DNA from: Desmodesmus armatus
Taxonomy: Eukaryota; Chlorophyta; Chlorophyceae; Sphaeropleales; Scenedesmaceae
Direction of reading: 5' to 3'
Assembly (NCBI GenBank): GCA_007449985.2
Contig: VIIQ02000134.1
Location: forward strand, 1 to 64,000
Length of the DNA stretch: 64,000 bases
Made by a program: the position numbers and the translations under genes. The notes under the pieces are model-generated. The model was given only the letters and a program-made list of their open reading frames with translations, did not search any database and was not told where the DNA came from. This document shows, one piece after another, positions 1 through 64,000 of this stretch. The stretch's first letter is position 1, and every line of letters begins with the position of its first letter.

Positions 1-520
1 CCCTGACGCGTGCGCAAGCTGTCGCACTCATGTGCTGCTTCTGCACTTATGAAAGTGGGGCATGGGAGGCTGCTGGCCGTCCTGTTTATCCCCCCTGCAG
101 AGTGGAAGTTCATGCAGCTAGTTGCGCAGCAGCAGCAGCCACAAGAGTGGTGTTGGCAGGTGCACTTGCCGATTGCCATGGTCGCATTGATTTCTACAAC
201 TGGAAGCGCGACTGTATCTACAAGTTGACGATTCTTATCACTCAGGGATGGTTGCAAGAATAAGGCATTTGAGCGTGATTTCAAGTGCGGCAAGGTATGC
301 TGCGAGCGCCGCCTGGCGCTCGTACGCGCGCACATGCAGACCTCGCGGCACCAGATATTGTTATGGCAGCTGTTGAATATGCATCGCAGCATAAGGGTGT
401 TGTTTTTACTGCCAGCTACGAGCTTTCTGGCAAGCCTCACATTGAGAAGCTGGTGCTGGGGTGGGAGCAGCAGCAGCAACTGCTGCTGATGCCTTTGGAA
501 ACCAGCTGGTCAATTTGTAA
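1..520 (+). pseudogene. Copy A: 3' part of the nuclease-like gene, broken by indels
   Basis: This is the same gene as 3280-4035 and 6804-7559, entered part-way through at the window edge. Several one-base differences from copies B and C (for example near 15, 87 and 180) put successive parts of the protein in different frames, so no single frame is open. The Cys-rich segment and the IDFY motif can still be read in pieces. The breaks may be true decay or poor consensus near a contig end; the density of indels compared with B and C favours the second but does not prove it. Confidence 0.7.
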
Positions 521-530
521 CTGTGCTCAC

Positions 531-1488
531 CTGGTAACAAAGGGCTCTTTGCCTTCTTGCCCAAGCTGTTGAACCAGCGGAGGATGTGGGTGGTGCCTGT
601 GGTGAGTTCATAGTACACCAAGCCGTTCTTGTCGCTGAAGCTGGGGGTGTGCTGACACGCATATGAAGAAGTGAACTGTCTGCTGCTTGTCCCCCTTGAT
701 CGTTGGCAGCGACACGTAGTCGTGCAGGGGGAGGTGCTGCAGGTCCACATATGCCCTGACATGCGCATGGGTGTAGGTGTTGTATTCCAGCGGCCCTGTC
801 GCACTGCACAATCCTAGCTAGGATTGCATTCAGCAACGCCTGTGCGACGTTCCACTCTGCCAGCAGCTGCTTGCAGAAGCTTTTCCGGGCAGCTTTCTCT
901 CCTTTTCTGTCAGCCGGTACTTCAACGCAAAACTGCGCCGCCCGAGGTTGGGATCCTCCCTCATCATGGCGTTGTACAGCTGGTGGGGGTGCAGTTGTAT
1001 TTCTGCATGACACCCTTGACAGCATCAGACTCCACCGTCGCCTGCCGCACTGTGGTGAAGTAGGATATCAGGGTGATGGTGTGTCCTTTGCGGGTCTTTG
1101 TGTGCAGCCTTCCTGCCTTGATGGCTGTACTAGCTGTTAGGGCATCTTCTCTGCTGATAAGGACAGGGCGGCCTGTGCGGAGGTTGTCCTCGACTCACCG
1201 TACTCCACAAAGTGGTCCCATCTGCCCTTCAATACAGGCTTGGGATCCTCTGCCAGCTTGTCACCACCAAGCTGCTTGCGCACCTTCTTATATAGTCTGC
1301 CGCAAGGCCATAATCGACCTGCCGTCGACGAGAGCCTGGGCGCAAGCCACGACGCATGACTTCCTGGTGGCCGGGGTGTGGCGGTTGTGACCGCTGTGCA
1401 CAGGCTCCTCCTTAGCTGGTGCCCTGCGCGTGGTTGAAAACAGCAACAGGGTGCATTTGAAAGCACTGAAGCAGCAGTGCCCAATGGG
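531..1488 (-). pseudogene. Copy A: first exon of the mariner-like transposase, broken by indels
   Basis: Aligned to 7570-8490 of copy C, this segment encodes the N-terminal helix-turn-helix part and the first catalytic region of the transposase. The donor CAG|GTGAGC at the 3' end of the exon is kept (at 530/531). Several indels shift the frame, so the protein appears in pieces in three frames. Its second exon would lie left of the window. The 5' end is given approximately because the true start codon of this transposase is not clear in any copy. Confidence 0.65.
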
Positions 1489-2741
1489 CTGGGGCTAGGG
1501 TTCAAATGGGTTTTAATCAGGGGGTGGGTCACACATGTGAGACCTTCAGAAGGTTGTTGACTTTCGCCCGTTGGTGCAGCTGCTCGCCCGCAAGCTGTGC
1601 CAGGCTGCAGTGCTACCTGGGCAGATCTGATCGCACTCACTTGTCACTCGCTCTGCTGCGCTTGTTTTTGCCCATCTGCTGCAGCGTTCCAGGCAGGCTG
1701 GTGTCGCGGACCTGCATAATCCGCAGCGGTGCGTGTACCAAAATGTGTGTTTTTGTGCATTGTGAGAGTCTATCTGGTGCAGCGGGGCCATAGACGCCTC
1801 AGCTGACTTCAGACTTGAGCAGATGCTAGTGATGTCTGGCGCGAAACTTCCAAAGGGCTTGCGTGCAGCTCTCGAAAGCAAAATGAATGACTTCTGAATG
1901 CTTTAAGAGACCTGTCAAGCACGTCACACTGGCACTGGCCTTATCGCGACAAGCCCGCCACACCTGGAAAGCTGGCAGTCTCTGCAGATTGCTTGCTGTT
2001 CCTGCTGTGGGCACCGGCTGCTCTCCAACGCCTGCTGTTCGTTGAATGCTTGATTTACTACAAACTGACGTTGCTACAGAGGGTGATGTTGATGTAAGCG
2101 CGGACCATTGGCCTTTGAACAGGGTTGAAGTTGGCTTGGATGCTTCCAGGTTGCTTTCCTTGCGCAGCAAATGAACTCGTTTCGTACTCAATATTATAGC
2201 ATTCGGCCTCGATCATGCCTGGTTGCACAGCTGTGAAAGCACAGCTGCTAACAGTGCAATACCAGGCACAGTTGACATGACATAACTCCCGTAGTGCCTG
2301 TCTCAAGCACAATGAGGTAAAGATGGGGCATCTAAGCTGCAAACTCTCAACACACATACCAGTTTATGTGACAGAATCAATGATTGGACAGCTGCTGTGT
2401 GTGCTGCCTGCCCAACAGTACACCTGGGTGGGGGCCAGTGGCACTTCCAACCCCTCTCTCACACACAACCCTGATAACTACATTGATCAAACTTGCAACA
2501 ACTACATTGAGGGCTGTGCTTTGAATAAACACAGGCTGCACTACATCTTGTTAGCTCAGCGGATGCACTGGCCACAGATCATGAAGACACTGATGCTCAC
2601 CACACAGCAGTGGCTGCAGCTGAACCCTAAACCCTATAGGTGGCATACCCTGGGAACACACACCCCATGCGCAGCCATGTGCAGGCTTGGACAGCAAACT
2701 GCTGCCATGCTGCTGCTGCATCTGCTGCATGCGCTGACGCC

Positions 2742-4965
2742 TTAGCGGTCGCCTGCATTCGGCCAGTCGCCGTTGCTGCCATGGTGCTGCTTGCCATCTG
2801 GATCTGTGAACCACTCATCCTCTCCGGATGCGATAATCCTCAACACAGTGGGCAGCTTGCGCATGTTGCGCTCCACCCCCCGGTGGTACAGCTCCCCCTT
2901 CTCAAACCTCTTAAACACACCCTTGAAGATGCGCCGCAGGGACTCACCCGAGAACACAACCCCATGGCAGCATTCATCAAACACCTTGTCTGTTGCTGCT
3001 CCCTTGACTGCACCAATGGAGTGCTCCACCAGCTGATCAATGTCTGAGCTGTGGGGGGGAAGCGAAGGCGGCAGCCTTCAGGCAGGGTGATGGTGCCGTA
3101 GCGGGACTCGATGATCTTATCCGGGATGTTGGCCTGTATGCGGACGTTGTCCATCATGATGATGGGGTCCTCACCAGTCACATTCCTAAACTTCTCCACC
3201 ATCTTGTACAGGTTGTCAGCTACCTCATCAGTAACAGTGCTTGCTGCGTCTGCTCCATCCTTCCTCTGCAGGTCACGGCATGGCGGAGCAACAGCACGGC
3301 AACAGCAAAGGGAGGGAGGCATTGATGAGGAAGGCCTTGGCAGCACATCAACTGGGGGGGATCAGGGTGAAGAAGCCACACAACAGAGCAGTGACGTGGG
3401 TGGACCGTGCTGGCAATGAGTATAAGTTGCTCAAGTCAGAGAAGAAGCAGCAGTTCATGTGGTGCACTACGGAGTGTCGGGACAAGGTGCAACACTTCAA
3501 GTTGTGCACCCCTGACGCTGTGCGCAAGCCTGTCGCACTCATGTGCTGCTTCTGCACTTATGAAAGTGGGGCATGGGAGGCTGCTGGCCGTCCTGTTATC
3601 CCCCCTGCAGAGTGGAAGTTCATGCAGCTAGTTGCGCAGCAGCAGCAGTCACAGGAGTGGTGTTGGCAGGTGCACTTGACCGATTGCCATGGTCGCATTG
3701 ATTTCTACAACTGGAAGCGCGACGTGTATCTACAAGTTGACGATTCTTATCACTTCAGGGATGGTTGCAAGAATAAGGCATTTGAGCGTGATTTCAAGTG
3801 CAACAAGGTATGCTGCGAGCGCCGCCTGGCGCTCGTACGCGCGCATCATGCAGACCTCGCGGCACCAGATATTGTTATGGCAGCTGTTGAATATGCATCG
3901 CAGCATAAGGGTGTTGTTTTTACTGCCAGCTACGAGCTTTCTGGCAAGCCTCACATTGAGAAGCTGTGTGCTGGGGTGGGAGCAGCAGCAGCAACTGCTG
4001 CTGATGCCTTTGGAAACCAGCTGGTCAATTTGTAACTGTGCTCACCTGGTAGACAAAGGGCTCTTTGCCTTCTTGCCCAAGCTTGTTGAACCAGCGGAGG
4101 ATGTGGGTGGTGCCTGTGGTGAGTTCATAGTACACCAAGCCGTTCTTGTCGCTGAAGCTGGGGTGTGCTGACACGCATATGAAGAAGTGAACTGTCTGCT
4201 GCTTGTCCCCTTGATCGTTGGCAGCGACACGTAGTCGTGCAGGGGGAGGTGCTGCAGGTCCACATATGCCCTGACATGCGCATGGGTGTAGGTGTTGTAT
4301 GTCCAGCGGCCCTCGTCGCACTGCACAATCCTAGCTAGGATTGCATTCAGCAACGCCTGTGCGACGTTCCACTCTGCCAGCAGCTGCTTGCAGAAGCTTT
4401 TCCGGGCAGCTTTCTCCTTTTCTGTCAGCCGGTACTTCAACGCAAAACTGCGCCGCCCGAGGTTGGGATCCTCCCTCATCATGGCGTTGTACAGCTGGTG
4501 GGGGGTGCAGTTGTATTTCTGCATGACACCCTTGACAGCATCAGACTCCACCGTCGCCTGCCGCACTGTGGTGAAGTAGGATATCAGGGTGATGGTGTGT
4601 CCTTTTCGGGTCTTTGTGTGCAGCCTTCCTGCCTTGATGGCTGTACTAGCTGTTAGGGCATCTTCTCTGCTGATAAGGACAGGGCGGCCTGTGCGGAGGT
4701 TGTCCTCGACGTCACCGTACTCCACAAAGTGGTCCCATCTGCCCTTCAATACAGGCTTGGGATCCTCTGCCAGCTTGTCACCACCAAGCTGCTTGCGCAC
4801 CTTCTTATATAGTCTGCCGGCAAGGCCATAATCGACCTTGCCGTCGACGAGAGCCTGGGCGCAAGCCACGACGCATGACTTCCTGGTGGCCGGGGTGTGG
4901 CGGTTGTGACCGCTGTGCACAGGCTCCTCCTTAGCTGGTGCCCTGCGCGTGGTTGAAAACAGCAA
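2742..4965 (-). CDS. Tc1/mariner-like DDE transposase, copy B (two exons, two frameshifts)
   Basis: Exon 1 is 4046-4965 and exon 2 is 2742-3265. The donor is CAG|GTGAGC, the acceptor CTGCAG|AGGAAGG, and both are phase 0. Exon 1 has a helix-turn-helix-like region (RWDHFVEYGDVEDNLRTGRP) and the first acidic motif (RAYVDLQHL). Exon 2 has the second (IIMMDNVRIQANI) and the third (FPP.SSDIDQLVEHSIGAVKG), matching the DDE pattern of Tc1/mariner/IS630 enzymes, which cut and join transposon ends. Exon 1 is one C short at 4207-4210 and exon 2 one base short in the G-run 3053-3059 (7 where 8 keeps the frame). Restored lengths, 921 and 525 nt, would give about 481 residues. The intron 3266-4045 contains the opposite-strand nuclease gene. 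Confidence 0.75.
3280..4035 (+). CDS. Zinc-binding, Vsr/restriction-fold-like nuclease nested in the transposase intron, copy B
   Basis: An open frame of 251 codons starts at ATG 3280 and ends at 4035. Order of features: a basic N-terminus; a Cys-rich part (WCTTECRD near residue 60, CCFCTY near 90) that looks like a zinc finger; then GRIDFYNWKRDVYLQVDDSYHF and ERDFK followed by RLALVR. The DFY...(E/Q)xD...H...RD spacing resembles the PD-(D/E)xK fold of Vsr and DUF559 nucleases, although the usual Glu appears as Gln. The C-terminus is Ala-rich. The gene lies wholly inside the 780 bp minus-strand transposase intron (3266-4045), leaving 14 and 10 bases at its ends. A pyrimidine-rich CTGCAG just before the ATG could be a plus-strand acceptor, so an upstream exon is possible. 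Function is inferred. Confidence 0.6.
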   Translation: MAEQQHGNSKGREALMRKALAAHQLGGIRVKKPHNRAVTWVDRAGNEYKLLKSEKKQQFMWCTTECRDKVQHFKLCTPDAVRKPVALMCCFCTYESGAWEAAGRPVIPPAEWKFMQLVAQQQQSQEWCWQVHLTDCHGRIDFYNWKRDVYLQVDDSYHFRDGCKNKAFERDFKCNKVCCERRLALVRAHHADLAAPDIVMAAVEYASQHKGVVFTASYELSGKPHIEKLCAGVGAAAATAADAFGNQLVNL

Positions 4966-5068
4966 CAGGGTGCATTTGAAAGCACTGAAGCAGCAGTGCC
5001 CAATGGGCTGGGGCTAGGGTTCAAATGGGGTTTAATCAGGGGGGTGGTCACACATGTGAGACCTTCAG

Positions 5069-6263
5069 AAGGTTGGTTGACTTTCGCCGTTGGTGCAGCT
5101 GCTCGCCCGCAAGCTGTGCCAGGCTGCAGTGCTACCTGGGCAGATCTGATCGCACTCACTTGTCACTCGCTCTGCTGCGCTTGTTTTTGCCCATCTTGCT
5201 GCAGCGTTCCAGGCAGGCTGGTGTCGCGGACCTGCATAATCCGCAGCGGTGCGTGTACCAAAAGGTGTTTTTTTGTGCATTGTGAGAGTCTATCTGGTGC
5301 AGCGGGGCCATAGACGCCTCAGCTGACTTCAGACTTGAGCAGATGCTAGTGATGTCTGGCGCGAAACTTCCAAAGGGCTTGCGTGCAGCTCTCGAAAGCA
5401 AAATGAATGACTTATGAATGCTTTAAGAGGACCTGTCAAGCACGTCACACTGGCACTGGCCTTATCGCGACAAGCCCGCCACACCTGGAAAGCTGGCAGT
5501 CTCTGCAGATTGCTTGCTGTTCCTGCTGTGGGCACCGGCTGCTCTCCAGACGCCTGCTGTTCGTTGAATGCTTGATTTACTACAAACTGACGTTGCTACA
5601 GAGGGTGATGTTGATGTAAGCGCGGACCATTGGCCTTTGAACAGGGGTGAAGTTGGCTTGGATGCTTCCAGGTTGCTTTCCTTGCGCAGCAAATGAACTC
5701 GTTTCGTACTCAATATTATAGCATTCGGCCTCGATCATGCCTGGTTGCACAGCTGTGAAAGCACAGCTGCTAACAGTGCAATACCAGGCACAGTTGACAT
5801 GACATAACTCCCAGTAGTGCCTGTCTCAAGCACAATGAGGTAAAGATGGGGCATCTAAGCTGCAAACTCTCAACACACATACCAGTTTATGTGACAGAAT
5901 CAATGATTGGACAGCTGCTGTGTGTGCTGCCTGCCCAACAGTACACCTGGGTGGGGGCCAGTGGCACTTCCAACACCCTCTCTCACACACAACCCTGATA
6001 ACTACATTGATCAAACTTGCAACAACTACATTGAGGGCTGTGCTTTGAATAAACACAGGCTGCACTACATCTTGTTAGCTCAGCGGATGCACTGGCCACA
6101 GATCATGAAGACACTGATGCTCACCACAGCAGTGGCTGCAGCTGAACCCTAAACCCTATAGGTGGCATACCCTGGGAACACACACCCCATGCGCAGCCAT
6201 GTGCAGGCTTGGACAGCAAACTGCTGCCATGCTGCTGCTGCATCTGCTGCATGCGCTGACGCC
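5069..6263. other. Non-coding part of the repeat unit downstream of the transposase (also 1550-2741)
   Basis: About 1.2 kb between the unit junction and the transposase stop. No open frame here looks like a real protein; the listed frames are short and inconsistent between copies. It holds an imperfect inverted repeat around CTGTGAAAGCACAGCTGC (5752-5770) and a CCCTAAACCCTA stretch near 6147. It probably contains the transposase 3' UTR and the left end of the element. Confidence 0.5.
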
Positions 6264-8490
6264 TTAGCGGTCGCCTGCATTCGGCCAGTCGCCGTTGCTG
6301 CCATGGTGCTGCTTGCCATCTGGATCTGTGAACCACTCATCCTCTCCGGATGCGATAATCCTCAACACAGTGGGCAGCTTGCGCATGTTGCGCTCCACCC
6401 CCCGGTGGTACAGCTCCCCCTTCTCAAACCTCTTAAACACACCCTTGAAGATGCGCCGCAGGGACTCACCCGAGAACACAACCCCATGGCAGCATTCATC
6501 AAACACCTTGTCTGTTGCTGCTCCCTTGACTGCACCAATGGAGTGCTCCACCAGCTGATCAATGTCTGAGCTGTGGGGGGGGGAAGCGAAGGCGGCAGCC
6601 TTCAGGCAGGGTGATGGTGCCGTAGCGGGACTCGATGATCTTATCCGGGATGTTGGCCTGTATGCGGACGTTGTCCATCATGATGATGGGGTCCTCACCA
6701 GTCACATTCCTAAACTTCTCCACCATCTTGTACAGGTTGTCAGCTACCTCATCAGTAACAGTGCTTGCTGCGTCTGCTCCATCCTTCCTCTGCAGGTCAC
6801 GGCATGGCGGAGCAACAGCACGGCAACAGCAAAGGGAGGGAGGCATTGATGAGGAAGGCCTTGGCAGCACATCAACTGGGGGGGATCAGGGTGAAGAAGC
6901 CACACAACAGAGCAGTGACGTGGGTGGACCGTGCTGGCAATGAGTATAAGTTGCTCAAGTCAGAGAAGAAGCAGCAGTTCATGTGGTGCACTACGGAGTG
7001 TCGGGACAAGGTGCAACACTTCAAGTTGTGCACCCCTGACGCTGTGCGCAAGCCTGTCGCACTCATGTGCTGCTTCTGCACTTATGAAAGTGGGGCATGG
7101 GAGGCTGCTGGCCGTCCTGTTATCCCCCCTGCAGAGTGGAAGTTCATGCAGCTAGTTGCGCAGCAGCAGCAGTCACAGGAGTGGTGTTGGCAGGTGCACT
7201 TGACCGATTGCCATGGTCGCATTGATTTCTACAACTGGAAGCGCGACGTGTATCTACAAGTTGACGATTCTTATCACTTCAGGGATGGTTGCAAGAATAA
7301 GGCATTTGAGCGTGATTTCAAGTGCAACAAGGTATGCTGCGAGCGCCGCCTGGCGCTCGTACGCGCGCATCATGCAGACCTCGCGGCACCAGATATTGTT
7401 ATGGCAGCTGTTGAATATGCATCGCAGCATAAGGGTGTTGTTTTTACTGCCAGCTACGAGCTTTCTGGCAAGCCTCACATTGAGAAGCTGTGTGCTGGGG
7501 TGGGAGCAGCAGCAGCAACTGCTGCTGATGCCTTTGGAAACCAGCTGGTCAATTTGTAACTGTGCTCACCTGGTAGACAAAGGGCTCTTTGCCTTCTTGC
7601 CCAAGCTTGTTGAACCAGCGGAGGATGTGGGTGGTGCCTGTGGTGAGTTCATAGTACACCAAGCCGTTCTTGTCGCTGAAGCTGGGGTGTGCTGACACGC
7701 ATATGAAGAAGTGAACTGTCTGCTGCTTGTCCCCCTTGATCGTTGGCAGCGACACGTAGTCGTGCAGGGGGAGGTGCTGCAGGTCCACATATGCCCTGAC
7801 ATGCGCATGGGTGTAGGTGTTGTATGTCCAGCGGCCCTCGTCGCACTGCACAATCCTAGCTAGGATTGCATTCAGCAACGCCTGTGCGACGTTCCACTCT
7901 GCCAGCAGCTGCTTGCAGAAGCTTTTCCGGGCAGCTTTCTCCTTTTCTGTCAGCCGGTACTTCAACGCAAAACTGCGCCGCCCGAGGTTGGGATCCTCCC
8001 TCATCATGGCGTTGTACAGCTGGTGGGGGGTGCAGTTGTATTTCTGCATGACACCCTTGACAGCATCAGACTCCACCGTCGCCTGCCGCACTGTGGTGAA
8101 GTAGGATATCAGGGTGATGGTGTGTCCTTTGCGGGTCTTTGTGTGCAGCCTTCCTGCCTTGATGGCTGTACTAGCTGTTAGGGCATCTTCTCTGCTGATA
8201 AGGACAGGGCGGCCTGTGCGGAGGTTGTCCTCGACGTCACCGTACTCCACAAAGTGGTCCCATCTGCCCTTCAATACAGGCTTGGGATCCTCTGCCAGCT
8301 TGTCACCACCAAGCTGCTTGCGCACCTTCTTATATAGTCTGCCGGCAAGGCCATAATCGACCTTGCCGTCGACGAGAGCCTGGGCGCAAGCCACGACGCA
8401 TGACTTCCTGGTGGCCGGGGTGTGGCGGTTGTGACCGCTGTGCACAGGCTCCTCCTTAGCTGGTGCCCTGCGCGTGGTTGAAAACAGCAA
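6264..8490 (-). CDS. Tc1/mariner-like DDE transposase, copy C (two exons, one frameshift)
   Basis: Exon 1 (7570-8490, 921 nt) is fully open; exon 2 is 6264-6789. The same HTH and three acidic motifs as copy B are present. About 41 residues separate the Asp of MMDN from the Glu of LVEHS, longer than DD34D/E animal elements and nearer plant-type mariner spacing. The only break is the G-run 6575-6583, with 9 bases where 8 keep the frame; copy B has 7. The protein should bind the element's ends and catalyse cut-and-paste transposition. The N-terminus is uncertain: the first codon of the open frame at 8490 is TTG, with no convincing in-frame ATG, so a short 5' exon or a later start is possible. 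The intron 6790-7569 holds the nuclease-like gene. Confidence 0.8.
6804..7559 (+). CDS. Zinc-binding, Vsr/restriction-fold-like nuclease nested in the transposase intron, copy C
   Basis: The reading frame matches copy B over 251 codons (ATG 6804, stop at 7557-7559), with no indels between them. That conservation contrasts with the frameshifts in both transposase copies. The Cys/His-rich N-terminal half may bind zinc. The second half carries IDFY, LQVDDSYHF and ERDFK, read here as a divergent Vsr/DUF559-type endonuclease core. It lies antisense inside the transposase intron (6790-7569). Possible roles are an accessory endonuclease of the transposon or a selfish, homing-like gene riding in the intron; neither is shown. 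A chance open frame is unlikely given its length, Cys motifs and composition. Confidence 0.62.
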   Translation: MAEQQHGNSKGREALMRKALAAHQLGGIRVKKPHNRAVTWVDRAGNEYKLLKSEKKQQFMWCTTECRDKVQHFKLCTPDAVRKPVALMCCFCTYESGAWEAAGRPVIPPAEWKFMQLVAQQQQSQEWCWQVHLTDCHGRIDFYNWKRDVYLQVDDSYHFRDGCKNKAFERDFKCNKVCCERRLALVRAHHADLAAPDIVMAAVEYASQHKGVVFTASYELSGKPHIEKLCAGVGAAAATAADAFGNQLVNL

Positions 8491-8592
8491 CAGGGTGCAT
8501 TTGAAAGCACTGAAGCAGCAGTGCCCAATGGGCTGGGGCTAGGGTTCAAATGGGGTTTAATCAGGGGGTGGTCACACATGTGAGACCTTCAG

Positions 8593-9747
8593 TTCGGCAG
8601 AAGTAAGCCAGGTGGAAGGTCACCGCTGCTGTCTTGGGTCGACAAGTGCAGAGAAATGCTTTTCCGTAACAAAGAATCCCTATGGGGCCCTGCTAGGGCG
8701 CAACTGGGCCCTTTTGCCCCATGGCAGTTCGGACGACATTATGGCCGTTGAATGAGAAAGTGAGGTTTGCGTTCAAAGCTCCAGAGCAGCTTACAGCTGG
8801 ATAGAGCAATCAAGATTTGAATCCCAGGGGCATATGTGCCTGTGTGTTGCCTGATCAGCGCTGGGTTGTGAGCTGCTGCTGTTGCCTTGTTGTGAGACAG
8901 TTTGTTGGAGACTGAGACAGCCTGGCCTCGCTGCTGCTGTTGGCGTTCAAAAAGCTGCTTGAGAGTCAGCTCCCTGCTGGTGCGTGGGTGGGTGCACAAG
9001 CCATGCAGCTGCTGTTACAGCATGTTGTTGAGGCAGCAGCTGCTGGTCCCCTCCTGGCCATTTTCAGCTGACAGACCCCATTTTTCACATGCAGCTGCTG
9101 TGCAGACACTCAAGGCAAGCACTGCAGCTGCCTGTACGATCTGGTAGGTACTTGTTAGCCCTAGCCAGCTGTGTGTAGACCCCTCCCATCTGTCCCTGCA
9201 TTTCAAGCCTGTGGTCCCAGTGACGGTCTGACTACTTGCTGCCAAAGCGCAAGCTCCTGGACTCTACTTTATCGGTTGGAATCGGGTGGTCTCAATATTT
9301 CTTTTAGTTGTTGAAGACGTTCCTGGGTTCGGGATTGTCAGAAGCGCAACAATCAAATCACAACAACACATCTCATGTCTGTCCACTCCAGCCTGCCTCT
9401 GCTTCGCTGCTGCGAAGCGCAAAATATGTTGCAAAACGCAACACGCATTGCATCAGGTCCCCCTCTTGTCTGCAAGATGTTGCTTGGTTCGTCCTTGAAG
9501 AGAGCATACAGCAGCATGCAGCACTGAGGGCCAGACCAGCCATGCAGAGCGTAGCAGAGGTAGCATACAACACAGGACGCCTTGGGTTCAGGCCCAGGCA
9601 GAAGTTGGCGCTTGTTGTTTTGGATGGCACTGCCTCTGCAGCATGGCGGGTGCAACAGGTACGACAGCCTTGAGCATTCAAGCTGTTGCCGCTTGCAGCT
9701 GGTCAGCTGCTGCAGGATAGAAACTCACCAGAGCATTTGTAACACAG
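8593..9747. other. Flank of the array and 5' region of the kinase gene, no confident exon
   Basis: Unique sequence between the array edge and the first exon I trust in the plus-strand kinase gene. It probably contains the promoter, 5' UTR and perhaps small first exons. For example, ATGGCGGGTGCAACAG followed by a GTACGA donor near 9643 is a possible start, but its phase does not fit the next exon. No family similarity was recognised. Confidence 0.4.
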
Positions 9748-12700
9748 GAGGCAGCTGACACCTTGCTATGGGTGGACCTGGAGGCACCGGCCGTTTGCCT
9801 GACTGAACAGTGAGTGTCTGCTGCCCCAGTCATCTCCTTCTTTAGTCTTGCGACTGATGAGGCACACCTTGATGCCACGAGCATCATGCACTTATGATCA
9901 TGCATCTGATAGGACTTCATTTCTCGTTGCAGCTGGGAAGATGGTCCAGTCCATCACCAGCTGCCAGCCAACATCGCCGTCAACGTACATACGCCAGACA
10001 CCTGTGAGGTGGACGAGGTGAGGGCTTGCTGAAAGCAGCGTGGCAGCCGTGTGTGCAACTCCAGGAGTGTGTGTCACCAACCTCTGATGTGCTGGCTGTC
10101 CTCACAGGAGCCCATCACATGCCAACACAGCTGCCAGTGACCTAAACAACACTGCTGATGCAGGAGATGCCTTGTATGTTTGGTGTGTTGCGCCCTCCAG
10201 CCCCCTCACTGCAATCTCTGAGTAGTGTTGCCCTCTGTGCCTGCAGGAGGTGTCTATTGCCACCATCACATTCGTGGACCGGCGTGGGGCTGAGCTGTTT
10301 GGCACCCTGGTGACCAGCATTATTCCTGAATGGCAGTCCATGCGCCAATGTGAGCTCTGGCCCTGCCTTGACCACTGACACTGCACTCATTTGATTGCTG
10401 GACGTCTATGTTGGCCTCGTTGATGCCTACATTCAAAGCAGCTTGCAGCAGCCCAAAGGGCTTCTGATAGAGAGCAGGCCCCTACCTCGTCGTGTATAAA
10501 CCGGCAAATGTGGATGCCCTGCTTTTGCCTGCAGGCACAGCTGGCAAGTCCCTCCTGGTCCTGGCAGACCACTGGCTGGTTTCAGAAGACCAGCAGGTGT
10601 GAACACTCGATCGTCTTGGCTTTGCTGCCACATGCAGAGCAGCCGTGTAGCTCTGTGGCAGCTGACACCACTGTCGCGCCCCACGCTGTTGCCATCCTGC
10701 AGCAGCAGTGGCAGTGCATGTCATTGCTTTGCTTGCGCACTCAGTGCAGTGCATCGGCTCAGTGACCGGGCTTACGGAACTGGCTCCCTTTTGCAGGCTC
10801 TGAAGCTTCAGCACCCTGATGGGCACATCAGTGTTGTTCTGCAGTTGGATGTTGGCCATGGCAGCATCCAGGCAGAGGTTGTGCAGGGTGGGCAGACATG
10901 CAAGTGAGTGTCCTCATGCCCTGGGAAAAAGCAGTTATGAAGTATGCTTGAGTGGCAGCACACCCTGACACCACCTTGGACGCCAACAGGCAAAAAGACA
11001 ACCATGTGACGTTCATGACATCCCATCGACACTTGCTGCATATGCGTAATTGTTTGGCTTGCTGGCATGTAATGGCGCGCAGGGTGTGCGGTAGTTGTGC
11101 TGTAACATGCGCCAGCCGCAGCCAAGGGACCGTGCGCAAGTATTCACCCAGTATCCGTCCTGGCAGCTGACAGCCGCCCCCCCCCCCCATCGTGCAGGCG
11201 CTACATGGCCAGCTGCTTTGATGAGATTAGCAAGCTGCTCAGGAAGCACAGCAGACCACAGCAGAGGCTGGACAAGGTGGTGCACACGGTGCTGAAGGAG
11301 CTGAGGCCCAGCACATCTTCAGTGGAGCACCTGCTGGCCAAGCTGGAGGCGGCAGCCCAGCAGCTCAAGCGGGCGCCGTCAATGTGAGGGTTGCCGCTGG
11401 CCTGTGTCTGCAGTGACACCTGATGATGGTCGCAAGCTGAGCTGCTGTTGCCCGCTCGAACAGGGGGTTGCCCACGACGGAAGTACTCGACCACAATGGA
11501 AAAATGTGCATAAAGTCTTGAAGGGATCAGAAAGTGACGACTGGCTTGGTCTGTGTTCTGCAGTGAGTCCAGAAAAGTGGTATGCGTCTGAACCAACTCC
11601 TCTGGGCATGCCTGTGTTGCTGCTGCAGGGCGCAATGGTGCCGTGGCGGCATCATGGCAGCGCTTGTGGACTGTGCGGCGGGCCTTGGCGGCAACAGCAG
11701 CAGCCAGCGCCCCCAGCGGCAGTCAACAGGAGGCTTTGACCTCTTCTGCCAGCATCAGCAACACAGAAGCAGGAGCATGCCTGGAGCACCACCTAGCCAG
11801 CAAAGCCAAAGCAGCAGCAGTGAGCAGTTGCAAACCATCCAGGCCCTGTCAGAGTGCTGCTGTGTGGTTCTACTCCTTGCAGCAGACCAGGAACAGCAGG
11901 CAAAGCTGATGATGGACTGTGTCTGCAGAGCGCTTGCAGGGCGTGCGGAGCAGGCTGTGCCTGTGCTGCAGCTCCTGCGCATGCTCCTGCGGCAAGTGGG
12001 TGCTCTGCATGAGGTTGCTGCCAACAGGGCAGCAGTGTCTGCACAGCTGCACCAGGTGCGTCGGTCTGTTGACGACCAGACCTGCAAATGGATGCTGTGC
12101 CTGCATGGCTTGGCACATTGGTGGCAGGTGACGCAGCCAGGCAATCTGCACAACGCTCTACTTTTGAAGCCCACTCTGCACGACGCTCTTGCCTTGCTGC
12201 TCCTGGCCCCTAGTGACTGTGACACATGGAAGTCCAGGCGGCTACCCAGCTCACATGCCAAACCTTTGTTGTTCCTGCCCTGCTAGGCTTGCCGCAACTC
12301 GAAGCTCTTGCAGCAGCTGCAGAGTTGCTACAGTGCAACTCTGTCCCATCTGCCGCTGAGCTCTCAGCTGGAAGGGCTGAGTGCAGATGATGGGGCGTCA
12401 GGGCTGTCCACGCCTTCAGGTCGGGCGGGGCTCATGTCTATGTCTCGTTATTTGATGTTTGTGTTAGGTCTATGTTATGCCTGGGTTTTGTTAAACGTTT
12501 GGTATGTATGCTGCTGGCTGCGCAACTTGGTCCGCCAGCATTGCCTGTCAACTGCGTTGCAGAGCCATTGCGTTGCATGAGCTGTATTGTGCAGGCGCGC
12601 CTGCCGACCTGAGTCGTGTTGTGTACACCTGCAGGTCAACATAAAAGTGTGGTTGCTGTGCCAGCTGAGCAGAAGCCGCCGATGGGCCAGCCAGGCAACT

Positions 12701-15700
12701 GGCCTGACTCACCCCAGCAGCCAGACTATCCTGCCGGCCTGCTGTTCAGGCAGGCCTATATTCCCAGGCTGCACCTGCCGGCTGCAAGCATGTCTGCCCA
12801 CAACAGCTCCAGCCGCCTATCCCATGTGGAGGGCTCAGCACAAACAGCAGCAAGCAGCAGTCGTAGGTACGACAGCCTAACACACTGGCAGGCTGGGGTG
12901 CGGCAGCATCTCGGCAGACGATCACATGCATGTGTGGGTGGCTGACATCAAATGTGCAGAATATGGAGCAAAGCGGTAGCAGCTGGAATGGTTGCTGTGA
13001 CAGGCTTTGTCCGCACACTGTGTACTGTTCTGTGTTGAGATCAGGCAGAGTGTGCTCTAAACAGCTGCATTCATTGCAAACAACTTCCTTGCATTGCATG
13101 CATTGCTCAGCACATGTTGCTGAGCAAGCAGCTGACCAGGTGTTGCATGCTCTGTTTGGGTGCTGCAGCCTCACAGGTGACGACAAGGGTGCACCATCAG
13201 GGCGTGAAGCTGCAGCCACCTCCTTTGTGAAGGCACTGCAGCAGCTGAGCTACAGCTGTGGCCAGAGTGTCATGGCGACGGACCTTGCCGCCTTTGTGAC
13301 GCACAAGCAGCTGCTGGGTGGTGTGCTGGTGTTGGAAGCGACGCTTCTGCACAACAGGACAGCTGGTGACAGCAACCAATCAGGTGTGTGGTGAAGGTGT
13401 GCAACTGGGCAGCATGCAGTCTGCTCGCTGCGTGCACATGTCATCGGGCATCCTGCAGGCCGAAGGTATGGACATTGTTGTCCTGAGTCCCCTGGTGGCC
13501 TTTTGTGCTTGCTGTCATGTGCCGTATGCTGCCCTGCAGGTGGTGGAGCTGGCTCGCTCTCAGGTCAGGGCAAACCAAGCTTTGAGCAGTTGGCAAGACT
13601 GCCCTTGACTGCACAGCTGCAATTTGAGCTGCTGGAGGTGTTGGTAGTGTTGGCAGAGGCGCCCACCTGCGACCTGGTATTGCCCAGGTGCGGCTGCCTC
13701 GCATGCACCAGACAGGCCTGACCTCATGGCATGAGACTGGCGGTTGGCTGGCAATGGTCATGGTGACATCGCTGAGCCTAGCATGTGCGTGCAAGACCCA
13801 GCTCTGGTCACTGCTTGCAGGTCATGGGAGTGCTTGCTGCTCAGCCCATTTTTGGGGCATGCACCATCCTGGGTCCAAGCTGATGCTGCTGTCGTCAGCA
13901 AGGCGCTGACGGAGCAGGCCTACGGTCAGATGCGCAGGTCGACACTGAAGGTATGTTGGCTGCTCCTGTGGTCCTGTGCTGCGTCACGCATACAACAAAG
14001 CTTACATGACAGCAGCATCAAACTTACAAACTTTGGGACAGGAGTATCTGTACCATCAAGCTACTTGCCTTGGCCTTGCTTGTACTGTCAAGAGCCTCCT
14101 CGGCCCATGAGTGAGCGACTAGCTGTGCCTGTTGCTGTGCGCTGCAGCTCATACAGGCCTACGGCCCGTTGTGGCACATGAGTCTGTCCGGCAGCAGCAG
14201 CAGCAGCAGCAGCAGCAGCGCACAAGGGGTAACACAGTCCAGCGTCAGCATCCACCATCCTGTGCTGGCGCAGTTTAAGCTGCAGCTTGTTGCCGCCAGT
14301 GATGCGGCAAAGTCAGGTGAGGGTTGGCAAGAGGGTCTGGTGGCCTGCTAATGGCTGGCTTGTGGGGGTACTGGGCTTATACGAACCAGCTGGACAGCAG
14401 CGGCGGCTGTGGACACCTGAGGGAGGACATTCAGTGAACCCAGTGCACCCTGTTTACTGTGTGTGCTGTCCTGCAGGTGCATGCATGCACGGTGTGTGCG
14501 CACAGCTGCTGTTGCTGCTTGTGGACTACCTGCGCATCCTGCAGCACACCAAGCTGGCAGACATAGCGTGCTTCATGTTGGGCGGTGTGCTGGCACAGCA
14601 GGAGCACATGCTGCGCTCAACCCGGGTTGAGCACTGGCCCTGGGAGGCTGTGGAGCACATGGACGCACTGGTCCAACTGTATGCGCAGCTACTGCAGCAG
14701 GTGAGGCCTGTGCATGTGCATGCGCAGCTCCACCTGCAGTGAGGGCAGTCCAGTTTGCGCCAATGGCTGCATGTGGAACAACAGCAAGCGGAAGCTGGGG
14801 CACAGACTAGTCCAAATCATTCTGGCAGCCCACTTCAAATGTGCCGGATCAACTGTGGCCCGTTTTAGGTGGTTATCGTCCTCCCTCTCTGCCTCCCTGC
14901 AGGTCACCTGTGCCCTCAGCGCCAGTTGGCTGCTAGGAGTGCTGGGAGCGAAGCTGAGAAGCAGCAGGTCGGGCCCGTTCTTTTCGCCGGCTGGAGACAG
15001 CAGCGGCAGCATGAGTAGCCCGGGCCCCCACACACCTGTGCCTGCAGATTCGTTGCAGATGGTGCTGGACTTCATGCAGACATACCTCGCGCACTTGACA
15101 GCAGCAGCTGAAAGCCTGGGCAACAGGCCAGCAGCAGCCTCAGCCGTGGTTTCTGAAACTGCTGCCAGCGGCATTAGCAGCAGCAGTGGTGTGTCAGCTT
15201 CAGTGGAAGCGGCTCTGCGGCAGTGTGGTGCTGGCGCTGGTGCACGTGTGAGCGAGTTCAAGGCACACTGCTGGGTGCTGTTGAGCCGGCTGCTGCAGCT
15301 GGCTTCCCACCAGCGCAGCGTCAGGTTGCCAGGTGAGCCAGTATCTGAACCAGCAGAGAGTCAAGCCAAACAATGAGCAATGCCTTGGGTGTTGGGGGCA
15401 TGCAAAGTGCAGTGGACAGCACAACTTTCATGTTGCATGTAGTTATCCTGCGCCTGACCTTATGACTTCTGGTGTGCTGCTGTGCCACAGAGCCGCCATT
15501 GTCTCCTTTGGTCTCCAGGGCTCCCAGCAGCAGCTCCCTGCAGCACCCCACAGAAGCAGGTGGCAGCCGCACGCCAGGTGCTCTGGCCTCCCCCAAACGC
15601 CCCATGGGCCTAGGCCGCTTGATTGATGGCAGCGGCAGCTACAGCACGGCGACGCCCCGGTCAGCAGCGCCCAGTGAGCTCTGCTCACCTGCATCCAACA

Positions 15701-18700
15701 AGAAGCCGGCATTGCCGCCGTTGGCATTGGATGGCAGCGGCACCTACAGCAGGACGCCCTCAGCCTCCACCTTGACGCCCCTCACTAGCAGCAGGCAGGA
15801 GGGCCTGGTGGGCTGTGGGGGGGTCCTTGGCCAGGCTGCACATGCCACTGGGAGCACGGACGGGTCTGTCTCAGGGCGTTGCAGCATCTGGCAGCTGCTG
15901 GTGGAGCAGCTGATGGTGAACAGCAGCGTGGGGCAGGCGACAGTGCTGCAGCACATCGATGCCACACACAATCACAAGCTGCACCCGTGCCTGCAGCAAG
16001 CGGTACGTGGCTCTGGGTCTGAGTGTGTCCAGCATCCATCCATGTGCGGCTGAGTGCAGACGTTCATGTGATACTGAGCTGTCTGCGTGCACAAGTTGCG
16101 CACAAGGACCGTGCATGAGACTTGCTGCTCTAGGTTTTCGGCCTTCCCCCTCCCTTTCACCCACAACCACCACCGCCGCCGCCACCACCGCCACTACCAT
16201 ATGCACACATCCACCACTGGTGCTCACCTTCTGGACTCTGTCATCTGCCGTGCGTGTGACTGCACCTTTCATGCTGGCACAGGTTGTTGGCTTCCTGTCC
16301 ATCGCACTGGGTATGCCAGACTCGTATGCCTTCAGCAAGCCACAGCTGGCAGAGTTCTATGTGCACCACCACTTCTTGTACTTCACCCAGCACTACCACA
16401 AGCTGCCGTCCTCTGGGTCAGTAGTGGCCGCATTGTGCAAGAGCCACCTGCAGGTAAGGGCTGAGCAGCTGACTGCAGGAACCACCCGAGTAGGTGGGGG
16501 GCCGCACAGGATTGTGGTCAGTGTTGGCATGGTCCGACACGGGAACCCGGCCCACCACCTGCAACTGCACTGCTTCCACGATTATAATCACTGGCAGGCA
16601 ATGTCACTGATGTGTGGCGACTGTGTGTGCGTTTGACACCCCCCCCCCTAATAATCTGCACCAATGGAGCGCACCACATGCAACCGTATTGCACGCATGT
16701 ACTATTTCAGTGTTGCCTGCAGCCTGCACACCTTGCATCCACGGCCAGCACGGCTGCCAGTGCCACCAGTGCCTACCTGCCCCTGCCTGTGCTGCCCACC
16801 AGGTACTGCTTGCTCTGTGCCACCAGACAAGTGGTGCCAATCAGGTGCGGCGGCGCTTCCTGCAGCTCAAGGTGCTGGAGTTCCTGGCACGGGAGGCAAG
16901 CCTGGAGTACATGTGCCTCCACAACCAGCTAGCAATCAGCCCGGGCAGCAGCACCTGCAGCACGCCGCTCTCGACCAGCAGGACAGGCAACAGCTGCCGC
17001 ACCTCCGCTCGGGGCCCCACGGACCCTGGGGTGGCGCCTGCTGGGGCAGGGGGCAGCCCGGGCCTGGCTCCAGCCGCGCTGCTTGCTGGTGGGGCTGGCT
17101 GGGAGGGCAGCCTGCACAGCGCCCGGGGACCCGCCAGCAGCAGGCTGTGGTCCAGCAGCCCCGGCTGCCAGGCCAGCGCCCGGTCAGCACTCAGCACTCA
17201 ACGCAGCTGGAGCACCAAGGCCCTGTGCCCTGGGGTTGAGGACCCTGCAAGGCGGCATGCCCAGCAAAGGAGCGGGAGCCAGGGGCCCATGGCAGCAGCG
17301 CAGCAGCCCATCTCCTTCGAACTGGAGACGTTCCGCGCTGCAGGGGCAGACCTGCTGCTGACCGGCAGCAGTGGACTGCTGACAGGAAGCAGTGCGGTGC
17401 TGACAGGGAGCAGCGGGTTCCTTACTGGTGCAACCGGCCAGTTCTCTGCAGGCAGCGCAGGGCGTGGTAGCAGTGGAGGGGCAGATGCCCAACAGCAGCA
17501 GCAGGTACCCACCAGGTTGGGCTCCAGTGTGCAGGCAGCAGTGCAGGCCTTTGAAGCAAAGGCGTCAGAGTCGGCTGCAGTCCTTCCTATGCTGCCTCGC
17601 CCCCAGCCACCCAAGTTGGCAGCACCTGCTGCTGCTGGCGGCCGCCGGCAGCCGGGGCACATGCGGCTGGTGTGTGCTGTAGACTGTGCTGAGGCCGCAC
17701 CTGCTGCTGTAGGTCCAGGGGCTGCTGCTGGCAAAGCTGCCCACCCCACCTGCCTCTGTGTAGGCCAACAGGATGTGCTCAGTGCCAACAACACTGTGCA
17801 ACAGCAGCAGGGGCCACCCTGGGAGCAGCGGCTCGCAGGCCGGGGCATCAGGCAGGCTGTCGTACCACCCCCCATCCCGATGCTGAAACTGCCTATGCAC
17901 AGCTCCACCAGCGCCTGTGTGAACAGTGCAGGCAGCAGCTGCAGGAACCAGCCCCTCGAACACTCAGGCAGGCTTGCCTGGCAGCCGCTGGGGAGTCCCC
18001 AGGGTGATGGTGCACCAGGATATGGACTGCCAGCCGCAGCAGGACTCAGCAGCCCCTGTGGCAGCAGCAGCACGGAGGGTGCAGGTGGTAGCAGTGAGGG
18101 TGTTGCATCGCCCAGGGGCGATATAGAGGGCTGGGAGGTGCCTGCCAGTGTGCGCAGCCAGCGGCGCATCAAGCAGCCGGAGCTCACTGGCGACGCCTCC
18201 TGGGACAACATCATCATAGACACGTGGGAGCGAGAAACAGGCCTGGAGTTCCAGTTTGACGGGCTCTCAGAAACTGACACAGCCAGCTGCAGCGGCAGCA
18301 GCAGGGGAGGTGGCAGCAGTGGCAGCACTCCACGCACGGCCGTACCCTGCAGCAGCAGCAGCAGCAGCAGCCCCTGCCAGCCAGCAGAACCAGACCAGGC
18401 GGGATCAGGTGGCAGGGCCCTCCCGTGGTCACAGCTCGCCGATGCAGCGGCCCCGCCGCAGCTGCAAGAGGTTCCCGCTCCCGCCACGACCTGGTGCATG
18501 CCTCAGCTTGGGCTGGATGCGGCAGGGAGGCCGTGCAGGTGGATTAGCAGCAGTGACAGTGTGGAGGAGGCCACTGCACCAGCGGGTCTAGCGCAGATCC
18601 TGGGGGAGCAGCACCCAGGGCTGCTGTATGCAGCACCCGCGGCCGTTGCGAGCGACGAAGGTACCCGGCTGTGTGCTGATGCCGCCCAGAAGGTCAGCAC

Positions 18701-21700
18701 CAGCTGTGACAGCGGCTATCCTGCAGCAACTGCTGGCGGAGGTGCTGATGCTAAGCTTCAGATGCCAAAGCTGCAGATCAGCATGCTGCAAGGCCCAGCT
18801 GCCAGTGGTGGCACCATCTCTCCTGCACGTATGCAGCTGCAAAGCAGCTACAGGAAAGGGTACGACCTAGAAGAGGACCTGGAGCACGACTGGGAGCAGT
18901 ACGAAGTGACAGGACACTGGGGAGACAGCGACTGCGGGGAGCTCTGCAGTGAGGCCAGTGCCAGCCCTGACAGGCAGCGGCAGCAGCAGGTGCCCAGCCT
19001 TGTGCCGCAGCTGCCGCTGCCGCAGCAAGGGTGGCGGCAGGTGCCAGCGGTGCACTTGCCACACCAGCAGCCAATCACTGGGCAGTGGAAGCAGCAGCAA
19101 GACTGCCACTCTCCTCGGCAGTCCGTCCCAAGCTCAGCTGACACGCAGGCGCATGCAGACGTGCAGGTTACCAAGCGCAAGTCACCCAGCAAGCAGGTGG
19201 TTGTGGGCAGAGCTGGCATGCCAGTCACAGTGGGACTGCGGGCTCATGCGCTGGTGGACTGCGAAGGCGGCTGCAGCAGCAGCAGTTTGGAGGGCGAGGA
19301 CGAGTCATGCAGCAGCGACATGGAGCTGGCTGACACCAGCAGTGCCCGCACATGCACTGGCTGTCCGGGGTGAGGGGCTTTCCTGATGGAACAGATGACA
19401 CATCCCATCTGCCTGGTTTAGATCTTGATCGTGTCCACACTGCACTCTTCAGGTGCAGCATCTGATGCATCTGCTCCTCAGCATGGAGTGCGTAACTAGG
19501 GACCCATTAATGAAGGGTATAGTTTCACATGACACCTTGGCAGCGCAGCAAGCCAGTATGGGCCTGCAAGAGGCAGGCCTGCTTGCTGCAGACGCTGCCA
19601 ACGTGTGTCCATTTTGCCCCGACCTTGCCTGTCTGCCTCCCACAGGGCTTTTCCCAACCAAAGCGCTGCTGGCCCTGCTCAAGGTACCCCAGTGCCCCTC
19701 CTCAACATGACCCAGGTGCACCAGCAGACAGGACACCTAACCATGCTGCAGGCGCCCCCTGCATCAAGTGACGGCAGCGAGGCAGGCTTCAGCAGCAGCA
19801 CCCGCACCACCACAGCAAGCGGCAGAGCTCGCTACGCAGCCAGCATCCCTGTAATGCCGCTGTCCACCTCTCGCCTGAGCTGTGGCGGTGGGGCGGACAG
19901 CAGCAGGCGCAGCTGCAGCCACTATCTGGCAGGGGCTGAGCCCAACAGCATGCATCTGGGGGCAGCAGCAGCAGCGTTAGCCCAACGGCCACCTGCCGGC
20001 TGGTCAACCGAGGCTGTGCCAGTGGCGGCCATGCTTGCAGCAGGTGCCAGTGGGGGCGACCCTCTCTGCACAATGTCACGCGTGTGTGGCAGCGACGTGT
20101 CGGCGGGGCTGTACGCTGTGCACCGAGCCAAGTGTGGGCTGTACATGGACCCGGAGCTGCATGTGCTGTGCCTGGAGCTTGCCCTGCATCTGATGGTGAC
20201 GCCCACTGGGCAGCTGGACAGTGTGCAGTTGCCGCATGAGCCGTCAGGTGCGTGAACCCATTGGGCCCCCCCCCCCTCGCCGCCCTCCTCACAGAGGGTC
20301 GCCCATTCTCTTGTGAGTGGCTGTTGTATGTTTCTCACTACATGCTGTAAAGGAAGGCGCGCATGCGGCTGCCTCCACAAGTAGGCCTGTTCATTGCAAT
20401 TCGCAGTGTCACTTGGTGTGCATACCCACCCTGATGTGGTGGTGTATTGTGCTGTGCCCCTCCTTGCAGACGTCTCCTTGCAGCGCAAGGTTCTGTTGCT
20501 GCTGGAGCACCTGTCACACAGTGACAACATCCACACAGTCTGCCACTTGGCGCAGCGGGCATGTCAAACCCTTCGCCAGCAGCAGGATCAGCAGCAGCAG
20601 GGTCTGCTGCCATTGTGTGGCAGCAGCAGCAGCAGCTGCAGCAGTCCTGAGTACCACCAGCAGCTGCAGCATCAAGTGGATGCAGCGTGCGTTCTCACGC
20701 ACAGTGCTGCTGCTGATCTGGCCGAGGGGAGCCTGGCACCTCACGCCAACCTCGCCAGCACCAGAGATGCACAGCGCGAGCTCCGCAGCGCCTGTTGGAC
20801 CGTGTGGGAGCCCAGCACCTTTGTCCGGCCAGTCAGGAGCGCAGGAGGCAGCAGCAGCATGAGTGGCAGCAGCGGCAAGATGGGCAGCAGCGCCCTAGCT
20901 GCTGCAGATGCCGCCATTGGTCTGGCTGGCAGCACGCTGCGGCTGCTGAAGCTCCTGTCGCTGCCTGTGCTGGACTTGAGCAGCTTGACAGTCGGCAGCA
21001 TGATCAACAAGGGGGCCTTCAGCGAGGTTTTCGCAGGCACGGTGAGTAGCGCAGCCAGCTGGCTACAGGGGCCTAGCATCCTGTGTGATGGCAGCCAGCA
21101 ACACAGCGCAGCACAGCACACCTCATATTTATTTACACCCTTGCTTGCACCCACCCGGTCCACTCACACACCTGGGACAGCGGTTGGGGAGGGAAGCACA
21201 GCTGGGTGCTTGCTGCTTGGTCACACTGGCGCTCAGGTCGACATTCACCTGCTTGCTGCACGAGTGCATGTGGTGTTGCAGCATCGTGCTGTGCATGGCA
21301 GACATGTTAGTCATCTCGTGCCACCCAACGTTTGTGTCCTGTTGGCCTGGTCTTTTCTTGCCTACAGCTGCGACAGGCTGATGGCGAGGCCCCTTTGCCT
21401 GTCGCCCTCAAAGTGATGGACTGCAGCGAAGATGACGCATGCAGCTTTGAGCGGGTGTACAATGAGGTGGGCAGATCAAGTTAAAAGGCTTGAGCCACTG
21501 GATGGGCGACCTGCTGTGCGGTTCAGCCTTCGTGCACCATTGCCTCCACTTTCCTGCTGGCAATTCATTGAAGGAGGGAGGCCATGAGAATGCCCAGCAG
21601 GGCAAGCGAGCCTCATCCTCAAAGTGCATGAATGGGACCAGCCTACATATATGTGTGGGAACGAGCTTGCGATTGGCAGTCAGGTTGCCGCTGTGGGCTG

Positions 21701-23281
21701 AGTGCATTGAGGCTGTGCTGCATGCTGTTTCACTCTGGACAACAGGAAGGGCGGTAGGTCTTTGCTGGGCACACGTGCAGATACGCTATAAATAGGAGGT
21801 GCTTCGCAAGCCTTGCTATCCAGGGGCCTGAGATGATTTCACCAAGGAACCACGCCTGTGCTGCATGCCTGGCCTGTAGGTTGCCAGCCTTGACGCCCTG
21901 CGCGGCCAGGCCTCCGTAGTGCCGCTGCTGGAGTATGGTGTCACATCCAGCGTCAGTGGTGCACGCCAGTGGGTGCTGGTGTTCCCACAGTATGCAGGCT
22001 CTCTGCGGGAGTGGCGGCTAAAGTGGCGGGGCAAGGGTCTCAACACACAGGACCTCCCGTATACCTACGCTTGTTCATAAGAGTGAGCACTCAAGCTCGC
22101 AAAGGCAGGGGCTAAAGTCAAGCATGTGTGATGCTGCTTTGCTCACATATCGAACGCCTGCCCACGTGTTGGGTTGTTACACAGTAGAACACCTCTATAG
22201 GGATCAAATGGGAAGTTGAGCTTGCTGCCCTGTTGAAATGCCCACGGCGCCTGGCTGACACACACATGTAGGTGCGCATGCGCCCGCATGTACTCCTCCT
22301 CAGGACACTGGTGACACTGTGAGTTTGCAACTGCATGCCTTGCCTCCACAGGTTGCTCGGGCTGTTGCTGTGCTGCACGCGTCCAACATTGTGCACTTTG
22401 ACATCAAGGGGGACAACGTCTTGCTGGAGGAAGGCTTCAACCCGGCCGAATCAGGCCGTGGCTGCAGTCACAGCAGCACCTCAGCAGCCCTCAGCAGCCG
22501 CCAGGACCTGAGCAGCAGCAGGCTGAGCGGCAGCAGGTTTGGCAGCAGCGCAGTGGTCCTGGCTGACTTTGGTGATGCGTTGATGCTTGAGAACGCTCAC
22601 GCCTCCAGCCAGCGCCACCGGGGGACAGAGCTATTCAGCAGTCCAGAGATGCTGCTGCTGCACGCGGGGCGCCAGCACGCACAGCACGCACAGCACGACA
22701 GGCGCAAGCACAGGGGTGTGCATGCGGCACATGATGTGTGGAGCCTGGGCTGCACCCTGTACGAGCTGCTGACTGGCACAGTGCTGTTCGAGGAGGAGGT
22801 GAGCTCATGGCAGCTGGTGGGTGGTCATCGCCAATGCACTGTCGTTCCTGTTGACAGAGGTTGCTGCGGGCAGAGAATTGGTACCGCAGCTCACGTGTTT
22901 GGTGCGTACCGACAGCCTGAACCTGCAGCGGCCAAGTCAGCAACTGTTCTTGGCACACTGAATGATCACATGTTGATATATTCAATGCATTACACCTCAC
23001 CTGTCGGCCGTCGTGTGCTGTCTGTACGGGGTGCGCAGGGTGTGGGCCGCATCACTTCATACAGCAGCAGCCAGAGCTCGGGCGGTGGCGCAAATGGTTT
23101 GCAATCGGATGGACGCGGCTGGGGCGTGCTGAATGCGCGGGAGAAGGCGGCCCTGCAGCACCACAGGGGTTGTATAGAGCTTGTAGAGTCGATGCTGGTT
23201 GGCGAACCCAACTGGCGGCCCACTGCAGAGCAGGTGATCGTGAAAGCACAGAAACTGCTGGCGGCTGACAACAGCACGTGA
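9748..23281 (+). CDS. Large multi-exon protein with C-terminal protein kinase domain
   Basis: Exons read by eye: 9748-9809, 9935-10017, 10247-10349, 10535-10596, 10797-10903, 11198-11383, 11629-12055, 12287-12419, 12635-12866, 13169-13383, 13540-13686, 13821-13950, 14148-14316, 14477-14700, 14903-15332, 15491-16002, 16283-16453, 16723-16802, 16827-19369, 19646-20247, 20470-21041, 21368-21466, 21880-~22059, 22352-22798, 23039-23281. Most junctions checked agree in phase. The N-terminal third (ITFVDRRGAELFGTLVTSII..., then helical Leu-rich stretches) matches no family I know; an ARM/HEAT-like fold is possible. A long Ser/Gly/Gln-rich part follows, then the kinase. The 5' end is not resolved, and the junction after ~22059 does not fit in phase. 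The N-terminal half could be a separate gene, but continuous phase argues for one. Confidence 0.65.
14184..14219 (+). repeat. (CAG)n microsatellite coding a Ser run
   Basis: About ten AGC/CAG units inside a kinase-gene exon, read as poly-Ser in the coding frame. Confidence 0.85.
16827..19369 (+). other. Giant low-complexity exon of the kinase gene (~848 codons)
   Basis: One exon of about 2.5 kb, open throughout, starts with a helical segment (RRRFLQLKVLEFLAREASLEY) and then becomes Ser/Gly/Gln/Pro-rich. Around 17350-17450 it carries a short internal repeat, LLTGSSG-LLTGSSA-VLTGSSG-FLTGATG. Acidic patches occur near its end (YDLEEDLEHDWEQYE). It is probably an intrinsically disordered linker before the kinase domain, rich in potential phosphorylation sites. 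Confidence 0.6.
20470..23281 (+). other. Serine/threonine protein kinase domain of the 9748-23281 gene
   Basis: Visible motifs in order: a glycine-rich loop variant (VGSMINKGAFSEVFAGT, 20994-21041), VALKVMD with the ATP-binding Lys (21368-21466), a hinge-like VLVFPQYAGSLREW (21880 onward), the catalytic loop HFDIKGDNVLL (22352-22798), the metal-binding ADFGDAL, SSPEM in place of APE, and DVWSLGCTLYELLTG. The last exon has the C-lobe Arg (EPNWRPTAEQV). Lys, catalytic Asp and DFG are all kept, so it is probably active. The Arg of HRD is Phe, making it a non-RD kinase, usually not regulated by activation-loop phosphorylation. A ~70-residue Ser-rich insert sits between the catalytic loop and DFG. 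Confidence 0.85.
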
Positions 23282-24051
23282 ACGTGTGCGCTTGATTTTC
23301 TTGGCTGTGATCAGACCTGAGAAGCAGAGCCCCAAGGGTTCTAGACAGTAGTGGTGATCAACCAACTACGTCACATAATTGTGGGGCCCCAGCAGCAGCC
23401 TCATGTGTGTTGGCCGTCCAGTCCCTTTGTTTTGCAGCGACTCAGTTTGCGCTGCTACGGATGCACATGCTGTGAAGCAAGATGTTGCCGCCACTCCTCC
23501 ACCCTTTGTTGCAGCTGGTTTCGCAGCGTAGCGCGTGAGCTGGGTACGTATGCGAAGCATAACATGTGTTGCTGGTCAGTTTCGGTTTGCATGGACGAAG
23601 TGTTGTGGAGCACGGGAAGGTTACGGTCAATGCAATGTTATGGTCATTGCAACAGCAGTACCAAGTGGTGACTGACAAGCCACAATGTGTGCTGGCAGCA
23701 CCCGTTTCTTGACCTGAGCTTGCGCCAAGAGATGCAAAGTGACAGCTGTGATACAGCTTGGCAACAAGCAGCACCTTGTACTGCAGGCGGCAGTCATCAT
23801 AACGTCATTACAAGTCTTTCCACAGTTTCCGTGTGCCTGTGGCAACAACGCTGCCCAGGTGGCATACAGCGCACCACCAAGCCAATCCAGTAACCAATGA
23901 GAGACACACCAGAAAGCCTGGGCCAACTCCAAACGTCATAGCCAGCAGTCCCAGTCCAAACACATACGGAACACCGACTGTAGTAACACTTCTCCTGCCA
24001 ACTGTTCTGTACATCCATGCCAGGCACGTGTGAACGTCCATTACATGATCA
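23282..24051. other. Convergent 3' intergenic region, kinase gene / NOP16-like gene
   Basis: 770 bp between two stop codons on opposite strands; no coding signal. For the minus-strand gene a TGTAA poly(A) candidate (TTACA on plus, 23808-23812) lies about 240 nt past the stop. I see no clear TGTAA for the kinase gene. Confidence 0.6.
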
Positions 24052-25817
24052 TCAGATGATCTTTTTCTTTGGTCGTTTCGTGGGCACCCTGAAATCGTGT
24101 CTGTCGCTGGGCCCAGTCCAGAAGGTGTGAGCCTCCAGCAGCTCCCGCAGCTTGCCAACACTGTGCTGCATAAGGTTCAGCTTGCGGTCACGAAACATCG
24201 CCTGCAAGGGGGGCACGCAGATATAAGCACAGTGGTCAAACTGTCACAGTCTTGGGGTGTTGCAACAGTTTGGGAGGTGTGCTGGCTGTTTGCGTGCTTG
24301 GATGTTGATGGGTGACCACAGGCGGTGTTGCTACCTCCCGGTCCACTGTGTCTGCACCAGTTTGCAGCTAGCAGCATGATGAGGTGCAGTGATTGGTAAG
24401 AGATGCAGCCCGTACGCTGTGTGAATCCAGCCGCCACCAGTGAATAGCGACGCGTGAACGGGCAGCAGCAAACATCCATGCATTTGCTGGGATTCGGTTA
24501 CTGGGCTGCTGTGCTGTTGTTGTGCACCAAAGGAGGCCAGCGTAGCAAGGATGGCGGCGTGCCAAGGGTGGGGGATGTCAAGTACAGATGCCCCGTACCT
24601 GCACATCATCTCCATGTGCTGCTACAAGCCGCTCCACAATCTGGCGCTGGTGTGTGGTGAGTCGCTTTGGGGGTGCCTTGCCTGTCTTCCGCTCCTTACT
24701 ACATGCAACCCGCAACTCTGCACCAAAGTGCACGACACATTATGGCACAGCACAAAACAATCAGGCTTACAGCTCAAGGGTTCGGAGGCACAAGCATCAG
24801 CCGAACAGCATACAGAACGGTCAGCCCTGCCCTGCCGCAAGATGCTGTGAAGAGAGTCGCGGCAGAAGACTCATGCGGCAAGGCAGATCACGGAGCGCGC
24901 ACACGTGCAGCAGCTCATAGGGCTGCCACACTGCATGCAGCACATCATGATGTCTCCAGCGCCCCGCCTGGCTGGGTTATTTGTCTCACCATCATCATCA
25001 GAGAAGGTCCCCCCGTCCTCTGCCTCCCGCTGCTCCTTTGACTTGAGGGGCTGCTGCCGCTGGTTGCGGCCAAACCCTTCGTTGGGGTCCAGCACAAAGT
25101 TATTGGCCTGGTAGTTTTCCGTCAGCGTGTCCGTCTCGTCCCACTTTACTCTGCAAACCACAGCACAGCATATACAGCCACGAAACAAAGTGGTGAGTGT
25201 GGGCGGCTGGCACAAGCCGTTTTGGAGGTCAACACTGATAACACAGCTTGTGGTGGAGCAGCACACAGCCTTTGGTGGAGCAGCACATACACGTGCTGAA
25301 CAGCTGCCGCCTCAAATCATCATGTCAACTGCCCTCAATGTGGTCACGGCTGGTTGCTGCAGGTGCAGTGCCATAATGTGACACTAGTCAGAGGGAGTCC
25401 CGGTCCCTGGCGTCACGACCCCCTTGCACCCCGTCAGCATGACGTACGCCCCCAGGGTGCAAGGTCGTCACTTCCATTTCGCTGGCGGCAGCTGTAAATA
25501 TGACTGCTATGATGCAGCTCCTGAAAGTCTGTGCCTCCAGCAACACAACAGCCCAACGGTGATTGCTGTCCGCATATGTGGGGAACACCCACCCACACCA
25601 TCCGTATGCTACGAATGATGCACTGAGGGCTGCAGTGGGTGTGCCAGCCGTGCACAGCAAGGTTGTCTGCTGCTCACTTTGCTTGTAGTTTGTCCTGCAG
25701 TGATGTGCGTCCTTCCAGCACCTCCAGGGGCAGCTGTGCCTTGGTGGTTTTCTTCACCTTCACCACACCCACACGCACCTTGCGCGCGTGCTTCTTCAGG
25801 CGGCGCCGTGAACCACC
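24052..25817 (-). CDS. NOP16: NOP16-like ribosome biogenesis protein (60S assembly)
   Basis: Four exons read by eye: 25678-25817, 24990-25150, 24599-24717, 24052-24201; phases agree at every junction. Order: a basic N-terminus (GGSRRRLKKHARKVRVG), then KWDETDTLTENYQ and LDPNEGFG, an acidic stretch (EDGGTFSDDD), KAPPKRLTTHQRQIVERLV and AMFRDRKLNLMQHSVGKL, ending in a Lys-rich tail (TKRPKKKII). The WD..T..ENY, LDPN and MxRDxKLNxMQxS motifs are those of the Nop16 family, nucleolar proteins needed for large ribosomal subunit maturation. The start codon is missing: the first exon seen begins in phase 0 after an acceptor, so a tiny ATG exon probably lies upstream between 25818 and about 26200. It is convergent with the kinase gene and divergent from TOP3B. 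Confidence 0.85.
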
Positions 25818-26430
25818 CTGCACACACAGCACACCATATTGTCGCACCAGGGGGTCAGGAGGACGGGGTGGGTGCAAGCGCTGCTGCCTCAGCTGCTGCT
25901 GCTGCTGCTGTTCCGCAGCAGCCACAGGACGCTCGTGTGTAGGTCGAGCAACTGATGCTGGAATTCTTGCTATGGTACAACTGATGCTGATACTGCAACC
26001 CCTGCTACAATAATAATGTGCAAAGCGCTGCCAAGGGGTGAATTAATCAGCCGGCTGCGTATGGTCTGGGTGTTTGATAGGGGCAAGCAGGGAAGCACGC
26101 TGTGCTTTGCCATTGTGTTGCAGCTCCCGGCCTCAGCTATGGAGGTGCTCCTCCACGCAGCACACCAATAGGGCGATCTCACTGGGGGACGAACGGTAAC
26201 CAACTCCCCAAATCTCACCATTGCAGCAGTCCACTTCCTCCTGGCTGCTGCTGTCTACGTGCCAAAGCTCTGGACAAACCTGCTGCCTGGGTGGCGTGCG
26301 GCTGATGGAGAACAGGAAGAAGGTAAGGAGAGAAGTAAAGCAGACACTGTGTAAAATGTATAGAGGGGAATACCCAAATTGCCGCCTTTCGGATAAAGCC
26401 TTGGTGACAGTGATGTGCTGCTGCTGCTGC

Positions 26431-26468
<38 letters not shown>

Positions 26469-26891
26469 TTGCTGCTGCAACGGAAGATGCCGGTGTCAAG
26501 CGCCACCCCAAACGTCTTGAACACAAAGAAGAACATCCAACTCTGAAACAGTCGTCATAACAGTAGTGTCGCAGTGCGTTGGGAATTGCGGGTTACTAAC
26601 CTGCGTGAGTCATGAATGCAAGCAGCGAGCAGCTTGCACTGCCACGCAGCCGAATTCACGCACAAGGGCAGCAGGTGCACTTTCAAGTATATGTGTGAGG
26701 GCTTCGTATCGCCATGCTTACAAGGCATGTGATCTGTGTTTGATCTGCTGGTTCTTGAAGCGTTGTCTGCTGGAGTGCCCTTGATGCTGTCAGTGATGTG
26801 GTGATCACATAAACGTCATCTGAATTGAACCCCCGTCCCACTCACCGCCACTGAGGCCCTACCGCGTGTAGTATCGGTGTGTGCGTGTGTC
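25818..26891. promoter_or_regulatory. Divergent upstream region shared by NOP16-like gene and TOP3B
   Basis: About 1.07 kb between two head-to-head genes. It should contain both promoters, 5' UTRs and the undetected NOP16 first exon. The only strong feature is the CTG/CTGTTG microsatellite at 26417-26478. I cannot name a TATA box or initiator. Confidence 0.45.
26417..26478. repeat. (TGC)n/(TGCTGT)n microsatellite
   Basis: About 62 bp of uninterrupted CTG and CTGTTG units in the TOP3B/NOP16 upstream region. Confidence 0.9.
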
Positions 26892-29800
26892 ATGGGTGTC
26901 TCAGTGCTCATGGTGGCTGAGAAGCCCAGCCTTGCACAGTCCATCGCGCACTTCCTCAGCAATGGCCAGGTGGGGTAGAGAGATGGGGCTGGGCAGGGGT
27001 AGTAAGGGCCCGTACTACCCCTGGGGCTGGTTAGGGGCTTGGCCAGCCCAGGAGTCCTGGCAGAACCCCACTGTGTCAAGGGTTGAAGGACTGACGCATA
27101 GTTGACTACAACCTGCACATGCTGGACAGTGAAAGGCAGTCAGGAGGGGATTCTTGGTACACAGGGGTTTCAACCAACGGGGTGATCAATGCATTGCGCA
27201 GCATGGAAAGCCACATCAGGCACAGCAACCGCTCCACAGCAGCCTTAGGAGAGCCTGAGAAGCCCTGATGCTTCAACTACACCCCCCCACACACACACAC
27301 ACACAAAACCCTTTCGCCCTTGTCTTCCTCAGATGTCATCTCGGCGTGGGGGTCTGGATGTGCATGAGTGGCGCGGCACATTTCAGGGTGGTCCGGCCTC
27401 CTTCAAGATGACGTCAGTGATTGGCCACGTGTACAGCCTGGACTTCCCCCAGCCTACAACAGCTGGGACAGGGTGGACCCACTGGAGCTCTTCGACGCAC
27501 AAACACTCAAGAGCGAGGCAAACGCAAAGGTGTGCAGGACACGCACACACAGCACTAGCTCAGCCCATGTGTGCCGTATGCCAACACAGACCCCCGCCGC
27601 ACTCCGGGGCGGAGGAGGCGCTTCAGTGGTAGTGCCACTGTGCTGGTTTGCTGGTGTGCTGCACAATTTGTTTGCTTGTGTGCATTGGCATTGTGCACTG
27701 TGCTGTTGCCTCAGGCTCCCAGGGGCTGGTCCTGTACGCCTCAATAGCTCCAGCCCATGCAGCCCCATGGTCCTGTACCTGCTGGACAAGTGAGGAGGGC
27801 TGCTGTGGTCGCGACCATCCTTCGTCACTGCAGCCGTTGCACTGAGTGCATCTCAGCTGAGCTGTGGACAACCGTATGCCTGTTCAGTGAGCGACTTTCC
27901 TGGTCCATCCCCCCCCCCCTGTTGTGCTTTCAGGCTCAGGTGTGCCGGCACCTACACCATGAGGGCAAGGCCATGGACTACCTGGTGCTGTGGCTGGACT
28001 GCGACAGGGAGGGAGAGAACATCTGCTTCGAGGTGACCACACCTGTATATCAACTTTTCTTTTTTGGGTTACTGCCAGCCGGTGCAGCACGTGGGATTTA
28101 GTCTGAGCAGACCAGCCAGGAAAGCACGCACAATCTTCCAATGCTGCTCTCTAATGTATGTGGCAGCTCCACACAACAGGCTGTGTACATGCACACAGGA
28201 CTGGCAGCAGGGGCAGGGGCAGGGGCAGGGGCAGGGCGCACCTGCATGCCTGGCACCAGGGCAGGTGCCTGGTGTTGTGCTAAGCATGTAGACTGAAGTG
28301 AAGGCAGGACTTGGGGGAGGCCGCATTTGTGTCGACAACTTATGTGTGACCGATCAATGCATCCCACCAGGGCGGAGGCAAAGTTATGTGGCATCATACA
28401 TGTGGTGTGTGTGGGGTGGGAAATGGCAGGAGGAGCCTTGTCTGACAGTGTTGTGTGTTGACGTGTAGCCGTGGTCCATGCTGCACTGTGCAGGTGATGG
28501 ACAACGTGGTCCCTGCCATGCGGCGTGCTGGGCCTGGTGTGCAGCAGGTGTTCAGGGCACGATTCAGTGCAGTCAGCGCGCCTGAAGTGAACGCAGCAAT
28601 GGTGGGCACTGAAACTGGCCTGCGGGAGGGGGGGGGGGGGCGGGAGGGGAAGGGGAGGCGCGGCGGGAGGGGCGGGGAGGAGAAGGCGGCGGAGGGGGAG
28701 GGGGCATAGGGGTTAAGGAGGGCAGAGGCTGCTAGCAGCACTATCCCTCACCGCTTGCCAACTGTCATTGCAGCGTGTGGGCCCAATGCTGCTGCCGCCT
28801 TGTGAAAGGGCACGTCATACTCTGGTCGCCTACAGGATGCCCAGATTGCAACCAAGGTTGTGTTGTGTGGCAGCACAGCGGTGAGCACTTGCATTGGAGG
28901 GCGTGCAGCCTGAAGCACCCTGTCTTCAGAGACCTCCCCGTGTTTCTCCACCACCCCCAACACACAAATTGCCGGCTTTATATGGGATGCTGTAGAACCT
29001 GTGTGAATAACATGACATGTCTCCCATGTACGCTACGTGTGCAACTCACAATGCTAGCACCGCATGCATGTGCACTCGATGCCTCCTCTATGTGTTGACA
29101 CATGAGTTGCAACCAGCCAAACCAATACAGTTCGGATGTATGGTAAGGTCGCAGGAGGGCACATACCTTGATGTAGAGAGCCTTTACACGTCAACATAAA
29201 GTAGGACGCTCACCTGGATACTTGTGTGTGGCCCCTGCCCCGCAGAAGAGCTTGGCTGCCCCCAACCAGCATGAGGCGCTGGCTGTTGATGCACGACAGG
29301 AGCTGGACCTCAAGGTGTGGGGGGGGGGCAGGCGGTCAGCGGCCTGAGGGGGGGGGCGGGGAGGGGCTTGCGGGTGTGAGAGCAGGCAGTCGATGGCTTG
29401 ACAGGGGAGGGTGAGGGCAGGCGGTCAGGGGGGTTGAGGGGGGAGGGTTTTAGGGGCTTGGGGTGGTGTGAGGTGCTTCAGGGTCGGGTTTGAGGCGCCT
29501 GAGCGGGGGTGGGAGGGCAGGCCGTCAGGGGCTGGGCTGGAGGCTGGGCTGGAGGGTGGGCTGGAGGGTGGGCGCGGCGTCTGCCATAAAAATGCCTCTA
29601 ATGCGTGTACAGCCGTGGCAGCCAGAAGATCACGTAGAAAGAAGGGCAGGGGGGCAGGTGGTCAGGGGCTTGAGGGTGGGTGTAAAGGCAGGCGGTCAGG
29701 GGCTTGACCCGGAGGGGGGGGGAGATGGGTGTCGGGTGTGGCCGTTGCAGGTGAAGACCCCCCATTCAGCTGTGGGCAGTGTGCTGAGGCGGAGACTGAG

Positions 29801-32800
29801 CGGCAGACACAGCTCACTGGAACTTGGAGGCGTCAAGGATGTGCCCATTATCGTGCAGAGTCCTGCAATCAGTTCTGCTGGGCTGTCTGTTTACGGTGGC
29901 CATAGTAGTTCCACTGTACATGCATGCCCCATGCCTGCTGACTCATGGAGTGCTGCTCCTGTGTGCTGCATGCAGGTTGGTGTGGCGTTCACTCGTTTCC
30001 AGACACGCTTCTTCCAGGGCAGGTGAGCAGCACAGCTCCTTCTTCCTGCCTGTGAATATATATATCACTGACTTGGTGTACATCATTATGTTTTGTTATA
30101 CAAAATACATGTATTAGAGTATGTTTCTGAAAGCTGTGAATATCATACATTTGATTGTATGCAGTTATCAACTTGAAAGTCAAGTAACTTCCGTTCTGCT
30201 CACTGCGAGTGTCCAGCGCCAACCAGCTGCTGTGCTGTTGCCTGTGTGTGCCTGGGTGCAGGTACGGCAACCTTGACGCTGCGGTGCTGTCATATGGACC
30301 ATGCCAGGTGCGGCCAAGGCGCAACCGCACTGCCAGGGGCCACACTGCCGCTGCTTACATAATTGCATTTTCACTTTTCCAAAATGCAATCAATGAGTTA
30401 TCATGATCAAAGCTTGCTCACTTGCTTGCGTTGCCAGCACCCATCTCTACCCCGGGCTCCTTGTCAGGTGGTGGTGCCAGAGCATGATGCACCGGCTGGT
30501 GTGACACATTGGAACTGTGTACGGCTTGCGAAGCACCTTCTATCTGTACGTGTGGCCAGCCAAGGAACCCCCCCCCTCCCTGTCATCCGACACTAAACAC
30601 GGCTGGAGCTGTGTTGTGTGCAGACCCCCACACTGGGCTTTTGTGTTGAGCGGCACCAAGCCATCGTGGCCTTCCAGCCTGAACCCTACTGGGTGGTCAG
30701 ACCAACACCCGCCAAGGTGGGCAGACACCGCCAACAGCCAGCAGGCAACAGCAGGGTGCACTTTTTTGAAGTTTGCGAGGGAGGGGGGAGGGGAGCTGCC
30801 AGGCGCACACCAGGTTTGCTTGCACAGCTTTGCACTCTCTAAGTTTGTTGTGTCACTCTTGGAGGTGTGCCCTTGAGTGCCCAGTTGCTGCTGGGGGGTA
30901 CAAATAATGTCTCGTGCAGATGCGTATGGGGTGATGGGGTGTGCTACACTGCACACAAACTATCCTGCTTACCATGCTGCCGCCAGGGCATACTGCTCCC
31001 CCTGCGCCTGCTCCTCAAGCATCTCTCCTTGCCTGCCGTGCCGGTGCTGCTGCTGCTGCTGCTGCTGCTGCTGTGTCAGGCTGGTGAGCGCTGTGCCTTG
31101 AGTGGGTGCGTGGGCGTGTGTTTGACCAGGACGTGGGTGGCCTGTTGGCTGCTGCAGTGCGCGAGGCAGGAGGTCTGCAGGTGGTGTCAGTCAGCAGCAA
31201 GGACGAGGTGAAGCAGCGACCCAGTGGGCTCAACACAGTGGAGCTGCTCAAGGTGGCCAGCAGCTCACTCAACATAGGGCCCGCACACGCAATGCAGGTG
31301 AGACGGCAGCTGGACCTGAACAAACCCCTGGACCCACGCAATGCAGGTGCTGCAGCAGCTGGAGCTGCACGCGACACATGGGGGGCAAGCTGAGCCAGAT
31401 GCAAACACAGAGATGCAGGTTGGGGGGCTGAGCTGTGCAAGCACTGTGCCTGTGCCTGCGTGCAGGCCGGGGAGCAGGAGCCAGCGCGTGCGCATGGGTG
31501 GAGCGCCCGGGCAGCATCATTGTGTACGCATATTTTCCGCATTGTGTCCGCATAGTGTGTGTGCGAGTGTGTTTGTGTTGTGCTGTCAGGTTGCTGAGCG
31601 TCTGTACACCAGTGGCTACCTGAGTTACCCCCGCACTGAGTCGTCAGCATACCCAACAAACTTTGACATCAAGGGTGAGGGGGGCTGAGCACAGGACTGG
31701 TTGGTGTTGCCAAGGGCCTGCTTGCTGCAGGCATGAATCATGTATGGCTTGCACATGTGGTGTTTGCGAGATTTATTGGCTTCACAATCGGGGTTTGTTT
31801 CAGGCGCGTGAGCCCTACAATCACCACCACTAGTCCTACAATCACCACCACTTCAGGGGCAGCCTACACGCCACTACCTGACGATTTAGCAGTGTATCGG
31901 AAGCATGCTAGTTAGCACGTATGTAACACTACATGCACAGCCAGCCGTGGCCAACGAAGCTGGTGTGCAGCCCACATACAGTTATACTTGATGCCGCCTT
32001 CATTCCTGAGCGCCATGTCCGGTCTCTGCTGTGTGTTACGTGTGTGCTGCTGCACGTGTGTTAAGCAGAGAGAATACAGATGTATCTAGCATGTAGGCAA
32101 CATATCAGTGTGTGTGTCTGTGTGTGATCCTGCAGGCACCTTGTCTGCCCAGGTGTCCCACCCCATATGGGGCGAGTATGCTGCATCACTGCTGCAACAG
32201 GGGGTCGCCAAGCCTAAGGTCAGTGGTGATACAAGGGTTTCTCCTGGACAGGGTTTGAACCCATGAAACGTAAAGGTTGGATCGTACAGCCAGTACATGT
32301 GTGTGTGTGTGTGTGTGTGTGCGTGCGTGTGTGCGTGCGTGCGTGCGTGCGTGCGTGTCTCTCTCAACAATGCGGCGGATGCCGGACTTCTCTTGGATGC
32401 ATATCAGAGACATGCTGGCACAAGTGGCGTGATTCGCAATGTGAAATGGATTGCTTGGGCGGGCAGCACAGTCGTGCTAAACAGGCAATACCCCCCCCCC
32501 ACCCACCCACCCACACACACACACACACCAAGTGTCTCACACACTCAGCGCACACATCGTGCACTCCCTGGCTGTTACTGCCTGTCACACTTATCACACT
32601 TGTCCAGGGTGGTGTGGATGTCGGTGACCACCCCCCATCACCCCTGTGCGGGCGGCCACTGAGTCGGAACTGGGTGGAGGGGATGCCTGGCTGATATACG
32701 ACTACGTGGCCAGACATTTCCTGGGGTCACTCAGCGGGGACTGCGTGCTCAAGAAGACCAAGGCGGTGCTCACGGGGTGAGGCAGACACACAGGGACGCA

Positions 32801-35800
32801 CCAGGTAGTGGCAGGGGGGACATGCCTCGCTGCCTCGGCAGTTCTGGGGGGGGGGGAGTTCCAGGCAAGGGGGGGGGGGACTTCCAGGGGGCAGGGGGGC
32901 AGTTCCAGGGGGGGGTTGTAGGAGGGGTGTAGGTGCTGCCTGTTGATCTGGCATGTGCTTGCATGGAGGCTTTCTGGGTGCCCACGGGGATTGAGATGTT
33001 GGGGTGCATGTGATGCACAGTGCTTGTCAGGTGCGCTCACCACTGCCTGCTTGTGGCATACGATGCAGGTTCACGGTGTGAGGTGGCGGTGTGCATGTGC
33101 TCCGCATGACACTGGTAGGACTTGATGGACCCCACAGACGGCGCTGCGTGTTGCTGTTGCTGTTATGTGTGTGTGCAGTGGTGGTGAGTCGTTCACTGCC
33201 AGTGGCAGTGTGCTGCTGCGCCCTGGCTTCACAGCAATCATGCCTGGAGGGTAAGTCGGGAGGGGGGGGGGGGGGGGAGGGCCGGGTGGGGGGGGGGGCT
33301 GCTCCAAGGAGGGGTGATCACAATGTGCGGCATCGCCATGCACTATGTGGGTCCATTGGTAGCCATATGCCCTGGAAGGTGAGTCACGGTAAGTCACCTG
33401 GGGGGGGGGGCTTGCCTGCTGAGGCCAGCTCACACTAGGCGGGTAACCGCTCTTCATAATCACCACGGAGCCCCTACCTTTCATCCGGCGGCTACACAGC
33501 CTTGAATGTGGGTGGTGAAGTGGGAGGGTGATCACAGTGTGCGGCATCATCACACAGCACAAACTGTGGGGCATTATGGTGTGGTGTTCACCACACCATT
33601 ATGCAGATTGACTGCCCGCACTGCATGCTGTGCTGTCGTATGTAGCAACAGCAACAAACAGCTTGTTACAGGTTGTTGGTGCATCATACGTCATGTGTAG
33701 GCATGGGAAGTGCATCCAGCCAATGCATGAACCATTCAAACCAAACACATGGCACAGGCCAACACCAGCACAAGATGGGTCTGTGTCTGCTCCATATCAA
33801 GGCTGGGCGGGTGTGCTGACCAAACCCAGCTGTCGCGTGTGACATGTGTCGTGTGTTGTGTGTCACAGGCCAGCCAGAGTGAGCCGCTGCCGCCCCTGAG
33901 TGAAGGTCAGCTGCTGCCACTCAAGGATGTGGAGCTCACTGCCGGGAAGACTAGTGTGAGGCACTGATCATGAGTGGGACACGGTTAGGCTGTGGAGACC
34001 ACTGAGAGGTCACACACGGCCCTCTTCAAACAACGCTGAATGCCTGGCATGTCAGCGTCACCCCTCTCTCTCTCTCACTGTGTTGCTGAGTGGGCAATGC
34101 ACCAGTGGCTGCAGCATTGGCAGCTGACACACTGACGGTCACAGCACCTGTTGCGCAATGCATGCTAGAGTCATGCCTGCATGCTGCGTGTCTGAGTTAG
34201 ACTTGAACCTTGAGTCAAGGCGATTCACAACCTTGCTGACAGTTGGTGTGTGTGTGTGTGTGTGTGCTGTGTGTGCAGCCTCCTGACCACCTGACTGAGG
34301 CGGAGTTGATTGGTCTGATGGAGAAGCACGGCATCGGCACGGACGCAAGCATACCCACACACATCAACAACATATGTGAGAGAAACTACGTGCAGGTGGG
34401 TCGGCACACGGGACGGCCATCATGAGCACTGGGGCCAGGGGGGCCCATGTGACAGCCATGTGGCGTGCAGGTGGGCCCACGTGACTGCCTCACTGGCCCT
34501 GGTGGCAAGGGAGGGGCACCTCTGCACTGGAGCATGCCCCAAGCATTGGAGCAACAGCGCCCCATGCGTGTTGTGCGTGACCCGTGCATATGGGGGCCAC
34601 TCAACCCAGCATCCTGCAGCAGGGCTGGACTCAACAGTCTGTTGAACCAATACACACGGCAGTGTGGTCGTGCGCTGTTGTGCGTTGGCCCTGCTGCGCT
34701 GCCTCCCTCCGTCCCTCCCTCCCTCATTGACCCCTTTCCCTCTCTCCCTCCCTCATCTACCTCCCTGCCTCCCTCCTCCTCTCCCTCATCACTCCCTCCC
34801 TCCCTCCCTCCCTCCGTTGAGGTTGCTGCTGGTCGCCGTGTGGTGCCCACTGAGCTGGGCATCACCCTCATCAGGGGCTACCAGATGATAGACCCAGAGC
34901 TGTGCAGGCCGCAGGTGGGAACAGCAGACGGGGCAGGGCGCGCGCGCGCGCGCGCGGGGGGGGGGGGCAGGGCGGGACGGGGCAGGGCGGACCTGGTGCG
35001 ACAAGGTTGCTTGCAGCACCTGACAGCCTAACACAAGGGCTGGTGGGCTGCAGCGTTCAGCTTATCACACTGATCATGAGTCATCCATTACTACTGTGGG
35101 TGGTTTAGTGTGTTTGTCGACCAGTGCAGCTGTTTCCAGGCCACGCATCCCGGCACACATGTTGCACTCAAAGCACACACAGCCTGTCAAGATGCGGTCA
35201 CACGGCTTACCCTCGATTGCCCAGCCACCCCGCACCAGCTTCAGAGGGGTTTCTGCTATCCTTTGTTCTCGCAGGTTCGTGCCCATGTTGAGCAGCAGAT
35301 AGGGCTGATCGCTGAGGGCAAGGCTCACAAGGACGCAGTGGTCAGCCACACCCTCGAGCAGTTCAGGCAAAAGTGAGTCTGGGGACCCCCGGGGCCGCCC
35401 ACACCCTCAGGCTGTAAGGACAGGTGGGGTGTGTGCGTGCGGGGGGGGGGGGGGGGGGGGGTAGTCTAGCATGCTAGAAATAGCCACCCCTCTGAGCCTC
35501 AACTGACACCAGTGCTTCTCCATAGGCGTAGTCACTCACTTCCTTACATTCTTCTTGTGACACCCCCTACTAACTGAGGCAGGGGCCACAGGCGGGACTG
35601 CCAGCTGGCTGACTTCAGGGGGTCATCTGTCCATGACCTCAATAGCCATGCCGACAACCCTGCAATAATCATGGCAGTCATGCACACAGATAAACACTGA
35701 TGTACACCGTAATTACAGGTAGGCAAGCTGCAGCTGCCGGCACCAACACCACCTCTGCCCGTAGTGGTCCTCCACTCAAATCCAGCACACTGCCTGTGCT

Positions 35801-38800
35801 GTGCTGTCTATGCTGCGCTTGTGCTGGGCTGCAGGTTCATGCTTTTTGTGAGCTACATTGCGCGGATGGATGTGCTGTTTGAAGCCAGCTTCAGCCCTCT
35901 TAGCAGCAGTGGTGAGACAGAATGAGGGGCAGCTGGGGCCTAGTGACAAACAACTACGGTTTTAATCGGTGACTGCTGGGGCAGTTTACACCAGAGTGGC
36001 TTGTGTGGAGGAGTGCCTGCTTCAAGTTGCATGTCTTCTTCAAGTGCGTTTCAAATTCTGTTGAGAAGCTGCTCAAGTAATGAGCATGCCTCATGATCAC
36101 CTGTTGCTGCGCCAGGAAGCTGGAAGTTTGCTTGTCACATGGGCCATAGACATGGCCGCATGTAGACACCATGCATGTTTTGCTGTTGTCCTGCTGCATG
36201 TCGGCGGGTGCCGCGTGCAGGCAAGCCCATCAGCAAGTGCGGCAAGTGTCGGCGTTACATGAAGTACATTGCGGCGCGCCCTCACGCCTCTACTGCCCCA
36301 GCTGTGAGGAGGTGTATGCACTGCCACAGGTGGGCGAATTAGGGTCAAAAAGTGGCTACACTCTAATATACTAGTAGATGATAAAGAGCAATCTAGGCAT
36401 ACACACATACGTAGTAGTATGGTTGTAGGTAAAGCGCACAGATCTGATTAGTTAGCCTGCTCAGTTTGGGGTGCCGGTGGATAGGGAAATGGCATCGGAC
36501 GGTCTTGCTTGATAGGCCTGCAATGTTGGGACGGCTGGGGGGTCAACACTGTGCTGCTGTTCACGTTGGTGCTGCAGCACCCACTGTGTGGTGAGCAGGC
36601 TCAGTGTGCAGAGGTGTGCTGAGGTGTGCTGAGGCACATGCACACCCCTTTGAGCCTTACCTGGCGCCACTGATTCTCCACAGTCGTACTTACGCACCTG
36701 CCTGCTACTTGATTACTTCACTGTGCTGCGGCATGTGCTGCCCCCTGTGGTGCTGCAGGGTGGTGCTGTGAAGCAGTACAAGGGCCTGGAGTGCCCACTG
36801 GATGGCTTTGAGCTGGTGCTGTACTCACTCAGTGGCACGGTGAGCGATTGTTTTGAATTCAAAACTGTTGTACGAGTCACGAGCGAAAAGTACACGCAGC
36901 ATCAAGGGTGAAGAAGACCAGCTTTGGAGCACTGATGTGCTGAGACAATCTGTGTGACAGCTGCCATCTTGAAACAGGCTGGCGATGACGCAGTTTGAGC
37001 AGTGCACAGTGTGTCGTCAGCTACAGCTGGTGGGCGTAGTTTGACAGGTGAAGTGAATGCAGCTGCAGCCCCTGCTTGCTTGCCAGTGCAGCTTTGGCCC
37101 CCCTGTTGCCCTCAGGTGCAAAACCCTGCTCTGGGCATCCTGCCGTTGCTGCAGGACGGCAAGACCTACCCGCTGTGTCCGCTGTGTTACAACTACCCCC
37201 CCTTTGAGGGAGTGAGCAAGGTACTGTACCGGCTGCCGGTGCCATGTGCATGGTGTGATGGCATGATGAACAATGAGAGAGCGTCCAATATGCTCCGTGT
37301 AATCAGCGTCCTGTGGAGTGTAAAGGCACTGTACCTGGATGAAGGGTGTCTGCGTGTTCAGTGATATGCTTGAGCCCATCAATCAGGTTGACATGGAAGA
37401 CGCTATTGTGCAAAACACCGATGCACTTCATGTCCAGCAGAATTGTTCCTGCTGTGCTACCAGCATCCATGCATTGCAGCCACACTGTGCCTAGCACTCA
37501 AGAGTTGCGGTGCACCATTATGTGTTGCATGTGCTGTTGCAGGTTGGTGTTGGTGGGGGCTCAAGCACCAAGCTGGGCATGCCCTGCACCACCTGCCTGC
37601 ACCCAACCTGCAAGCACTCGCCAGCACAGCAGGGGGTGCTGGCCTGCCCGGAATGCAGGTGAGGGCAGCTGCCAACAGCCACATACGCACACCCCTCACT
37701 CCTCCATCCTCTCCATCCCCTCCCCCCCCCCTCCTGCTCCTCCTCCTCCCCCACGCATGCACACCCTGCATATGTAATCAGGTGTTGGTTGATTGACGGT
37801 GCCAGTGAGCACACTGCGTAGAGGGCGGGGTGAGGGTGGGAGGCGGGGGGGAAATGTTCACAGGAGTGCATGGCCCAAGGTCATCTAGGATGGTGCAGTG
37901 GCAGGCACGACCCTGCTCAGGTCACTTCAGTGGCACTACAACTGCCGGCACACTTGTCCAGCATGTCCAGCAATGCACAGGAAAGACTTCTTTGCCCCCT
38001 CAGTTGCAGGAGCACATACCTGCTATCAGTGGTTTGGGTTTGCCATAACCGTACACTACTTTGATGCTTGAGAACTGCTGACCCTATGTTGCCGGCTGTG
38101 GCCGGCTGTCGTGCGCAATCAGCGGTCACTGCCGAGCACAACCAACACAGCAGTAGTGAGCAGGGCAGACCCCCTTGCATGTGTCCTGTGTGCCTGTGCC
38201 TCCTTGTTGCCGCTGTCCCTGTGTGCACACTACCAGTGTGGGCATGCTGGTGCTGGACCCTGTGTCTGCGCCCCGCTGGCGGCTTGACTGCAGCAGGTGC
38301 AGCTTCCTCATCTACCTGCCCAAGGAGCTGCACGACGCACGAGTCAGCAAGGAGCGCTGCGAGGTGAGGGCAGGTGGGGGTCAGCCCTGCCCACTAATGT
38401 TGTGTTGATTGTGTGCTCAGCAGTGACAGGTGGTTTCGTACAACACCGGATCACCACGCAGGCCTAGCATACATCAACAACTAAAGCTGGTTAAAACTAG
38501 TAGCACCACAGCGCTGACGCCAGTGGCAGCCTTGTGTGTGTGAGCCCCCGTGCCATGACACTGGGGCAACAGCATCTGACACAGCCACAATTCATGACCT
38601 GCAGCTGCTGGAGCGCCATGCGGCACCAGGTTGGCGATAGCATGTCCTTGCTTGCAGCATTTTTCCTTCCAGTTCACACCACTTCCTGACAGTGCAAGGA
38701 ACGGGGCAAGGCTGCTCTTGCTGCACCCTGCCCGCCCCCCTGCTGCTAGGTTGCTGCTAGCTGCTGCCAGCAATGAGACACAAGGACATCTGGACCAATG

Positions 38801-38817
38801 CACACAAGCCAGAGGCT

Positions 38818-38865
<48 letters not shown>

Positions 38866-39131
38866 GTTTCAGGAGTGCTCCTCCAAGCTGCTGTGTGGAG
38901 TGGCTGAAGGGCAAGAGCCCGCTGCCGCTGGGTTCCACCAGCTACACGGCCTGCATCAGCTGCGATGAGCTGCTGAACTCACTCAGCGAGGTCAAGCACG
39001 GCCGCACCTTCGTCAAGCGGGGGGGTGGAGGGTGCAGGGGACGCGGCAGGGGGCGGAGGGGGCGCGGACGTGGCCGAGGGCGCGGCAGAGACAAAAGTGC
39101 TGACCCCAAGATGAGCTTCAGGGACTTCTGA
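26892..39131 (+). CDS. TOP3B: DNA topoisomerase III beta (type IA), 24 exons
   Basis: Opens with [13 protein letters not shown] at ATG 26892 and follows the eukaryotic TOP3B order. Exons: 26892-26969, 27333-27529, 27934-28032 (Toprim, [14 protein letters not shown]), 28494-28601, 29246-29314, 29976-30022, 30262-30307, 30624-30716, ~31085-31297, 31590-31674 (catalytic Tyr in [10 protein letters not shown]), 32136-32218, 32608-32776, 33179-33250, 33869-33955, 34279-34395, 34822-34913, 35274-35372, 35834-35911, 36221-36329, 36758-36839, 37116-37220, 37543-37658, 38237-38363, 38873-39131. Cys pairs in the last exons are the zinc-finger region, and the C-terminus is RGG/GRGRG-rich. The enzyme passes single DNA or RNA strands to relax or decatenate them. 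Reading frame is lost at about 27446, 32631, 36280 and 38893 by one-base indels, probably consensus errors. The 5' edge of exon 9 is unclear. Confidence 0.93.
26994..27023. repeat. 30 bp near-perfect palindrome, copy 1
   Basis: CAGGGGTAGTAAGGGCCC followed by its inverse with one mismatch, in TOP3B intron 1. The perfect version is at 43699-43728. Confidence 0.85.
28202..28236. repeat. GGGGCA minisatellite
   Basis: About five copies of GGGGCA in a TOP3B intron. Confidence 0.8.
28626..28706. repeat. G-rich low-complexity tract
   Basis: Runs of GGGGAGG, GGCGGGAGG and poly-G in a TOP3B intron; a possible G-quadruplex former. Confidence 0.75.
29315..29740. repeat. Degenerate G-rich minisatellite (GGCGGTCAGGGGCTTGAGG-like unit)
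   Basis: Variants of AGGCGGTCAGGGGCTTGAGGG recur with spacers across some 430 bp of a TOP3B intron, with several poly-G runs. Transcription gives a G-rich RNA. Confidence 0.7.
32296..32362. repeat. (GT)n(GTGC)n microsatellite
   Basis: A GT run followed by GTGC units within a TOP3B intron. Confidence 0.9.
33695..33726 (-). repeat. Dispersed ~33 bp motif (GCATTGGCTGGATGC), copy 1
   Basis: On the minus strand it reads GCATTGGCTGGATGC, then a C/T-rich spacer and CTACAC. Similar copies are at 58465-58497 and 62407-62441. Confidence 0.55.
34690..34816. repeat. CCCT/TCCC pyrimidine tract
   Basis: A ~125 bp pyrimidine-rich, TCCC-repeating tract ends just before the TOP3B exon at 34822, so it doubles as an extreme polypyrimidine tract. 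Confidence 0.8.
35440..35461. repeat. Poly-G run (~22 nt)
   Basis: Uninterrupted G run in a TOP3B intron; its exact length is unreliable in most sequencing. Confidence 0.85.
35466..35545 (+). repeat. Dispersed ~80 bp intronic repeat (CTAGCATGCTAG family), copy 1
   Basis: Begins with the 12 bp palindrome CTAGCATGCTAG, followed by a conserved CACCCCTCTGAGCCTCAA core and TTCTCCATA. The inverse copy is at 58008-58084; a diverged copy lies at 36646-36716. Confidence 0.7.
36646..36716 (+). repeat. Dispersed ~70 bp repeat, diverged copy 2
   Basis: Shares CACCCCTTTGAGCCT, a CCA(G/C)TG.TTCTCCA block and the following GTA.T.AC.CAC with 35466-35545, without the CTAGCATGCTAG palindrome. Confidence 0.5.
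38819..38864. repeat. (TGCC)n microsatellite, about 11 units
   Basis: A pure TGCC array 10 bp upstream of the acceptor TTTCAG of the last TOP3B exon, occupying the position of the polypyrimidine tract. Confidence 0.92.
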
Positions 39132-39292
39132 GGGAGTGGGCTGCTGTGGGCTGGCACCTGTCTGGAGACCTACCTGCACTGTTGCCAGCCAATGCTTGTG
39201 GCACTGCCCCTCTGGCAAGGCTGTGTTCCAAAGTAGCAGTGCTTTGGTGCCTTGCAGGCTGTTTGATTTGCTACTGTTGAGTGCTTGTGTGT

Positions 39293-39297
39293 TGTAA
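39293..39297 (+). terminator. TGTAA poly(A) signal candidate of TOP3B
   Basis: TGTAA, the usual chlorophycean poly(A) motif, 162 nt after the TOP3B stop. Confidence 0.55.
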
Positions 39298-40000
39298 TGA
39301 GATCGCAGAGGTTGAAGCTGCCGTGTCTGTCAACGAAGGAGAGTGCTTAGTTGATGCATGTGCATGTGCAAATGCGGCTAGACGAGCTTCTGAGTGTTTG
39401 TGTGGCAATGCAGGTAGTAGCTTACTACATTGCAGGCAGCCTAGCACGGTCTCCACTGTATGTGGCCTTGCTGTGTTGATAGCGTGCAAGGTGACATAAC
39501 TCTGTACACTGCAGACTCTGAGTATGCTTCTGTCTGGCTCAGACATTGGATGTGTGTTTGTGGTCTGTATGCAGCTGCGCTGGCAATGCAGAACTTGCAC
39601 CAACTGCCCAGGTTTTGCTGGCTGGCTGTTTGCCTCAAGGACAGGAGCACCGGAGCCTGCTGTGACAAGGGGTGCCCACAGCAACCAGGCTGTACCGGGT
39701 CCCCATAGGGCACACTGACGGTTACAAGCAAACAACACGGCGCATCCGTGCCACTATCAACACTAACACACCCGCTGCCAACGTTGAATATGTTGCAATT
39801 TACTTCAAAACGCCACACCCCAACTTCCATGGGAGTGCCTTGTTTGCAGGAAAGCTGAGTCAGCATACATCAAGCACACCTGCCAACAACTGTGCAACAA
39901 CACAACATCAGCTGCATCATCATAGCAACCAGAGGGATTTATCAATCAACTGTACAGGCTGAATGCAGCCCAACTCCTGCAAAGCTTCCACCAGCACGCC

Positions 40001-40005
40001 TTACA
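40001..40005 (-). terminator. TGTAA poly(A) signal candidate of DGAT1
   Basis: TTACA on the plus strand (TGTAA on minus), about 173 nt after the DGAT1 stop. Confidence 0.5.
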
Positions 40006-40177
40006 AACAGCACACGTCATGACCTCCACACGTTGTGAGAGGCTACACAGACAAGAATCCAGCAGGGCGCCCAAGGGAGGCCTGTCAGTGCGTCCTGCCC
40101 CATTCGGGTCGGGGTTAAGGCATTACCCCTATATCCTACCCTACCCTGACACAGGAGGACCCTTCAGGACAACAGGC

Positions 40178-43100
40178 CTACGCGTCGCTGAGGTAGTCAT
40201 GACCGCCACCGGCCATAGCTGTGTTGACCAGATTACTGCCGGAAAGCTGCTTGTAGCCCCCCGTCTGGAACATGTAGTCGTGCACATACATCAGCAGTGA
40301 CACAGGCTGCCCAATCATGCAGAAGGTCAGCCAGAAAGCGTAGTTTCCCCCAGGTGTCACTCTTCAAGCGCTTGCGAAGGGCCTCAGTCAGGGATATAAG
40401 GGGCACCTGCAGCACACGAGGGCAGCAGCAGCGTTCGTCAACGTGCCACAGTGCTATGCTGGTGGACATAACAGCAACCATGTTGGGATCACACATCATT
40501 TGCAAGATTGTGGTGAAGGTGTGGTCTGCTGCACACCCTTTGAAGATGATGGCTGCGAAAGAAGCTGTTACAATGCTGCAGTGTAACTCTGATGCTGGCC
40601 CTCCAACGTAAAGGCTGTCATCAACACGCTGTTGTCGCCTACGTTACGGCCGTAACTGGCCCAGGCTATGTAGAGTCCTATATTACTGGTCGCTGGTGGT
40701 GTCTTGCTTGTCTTGCACCAAGGTCAAGTTGCTGCTAGCAGCATGCTGCATGCGCAGTGAACCTGGCCAGAAGCACGTGTAATGATGATGTTGCCACCTC
40801 ACCTGCAGCATGATGCCCCAGAAGGCCCAGCCCCTGAGCATGTGGAGTGGCACGCCCACCACCAACTCATGACCCAGCGCACTCACAAAGAACACCAGGA
40901 TCATAGCCCACCACCTGCAACAAGCGACAAGCAGCCACACACACACACATACTTACTTACCAGCGTCATTGTCTGGCTAGCCTTGTAGGACATATCCTAG
41001 TGAGCATGCATGAGTACGCATGCACTCCCTTCGCCAACACATACTGCGTGTATCAAGCCTGAGAGCTTCTAATCAAAATGCCCGAGGGCGTCCATAGTAA
41101 GCACACCCACGTGGCCTGTCAGCAAGAGCTCCTTGTCAGCCCTTGCACGGGTGCCACACTCTTTTCACACTCTTTTCAACCTATCCCTGTTTGCCACCCA
41201 CTTCCATTCTCTGTGTACGCCAGGTATTACAACAGCCATGTATACATGGGCCCTACTCGGGCCTCAACACGGTGGCACACGCACACAAGCACGCGCGCAC
41301 GTGTATGCGCACACACACACCTGCAGCAATCAGCGGTTCCCCTGGACCGGAGGGAGATGACAGGAGATGCACCGACACCAGACACATATCAGGTGAAACA
41401 ATTACATGATCATCCACACATTTACCACTATGTGCGGGTCGGAACGCACTTTTTGAGCCTGTCGTCATGACATGCACTTGCAGGTTGTAACGCACACACA
41501 CAAAAGAGTTCAACTCTCCTGACATGCAGACCTGCCGCAGTCCTGCAAAGAAACACCAAAGAAAGGGGTGGTGAATGCATGCCCACTGGGATAGGGGTGT
41601 AACGCGAATCTCACTGGTGAGGCTTTGCCCACCAGTGGGATTCGCCTGATTCAATGAGTGTTGTGTGTTGACACAGGGATTACTTGGTATAGCTGGCATA
41701 CTATGGACATGCAAGTCACATGCAAGCAGTCTATTGTGTGTGTGGCCAGTGGGTGGGAGCCCCCCCCCTCCTGAGTACCCCAAAAAAGCATGCCCAGCTG
41801 ACCTGTTGATGCCGCGACTCATGGCTGGGAAGTAGATTGTGCGCAACAGCCACTTGTGCACGGGCATGTTCCAGAGCTTCCAATAGTCCCCAATGGTGGC
41901 AGCATTCCACCAGTCCTTGTAAAACTCCCGGTCACCAAAGCGCGTCAGCTGGGAGAGACAGCAGGAGGGACAGCAGGAGGGACAGCAACACACTAGTGCC
42001 TTCGGCGCCAAGATGTGTGGAACTGGACCTCCTATGAGATGACGGCTTCAGAGGGAGCCAAAAGCGCCTGGGACTGTTCCTATTTCTGATAATGAGTTAT
42101 AACTTTTCGATTGTACAAAAAAGCATATAGTAATCTGTTGATGAGTGAGGGCATGAGATACTGCTGCCAGCGCCATGTCGTGCGCAAATGGCTGCCAGGC
42201 TTCCCGAGGACATGCACCCACATACATAGCAGGGCAACTGAGCAGGGTTGGGCCCCACCCAGGCTGACAGCAGCATCGGCGGTCACCAAGCAACTATGCT
42301 TTACACCCCTAATCCCAAGCGGTGCCCAGCACCCAGATCAAACTCCAAGTCAAAGTCGAAGTGTTGACTCACCTCACCCAGGATGTTGAGGTACAGGTGG
42401 AAAAGGCAGTAGAACATACACTGCAGCACATGCCAGCAACAGCCACACACGGGTTTTCTTAGCAGCACAAGATGCAGGCAGCACTGGTGCGATGGCACTG
42501 ATGTTGGCGGGGGGGGGGGGGGGGGTGCAGAACTTCAAACTGAATTCAATGCTTCTGACCACATCGAAGGAAAATACATACATGCACCATACATGTTCAC
42601 TGGCGACATACAAGCACCCAGTCAACCAAGCCTGTATACCAAGCCTGTATACAGCATTCCCACAGCAGCACTGCCCGCAACCCGTTCTCCCCAACCAGCA
42701 CCCCCCCCCTTCCCCACGTTCTCACCAGCCAGGCGTAGAGGTTGGGCAGAGCCAGCTTGAGTACGCGCTCCAGCACCCTCCACCAGTCAGACTGGCTGAG
42801 TGGCTTCATGGCATTGGACACAGCAGGCTCCAGGTACTGATTGGCAATGAACAGCAGCAGACCACTGAAGGCAGCCAGCTCCAACACTCGACGGAACAGC
42901 CAGCGCTTGCGCACACGCGGGCTGCGGGGAAAGTTGACTGGACGAAGCGACCACACAAAACAGGCACTTGCCACCAATGCATTCATGTAGGCTAGCCTGT
43001 CAAGTAGAAGCAGTGAGTATGCTCGACCAACGGCGCTAGCGCCGCAGGCCCATCCCCCCTCTCAACCCCGACTGGAAACTTCCCGGGCCACTGATCCCTC

Positions 43101-45268
43101 CCCCTACTCTATACCCATAGGTGCTGTGGCAGAGGCAGGCAATGCTTGTTCAGTGATGACTTGAGAATGGGTTACTACGAGAGCATTGCTGGTGGTGCTG
43201 CATGTGTTAGCCACCATCGTGTAGCACCACCACCCCCCGACTGGATCCAAACCAGTGACCTTCTGACTCCCTTATTGCATCAATCGTTTTAGGAAGAGAT
43301 GCAGACACAGCGCACGGGTCTCACACCCACCTACATGACACCCAAACTGGTGTCAAGTACAGTCCAAGAGGTGCCGCAGCAAGCCTTGGCTAGTCGGTGA
43401 GGAAAAAAATGGTGATAAGAAGTGAAAGTCTCCTTTGTCAGCTGGTTATAAATGCTGCGGTAGCAAACGCCAACATTGCACCAGCTGCTGGCGGCAGGGA
43501 TGGAAATAGGCCAATTGTCACGATGCACGTGTGTATTTGTCGTTTCCTGCTTGGGCACGTCTGTTGACGTCTGGTTGAAAAACATCAAATCATATACATG
43601 GACGATCTCCTTGCACGTGCCATAATGCACTGGACGGCTGCACAAGTGTGCTTGAACGATAACAATGAAAGTGCGTTTCATGTGGTCCTGGGTACATGCA
43701 GGGGTAGTAAGGGCCCTTACTACCCCTGGGTACATGTTGCGAGACAAATGCAGGGTTGAGTAATGGGTCACGAACATATAACATAGAGCAATGGGTGACT
43801 AGCGTACCGTCAGCTGTGGATGAGCGTGCCGAAGATATAGGGACATCAGCCTGTTGTCTGCCCATCAGCAACGCTTGCGTGGATCAGGCACACGACAGGG
43901 GCGCAAGGGTGCAGCAGATATGTTCACTTGCTGCTGCTGCTGCTGCTGCTGTAAGCTTGTAGTTGAGCAACGAGTGCGGTGCCATAATGGTCCCCGATCA
44001 TGTCACATGTAGTTGTAAACTCGAAAAGGGTCTGTTGACTCCCCTAACTCCCTGTCCCAACCCTTGGGGCAGAGGGGTAAATGGTGGGAGTTAGTGAATA
44101 CAAAATGACAGATAAGGTGTAATCAGTCTCGCAGGGCTATGGGTATACTAACTCCCACTAACTTCCAAATATTTAAAAAATGGGCGAATTTTGATGGGAG
44201 TTGGGAGTTAAATTTCAAGGGAAACCCGCCTAAACCAGGGAAGTTGGGAGTTAGTGGCAGTTAGGGAAAGTGTGCGGACCACTGGCGGACCTAAGCGGAC
44301 CCTCAGGCAATGACCGGTGCGGACCTGTGCGGACTCCCTGCCCCCACCATGACTGGCTCATGCCTTAGCACCCCCTCCTCAATGCCCTCACCCCCCCCCA
44401 GTGCTGGACTGCATTTGGCCGCTCACAGCAGACAGTCACCCAGTAAACCTGACGTGGCACCAAAGCACAAGCAATGATATATGCAGCGCGTTCGATCATT
44501 AATTTACAACAGAAACAATACTGCAACTGGTAAGGGGCTATGCGGACGCATAACATCAACGACTGAAGGATCGATCAAACTCGGTGATCACAACAACAAC
44601 TTCAAGATCAGCCAACGACCAACTTGCACCACAACCTGGCATCTTGCGCCCCCAAAACAATTATTAACAACGTGTTGCCGGCCCACAACCCCTGCTCCTT
44701 TGGTTGGCCCTGCCAGCCCTGCTGCCAGCCCTGGCCCTCGCCCGCGGCGGCTGCTGCTCCTGTGCCTCCCCTGCTGCCCCCTCCTCCCCCTCCCCCTGCA
44801 CCTGCTGCCGGCGCCGCTTGGGCCTGCCGGGCCGTGCAGCACCAGCAGCTGCAGCTGCCTGGCCAGCAGCTGCCAGGCCGCTGCTGCTGTCACTCTCTGC
44901 TGCCACCTTGGTGCCCTTCTTCTTGAGGTACTTGGTGAAGTAAGCCGAGGGCTTCATCTTGTACTCCAAGTCCAGCGCTGCTGCTGCATCTGCGTAGCTG
45001 GCGATGTCATCGGCACTGTGTGCTGCTGTCAGCTGCTTGGCCCTGCCCTTCACAACTCCCCAGAGCATCCTGTGGTCGCTCCAGCGGCGCTTGTCACACC
45101 CCTTGCGCCAGCTGGAGCCTACCTTCTCAAGCTCTATCCGTGTCTGGCTGTAGCCGGGGGCCTGCTCATCAGTGTACCAGCTGGTGTACTGCCGGAAGGT
45201 GGAGAAGGCGCTCATTGCAGGCACAGGGCCAGGCTCAGCCACGCTGCTCTCGCCCCCAGCTGCGTCCC

Positions 45269-45309
<41 letters not shown>

Positions 45310-46765
45310 CCTGCAGCAGGAGGTATCTGCTGCATGCCTGCCCCAGGTGGCGCTGGCCCCAACATGCCTCCCAAACCCTGACCTCCCTGCTGCTCTGAGA
45401 GCTTTCCTACGATGTAATCCCCCAATGCCACCATGACCTGCGCTGAGCGTCCCATGTCTGACCTGTAGCCAAGCGCTGCTGCTGTCGCAGGCAACCTGCT
45501 GATGGTGGGCTCCAGGAACCCAAAGGGGTTGCCACTCAGCTGCAGGGCGGGCTGCTGAAGAGCAGCAGCAGCTTGCAAGACAGACTGCTGCTGCTGCTGC
45601 TCCTGCTGCAAACCAGCCCGTGCATTGCTGGCCACCTGCTGCTCAAGGCTATTCAGCAGTGCGAGCCCTTCTGGGCCAACATGCGACCGCAGCTGCTGCA
45701 GCAAAGCAGCAGTCGCCTGCTGCTGCTGTCCCTGCTGTTCCTGCTGCGGCAGCTGCTGTGGCGGCTGCTGGAAGACGTGCTGCTGCTGCTGCTGCTGCGG
45801 CAGCTGCTGAAAGAGCTGCTGCTGTGCATGGAGTGGCCAGCCTGCAGCCGCTGCTGCTGCTGTAGCTGCTGTGGGACCAGGCTGCTGCCAGAGCTGCTGG
45901 TTGCCCATGGAATGGCCAGGCTGCAGCCGCGGCTGCTGCTGCTTCAGCTGCTGTGGGACCAGACCTGCACGCCAAGGCTGTGCGGCACACATGCCAGCAA
46001 TGTGCTGCTGCTGTTGCTGCTCCTCCTCCTCACCCAGCCACCAGCTGTGGGTGTGATCACCAGGGGAGACGGCTGCGCGAGCAGCAAACTGTGAGCGAGG
46101 CCTCATCCCCCCTGCCGGTGAGTAAAACATGGGGCTGCTGACCATCTGCTGCTGGTGGCCTGGCTCTTCAACCTCATACATCTGCATGATGTCAGCTGCC
46201 TCCTGCCTGCTGTGCTGTGCTGGACCCTGCTGCTGCTGTTGGCGTGGGCGGCGCTGCTGCTGCTGCTGCTGCTGCCGCGGTGGCTGCCGCTGCCGCAACA
46301 CACGGGCTTGCCCCTCGGGCATGTCTTCTGGCTCCTGCACATGCACAAATGGCATACATGCAGAGGTGATGAGCATTGTCAGCACTTTGCCGGCCCAGGT
46401 GTGATTGAAAAGCGGTGATCTTCTCAGGCAGCACAACTGAGTTTGAATAGCTGGTAGGCACGCGCCTGCTGTCTCTGCAGAAGAAACCCGTGTGAAGTGC
46501 ACTCCCGCTCACCTCGCTTTCTGCTGCCGGCGCCTCCTCACTTGCCCCATCTGCCTCTGCTGCTGCCTCTTCCTCAGCAGCAACAAGCTCCTCCCGCTGC
46601 TGCTGCAGTTCTGCCAACTGTGCAGCACTGAGGCCATCTGGGCCACACTTCAGCTGCTGCAGGATAGCAGCCAGTTCCTCTTCTTCAGAGACTGGCTGCT
46701 GCTGCCTCTGCTGCTGCAATCCGACCTGGCCATGGCTGCTGCCTGCAGCTGCTGGTGGCGGCTCG

Positions 46766-46799
<34 letters not shown>

Positions 46800-47614
46800 G
46801 TGGTGACGACTCGGCGGCTGCAGCCGCAGTCGCCGTAGTGCTGCTGGCCTGCAGCTGCTTCTGTGCCTCTTGACGCAGCTCCAGCAGGCCCTGCTGCAAC
46901 TGCTGCTGCATGTCTGTGACACCCTGAAGGGCCATGCCCAGCATCTCCTTCTCAGTCACAGGCTTGTCCACCCAAATGGCACCACTGTCCTTGGCCAGCT
47001 TGAAGCGCCGCATCTGGTCCCTGGATAATTCACAACACAACAGCAGTGGCAGGAACAGTGGCAAAGCAGCGCACTCCAAAAATTGCAAGCACAGCATGTG
47101 TAAACACCATGGGTTGCACGTAGGGGCATGTACAAAGCCTATGGCCCTTACCCCCCCCCCTCCTGCATCTGCTTGTGTGCTGTCAATCTTACCTGACTAG
47201 TGCTGCCTGTGGTCCCTTCAGCAGCAGGTTGTAGACAGGGTTGTTGGTGTACTTGGTGGGCCTGTCAGGGTCTGTCACCACCTCCAGGAAGTCCTGCCAC
47301 ACCACGCCTGCCAGGTATGGCAACAGGTCTGCCATGCCCCTTGCTGACACCGGCACTGGCCGCCCAGCGGCATCTGCAGCTGCAATGCTGGCCCTGAAGG
47401 CAGCTGCACAGGGCAGCAGCAGGTCGATGATGGGCTGTGGTGTCAGGACCATGAGCGCAGGCCTCCAGTACTGGTCGTAGGGGTGGGCGTGCGGCCAGTT
47501 GCCCATGACCAGCAGGGTCGAAGGCTTGAGGGCTGTCAGGAGGTACACCCTTGTCAACGAGTGCAAGCGCCAACCGCCAAAGCGGCAGGTGTCCTAGACA
47601 CACATACACACGCA

Positions 47615-47645
<31 letters not shown>

Positions 47646-50600
47646 ATAGCAGCAGCAGAGTGGCACTTTTGTGTGTGCAGCTGCATCACCAGGGCGTACA
47701 ACATTATCCTAGCTGAACGAGCATGCAGTATGCATCATAGCTACATGTGTAACAAGAATGCATGTCATGCCCATGTCTTGCCCCTCGCCCACTTGATCCC
47801 TCCAGTACCCACCTCCTCAGGCACGCCTGCCTCGTCTGCTTTACGCACAGTGTGGTACCGGGGGGCATGTGTCACCTTCTTGATGCGTATGTCCAGGGCC
47901 ATGTAGATCTTTGCGAACCGTGCCCTGTGCCCGCCGTACGACAGGCTGCTGCTGAAATCCTTCCTGCCGGGCCAGATCTTCACAGTCAGGAAATCCCGGC
48001 TGCAGGGGTCAGGGAACACCTCACCACCCAGTGTGAAGCGGGTCACAAAGTAGCGGCCGAGGGCAGACTGCACATCTAGCAGCGGCTCCTTGTGCCTCAG
48101 GCAGCCCTTGGTGGCCAGCTTGCCACCTTGGTTCTTGCCAAAGGTCTGCAGGATGCCGATCACCCAGCAGTGTGCAGGCCCTGAAGACATGCAAGCAATA
48201 ACAGCAGCAACATGTGTCAGAACCTGTGCCACAGGCTTGCAATCAACAGCGTGGCTGCAGCTAAGCAAAGCAAATCCCTTCTGATGAAAATACGTAATGA
48301 AGTTGGCATGCAGTATCTCACCTATGCAGGTGCGCAGCAAGGGTGGTGTGAGCTCACACAGCCGCCGCTCTCGCACGTCATCTCCCCTGCCTGCTGTGAA
48401 AGACATGGCTAGCAGCATGCTCAGGTCCCTGGCGTCTATGGCCTTGGGAGAGGCCAGCGAGTGGTCAGCAATCTTCACAAGGTCGTCCCTGCGAATCACA
48501 GCACGACAACAAGGGCGTGCACAGGGAAACAGCATAGGTCAGTGGGAGGCATGGGTAGATCTGCCACAGCATCTGCACAGCTGCTTTGGTGCATGCTTTG
48601 CGGTGACAACACCACATTGCTGTTGACTGCACAGCTCCAGCATGCACCTCTCCTGCCCTTGAGCACATCTTAATTGGGATGTGGGAAGTGGCTGGCATGA
48701 GCGCTTGGAGCTTCATAGCTACAGGTTTGTATGTATGCATGCATGTAGGCATGTATGCAGGTGATGTAACCGTAAGCGCATCACTCACGTGCTGAAGGTG
48801 GATGCCAGGGTATTGTCCTGCGGGTCGAGGTGTTGCGGATCAATCTGCCCTGCCTGAAGCTTGCTGCGCGCCTGGCACTGCTTGTACACCTCAGCATACA
48901 CTTCATATGCCAGCAGGCCGCGCTTGGGCATGATGCTGCCACTGCTGCCGCCCTTTGCACGCAGTTGCAGGCCACGGCCCCTGAACACCGCCTGCAGCAT
49001 GCTGTGGACCCTCTTGAACATGGCAGTACCTTTGAAGTCTGCTGCCTCCTTGCCCTGCCACATCACAACACAACAACAAACATAAGTGTGTCAGTTGCAG
49101 CTGACAAGTGTCCAGGCGCTGCCTTGGCCTGTTGAGTGTACCCCATGCCGCTGTCACACCGGCAGTGCAGGTAAAGAGTTTAAGCCCAACACACACCACT
49201 TGACTTCCTCACCTTCAGGCCTGGGTGCCCCTCCAGTATGTACCAGGTCAGGAACCTGGCGGCCAGGTCAGGCCCATCTGAGCCGGACAGGGTTTCGTCA
49301 AAGGGGTTCTTGCGTCGCACGGGGGGCTGTCCAGCAGTCATCTGGAACTCGCAGAACGCCTGGAACACATACAGAGGCACCAAGCGCAAAGTCACTAAGG
49401 CGTGCAGCTAATGGCAAGATACATTGATGCAAGACATGCACATGCTTGTGACATGCACTATAGCCAACGGTCGCAAGTGTGGGGAGTGGGTGTGCTGTTC
49501 TACTCAGCCGCTGCCATTCTACTCAGCCGCTGCCATGCTGTGGGTGCCTGAGTTTGCGTGCACTCACCACAAGGTGCACGCGGAGGCCCTCATACTGGCC
49601 TGCAGTGTTGTTGTTCCCGGCCAGCCGTCGCTTCTCCACCAGCTGCTTCACCTCTGCTGGTGTGTATCTGCAGCAGTGCCAAGCATCAGGTGTGTTTTGG
49701 GTGTGCGTGCTGGCTGGAGGAACAAACACAAACGGAAGTTGTGAAATAGAATCAGCAACACTGCCTCAACACTTGTAAAGCAGCAACACCATCACTGCCT
49801 GTCCCACTTTGCCAACACCACTAACAGACATGGAACCAACAGACATGGCACAGGCTGGCTGTCTGGCTGGCTCATTACCTTGCTGAGGCTTTTGGCTCCC
49901 TGCGTTGCTGGTGTGCATCTGCCTCCTGGTCTGACTCCTCCTGGCTGTCCTCCGACTCGTCGTAAAGGCCACCCAGGATGTCGTCAGCAAGCTCACTGTC
50001 TGCTGCTGTTGGGTCCCACTCGCCGTCCTCCAGGTCTTCCAGCAGCTCTGGGTCGCTGTCATCATCAAACTGCTGTGCTGCAGCTGCTTTTGGGGCCCTC
50101 TTGCGCTTTTGAGGAACGTGTGCATCGTGCTTGGCATCCTGCTCCTGCACCTGTGCTGCTGATGGCTTTGCAGTGCCTGCTTTGCTTGCAGGAGCTTGTT
50201 TGCCTTTGCTGCCCCGACCCATGACAATCTTAAGGGTCTACATTAGCACGTAGAAGCGGGTAACCGAGCTGATATCGTCTCCACAGATTGAACGTGCTGT
50301 TGTGATGGAGGTTATGATGGGACTCTAGGTGCCAGTTCACAACGATACGCGACGATACAGTGCACAAAGGAAAGCCTCAACATAGAAGGATAACATACGC
50401 AGCGCTGCAGCGTTCTCGTTACCCTCACAGGCATGTAACCTGCAAGTAACCGTTTTTGAAACTGTGCGGACTTTGACTAGGTCCGCATGGGTCCGCCAGC
50501 CCATTGACCAAGGTCCGCACTTCGCACTATAAGTACTAGTTAGGGGAGTCAACAGACCCTTAACTCGAAAGAGCTACTTTCCAGGACCTTGGAAGGCCGG

Positions 50601-53600
50601 GAAGGGCCATCAGCAGCGAACAGACAACCAGCAGCAGCACCCCAGCAGCACCCCAGCAGCAGCAACTGTTTAGCCCTGGGCAGCAGCAGCCCTGCAATAA
50701 GAAAGCCTCACCGTGAGGCTCTGGCAGATAACTGTACGCCTATGACAACTTAGTCTCCACAATCCAGGGTACACCCACTTCATCAAAAAAGTTAGAACGG
50801 AAGCGATGCAGTACTGACGCCACCCGAGCGTTATAAATTCTATGTAGCACCACCACCACCCCAGGCTGCCCACCCTGCCGGCTTCCCACCTGGTACGTCA
50901 GTGTGGGCACTGCAAGGTAGTACAGCATGTTGGCAATCGTCAAGTTCTCAGGGTAGCGCAGCACAGCCCAGTCAGCTGACGTGCCTGCACAACAAACACA
51001 CCACAAACAGCAGTCAAACAGCAGTCAAACAGCAGCACGCGGACGTGCCGGCACAATAAACACCACAAACAGCTGTTGCAGCAACAATCAACCTACAGCC
51101 TGCAGTAGGAGTTGCAGAGTTCATCTTGTTTGCATGCACAGCCCCGTTTCTAGACACTGGATGCGACTTCATCTATCCTTCCTGCCAGCCCGTGCCGGTG
51201 AGAGATTGGGGTGCGTCAATTGGTGATAGGCCCTATGGGTACCCTTCGCGCACTGGCGATTGCGGAGGTTGGGGTTTTGTCCCCCAGTACCTGTGCTGAA
51301 CTGTAAGCATAACATGCTTACACTACACTCTGATGTCACAGTATCACTTATCCACCCCGCTGAAACTGCCAAACTACATACAGTATACACTGCAGGGTGT
51401 GAGCACGCAACACAAGAGGGCTCGAGGGTGCACGCTGGAGCCCAATCACCACCGCATGCACACACACACACACACTCCACCCTTTCCACACGCCTGCACA
51501 TGCGTGATACAAGGCTTGAGTTGTACACCAGGGGCTCTGGTCAGACGGGATGCAATCACTACACCCCTGGGGTGTACGTTTAGCCCCAACTGCCGGTCAT
51601 GAACCCCTTGTGCACTATCTAATGCCTGTGACAATCGCATTTGCTACCTGACCCCGAACGCCTCATCATGCAGTATTTAGATAGACAGCTTTAGCTGTAG
51701 TTTGGTGTTGTCTTTGTTTGTAATAGGCAGTGTACAATCCGCATCAGTGCAGGGCACTCAATCGATCACATATAGCCTGGTCGCAGCACTATTAACACGT
51801 TTGCTTCACGTCCATTGCCCCCACACACCCACACCAGCACAGTCCATGTCCGTTGCGTGCCGCGCACCTGGTGCCCCCCGTTCCCCCGGCCTGACCAGCT
51901 GCCGCCTGTGTGCTGCGCGCAGATCCGTGTGGCAGTGTGCATACGAGATGAGCTTCATGGCAACTGTCAGCGTCCACATCATGAGGATGATGCCAGGCAC
52001 AGCGTCAGCCTGACGCAGCACAGCACAGCAGACAGGCCTGTCACTACAGCAGCCACAAGGAATGCAGCAGACGGGTCAGTCTTCCACACCCTGGGGCGGC
52101 ACTAACCACTGCGACAGGCCAGCATGTGAGCAAGTGCGCCCTACTGTACGAGTAGTGTGCACGCTTGCTTCCCCTCAATATGTTGAATTCTTGGACCCTT
52201 TGAGCACACCACAGGCTGGCCTCTGCCCCGCCAATATTGTACAAAAAAGCAGATATTTCTCGTGAAAAGTACCAGAGCAACCCCCGGCCCCTACCTGCTG
52301 TTGCTGGCAGTGCGCCCCTGCTGGTGCGTACCTGTGTGACGTGTATGACGATGCATGGCAGCAGCAGTGCTGCCCCTGAGCAGAAGGTGTGCAGCAGCAA
52401 CATCAGCACCTCCGTCTGACGCACACGCGCGGCACACAGCCGCTGACGCTGCTTCTCATCCTCAATTTTCTTGCAGGCGGCAGACTGGTACTGCAGCAAC
52501 ACGACACGCGCAGACGGGTATATACAGTGACTGTCTTCAGGACCGTATTGATTGTCATCAAGCTGTGCTGCGTGTGTCTTACACACACACACACACACAC
52601 ACACAGCACACGGCAGGTGGCCCAGCCATCCCCTCACACACCTCAGCTTCTTCACCACAAGCGTCCAACTGTGCTGAACCATGTGCAACCGCTGCTATGC
52701 AGAGGCGTGCTGCACCCTGTTTCAGACACTTTCGTGCACCAGTGCTACTGGCAGAAATCTGCATTATGACGCTGACATGAGGGCGGTAGTGCGTGCAGCA
52801 GTGCAACCATCTTGAGAGCACCAGCTTTCTGGCGGCTGCCCTGCCAACATCCCACACCTGCAGCTGCAGCTAGCTCCACTGGCTGACGCCTTCCTTCTCC
52901 CCCCCCCCCCCCCCCCCACACACTACTCTCCCCGCCCTACCGAAGCCCCTTTTGACTGTCGAGGACGCAGCACCCCAAACCAGGTGAACACTTTCCTTGT
53001 TACCTCGCATTGATGCACCTTTTCCTGCAGGTTGATGATGTCCAGCGTTTCCACCTGCCACCGACGCACTACTCGGTACTGAGGGATTACGCCACTGTTG
53101 CTTGCCTATCTAGTAGGGCAGTCTTGGTGAGCTTGCATGTACCCAAGTACTCCATCTGTCGACACACGGTCACATATGCCTTCCCCTCTCCCCCGTTCAC
53201 CTGTGCCCCGCCTCCCATTCGCCTGCCCCCCCCCTTCACCTATGCCCTCCCCCCTCCCCCCTCCCCCTCCCCCGTTCACCTGTGCCTCCACCCTGAGGCA
53301 GTACAGTCCCAGGCGCTCTGCTGTCAGTGCCAGCAGAGACAGTGCCACCAGTGCGGGGAAGGCCAGCACCAGTGGCAGGTTGCCCCTGCCCTTGAGGCTG
53401 CGGCTGATGTAGCTGATGAAGTTCAAACGCCAACCATACTTCAACAGGTTCTCAAGGATCAGCCTGCAGCGGGGCACAGGGAGTTGAAGCAGCCCAACAG
53501 GATGCTATGGGAGTATCAGAGCAGCAAGTATACAAAGCTACAAGCACGACACCCCCCCCCCACCACCTGTACTTCAACATATTTTCAAGTACCAGCCTGC

Positions 53601-56600
53601 AGCGGGGCAGAGAGGGTTGGAGCAGCACAAAATCGTGTTGTGACTACCACAGGGGCCACTGTTCAAGGCCACAAACACCCGCATATCAACGAGTTCTCAA
53701 GGATCAGCCTGCAGCGGGGCAGAAAGAGTCGAAGCAGCAGAACCTGATGCTATCAGAGTATTATATTAGCACGTTACCCACATGACAAAGCTACAAACAG
53801 ACCAACATGACACATGCGGTGTTTGCAGGCGTGGCTGGTACAGGTGCTGCCCGCACCCGCCCTGCCGCCCTGCCCCCCTCCCCCACGCTCACACGGCAAC
53901 ATGCCCTGAGGCTCACATTTGCTTACGCCACGCTAAGCTTCCTCCTGGATTGCAATGACCCCCCCCCCTCCGGACCCCACCTGAAGTTTGTGACGATGAG
54001 TATGATGATGCACAGGTTGAGCAGCCCGTCATGCTTGGCCAGCCATATGCCATCACTCGACAGGTAGCTGTACTTGACAGCAGTGTGCACGGGTGTCGAC
54101 CCACTCATGGGGGCCGCGCTGCACCCCCTGCCGAACCCCCTGCGCCACCATCCACACCCCCCTGCACTCCCCCCAGAGCAGGCAGCCCCCCACTCCTTGC
54201 CCGCTGCGCTGTCACTGCTGCTGCTGCTGGATCAGGGGGAGGATGGTGGTGAGCCTGGGGGGGAGAGGGTCTCCTACAGCCACTGGTGGCAGCAGCCACG
54301 CCAGCCGCCATTGCTGCCGCTGCTGCCAGTGAGGCGTGCTGCGCGCTTGCTGCCTGCTGCTGCTGGTGCTGCTGCTGCAGGAGCTGCTGCTGTAGGGCTC
54401 TGTGCTGGCGCTGGCCTTTGCTGATGGACTCTGGCAACTCGCTGTCTGTTGAGTCTGCCTCCCACCTGCAGCAGGGGGGTGCAGGAGGGGGAGGGCGCAG
54501 GGCAGGGGGGCAGGGGGGTGGAGTGTGTGTGGGCGTTTGGGGGGGGGGGGGGGAGGGGTGGCGGGGGGGGGGGGGCATGCTTGTGTTATCATCTCTGTCC
54601 AGCTGATTTTCCCCTTTCGCAAGCCCGTTGTCATTCGCACACCAACACATCCCTTAAAACATCATGCATGTATGGATATTCGCTGCTCAGGGAAAATGAT
54701 GCATGGTGATATACGCGCAGGTTGGCATAGGGATAGACTCCTGCAACCTGCAGTAAACTGTTGACCCCTAAGGCAGGTGCTCCCAAGGACCTTCCTACAA
54801 GCACCAAGCACCTCGCCAGCCACTGTTTCGTACCTATCCTGCAGCTGCCCCTCTACCTCGCCGGCCTGCTGTGTGCCTGCCAAGCCGCCGCCGCTGCTGC
54901 TGATGGTGTTGACATCAGGTAGCCCCCGAGGATGCACCACGCGCAGGCCAACATCTTCCAGCACTGACAGCCAGCGCTCAGCAGCAGCACGGTTGTCTGA
55001 ACAGAGACAGCATGAAAGACAGTAAAAAAGAAGCTCACTGCGCCGGGCGTTAGCTCTTGCCGTAGGGCGATAAAACTAGCCTTCGAGTACGGCTTTACAC
55101 CACTTGGCAAAGAACAGCAGAAGGGGTCAGCTGACATCCCACCGAAAGGTCACTATGGTGGTAATTCAAAGGCCACCTGTGAGTGATCAGATCAAGCTAC
55201 AGGTGCTTTGTTCTGCCAGCCAAACTTTGGCTGGTTTGTAAACGGCCACAGAGCCTCATTGAGGTCCGACTGCGTAACAAGCCTCGCAGTAACAAGGTGT
55301 CTGTATGCGTAAAAACCACATCCACATCCACAGCAGTTTACTGACGTTGCAGCTCAACCATTGTCTCCCACAGCATGGCATTGTGGACAGCCTGTTGGTA
55401 TGCTATTGGAAAGCTAGCCAGGCATGCCTGGTTTTGATGCTGTTCTCACTAGCGGCTCATGCCTGCTGCACATCTTATGCACACATGCTACGCCATGTCC
55501 TGCGGGTGCTGTGGCTGTCATTGAGAAGCGGTAATGCTGCCCGCCTGCCTGCCTGCCCACCCGCCTGCCTACCTGCTCTGCCGGCCTGCCTGCTTGCCTG
55601 CCTGCCTGCTTGCCTGCCTGCCTGCCCGCCTACCATCCGACCCGCATGCCCGCCCGCCTGCCCCCCCCCCACACACACACACCTGTTGCCAGTCTCAGCA
55701 GCAGGTTTCCCCCCGGCTCCACAATCCTCCACCGCCACTGGTGCTGGCCCGACTGCTCCTCAGGCTGCAGCAGACAGCTCTAGAAATAACAACACAGCAG
55801 CAACACAGGCAGCGGCAGTGTGAATCTGCGCCCGTCACTGTGGTGCCATCAGCGCTTGATTTTCCCTCTTGATACCCGTCGAGAGTGAAGCCAGTGCAGC
55901 GTTGGAGTGCGATCCTGAGGGTGTCAGCAGGTCAGCCATGTAACATGGCCGCCTGCATGTGTGTCAAAGGCCACCAACCCTTCATGGCCCAACACCATGC
56001 TGAGCAGAGCTCAGCAGACTGAGAAGCTGCACCATTCGACTACAGTCTGTGAGCACGTGCTGCAGTGAAGATGGACGGTTTGCTGCACAGCTGCTCCCCC
56101 CCACCTGCACGTCCACCACTCCCCGGGGGCTGCGTGCCACATCCCTCTCACTCCTGTAGTACCTCAGCACAGTGCCAGTCAGCACAAAGTACCTGCAGCA
56201 ACACGGGGGCCGTAAGGGGGGGGACTCAAGCTCAGCGTCTTGCTGTTACTGCTACTACTAAACTGGATCAGGGCTGCACCTGATCACCCTTTCAGGAATC
56301 CAAGTCACACACGAAATGTTGTTGCCGATGTGCTGTGTGAGCCACATGGAAAAGGGGAAGGGGGCGGGGGGGGGGGGTCCGCTGCTGCTGAGCATTTGCC
56401 AAACCCTGGCATTGATTGCATTCTGCTTGAACCAGACCCTATCCATGCGCGCAGTGTGTTGTTGCATCCAGGGCCAAAATCCATCAGTCATGCTTTCCCA
56501 GTGGTGTCTCCCAGTCCGCACTTCCAAAAAACATCACATCATGCTGCTTTCGGGGTTGTGTAGCCCTAGAAAGCATTCAGGCCCCTTGCTTGGTGCTGAA

Positions 56601-57052
56601 AGGTTTCCTCAAATCCACCCAGCCCCCATGGTATCACAAGAGGTTTGAGCCCATCACAGCAAGAACGTTTGTTGCACCACAGCAACCTTGGCCCCTCACC
56701 TCATCTCCCACTCCTGGGCAAAGAGGCCCATCAGCTGCGTAACAGGCCTGTGCTTCAGGAGGTACCCCTGCATACTGATGCTGCCAGAGTACGCCGCATG
56801 CAGCTGCAGAGCACGTTCCAGCGGTTTGCAACAGCAAGGCAACAGATGTCAGTCTCGAGGTGTGCCCACAAGAGACAGCTGCCAGCAATGCACGGGGGGG
56901 GGGGGGCATCCCAAGGTTTGGGAAGGCTGAAGAAATCATGTTCAGCAAGGAGGTGTGTCCTGCTGCCGACGTACTGCATTCTGAAGTTCTTGGTTTGCTT
57001 GAGTCAGCTCCTGGATCTGTGCCTCCAGGGCACTGCTGCGCCGAGGGGACAT
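40178..57052 (-). CDS. DGAT1: Diacylglycerol O-acyltransferase 1 with N-terminal PH domain (MBOAT family)
   Basis: Exons: 56975-57052 (ATG 57052, coiled coil), 56700-56803, 56105-56192 (PH: YFVLTGTVLRYYRSERD), 55683-55764, 54834-54996, 53981-54465, 53280-53463, 53004-53054, 52332-52490, 51868-52009, 50890-50984, 42726-42937, 42373-42420, 41803-41948, 40803-40914, 40178-40406. DGAT1 signatures: YSYLSSDGIW, ENLLKYGW, KLISYAHCH, LRYPENLTIANMLYYL, NFPRSPR, FGDREFYKDWWNA, NMPVHKW, ALGHELVVGVPL (MBOAT His), IGQP.SLLMYVHDYM. It is a multispanning ER enzyme making triacylglycerol from diacylglycerol and acyl-CoA. Breaks: a frame change in the Gln/Ala-rich exon near 54110-54140, an extra base at 40344-40351 and a one-base phase mismatch between 50890 and 42937. 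That intron holds a 6.5 kb transposon. Same strand as the Toc64-like gene upstream. Confidence 0.92.
41321..41469 (+). repeat. Dispersed ~150 bp intronic repeat, copy 1
   Basis: Starts CTGCAGCAATC and contains CCCTGGACCGG, TGCACCGACA, TATCAGGTGAAAC and a CTATGTGCG..CG.AACGCACTTT end. About three quarters of positions match 62540-62688. It lies in a DGAT1 intron. Confidence 0.75.
43219..43290 (-). other. tRNA T-arm/B-box-like sequence (possible SINE remnant)
   Basis: The minus strand reads ACTGG-TTTGGAT-CCAGT: a 5 bp stem with a 7-base loop close to the tRNA T-arm and the pol III B box. No matching acceptor stem, D-arm or anticodon arm could be folded around it, so it is not a functional tRNA. 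Confidence 0.3.
43699..43728. repeat. 30 bp perfect palindrome, copy 2
   Basis: CAGGGGTAGTAAGGG followed by its exact inverse, inside the same DGAT1 intron as the Crypton-like element, 300 bp from its left end. The related copy is at 26994-27023. Confidence 0.92.
44018..44025. repeat. Target-site duplication, left copy (AACTCGAA)
   Basis: AACTCGAA directly outside the left inverted repeat; repeated at 50562-50569. An adjacent A makes 8 or 9 bp both possible. Confidence 0.85.
44026..44049 (+). repeat. Left terminal inverted repeat
   Basis: 24 bp, exact inverse of 50538-50561; begins AAGGGTCTGTTGACTCCCC. Confidence 0.93.
44274..44334. repeat. Left subterminal GCGGAC motif cluster
   Basis: GCGGAC at 44274, 44285, 44295, 44319 and 44329. 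Just outside (44094-44250), GGGAGTTAG-like motifs also recur. Possible recombinase binding sites. Confidence 0.75.
44504..44508 (-). terminator. TGTAA poly(A) signal candidate of the recombinase gene
   Basis: TTACA on plus, 156 nt after the recombinase stop and inside the element. Confidence 0.5.
44664..50222 (-). CDS. Crypton-like tyrosine recombinase with GCR1_C-like DNA-binding domain (1,323 aa)
   Basis: Nine exons: 49879-50222, 49568-49667, 49213-49359, 48789-49054, 48322-48488, 47813-48180, 47193-47593, 46513-47020, 44664-46334. All phases agree and the frame is intact. The N-terminus is basic then acidic. The recombinase core has box I Arg (TAGRGDDVRERRLCEL), a GKNQGGK hairpin Lys, box II THAPRYHTVRK (HxxR), GGW and the likely nucleophile in HSLTRVYL. 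This H..R..GxW...Y pattern is that of Cryptons, which move as circular DNA by strand exchange. Long Gln/Ala-rich stretches follow. A C-terminal WYTDEQAPGY...GSSWRKG..KRRWSDHR segment resembles the GCR1_C domain of Cryptons, then a basic GRPKRRRQQ tail. The family call is inference from motifs. Confidence 0.8.
45270..45307. repeat. (CAG)n microsatellite in the recombinase gene
   Basis: About 12 CAG units, read as poly-Ala on the minus strand. Confidence 0.85.
50466..50518. repeat. Right subterminal GCGGAC/GTCCGC motif cluster
   Basis: GCGGAC at 50466 and GTCCGC at 50481, 50491 and 50513, mirroring the left cluster. Confidence 0.75.
50538..50561 (-). repeat. Right terminal inverted repeat
   Basis: 24 bp, exact inverse of 44026-44049. 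Confidence 0.93.
50562..50569. repeat. Target-site duplication, right copy (AACTCGAA)
   Basis: Direct repeat of 44018-44025, directly outside the right inverted repeat. Confidence 0.85.
52578..52606. repeat. (CA)n microsatellite
   Basis: About 13 CA units in a DGAT1 intron. Confidence 0.9.
52903..52918. repeat. Poly-C run in DGAT1 intron
   Basis: About 17 consecutive C; length uncertain. Confidence 0.8.
53436..53790. repeat. Three ~120 bp direct repeats carrying a DGAT1 splice acceptor
   Basis: A block with TCAAGGATCAGCCTGCAGCGGGGC and its flanks occurs at about 53450, 53584 and 53705, the middle copy more diverged. On the minus strand each copy reads CTGCAG|GCTGATCCTTGAGAA-like sequence, i.e. 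the acceptor and first ~15 nt of the DGAT1 exon 53280-53463. Only the most 3' copy leads into the exon. Confidence 0.75.
54541..54576. repeat. Poly-G runs in DGAT1 intron
   Basis: Two poly-G runs (about 14 and 13 nt) separated by GAGGGGTGGC. Confidence 0.8.
55546..55668. repeat. (TGCC)n/(CCGCC)n pyrimidine-rich tract
   Basis: Degenerate GCCTGCC and CCCGCC units over about 120 bp in a DGAT1 intron. Confidence 0.8.
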
Positions 57053-57592
57053 GCAGCATGCAGGTCACCAGGAACACTGGGCACGGGCGAGGCTCGGACC
57101 AACTTCCGAGCACACAATCTCGCAAAAACGTCAAGTCAGTTAAGTGAAAGTGGCGTAAGCATACAGTTGAACAAAGTGAACCTTGACGATTGATCTGGGC
57201 AAACTGGTACGAAGGCCGCAGATGCCAGACTCCAACACAGTGCGGAGGTTTGGACCAACGAGATAACATGATGATCGCATACCAGGAAGCCGTGATCGCT
57301 CAACCGTTACAACTGCCTGCAACTGCATGTCATGTGTCAGACACAGTATCCGCAGGGGTACAGGGGCCCGACAGCCTGGATGCCCTTGTTGACTGGCATC
57401 ATGAGCTGGATCACAGCGATCTGAAACCTGAATCAGAAGCTGCAGTACCGAAGCAGGACAGATACACTGACTCATGATTCATGAGTCATGAAGCACACCT
57501 CACCCCTGCCCCCCCCCCCCCCCCCCCCCAACACACACAAACACATCCTTCACCACTTCCCCCATACACCTGACTGCACCCCCAAAGCCCCC
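57053..57592. other. Intergenic region, DGAT1 5' / Toc64-like 3'
   Basis: 540 bp between two genes on the same strand. It should hold the DGAT1 promoter and 5' UTR. A TTACA (57307-57311) about 285 nt past the Toc64-like stop could be its poly(A) signal. A ~20 nt poly-C run sits at 57510-57529. Confidence 0.55.
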
Positions 57593-60500
57593 TCAGCTTC
57601 CGGAGCCCCTCTTGCGCCGCGTCTTGTACGGCTGCATCGCCCCTGAGGGCCCCACCGTCATCTGCTGACCCCCTGACCCCACAATCACAGGCTCCCCCTG
57701 TGGCCCCGCAACCGGCCGCCCCTCGTCTCCCAACACCACAGGCAGGCCGCCCGCCTGCATCAACGCCGCCAGTGATGCAAGCTGCTCGTGGCTGAGATCA
57801 GCACCACCCGCGGCGGCTGCAGCCACAGCTGGGTCGCTCAGTAAGGCCTCTGCACCGGGCGGTGTCTGCATGCCCTGCGGCAGGTATGGCAGCGCGCTGC
57901 CGCTGGGCACTGTCGCATGGCTGCTCACGCGCCCAGCCAGGGCCTTCCGCTGCTCCGCCTGCATGTCAGCCTGCTGCTGCTGCAGGGCCTGCAGCAACCA
58001 ACACAAGTACATAAGTAACTATACATATGGAGGACTACTGGCATAACTTGAGGCTCAGAGGGGTGTGCATGTCTAGCATGCTAGATTACCAACCCCCCAC
58101 GCATGCCAACACAACAAAGCAGGGAGGGCAGCACCAGCAGAGAACCAACGGAGGGACAAGTTCCTTTTTCGACATCTAGGCACTGACCTCAACATCCAGG
58201 CACTGGCCTCAACATCTAGGCACTGGCCTCAACATCCAGGCACTGACCTCAACATCTAGGCACTGGCCTCAAGTGCCAGCACAGCCGTTTCTCATCTCAC
58301 ACTAAAAGGCAGGTGCATCTGCCCTTGCAGCCGACATGACCTACCCATAGTAGGCCCCAGCGCACAGAGACAAGCTCTCAGGCAGCCTGCCTTCATGATG
58401 CAGCAACACACCCAACTACCTGACCCAACCCAACTTCGGAATGTCACATCCTGGGATGGTTGAGGCATTGGCTGGATGCAACCCCTATGTCTACACAGTG
58501 CAGCGGGCCCTGCCTTGCCCTCTCTGCCCTGCCTGCCCACCCTTCCTGCAATCCAGTCACTGTGCTGGTGTGCTGGTGCAATCCATTCGACTGTGGCCCA
58601 GTACCAGCCAGGTTGTCGAGAGTATCGCCCAGCGTGAAAGATTCCACGTGTAACCACCTCCTTCCCTCCCCACCCTAGAAAAAGTATCCAGCTGTCCTGC
58701 CTATGGGAGCAGAAGGGCCGTTTCTTGTATATACTGTGAATTGTGTTTAAATATAGTTTATACAGATCATACTATTTGTATAGTAGGTTTAGAATTAAAT
58801 TCAAATATAATTTTCACATGGCTTGTAAACATAGTTTGCCCCTGCGTACCTTGAGCTCCTCCCGTGCCTGCCTGTGTTAGGCTCCAGCGCCAGCACCTGC
58901 CTGAAGTCGCCTGCAGCAGCAGCCACCTCGCTCTTGTGTATGCGGGCAGTGCCGCGCCTCAGCAGCGCCTTGGCACGGTGCTCAGCAGCCAGCTGGGGGA
59001 ACGCCAGCACAGCATTGCAGTCAGCCTCAGCGGCCTCAAAGCTGCACACAGCACAGGGAAGCACAGACAGGTCAATCGTATATGCACAGAACACGCAGCA
59101 TTGATGAGATAGCAGGGTCATCAGGCAGGTAAACTTGTCAACCGACGTGCACCAAACACACACAGCAATGTCGAGACCAGACTGTTGAGACAGCAGGTGA
59201 AGGATACAATGAGCAGTTCAGAGGCTGTTCGGCATGAAAGCTTGGGTTTGGTTATCCTTTATCTTTAACAGGCAGGTCCCACTTGATGCAGCCTGGGCCA
59301 GCAGTGCATTCAGACTTCAAAGCAGGCCTGTCTACCCCGTGTAGCTGTGGAGGCCTCCATGCACACCACATGGCTGCGGTAGTGTGCCTCGAACCCCTCC
59401 CGCCCTGCTGCAGCCAGGACCCTGCCCGTGCTTTTTGGTTTGTATGTGTGATTGGGTGTGGTGTGGTGGTGGTGGTGGTGGTGGTGGTGGTGGTGGTGGC
59501 GGGAGGGAGGGGGGGGGGGGGAGGGGACAACAGAGGGGATGGCAGCCTTTGGCTGGCTATACGTACAGACAGAAGGTGCTGCACGATGTGTCCGCACTGT
59601 TTTGCGCCTCTGGTGGGTGATTGCTCACCTGAAGACCTTGAGGTAGCACAGGGCTCTGTTGCTGAGGTACACGGGGTTGGTGGGGTCAAGCTTCACAGCC
59701 TCACTGTACGCCTTGATGGCCTGCCTGCAGGGGGGAGGGGGACGGGGGAGGGGGACGGGGACATTCATACCTCAGGTGTGGGCACTAGAATCTCAACAAT
59801 TATTGGGACGAGAATCCCAGCAAAAGCGGTGCAAGCTGCGTACAACATCTGCAGGGCAGACAGCTGCATGCACAAGCAGAGCATGGCAGCCAGCACTCTG
59901 TCGGGGCACCTGTTTTCAGCCACTTAAGCTTGGCCTGTTGACCCCAGGTTCTGAGAATGCAGACAAATTTGCTAAGAAGAGCAGCTCCTGCAACTGGCCA
60001 GCCTTCAGTGTTCACCGAAACAGAACCAGGGTCTACAAACGCCCCGGACAGCACAGCTGTACACAAACACCAATCCAACAGACGCCACAGCATGTCGTAC
60101 CTGTACTTCTGCTGCTTGAATGCCTCATTCCCTTGGGCCTTGGCCTTTTCAGCCTTTGCGAGCCTGCGGGGGTCAGCCTGAACGCACACAGCATGGGCAC
60201 AGCACAGCACAAATGCGCTCAGGTACAGCTTAACAGCCTTCAGTATGCAGTGCACCCATATGCTGCACCGGTGTGTGTCCTGCCACAACCAGAAAGGTGC
60301 CCAACAGCACAGCACAAACGTCACACGGCATGCACCACGTCAAAGCAAGACTCACGCTGCTACGATGCGAGACAACATGCACTGTGATGACCTGTTCATG
60401 AAAAATGCCTGATCTAAGAAAACCGCACGGCTCATGCACACCAAACGCACCTGCTCAGGCTGCGGCTGCTGCTGCTGCTGCTTCCTGCCTTTGCTGCTCT

Positions 60501-63500
60501 GGTGCTTGCGTGCCTCTGCTGCTTCTGCTTCTGCTGCCTGGCGTGCATCTGCTGCTCGCTGCTGCTCAATCTTCTGGAGCTCAGCCTGCAGACCGCCAAC
60601 ATTTGTTGGTGCCAATTTTTCCACGACCGCCAACAGCAAGCCAGGGCACAAAGGTTAGTGCACCACAAAAAGTGTTGGCCTTACTGGCTCTGCACGAGTG
60701 CTGCAAACACTGCAAGTTCCCCTTTGCGCAAGCCTGCCGCTGTCTCCTCATCAAGAAAGTTCCTCATCCAGGAGACAACACAGCATGCATATGCTCGCAG
60801 TGCATGCTACAAGCTACAGTCAGGTAGGCTGTGAAACACACATTGTGGCACAACCGCCAGCCGTGATGTTGCGCAGTAACTTTTCTTTTTTGAAAAAGCA
60901 ACATCATACACTGCTGCTGTCGCAGCTTTGCTATCAGCATCGCATCCCAATGCTGTGCAGGGCCCCAGCGCAACACAAGCACCGCCTCCACCCACACCCA
61001 CCTGGGCGTAACCCGACAGACGCTCCGCAACGGTGATCAGTCGCTGATCGCTGCGGCTGTGGCCAAACAGCGCCACCGCCAACGGCCCACCCCCGTTTGG
61101 CAGGTGCCCAATGTGCACTATGGCCGAGGGAACACCCCCCAGCGATGTCAGTGCCGCAAAGGCATGGCAGCGGGTCAGCCAGTACTGGAGGGCGGGGGTG
61201 GGCCCGTTGAGGAGGGGGGGAGGTCCAGGGATGCACGGAACCACCACCACCACATCGTGCTTGACGGCAGTGTTCAGCAGATCCTGGAGTGAGGTGGCCA
61301 CACGCATGCAGCACCAGCTCAGCCGTTCAGCACGGTGTGAGATGGTGTGCATCTAAAAGCAGGCCTGGTGCCCCCGCACGCGGCGACCCAATGTGACAGT
61401 ACACTAGGCTATTGCGTGGGATCTTCAGATGTATTGTGGCCCTCAAAAAGGCTCCCCTAAAGAGTACACAAGCACGGCTCCCCCTTCCCAAACACACAAA
61501 AACTAGCGCGGGCGCCCCCTTCCCAAACACGCAAAAACAGACGCCAGACGGCTGTCGGTCAATAATCCAAAGCACCGGTCTTTAGACATGTCTCTAGGCG
61601 GCATATGCCTATGAATTGACAGCGGGCACAAAGTGGCGGGCAGGAAAGGCAACAAGGTCCAAAGTCCAACGTTTCTGTGCACAGACGCACCTGCACCTCC
61701 TGCATCAAGGCCCACGCGTGCTCCAGCTCCTCCTGCTGCACCCTCACCCAGCCTCAAGTGCATCCCGCACCACTGCCTCCACCTCCCTTTCCAGCTGCTG
61801 CTGTGGCCCGCTGCCCTCCCCTACTGCTGCACAACTCGCTGCGATGGCCCCGTAGCGCTGCGCCAGCTCGTGGTGGAACAGCAGCTGGGCCGCGTAGGTG
61901 ATGGCGCGCAGCACTGGCGGAAGGGGCTGACCGGACGCTGTCCTGACTGCATCCAGGGGACTAGCATCTGCAACAGCGGAACAACAAAGCATGGCGGCAT
62001 GCGATATGCATGTCAGCTACTGTCAGTAGCGCTGGCTGGCCAAAAAAATTGGGTCGCTTTTGAAGACAGCAATCCCTATTCACTGATGTGGGGCTGCAGC
62101 CAATACCACAAAAGCCACACTGCCACAGAGTCAGCACTGCTTTTCAGCACAAGGCTGTTCACTGTATTTGTCCACACATGCTGTTCTACACAACAACCCC
62201 CGGCACGTCCGCTGCCCCCCCCCCACCCTGCTCACCGGCTGCTGCTGCCAGGTTGGTCCAAGCTTTGCAGTTGCTCTCCAGGAAGGGCAGCAGCTGCACA
62301 CTGCCAGCCTGCTCAGGTCCAGCCCACTGCAGCACAGCACGCTTCATGCACAGCAGACCTGCAGCACACACACACACACACGCATGTCACATCTCTATAT
62401 GTTCAAGCATTGGCTGGATGCCCTCCCTGTGTCTATACACACAGCTTTACATGTACTAGGGAGGGTAGTGGCCCCTCCAGCAGTCTCGGTCTCAATTCAC
62501 AGAGTCATACAGTCAATACAGCAGCAGCATTGTAGACCACTGCAGCAATCGGTGGTCCCCTGGACCGGGGGGAAAGACAGGAGGTGCACCGACATCAGAC
62601 AAGTATCAGGTGAAACGTTTTCCATTACAATATAGCTGTTTACTTCTATGTGCGTGCCGTAACGCACTTTATAAGCCTGACGTCATGGTTTAACCATCCT
62701 TGTGGGACTATGGGTGATATGCTTCATAGAACTGCTTGCATGTGACTGATATGTTGCCTACATGCTAGCTATACTTGTATCCTCTCAACACATATACACA
62801 CAGGGGGCGACAGGCACTGAGCAACACACAGCAGTATGCACGTTTGTATCGACCCCCCCCCCCCTGAACACACACACTCTGCACCCCCCCCCTGTTGTCT
62901 CACCCAGCTCCAGTTCTGGTTCACAGAGTGCGAAGAGGTCCTCCGCCACCACCACCTGTGTGAGGTCACCCCGCAGGTCACTGGCACCAGGCAGCGCCAG
63001 CTGCTCAGCAACACGACGCAGCACACCAAACTCAGCAGCAGCAAGCCCAGCACACTCCAGCCCTGCAACGCTCGCCCGACGGCTCCTGAAGCTGCTGCCC
63101 CCACTGCTGGCCCTGTCACTCACACTGCGCTGCTGCGATGACACACCACCCTCACCCTTCCCGTCCTGCTGGTGAGGATGCTGCTGCTGCTGCGCTGCTG
63201 TGCCGTGATCTGCTGCGCGCGCTGGGGTGTAGGTACCCGGCGTGCAGACCAGTGCGTTGACACCCTGGCACGCTGCAGGGATCCGTACAGACCCCAGCCA
63301 GTCTGTGCCGACAGCTAGCTGCGCCTCGCGCTGTGCTACAGCAGCTACCGCACCAGTACCACCGCCGCCAGCAGCGCGGAAGGGTGCCGTTGGGTTGCGT
63401 AAATTGGCCCCTGCTGTGGGATAGTTGAGGGCCTGGCTGCTGCCCTGGCCCACAATGCTGGCGCCCTTGCTGAGCAGCTTCTGCACGAGGCTGCAGTTTG

Positions 63501-63584
63501 AGGCAGCTGTGGGCTGCTGCAGCCACAGTGTGGGGATGCCGCAGCCCGTGGTGGCGCCCTGCACAGCAGCATGACGGAACACAC
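57593..63584 (-). CDS. TOC64: Toc64/OEP64-like chloroplast import receptor: amidase-like domain plus TPRs (5' partial)
   Basis: Exons: 62904-63584, 62236-62358, 61691-61967, 61002-~61305, 60451-60585, 60101-60177, 59629-59724, 58850-59041, 57593-57988; the N-terminal exon(s) lie beyond the window. The first exon is amidase-like: LVQKLLSKGASIVGQGSSQALN, NPTAPF, then VGTDWLGSVRIPAACQGV. The 61002 exon has ALTSLGGVPSAIVHIG, the end of the amidase fold. TPRs follow: AKAQGNEAFKQQKY, AYSEAVKLDPTNPVYLSNRALCYL, AEADCNAVL and ALLRRGTAR...LALEP. This amidase-TPR order is that of Toc64/OEP64, docking proteins that take chaperone-bound preproteins at the plastid outer envelope. Amidase Lys and cis-Ser are replaced (GQG, GGGGTG), so activity is unlikely. 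One-base breaks lie near 61748 and 58870. The C-terminal Gly/Pro-rich extension ending KTRRKRGSGS is unusual. Confidence 0.85.
58008..58084 (-). repeat. Dispersed ~80 bp intronic repeat (CTAGCATGCTAG family), copy 3
   Basis: Inverse of the 35466-35545 repeat, with CTAGCATGCTAG at 58073-58084 and the CACCCCTCTGAGCCTCAA core. It sits in an intron of the Toc64-like gene. Confidence 0.7.
58177..58272. repeat. 20 bp minisatellite, about five copies
   Basis: Unit CACTGGCCTCAACATCTAGG, with A/G and C/T variants alternating between copies, in a Toc64-like intron. Confidence 0.92.
58465..58497 (+). repeat. Dispersed ~33 bp motif (GCATTGGCTGGATGC), copy 2
   Basis: GCATTGGCTGGATGC, spacer CAACCCCTATGT, then CTACAC, in a Toc64-like intron. 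Confidence 0.55.
59460..59521. repeat. (TGG)n microsatellite and poly-G run
   Basis: About 13 GGT units followed by G-rich sequence in a Toc64-like intron. Confidence 0.9.
62363..62382. repeat. (CA)n microsatellite at a splice acceptor
   Basis: A short CA run immediately upstream (on minus) of the acceptor of the exon 62236-62358. Confidence 0.8.
62407..62441 (+). repeat. Dispersed ~35 bp motif (GCATTGGCTGGATGC), copy 3
   Basis: GCATTGGCTGGATGC, spacer CCTCCCTGTGT, then CTATACAC, about 100 bp upstream of the ~150 bp repeat copy 2. Confidence 0.55.
62540..62688 (+). repeat. Dispersed ~150 bp intronic repeat, copy 2
   Basis: Matches 41321-41469 along its full length with small indels, again inside an intron and in an antisense gene. 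Confidence 0.75.
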
Positions 63585-64000
63585 CTGCGTGGATGCAATA
63601 GCTACCCAGCCAACGCCTCACACCACAAGGGCACCGCCCTCCTGCCCCGATGAACACATCAGCCCTGCCCCCATATGTTTGGGGCCACAAGATGCGTAGG
63701 TGGTTAGGGATTAGAAGCCTGTATCAATAGGGGTGGGGGAGCAAGCCACAGTTTATTGAGGAATTGCTTGCTTTAGCCTCCCTGGAAAGGGGCCCCCGGC
63801 CCCACCCCCTCAGCTAGGGATTAACAAGCTGGGGGCAGCGTTGTGCACCCTTCACAAAGCAAACGTATGTGAGTGCAGCAATTCAGCGTATCTAATGATG
63901 CAACCATGCGCAGTTTGACCCAGGAGGTGCAGCATGCCCTCATTGAAGCGGCTGACAAGCCAGCCAGCAATCACAGCATGTGTGGTGTGCACACACAGTG
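63585..64000. other. Upstream intron/5' region of the Toc64-like gene, window edge
   Basis: No exon could be assigned on the minus strand. On the plus strand an ATG at 63906 opens a 31-codon frame that runs to the window edge (MRSLTQEVQHALIEA...). It may be the start of another gene or chance; the window stops too soon to tell. Confidence 0.3.

Follow-up and report, generated by a model that had tools for sequence, protein, structure and literature searches.

The repeat-bounded region at 44026-50561 of the window (the whole 64,000-bp stretch of DNA analyzed here) is best read as a nested insertion, to which we assign a probability of about 93%, with a Crypton-like tyrosine recombinase (YR) element that lies within what is left of an unrelated terminal inverted repeat (TIR) element. 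The YR element has distinct ends of its own inside the TIRs (44261-50540), indicating that the TIRs with their 8-bp target site duplication (TSD) and the YR gene are parts of different elements; the TIRs and TSD belong to the outer element, not to the recombinase. The first-pass annotation had proposed either a new class of YR transposon with TIRs and an 8-bp TSD or a YR gene inside a DDE-type element. The former is not upheld, because the TIRs with their TSD and the YR gene are not found as a unit in other copies, and of the latter the nesting within a TIR element is retained, whereas its DDE part is read from the TIRs and the 8-bp TSD only, no transposase having been found.

The inverted repeats belong to a family of short TIR elements

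The sequence AAGGGTCTGTTGACTCCCCTAACT (44026-44049) recurs in inverted orientation at 50538-50561, forming a perfect 24-bp inverted repeat pair that is abutted on both sides by the 8-bp direct repeat AACTCGAA (44018-44025 and 50562-50569), so that the perfect TIRs and the flanking 8-bp repeats of the first-pass annotation are both confirmed. Across the 115.8-Mb genome, the 24-bp pattern gave 41 matches versus 0 for the reversed control (≤3 mismatches), indicating that the repeat occurs far above chance. When matches were paired by hand from their genomic coordinates, 32 of the 41 formed 16 pairs, with 9 left unpaired at ≤3 mismatches. Fifteen of these pairs span 555 to 1,458 bp and are thus too short to hold a YR element of 6,280 bp, the sole longer pair being that of the window (6,536 bp). 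Seven copies (L002-L007 and L047; 945 to 1,458 bp) were read and contain no YR element, while length was the only criterion for the remaining eight pairs. TIR pairs around different DNA, named beforehand as an outcome that would speak against a single element, are therefore found 15 times outside the window.

All seven copies read are flanked by perfect 8-bp TSDs, each with a different sequence (CTGTGACA, ATCAGCGC, CTGCAACT, CAACATGC, CATCTTTT, CAATCAGT, and GGTGCTGG), in the same layout as in the window. Intact copies show inverted matches of ~71 bp at 96 to 99% identity, indicating that their TIR is longer than 24 bp. With TIRs and 8-bp TSDs in 7/7 copies read, as well as in the window, the outer copies are ordinary non-autonomous TIR elements. 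What the window retains of this element is its left 235 bp (44026-44260, plus strand), which start with the TIR at 44026-44049 and show 93 to 97% identity to one end of the seven YR-free copies, together with its last 21 bp (50541-50561, plus strand), recognized by comparison with the outer copies as a remnant of the right TIR.

TSDs of 8 bp are typical of the hAT and KDZ superfamilies. The outer element resembles hAT- or KDZ-type MITEs in being short (0.55 to 1.46 kb) and in having TIRs of up to ~71 bp and variable 8-bp TSDs, and differs from them in that the genome search found no autonomous partner. No transposase gene was recognized inside the seven copies read. None of the 55 genomic matches to KDZ transposases lies on a contig with any of the 41 TIR matches (compared by eye), and the single hAT-dimerization match, on contig C97, is likewise without a TIR match there; in both cases the TIRs of an autonomous copy could have diverged, or such a copy could be absent. 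From the TIRs and the 8-bp TSD only, we infer that the outer element was moved by a DDE-type transposase.

The YR element is bounded by ends of its own and recurs across the genome

The YR protein and the left and right interior of the element are all repeated across the genome, where they account for 29 left and 29 right ends (that of the window among them on each side) distributed over 31 loci; both ends are present at 27 of these loci. Alignment of these ends places the window copy at 44261-50540 (6,280 bp, gene on the minus strand), a YR gene with its own termini between the TIRs being the second outcome that had been named in advance against a single element. Left ends begin with TTAGGGAAAGTGTG in 29/29 cases, that of the window among them, and right ends finish with ACTAGT in 26/29 (the exceptions are L022, L033, and L036). 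The base preceding the left end is G in 29/29 copies, with A at position -2 in 27/29; following the right end we find T in 25/25 and A at +2 in 23/25, counts that omit the 4 of 29 copies with altered ends (L022, L024, L033, and L036). This flank consensus indicates that the element is bounded by the direct repeat (A)GTTA and that its target is likewise (A)GTTA. In the window, the repeat (and putative crossover core) reads AGTTA at 44259-44263 and again at 50538-50542, both on the plus strand, the right copy coinciding with the innermost 5 bp of the right TIR. No terminal inverted repeats are seen at any of the 29 left and 29 right ends, and the short terminal direct repeats match the target at both ends with no gap-filled TSD.

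Among the 26 other two-ended copies, identity to the window copy over the aligned stretches is at least 99.2% in 21 and 95.4 to 98.5% in 5; judged by this similarity, the family is recently amplified or active. The flanks of the YR copies are mutually unrelated, with the exception of L025 and the window, whose left flanks both contain outer-element sequence, and of L025 and L026, which are neighboring copies with the intervening DNA common to both. Within 60 bp beyond the other 28 left and 28 right ends there is no outer TIR, and within 700 bp outer-element sequence occurs only at L025, on one side, with the TIR end ~245 bp away.

Near its ends the YR element carries five GCGGAC repeats on the left (44274-44334, plus strand) and, by the same motif count, one forward and three reverse copies (GCGGAC/GTCCGC) on the right (50466-50518). 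Of the 10 such hexamers in the element, nine are found no more than 75 bp from an end, whereas the 57.5-kb remainder of the window contains 19 in total. These hexamers are part of the YR element, not of the TIR element. The recombinase protein plausibly binds to them. The YR element has only a weak subterminal inverted repeat; a GGTCCGCAC-type repeat is visible across the predicted circle junction, but its alignment score was reached by 18 of 500 shuffles, and a palindromic core is not claimed.

Empty sites lack an 8-bp duplication

Left and right flanks could be joined for 25 copies, and 20 of these joined pairs were searched in the genome, with matches across the join for two, the insertions on contigs C42 and C9. 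For the C42 insertion, an empty counterpart on C530 is identical at 81/81 bases, with 20 of these on the left side of the join, and a second one on C165 is 96% identical; the core is GGTTA in both. The C9 insertion lies in a satellite; further units of this satellite, on C213, C21, C710, and C9 itself, cross the site without interruption at 88 to 92% identity. In the satellite units read, the core is AGTCA or AGTTG and not AGTTA, indicating that the element either entered a variant unit or tolerates some variation in its core. Compared with these empty counterparts, neither the C42 nor the C9 insertion has an 8-bp duplication. The other 18 joined flanks gave no match across the join among the best 40 of 267 candidates.

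These data bear on the proposal of a new class, in which the tyrosine recombinase itself would mobilize a TIR-ended element and make the 8-bp duplication. TIRs, TSD, and an apparently intact YR gene do coincide, but only in the window. Against this single coincidence stand the 15 of 16 TIR pairs too short for the YR element (seven of them read without it), the 28 left and 28 right YR ends with no TIR in 60 bp and, within 700 bp, outer-element sequence at L025 alone and on one side, and the empty site of the C42 insertion, and we regard the proposal as virtually untenable. A spurious candidate for a TIR- and TSD-making tyrosine recombinase transposon is thereby removed, and as a by-product we obtain a recently amplified Crypton-like family of 31 loci for which the exact ends, the target core, and empty-site counterparts are defined.

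Outer-element DNA is missing at the insertion junctions

In the window, the YR element follows outer-element position 235 at CAG^TTAG, and on its other side comes TTAGGGGAGTCAACAGACCCTT, with which the outer element ends. In five of the seven outer copies read, the right outer terminus is AGTTAGGGG, likewise a target site; L005 and L007 are different. Relative to L002-L007, about 680 to 800 bp of outer-element DNA are absent between the two points, and the missing stretch ends exactly at the YR insertion junctions on both sides. The right TIR is cut at the insertion point, which indicates that the "24-bp" TIR is the remnant of a TIR of ~71 bp, and the innermost bases of the window's right TIR double as core bases of the YR element. 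The right flank of L025 likewise does not continue its host outer element, indicating that insertion may not always be simple. Since about 700 bp are gone, the outer flanks in the window do not form a clean empty site.

The arrangement most probably came about as follows. A non-autonomous TIR element of ~0.95 to 1.06 kb (TIR ~71 bp, beginning AAGGGTCTGTTGACTCCCC) would first have inserted at AACTCGAA and duplicated these 8 bp, presumably with a DDE-type transposase acting in trans. Later, the 6.28-kb Crypton-like element would have entered the outer element at one of its many AGTTA sites. In the mobilization that we envisage, the tyrosine recombinase would most likely excise the YR element as a presumed circle via the (A)GTTA end repeats, by chemistry likewise presumed, and the circle would reinsert at an (A)GTTA target, leaving neither TIR nor gap-filled duplication. 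The loss of outer-element DNA would most simply be a deletion between two recombinase target sites, CAGTTAG at position 235 and the AGTTAG of the right TIR, which may have taken place before, during, or after the insertion, its order and cause being conjectural.

With respect to this order, we lean toward an insertion that came first, with about 680 to 800 bp lost afterward or simultaneously, be it through YR recombination (element end with a nearby AGTTAG) or through homologous recombination of two Crypton copies within one outer element. The breakpoints point in this direction, the left one being CAGTTAG and the right one AGTTAG in 5/7 outer copies, as does L025, the one further copy located in an outer element, whose right flank is also non-continuing. 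These are two cases only, however; the C42 and C9 insertions have continuous counterparts, and ordinary repair could give the same outcome. It is also conceivable, with somewhat less than even odds, that an outer derivative of ~257 bp existed before the Crypton-like element inserted. The 6 to 11 plus-strand AGTTA repeats in each outer copy (L002-L007) make such a deletion by slippage plausible, but no pair of ~257 bp occurs among the 16 TIR pairs (≤3 mismatches), and both deletion ends fall at the insertion point.

A further possibility is that the 6.5-kb composite was moved as a unit by the outer DDE transposase, with the Crypton as cargo. The outer TIRs and TSD are intact, and passages of a study of Ectocarpus report nested transposable elements carried by giant DNA transposons (PMC12477816). 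The composite is nevertheless a single one among the 16 TIR pairs, which makes transport as a unit very unlikely.

The predicted protein carries a putative tyrosine recombinase motif

On the minus strand, a gene model predicted by eye runs from 50222 to 44664 with nine exons, GT-AG introns, 1,323 amino acids, and no internal stop, consistent with the earlier claim of one intact recombinase gene between the TIRs. The predicted exons, all on the minus strand, are exon 1 with the ATG at 50222 (49879-50222), exon 2 (49568-49667), exon 3 (49213-49359), exon 4 (48789-49054), exon 5 with the putative catalytic Arg I (R320 in TAGRGDD; 48322-48488), exon 6 with His II and Arg II (H446 and R449 in HAPR; 47813-48180), exon 7 with W472 and Y481 (FGGWRLHSLTRVYL; 47193-47593), the Q/A-rich exon 8 (46513-47020), and exon 9 (44664-46334), also Q/A-rich and ending in a C-terminal block that resembles GCR1_C by eye. 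The motif R-H-x-x-R-W-Y (R320, H446-x-x-R449, W472, and Y481) was likewise picked out by eye, with every profile match below cut-off; both in order and in spacing, its residues agree with those of tyrosine recombinases.

The same genome contains a second YR family of three copies, 33% identical to the window YR protein over the aligned domain, in which R, H-x-x-R, W, and Y are all conserved, so that the predicted catalytic tetrad R-H-R-Y appears in order in both families. The intron between exons 5 and 6 is at the same place in both. The second-family element is ~7.6 kb long, with no TIR seen; TGTAAC stands at either end in 2/3 copies, those with both ends, and corresponds to a GTTAC core on the other strand. 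Pfam GCR1_C matches the second family only, below its cut-off (E = 0.022), with no match in the window YR protein, and the C-terminal blocks of the two families are 24% identical.

Of the profiles in Pfam, NDC10_II was the only one to come near the YR protein, at E values of 0.02 to 0.07, below its cut-off. Cbf2/Ndc10 is described as derived from CryptonF in passages of Kojima and Jurka (2011, PMC3212892). A match of exon 1 to the Mak16 C terminus (Pfam, E = 6e-4, below its cut-off) was put down to acidic, low-complexity sequence. The Pfam scan, which covered all nine predicted exons, gave no match to an RT or a DDE transposase. In a protein database search with the YR region, 7,992 candidates sharing most words were scored, none reaching E ≤ 0.001. 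Searched by sequence, the PDB gave no match to the single YR sequence and one irrelevant match (E = 0.57) to a two-sequence profile. NCBIfam gave no match; PHROGs gave only two families of unknown function at E ~0.1; and the 28 pattern matches in viral contigs included no relative. An AlphaFold model of the read-through of exon 5, intron, and exon 6 from a single sequence was uninformative (pLDDT 33). By its sequence motif, the protein is most likely a tyrosine recombinase, too diverged for the profiles used to recognize it above cut-off.

Relation to known Cryptons

Cryptons are described by Kojima and Jurka (2011, PMC3212892), in the passages concerned, as having a tyrosine recombinase with R-H-R-Y, no TIRs, and terminal direct repeats of 4 to 6 bp, with CryptonF carrying a C-terminal GCR1_C, and the hosts named there are fungi, oomycetes, a diatom, and animals. 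The window element is similar to CryptonF in its R-H-R-Y motif, in having no TIRs and no RT found, in its short terminal direct repeats (4 to 5 bp, versus 4 to 6 bp there), and in a C-terminal block that, by eye, looks like GCR1_C. It differs in its host, a green alga, in its nine predicted exons with long Q/A-rich tracts, in a protein that stays below every profile cut-off used, and in its (A)GTTA core. A green-algal host also fits the single match to PF12499, a pherophorin-like family characteristic of chlorophycean algae, and the general character of the sequence. By anatomy the element is of Crypton type, like CryptonF in particular, and we call it Crypton-like without placing it in CryptonF.

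The same paper, in the parts concerned, leaves open the case of MCi-2A, a fungal element with TSDs and a partial Crypton gene, and holds the DDE part of MarCry-1_FO, a Mariner-Crypton composite from Fusarium, responsible for its TIR and TSD (PMC3212892). As portrayed there, MarCry-1_FO resembles the window in having a Crypton gene between the TIRs and TSDs of a DDE-type element. It is, however, a multicopy fusion that encodes a DDE transposase, whereas the window composite was found once and no transposase was recognized in the outer copies read.

A comparative paper on Chlamydomonas names PAT-like DIRS, Zisupton, and Kyakuja, and its main text does not contain the word Crypton (PMC8226300). 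A literature text search returned no description of a green-algal Crypton among the matches listed, although one may still be in print, and the inner family is probably an undescribed Crypton-like family. More speculatively, and in our judgment rather unlikely, the two families could represent a green-algal lineage of YR DNA transposons outside CryptonF/S/A/I, recently active, with a recombinase that deletes DNA between a resident copy and neighboring (A)GTTA sites. If so, the recombinase of this lineage would prune the TIR elements in which it lands.

Further copies of the YR element and related families

Two copies of the Crypton-like YR element, L025 and L026, lie on contig C13 (C13:687567-701236) and are inverted relative to each other, with their right ends spaced about 780 bp apart. 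Both share with locus L023 an additional stretch of approximately 135-180 bp near YR-element position 3770. We also observe that L025 (C13:686900-694600) adjoins sequence of the outer TIR element, which extends for about 245 bp on the left and is not continued in the right flank.

On contig C9, the YR-element insertion splits an array (C9:521587-522219) of a tandem satellite with a unit of about 270 bp, which also forms arrays at C213:144339-149843, C21:236142-239493 and C710:73769-76043.

With respect to the DDE-type KDZ transposases, matches were found at 55 places genome-wide, falling into several groups with nearly equal scores, and comparison with the genomic hits of the outer-element TIR placed none of the 55 on a TIR-bearing contig. 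The outer element has a diverged subfamily (~76-81% identical; TIR AAGGGGGTGTTGACTCCCC) on C18, C44, C129, C320, C391, C651 and other contigs, with three copies spaced about 3.7 kb on C651.

A second Crypton-like YR family is present in three copies (L040, L041 and L042, on C26, C202 and C282; also L048-L050) that are 98-99.7% identical to one another; two of the three are about 7.6 kb long, with TGTAAC direct repeats at the element ends, and L042 is truncated on its 5' side.
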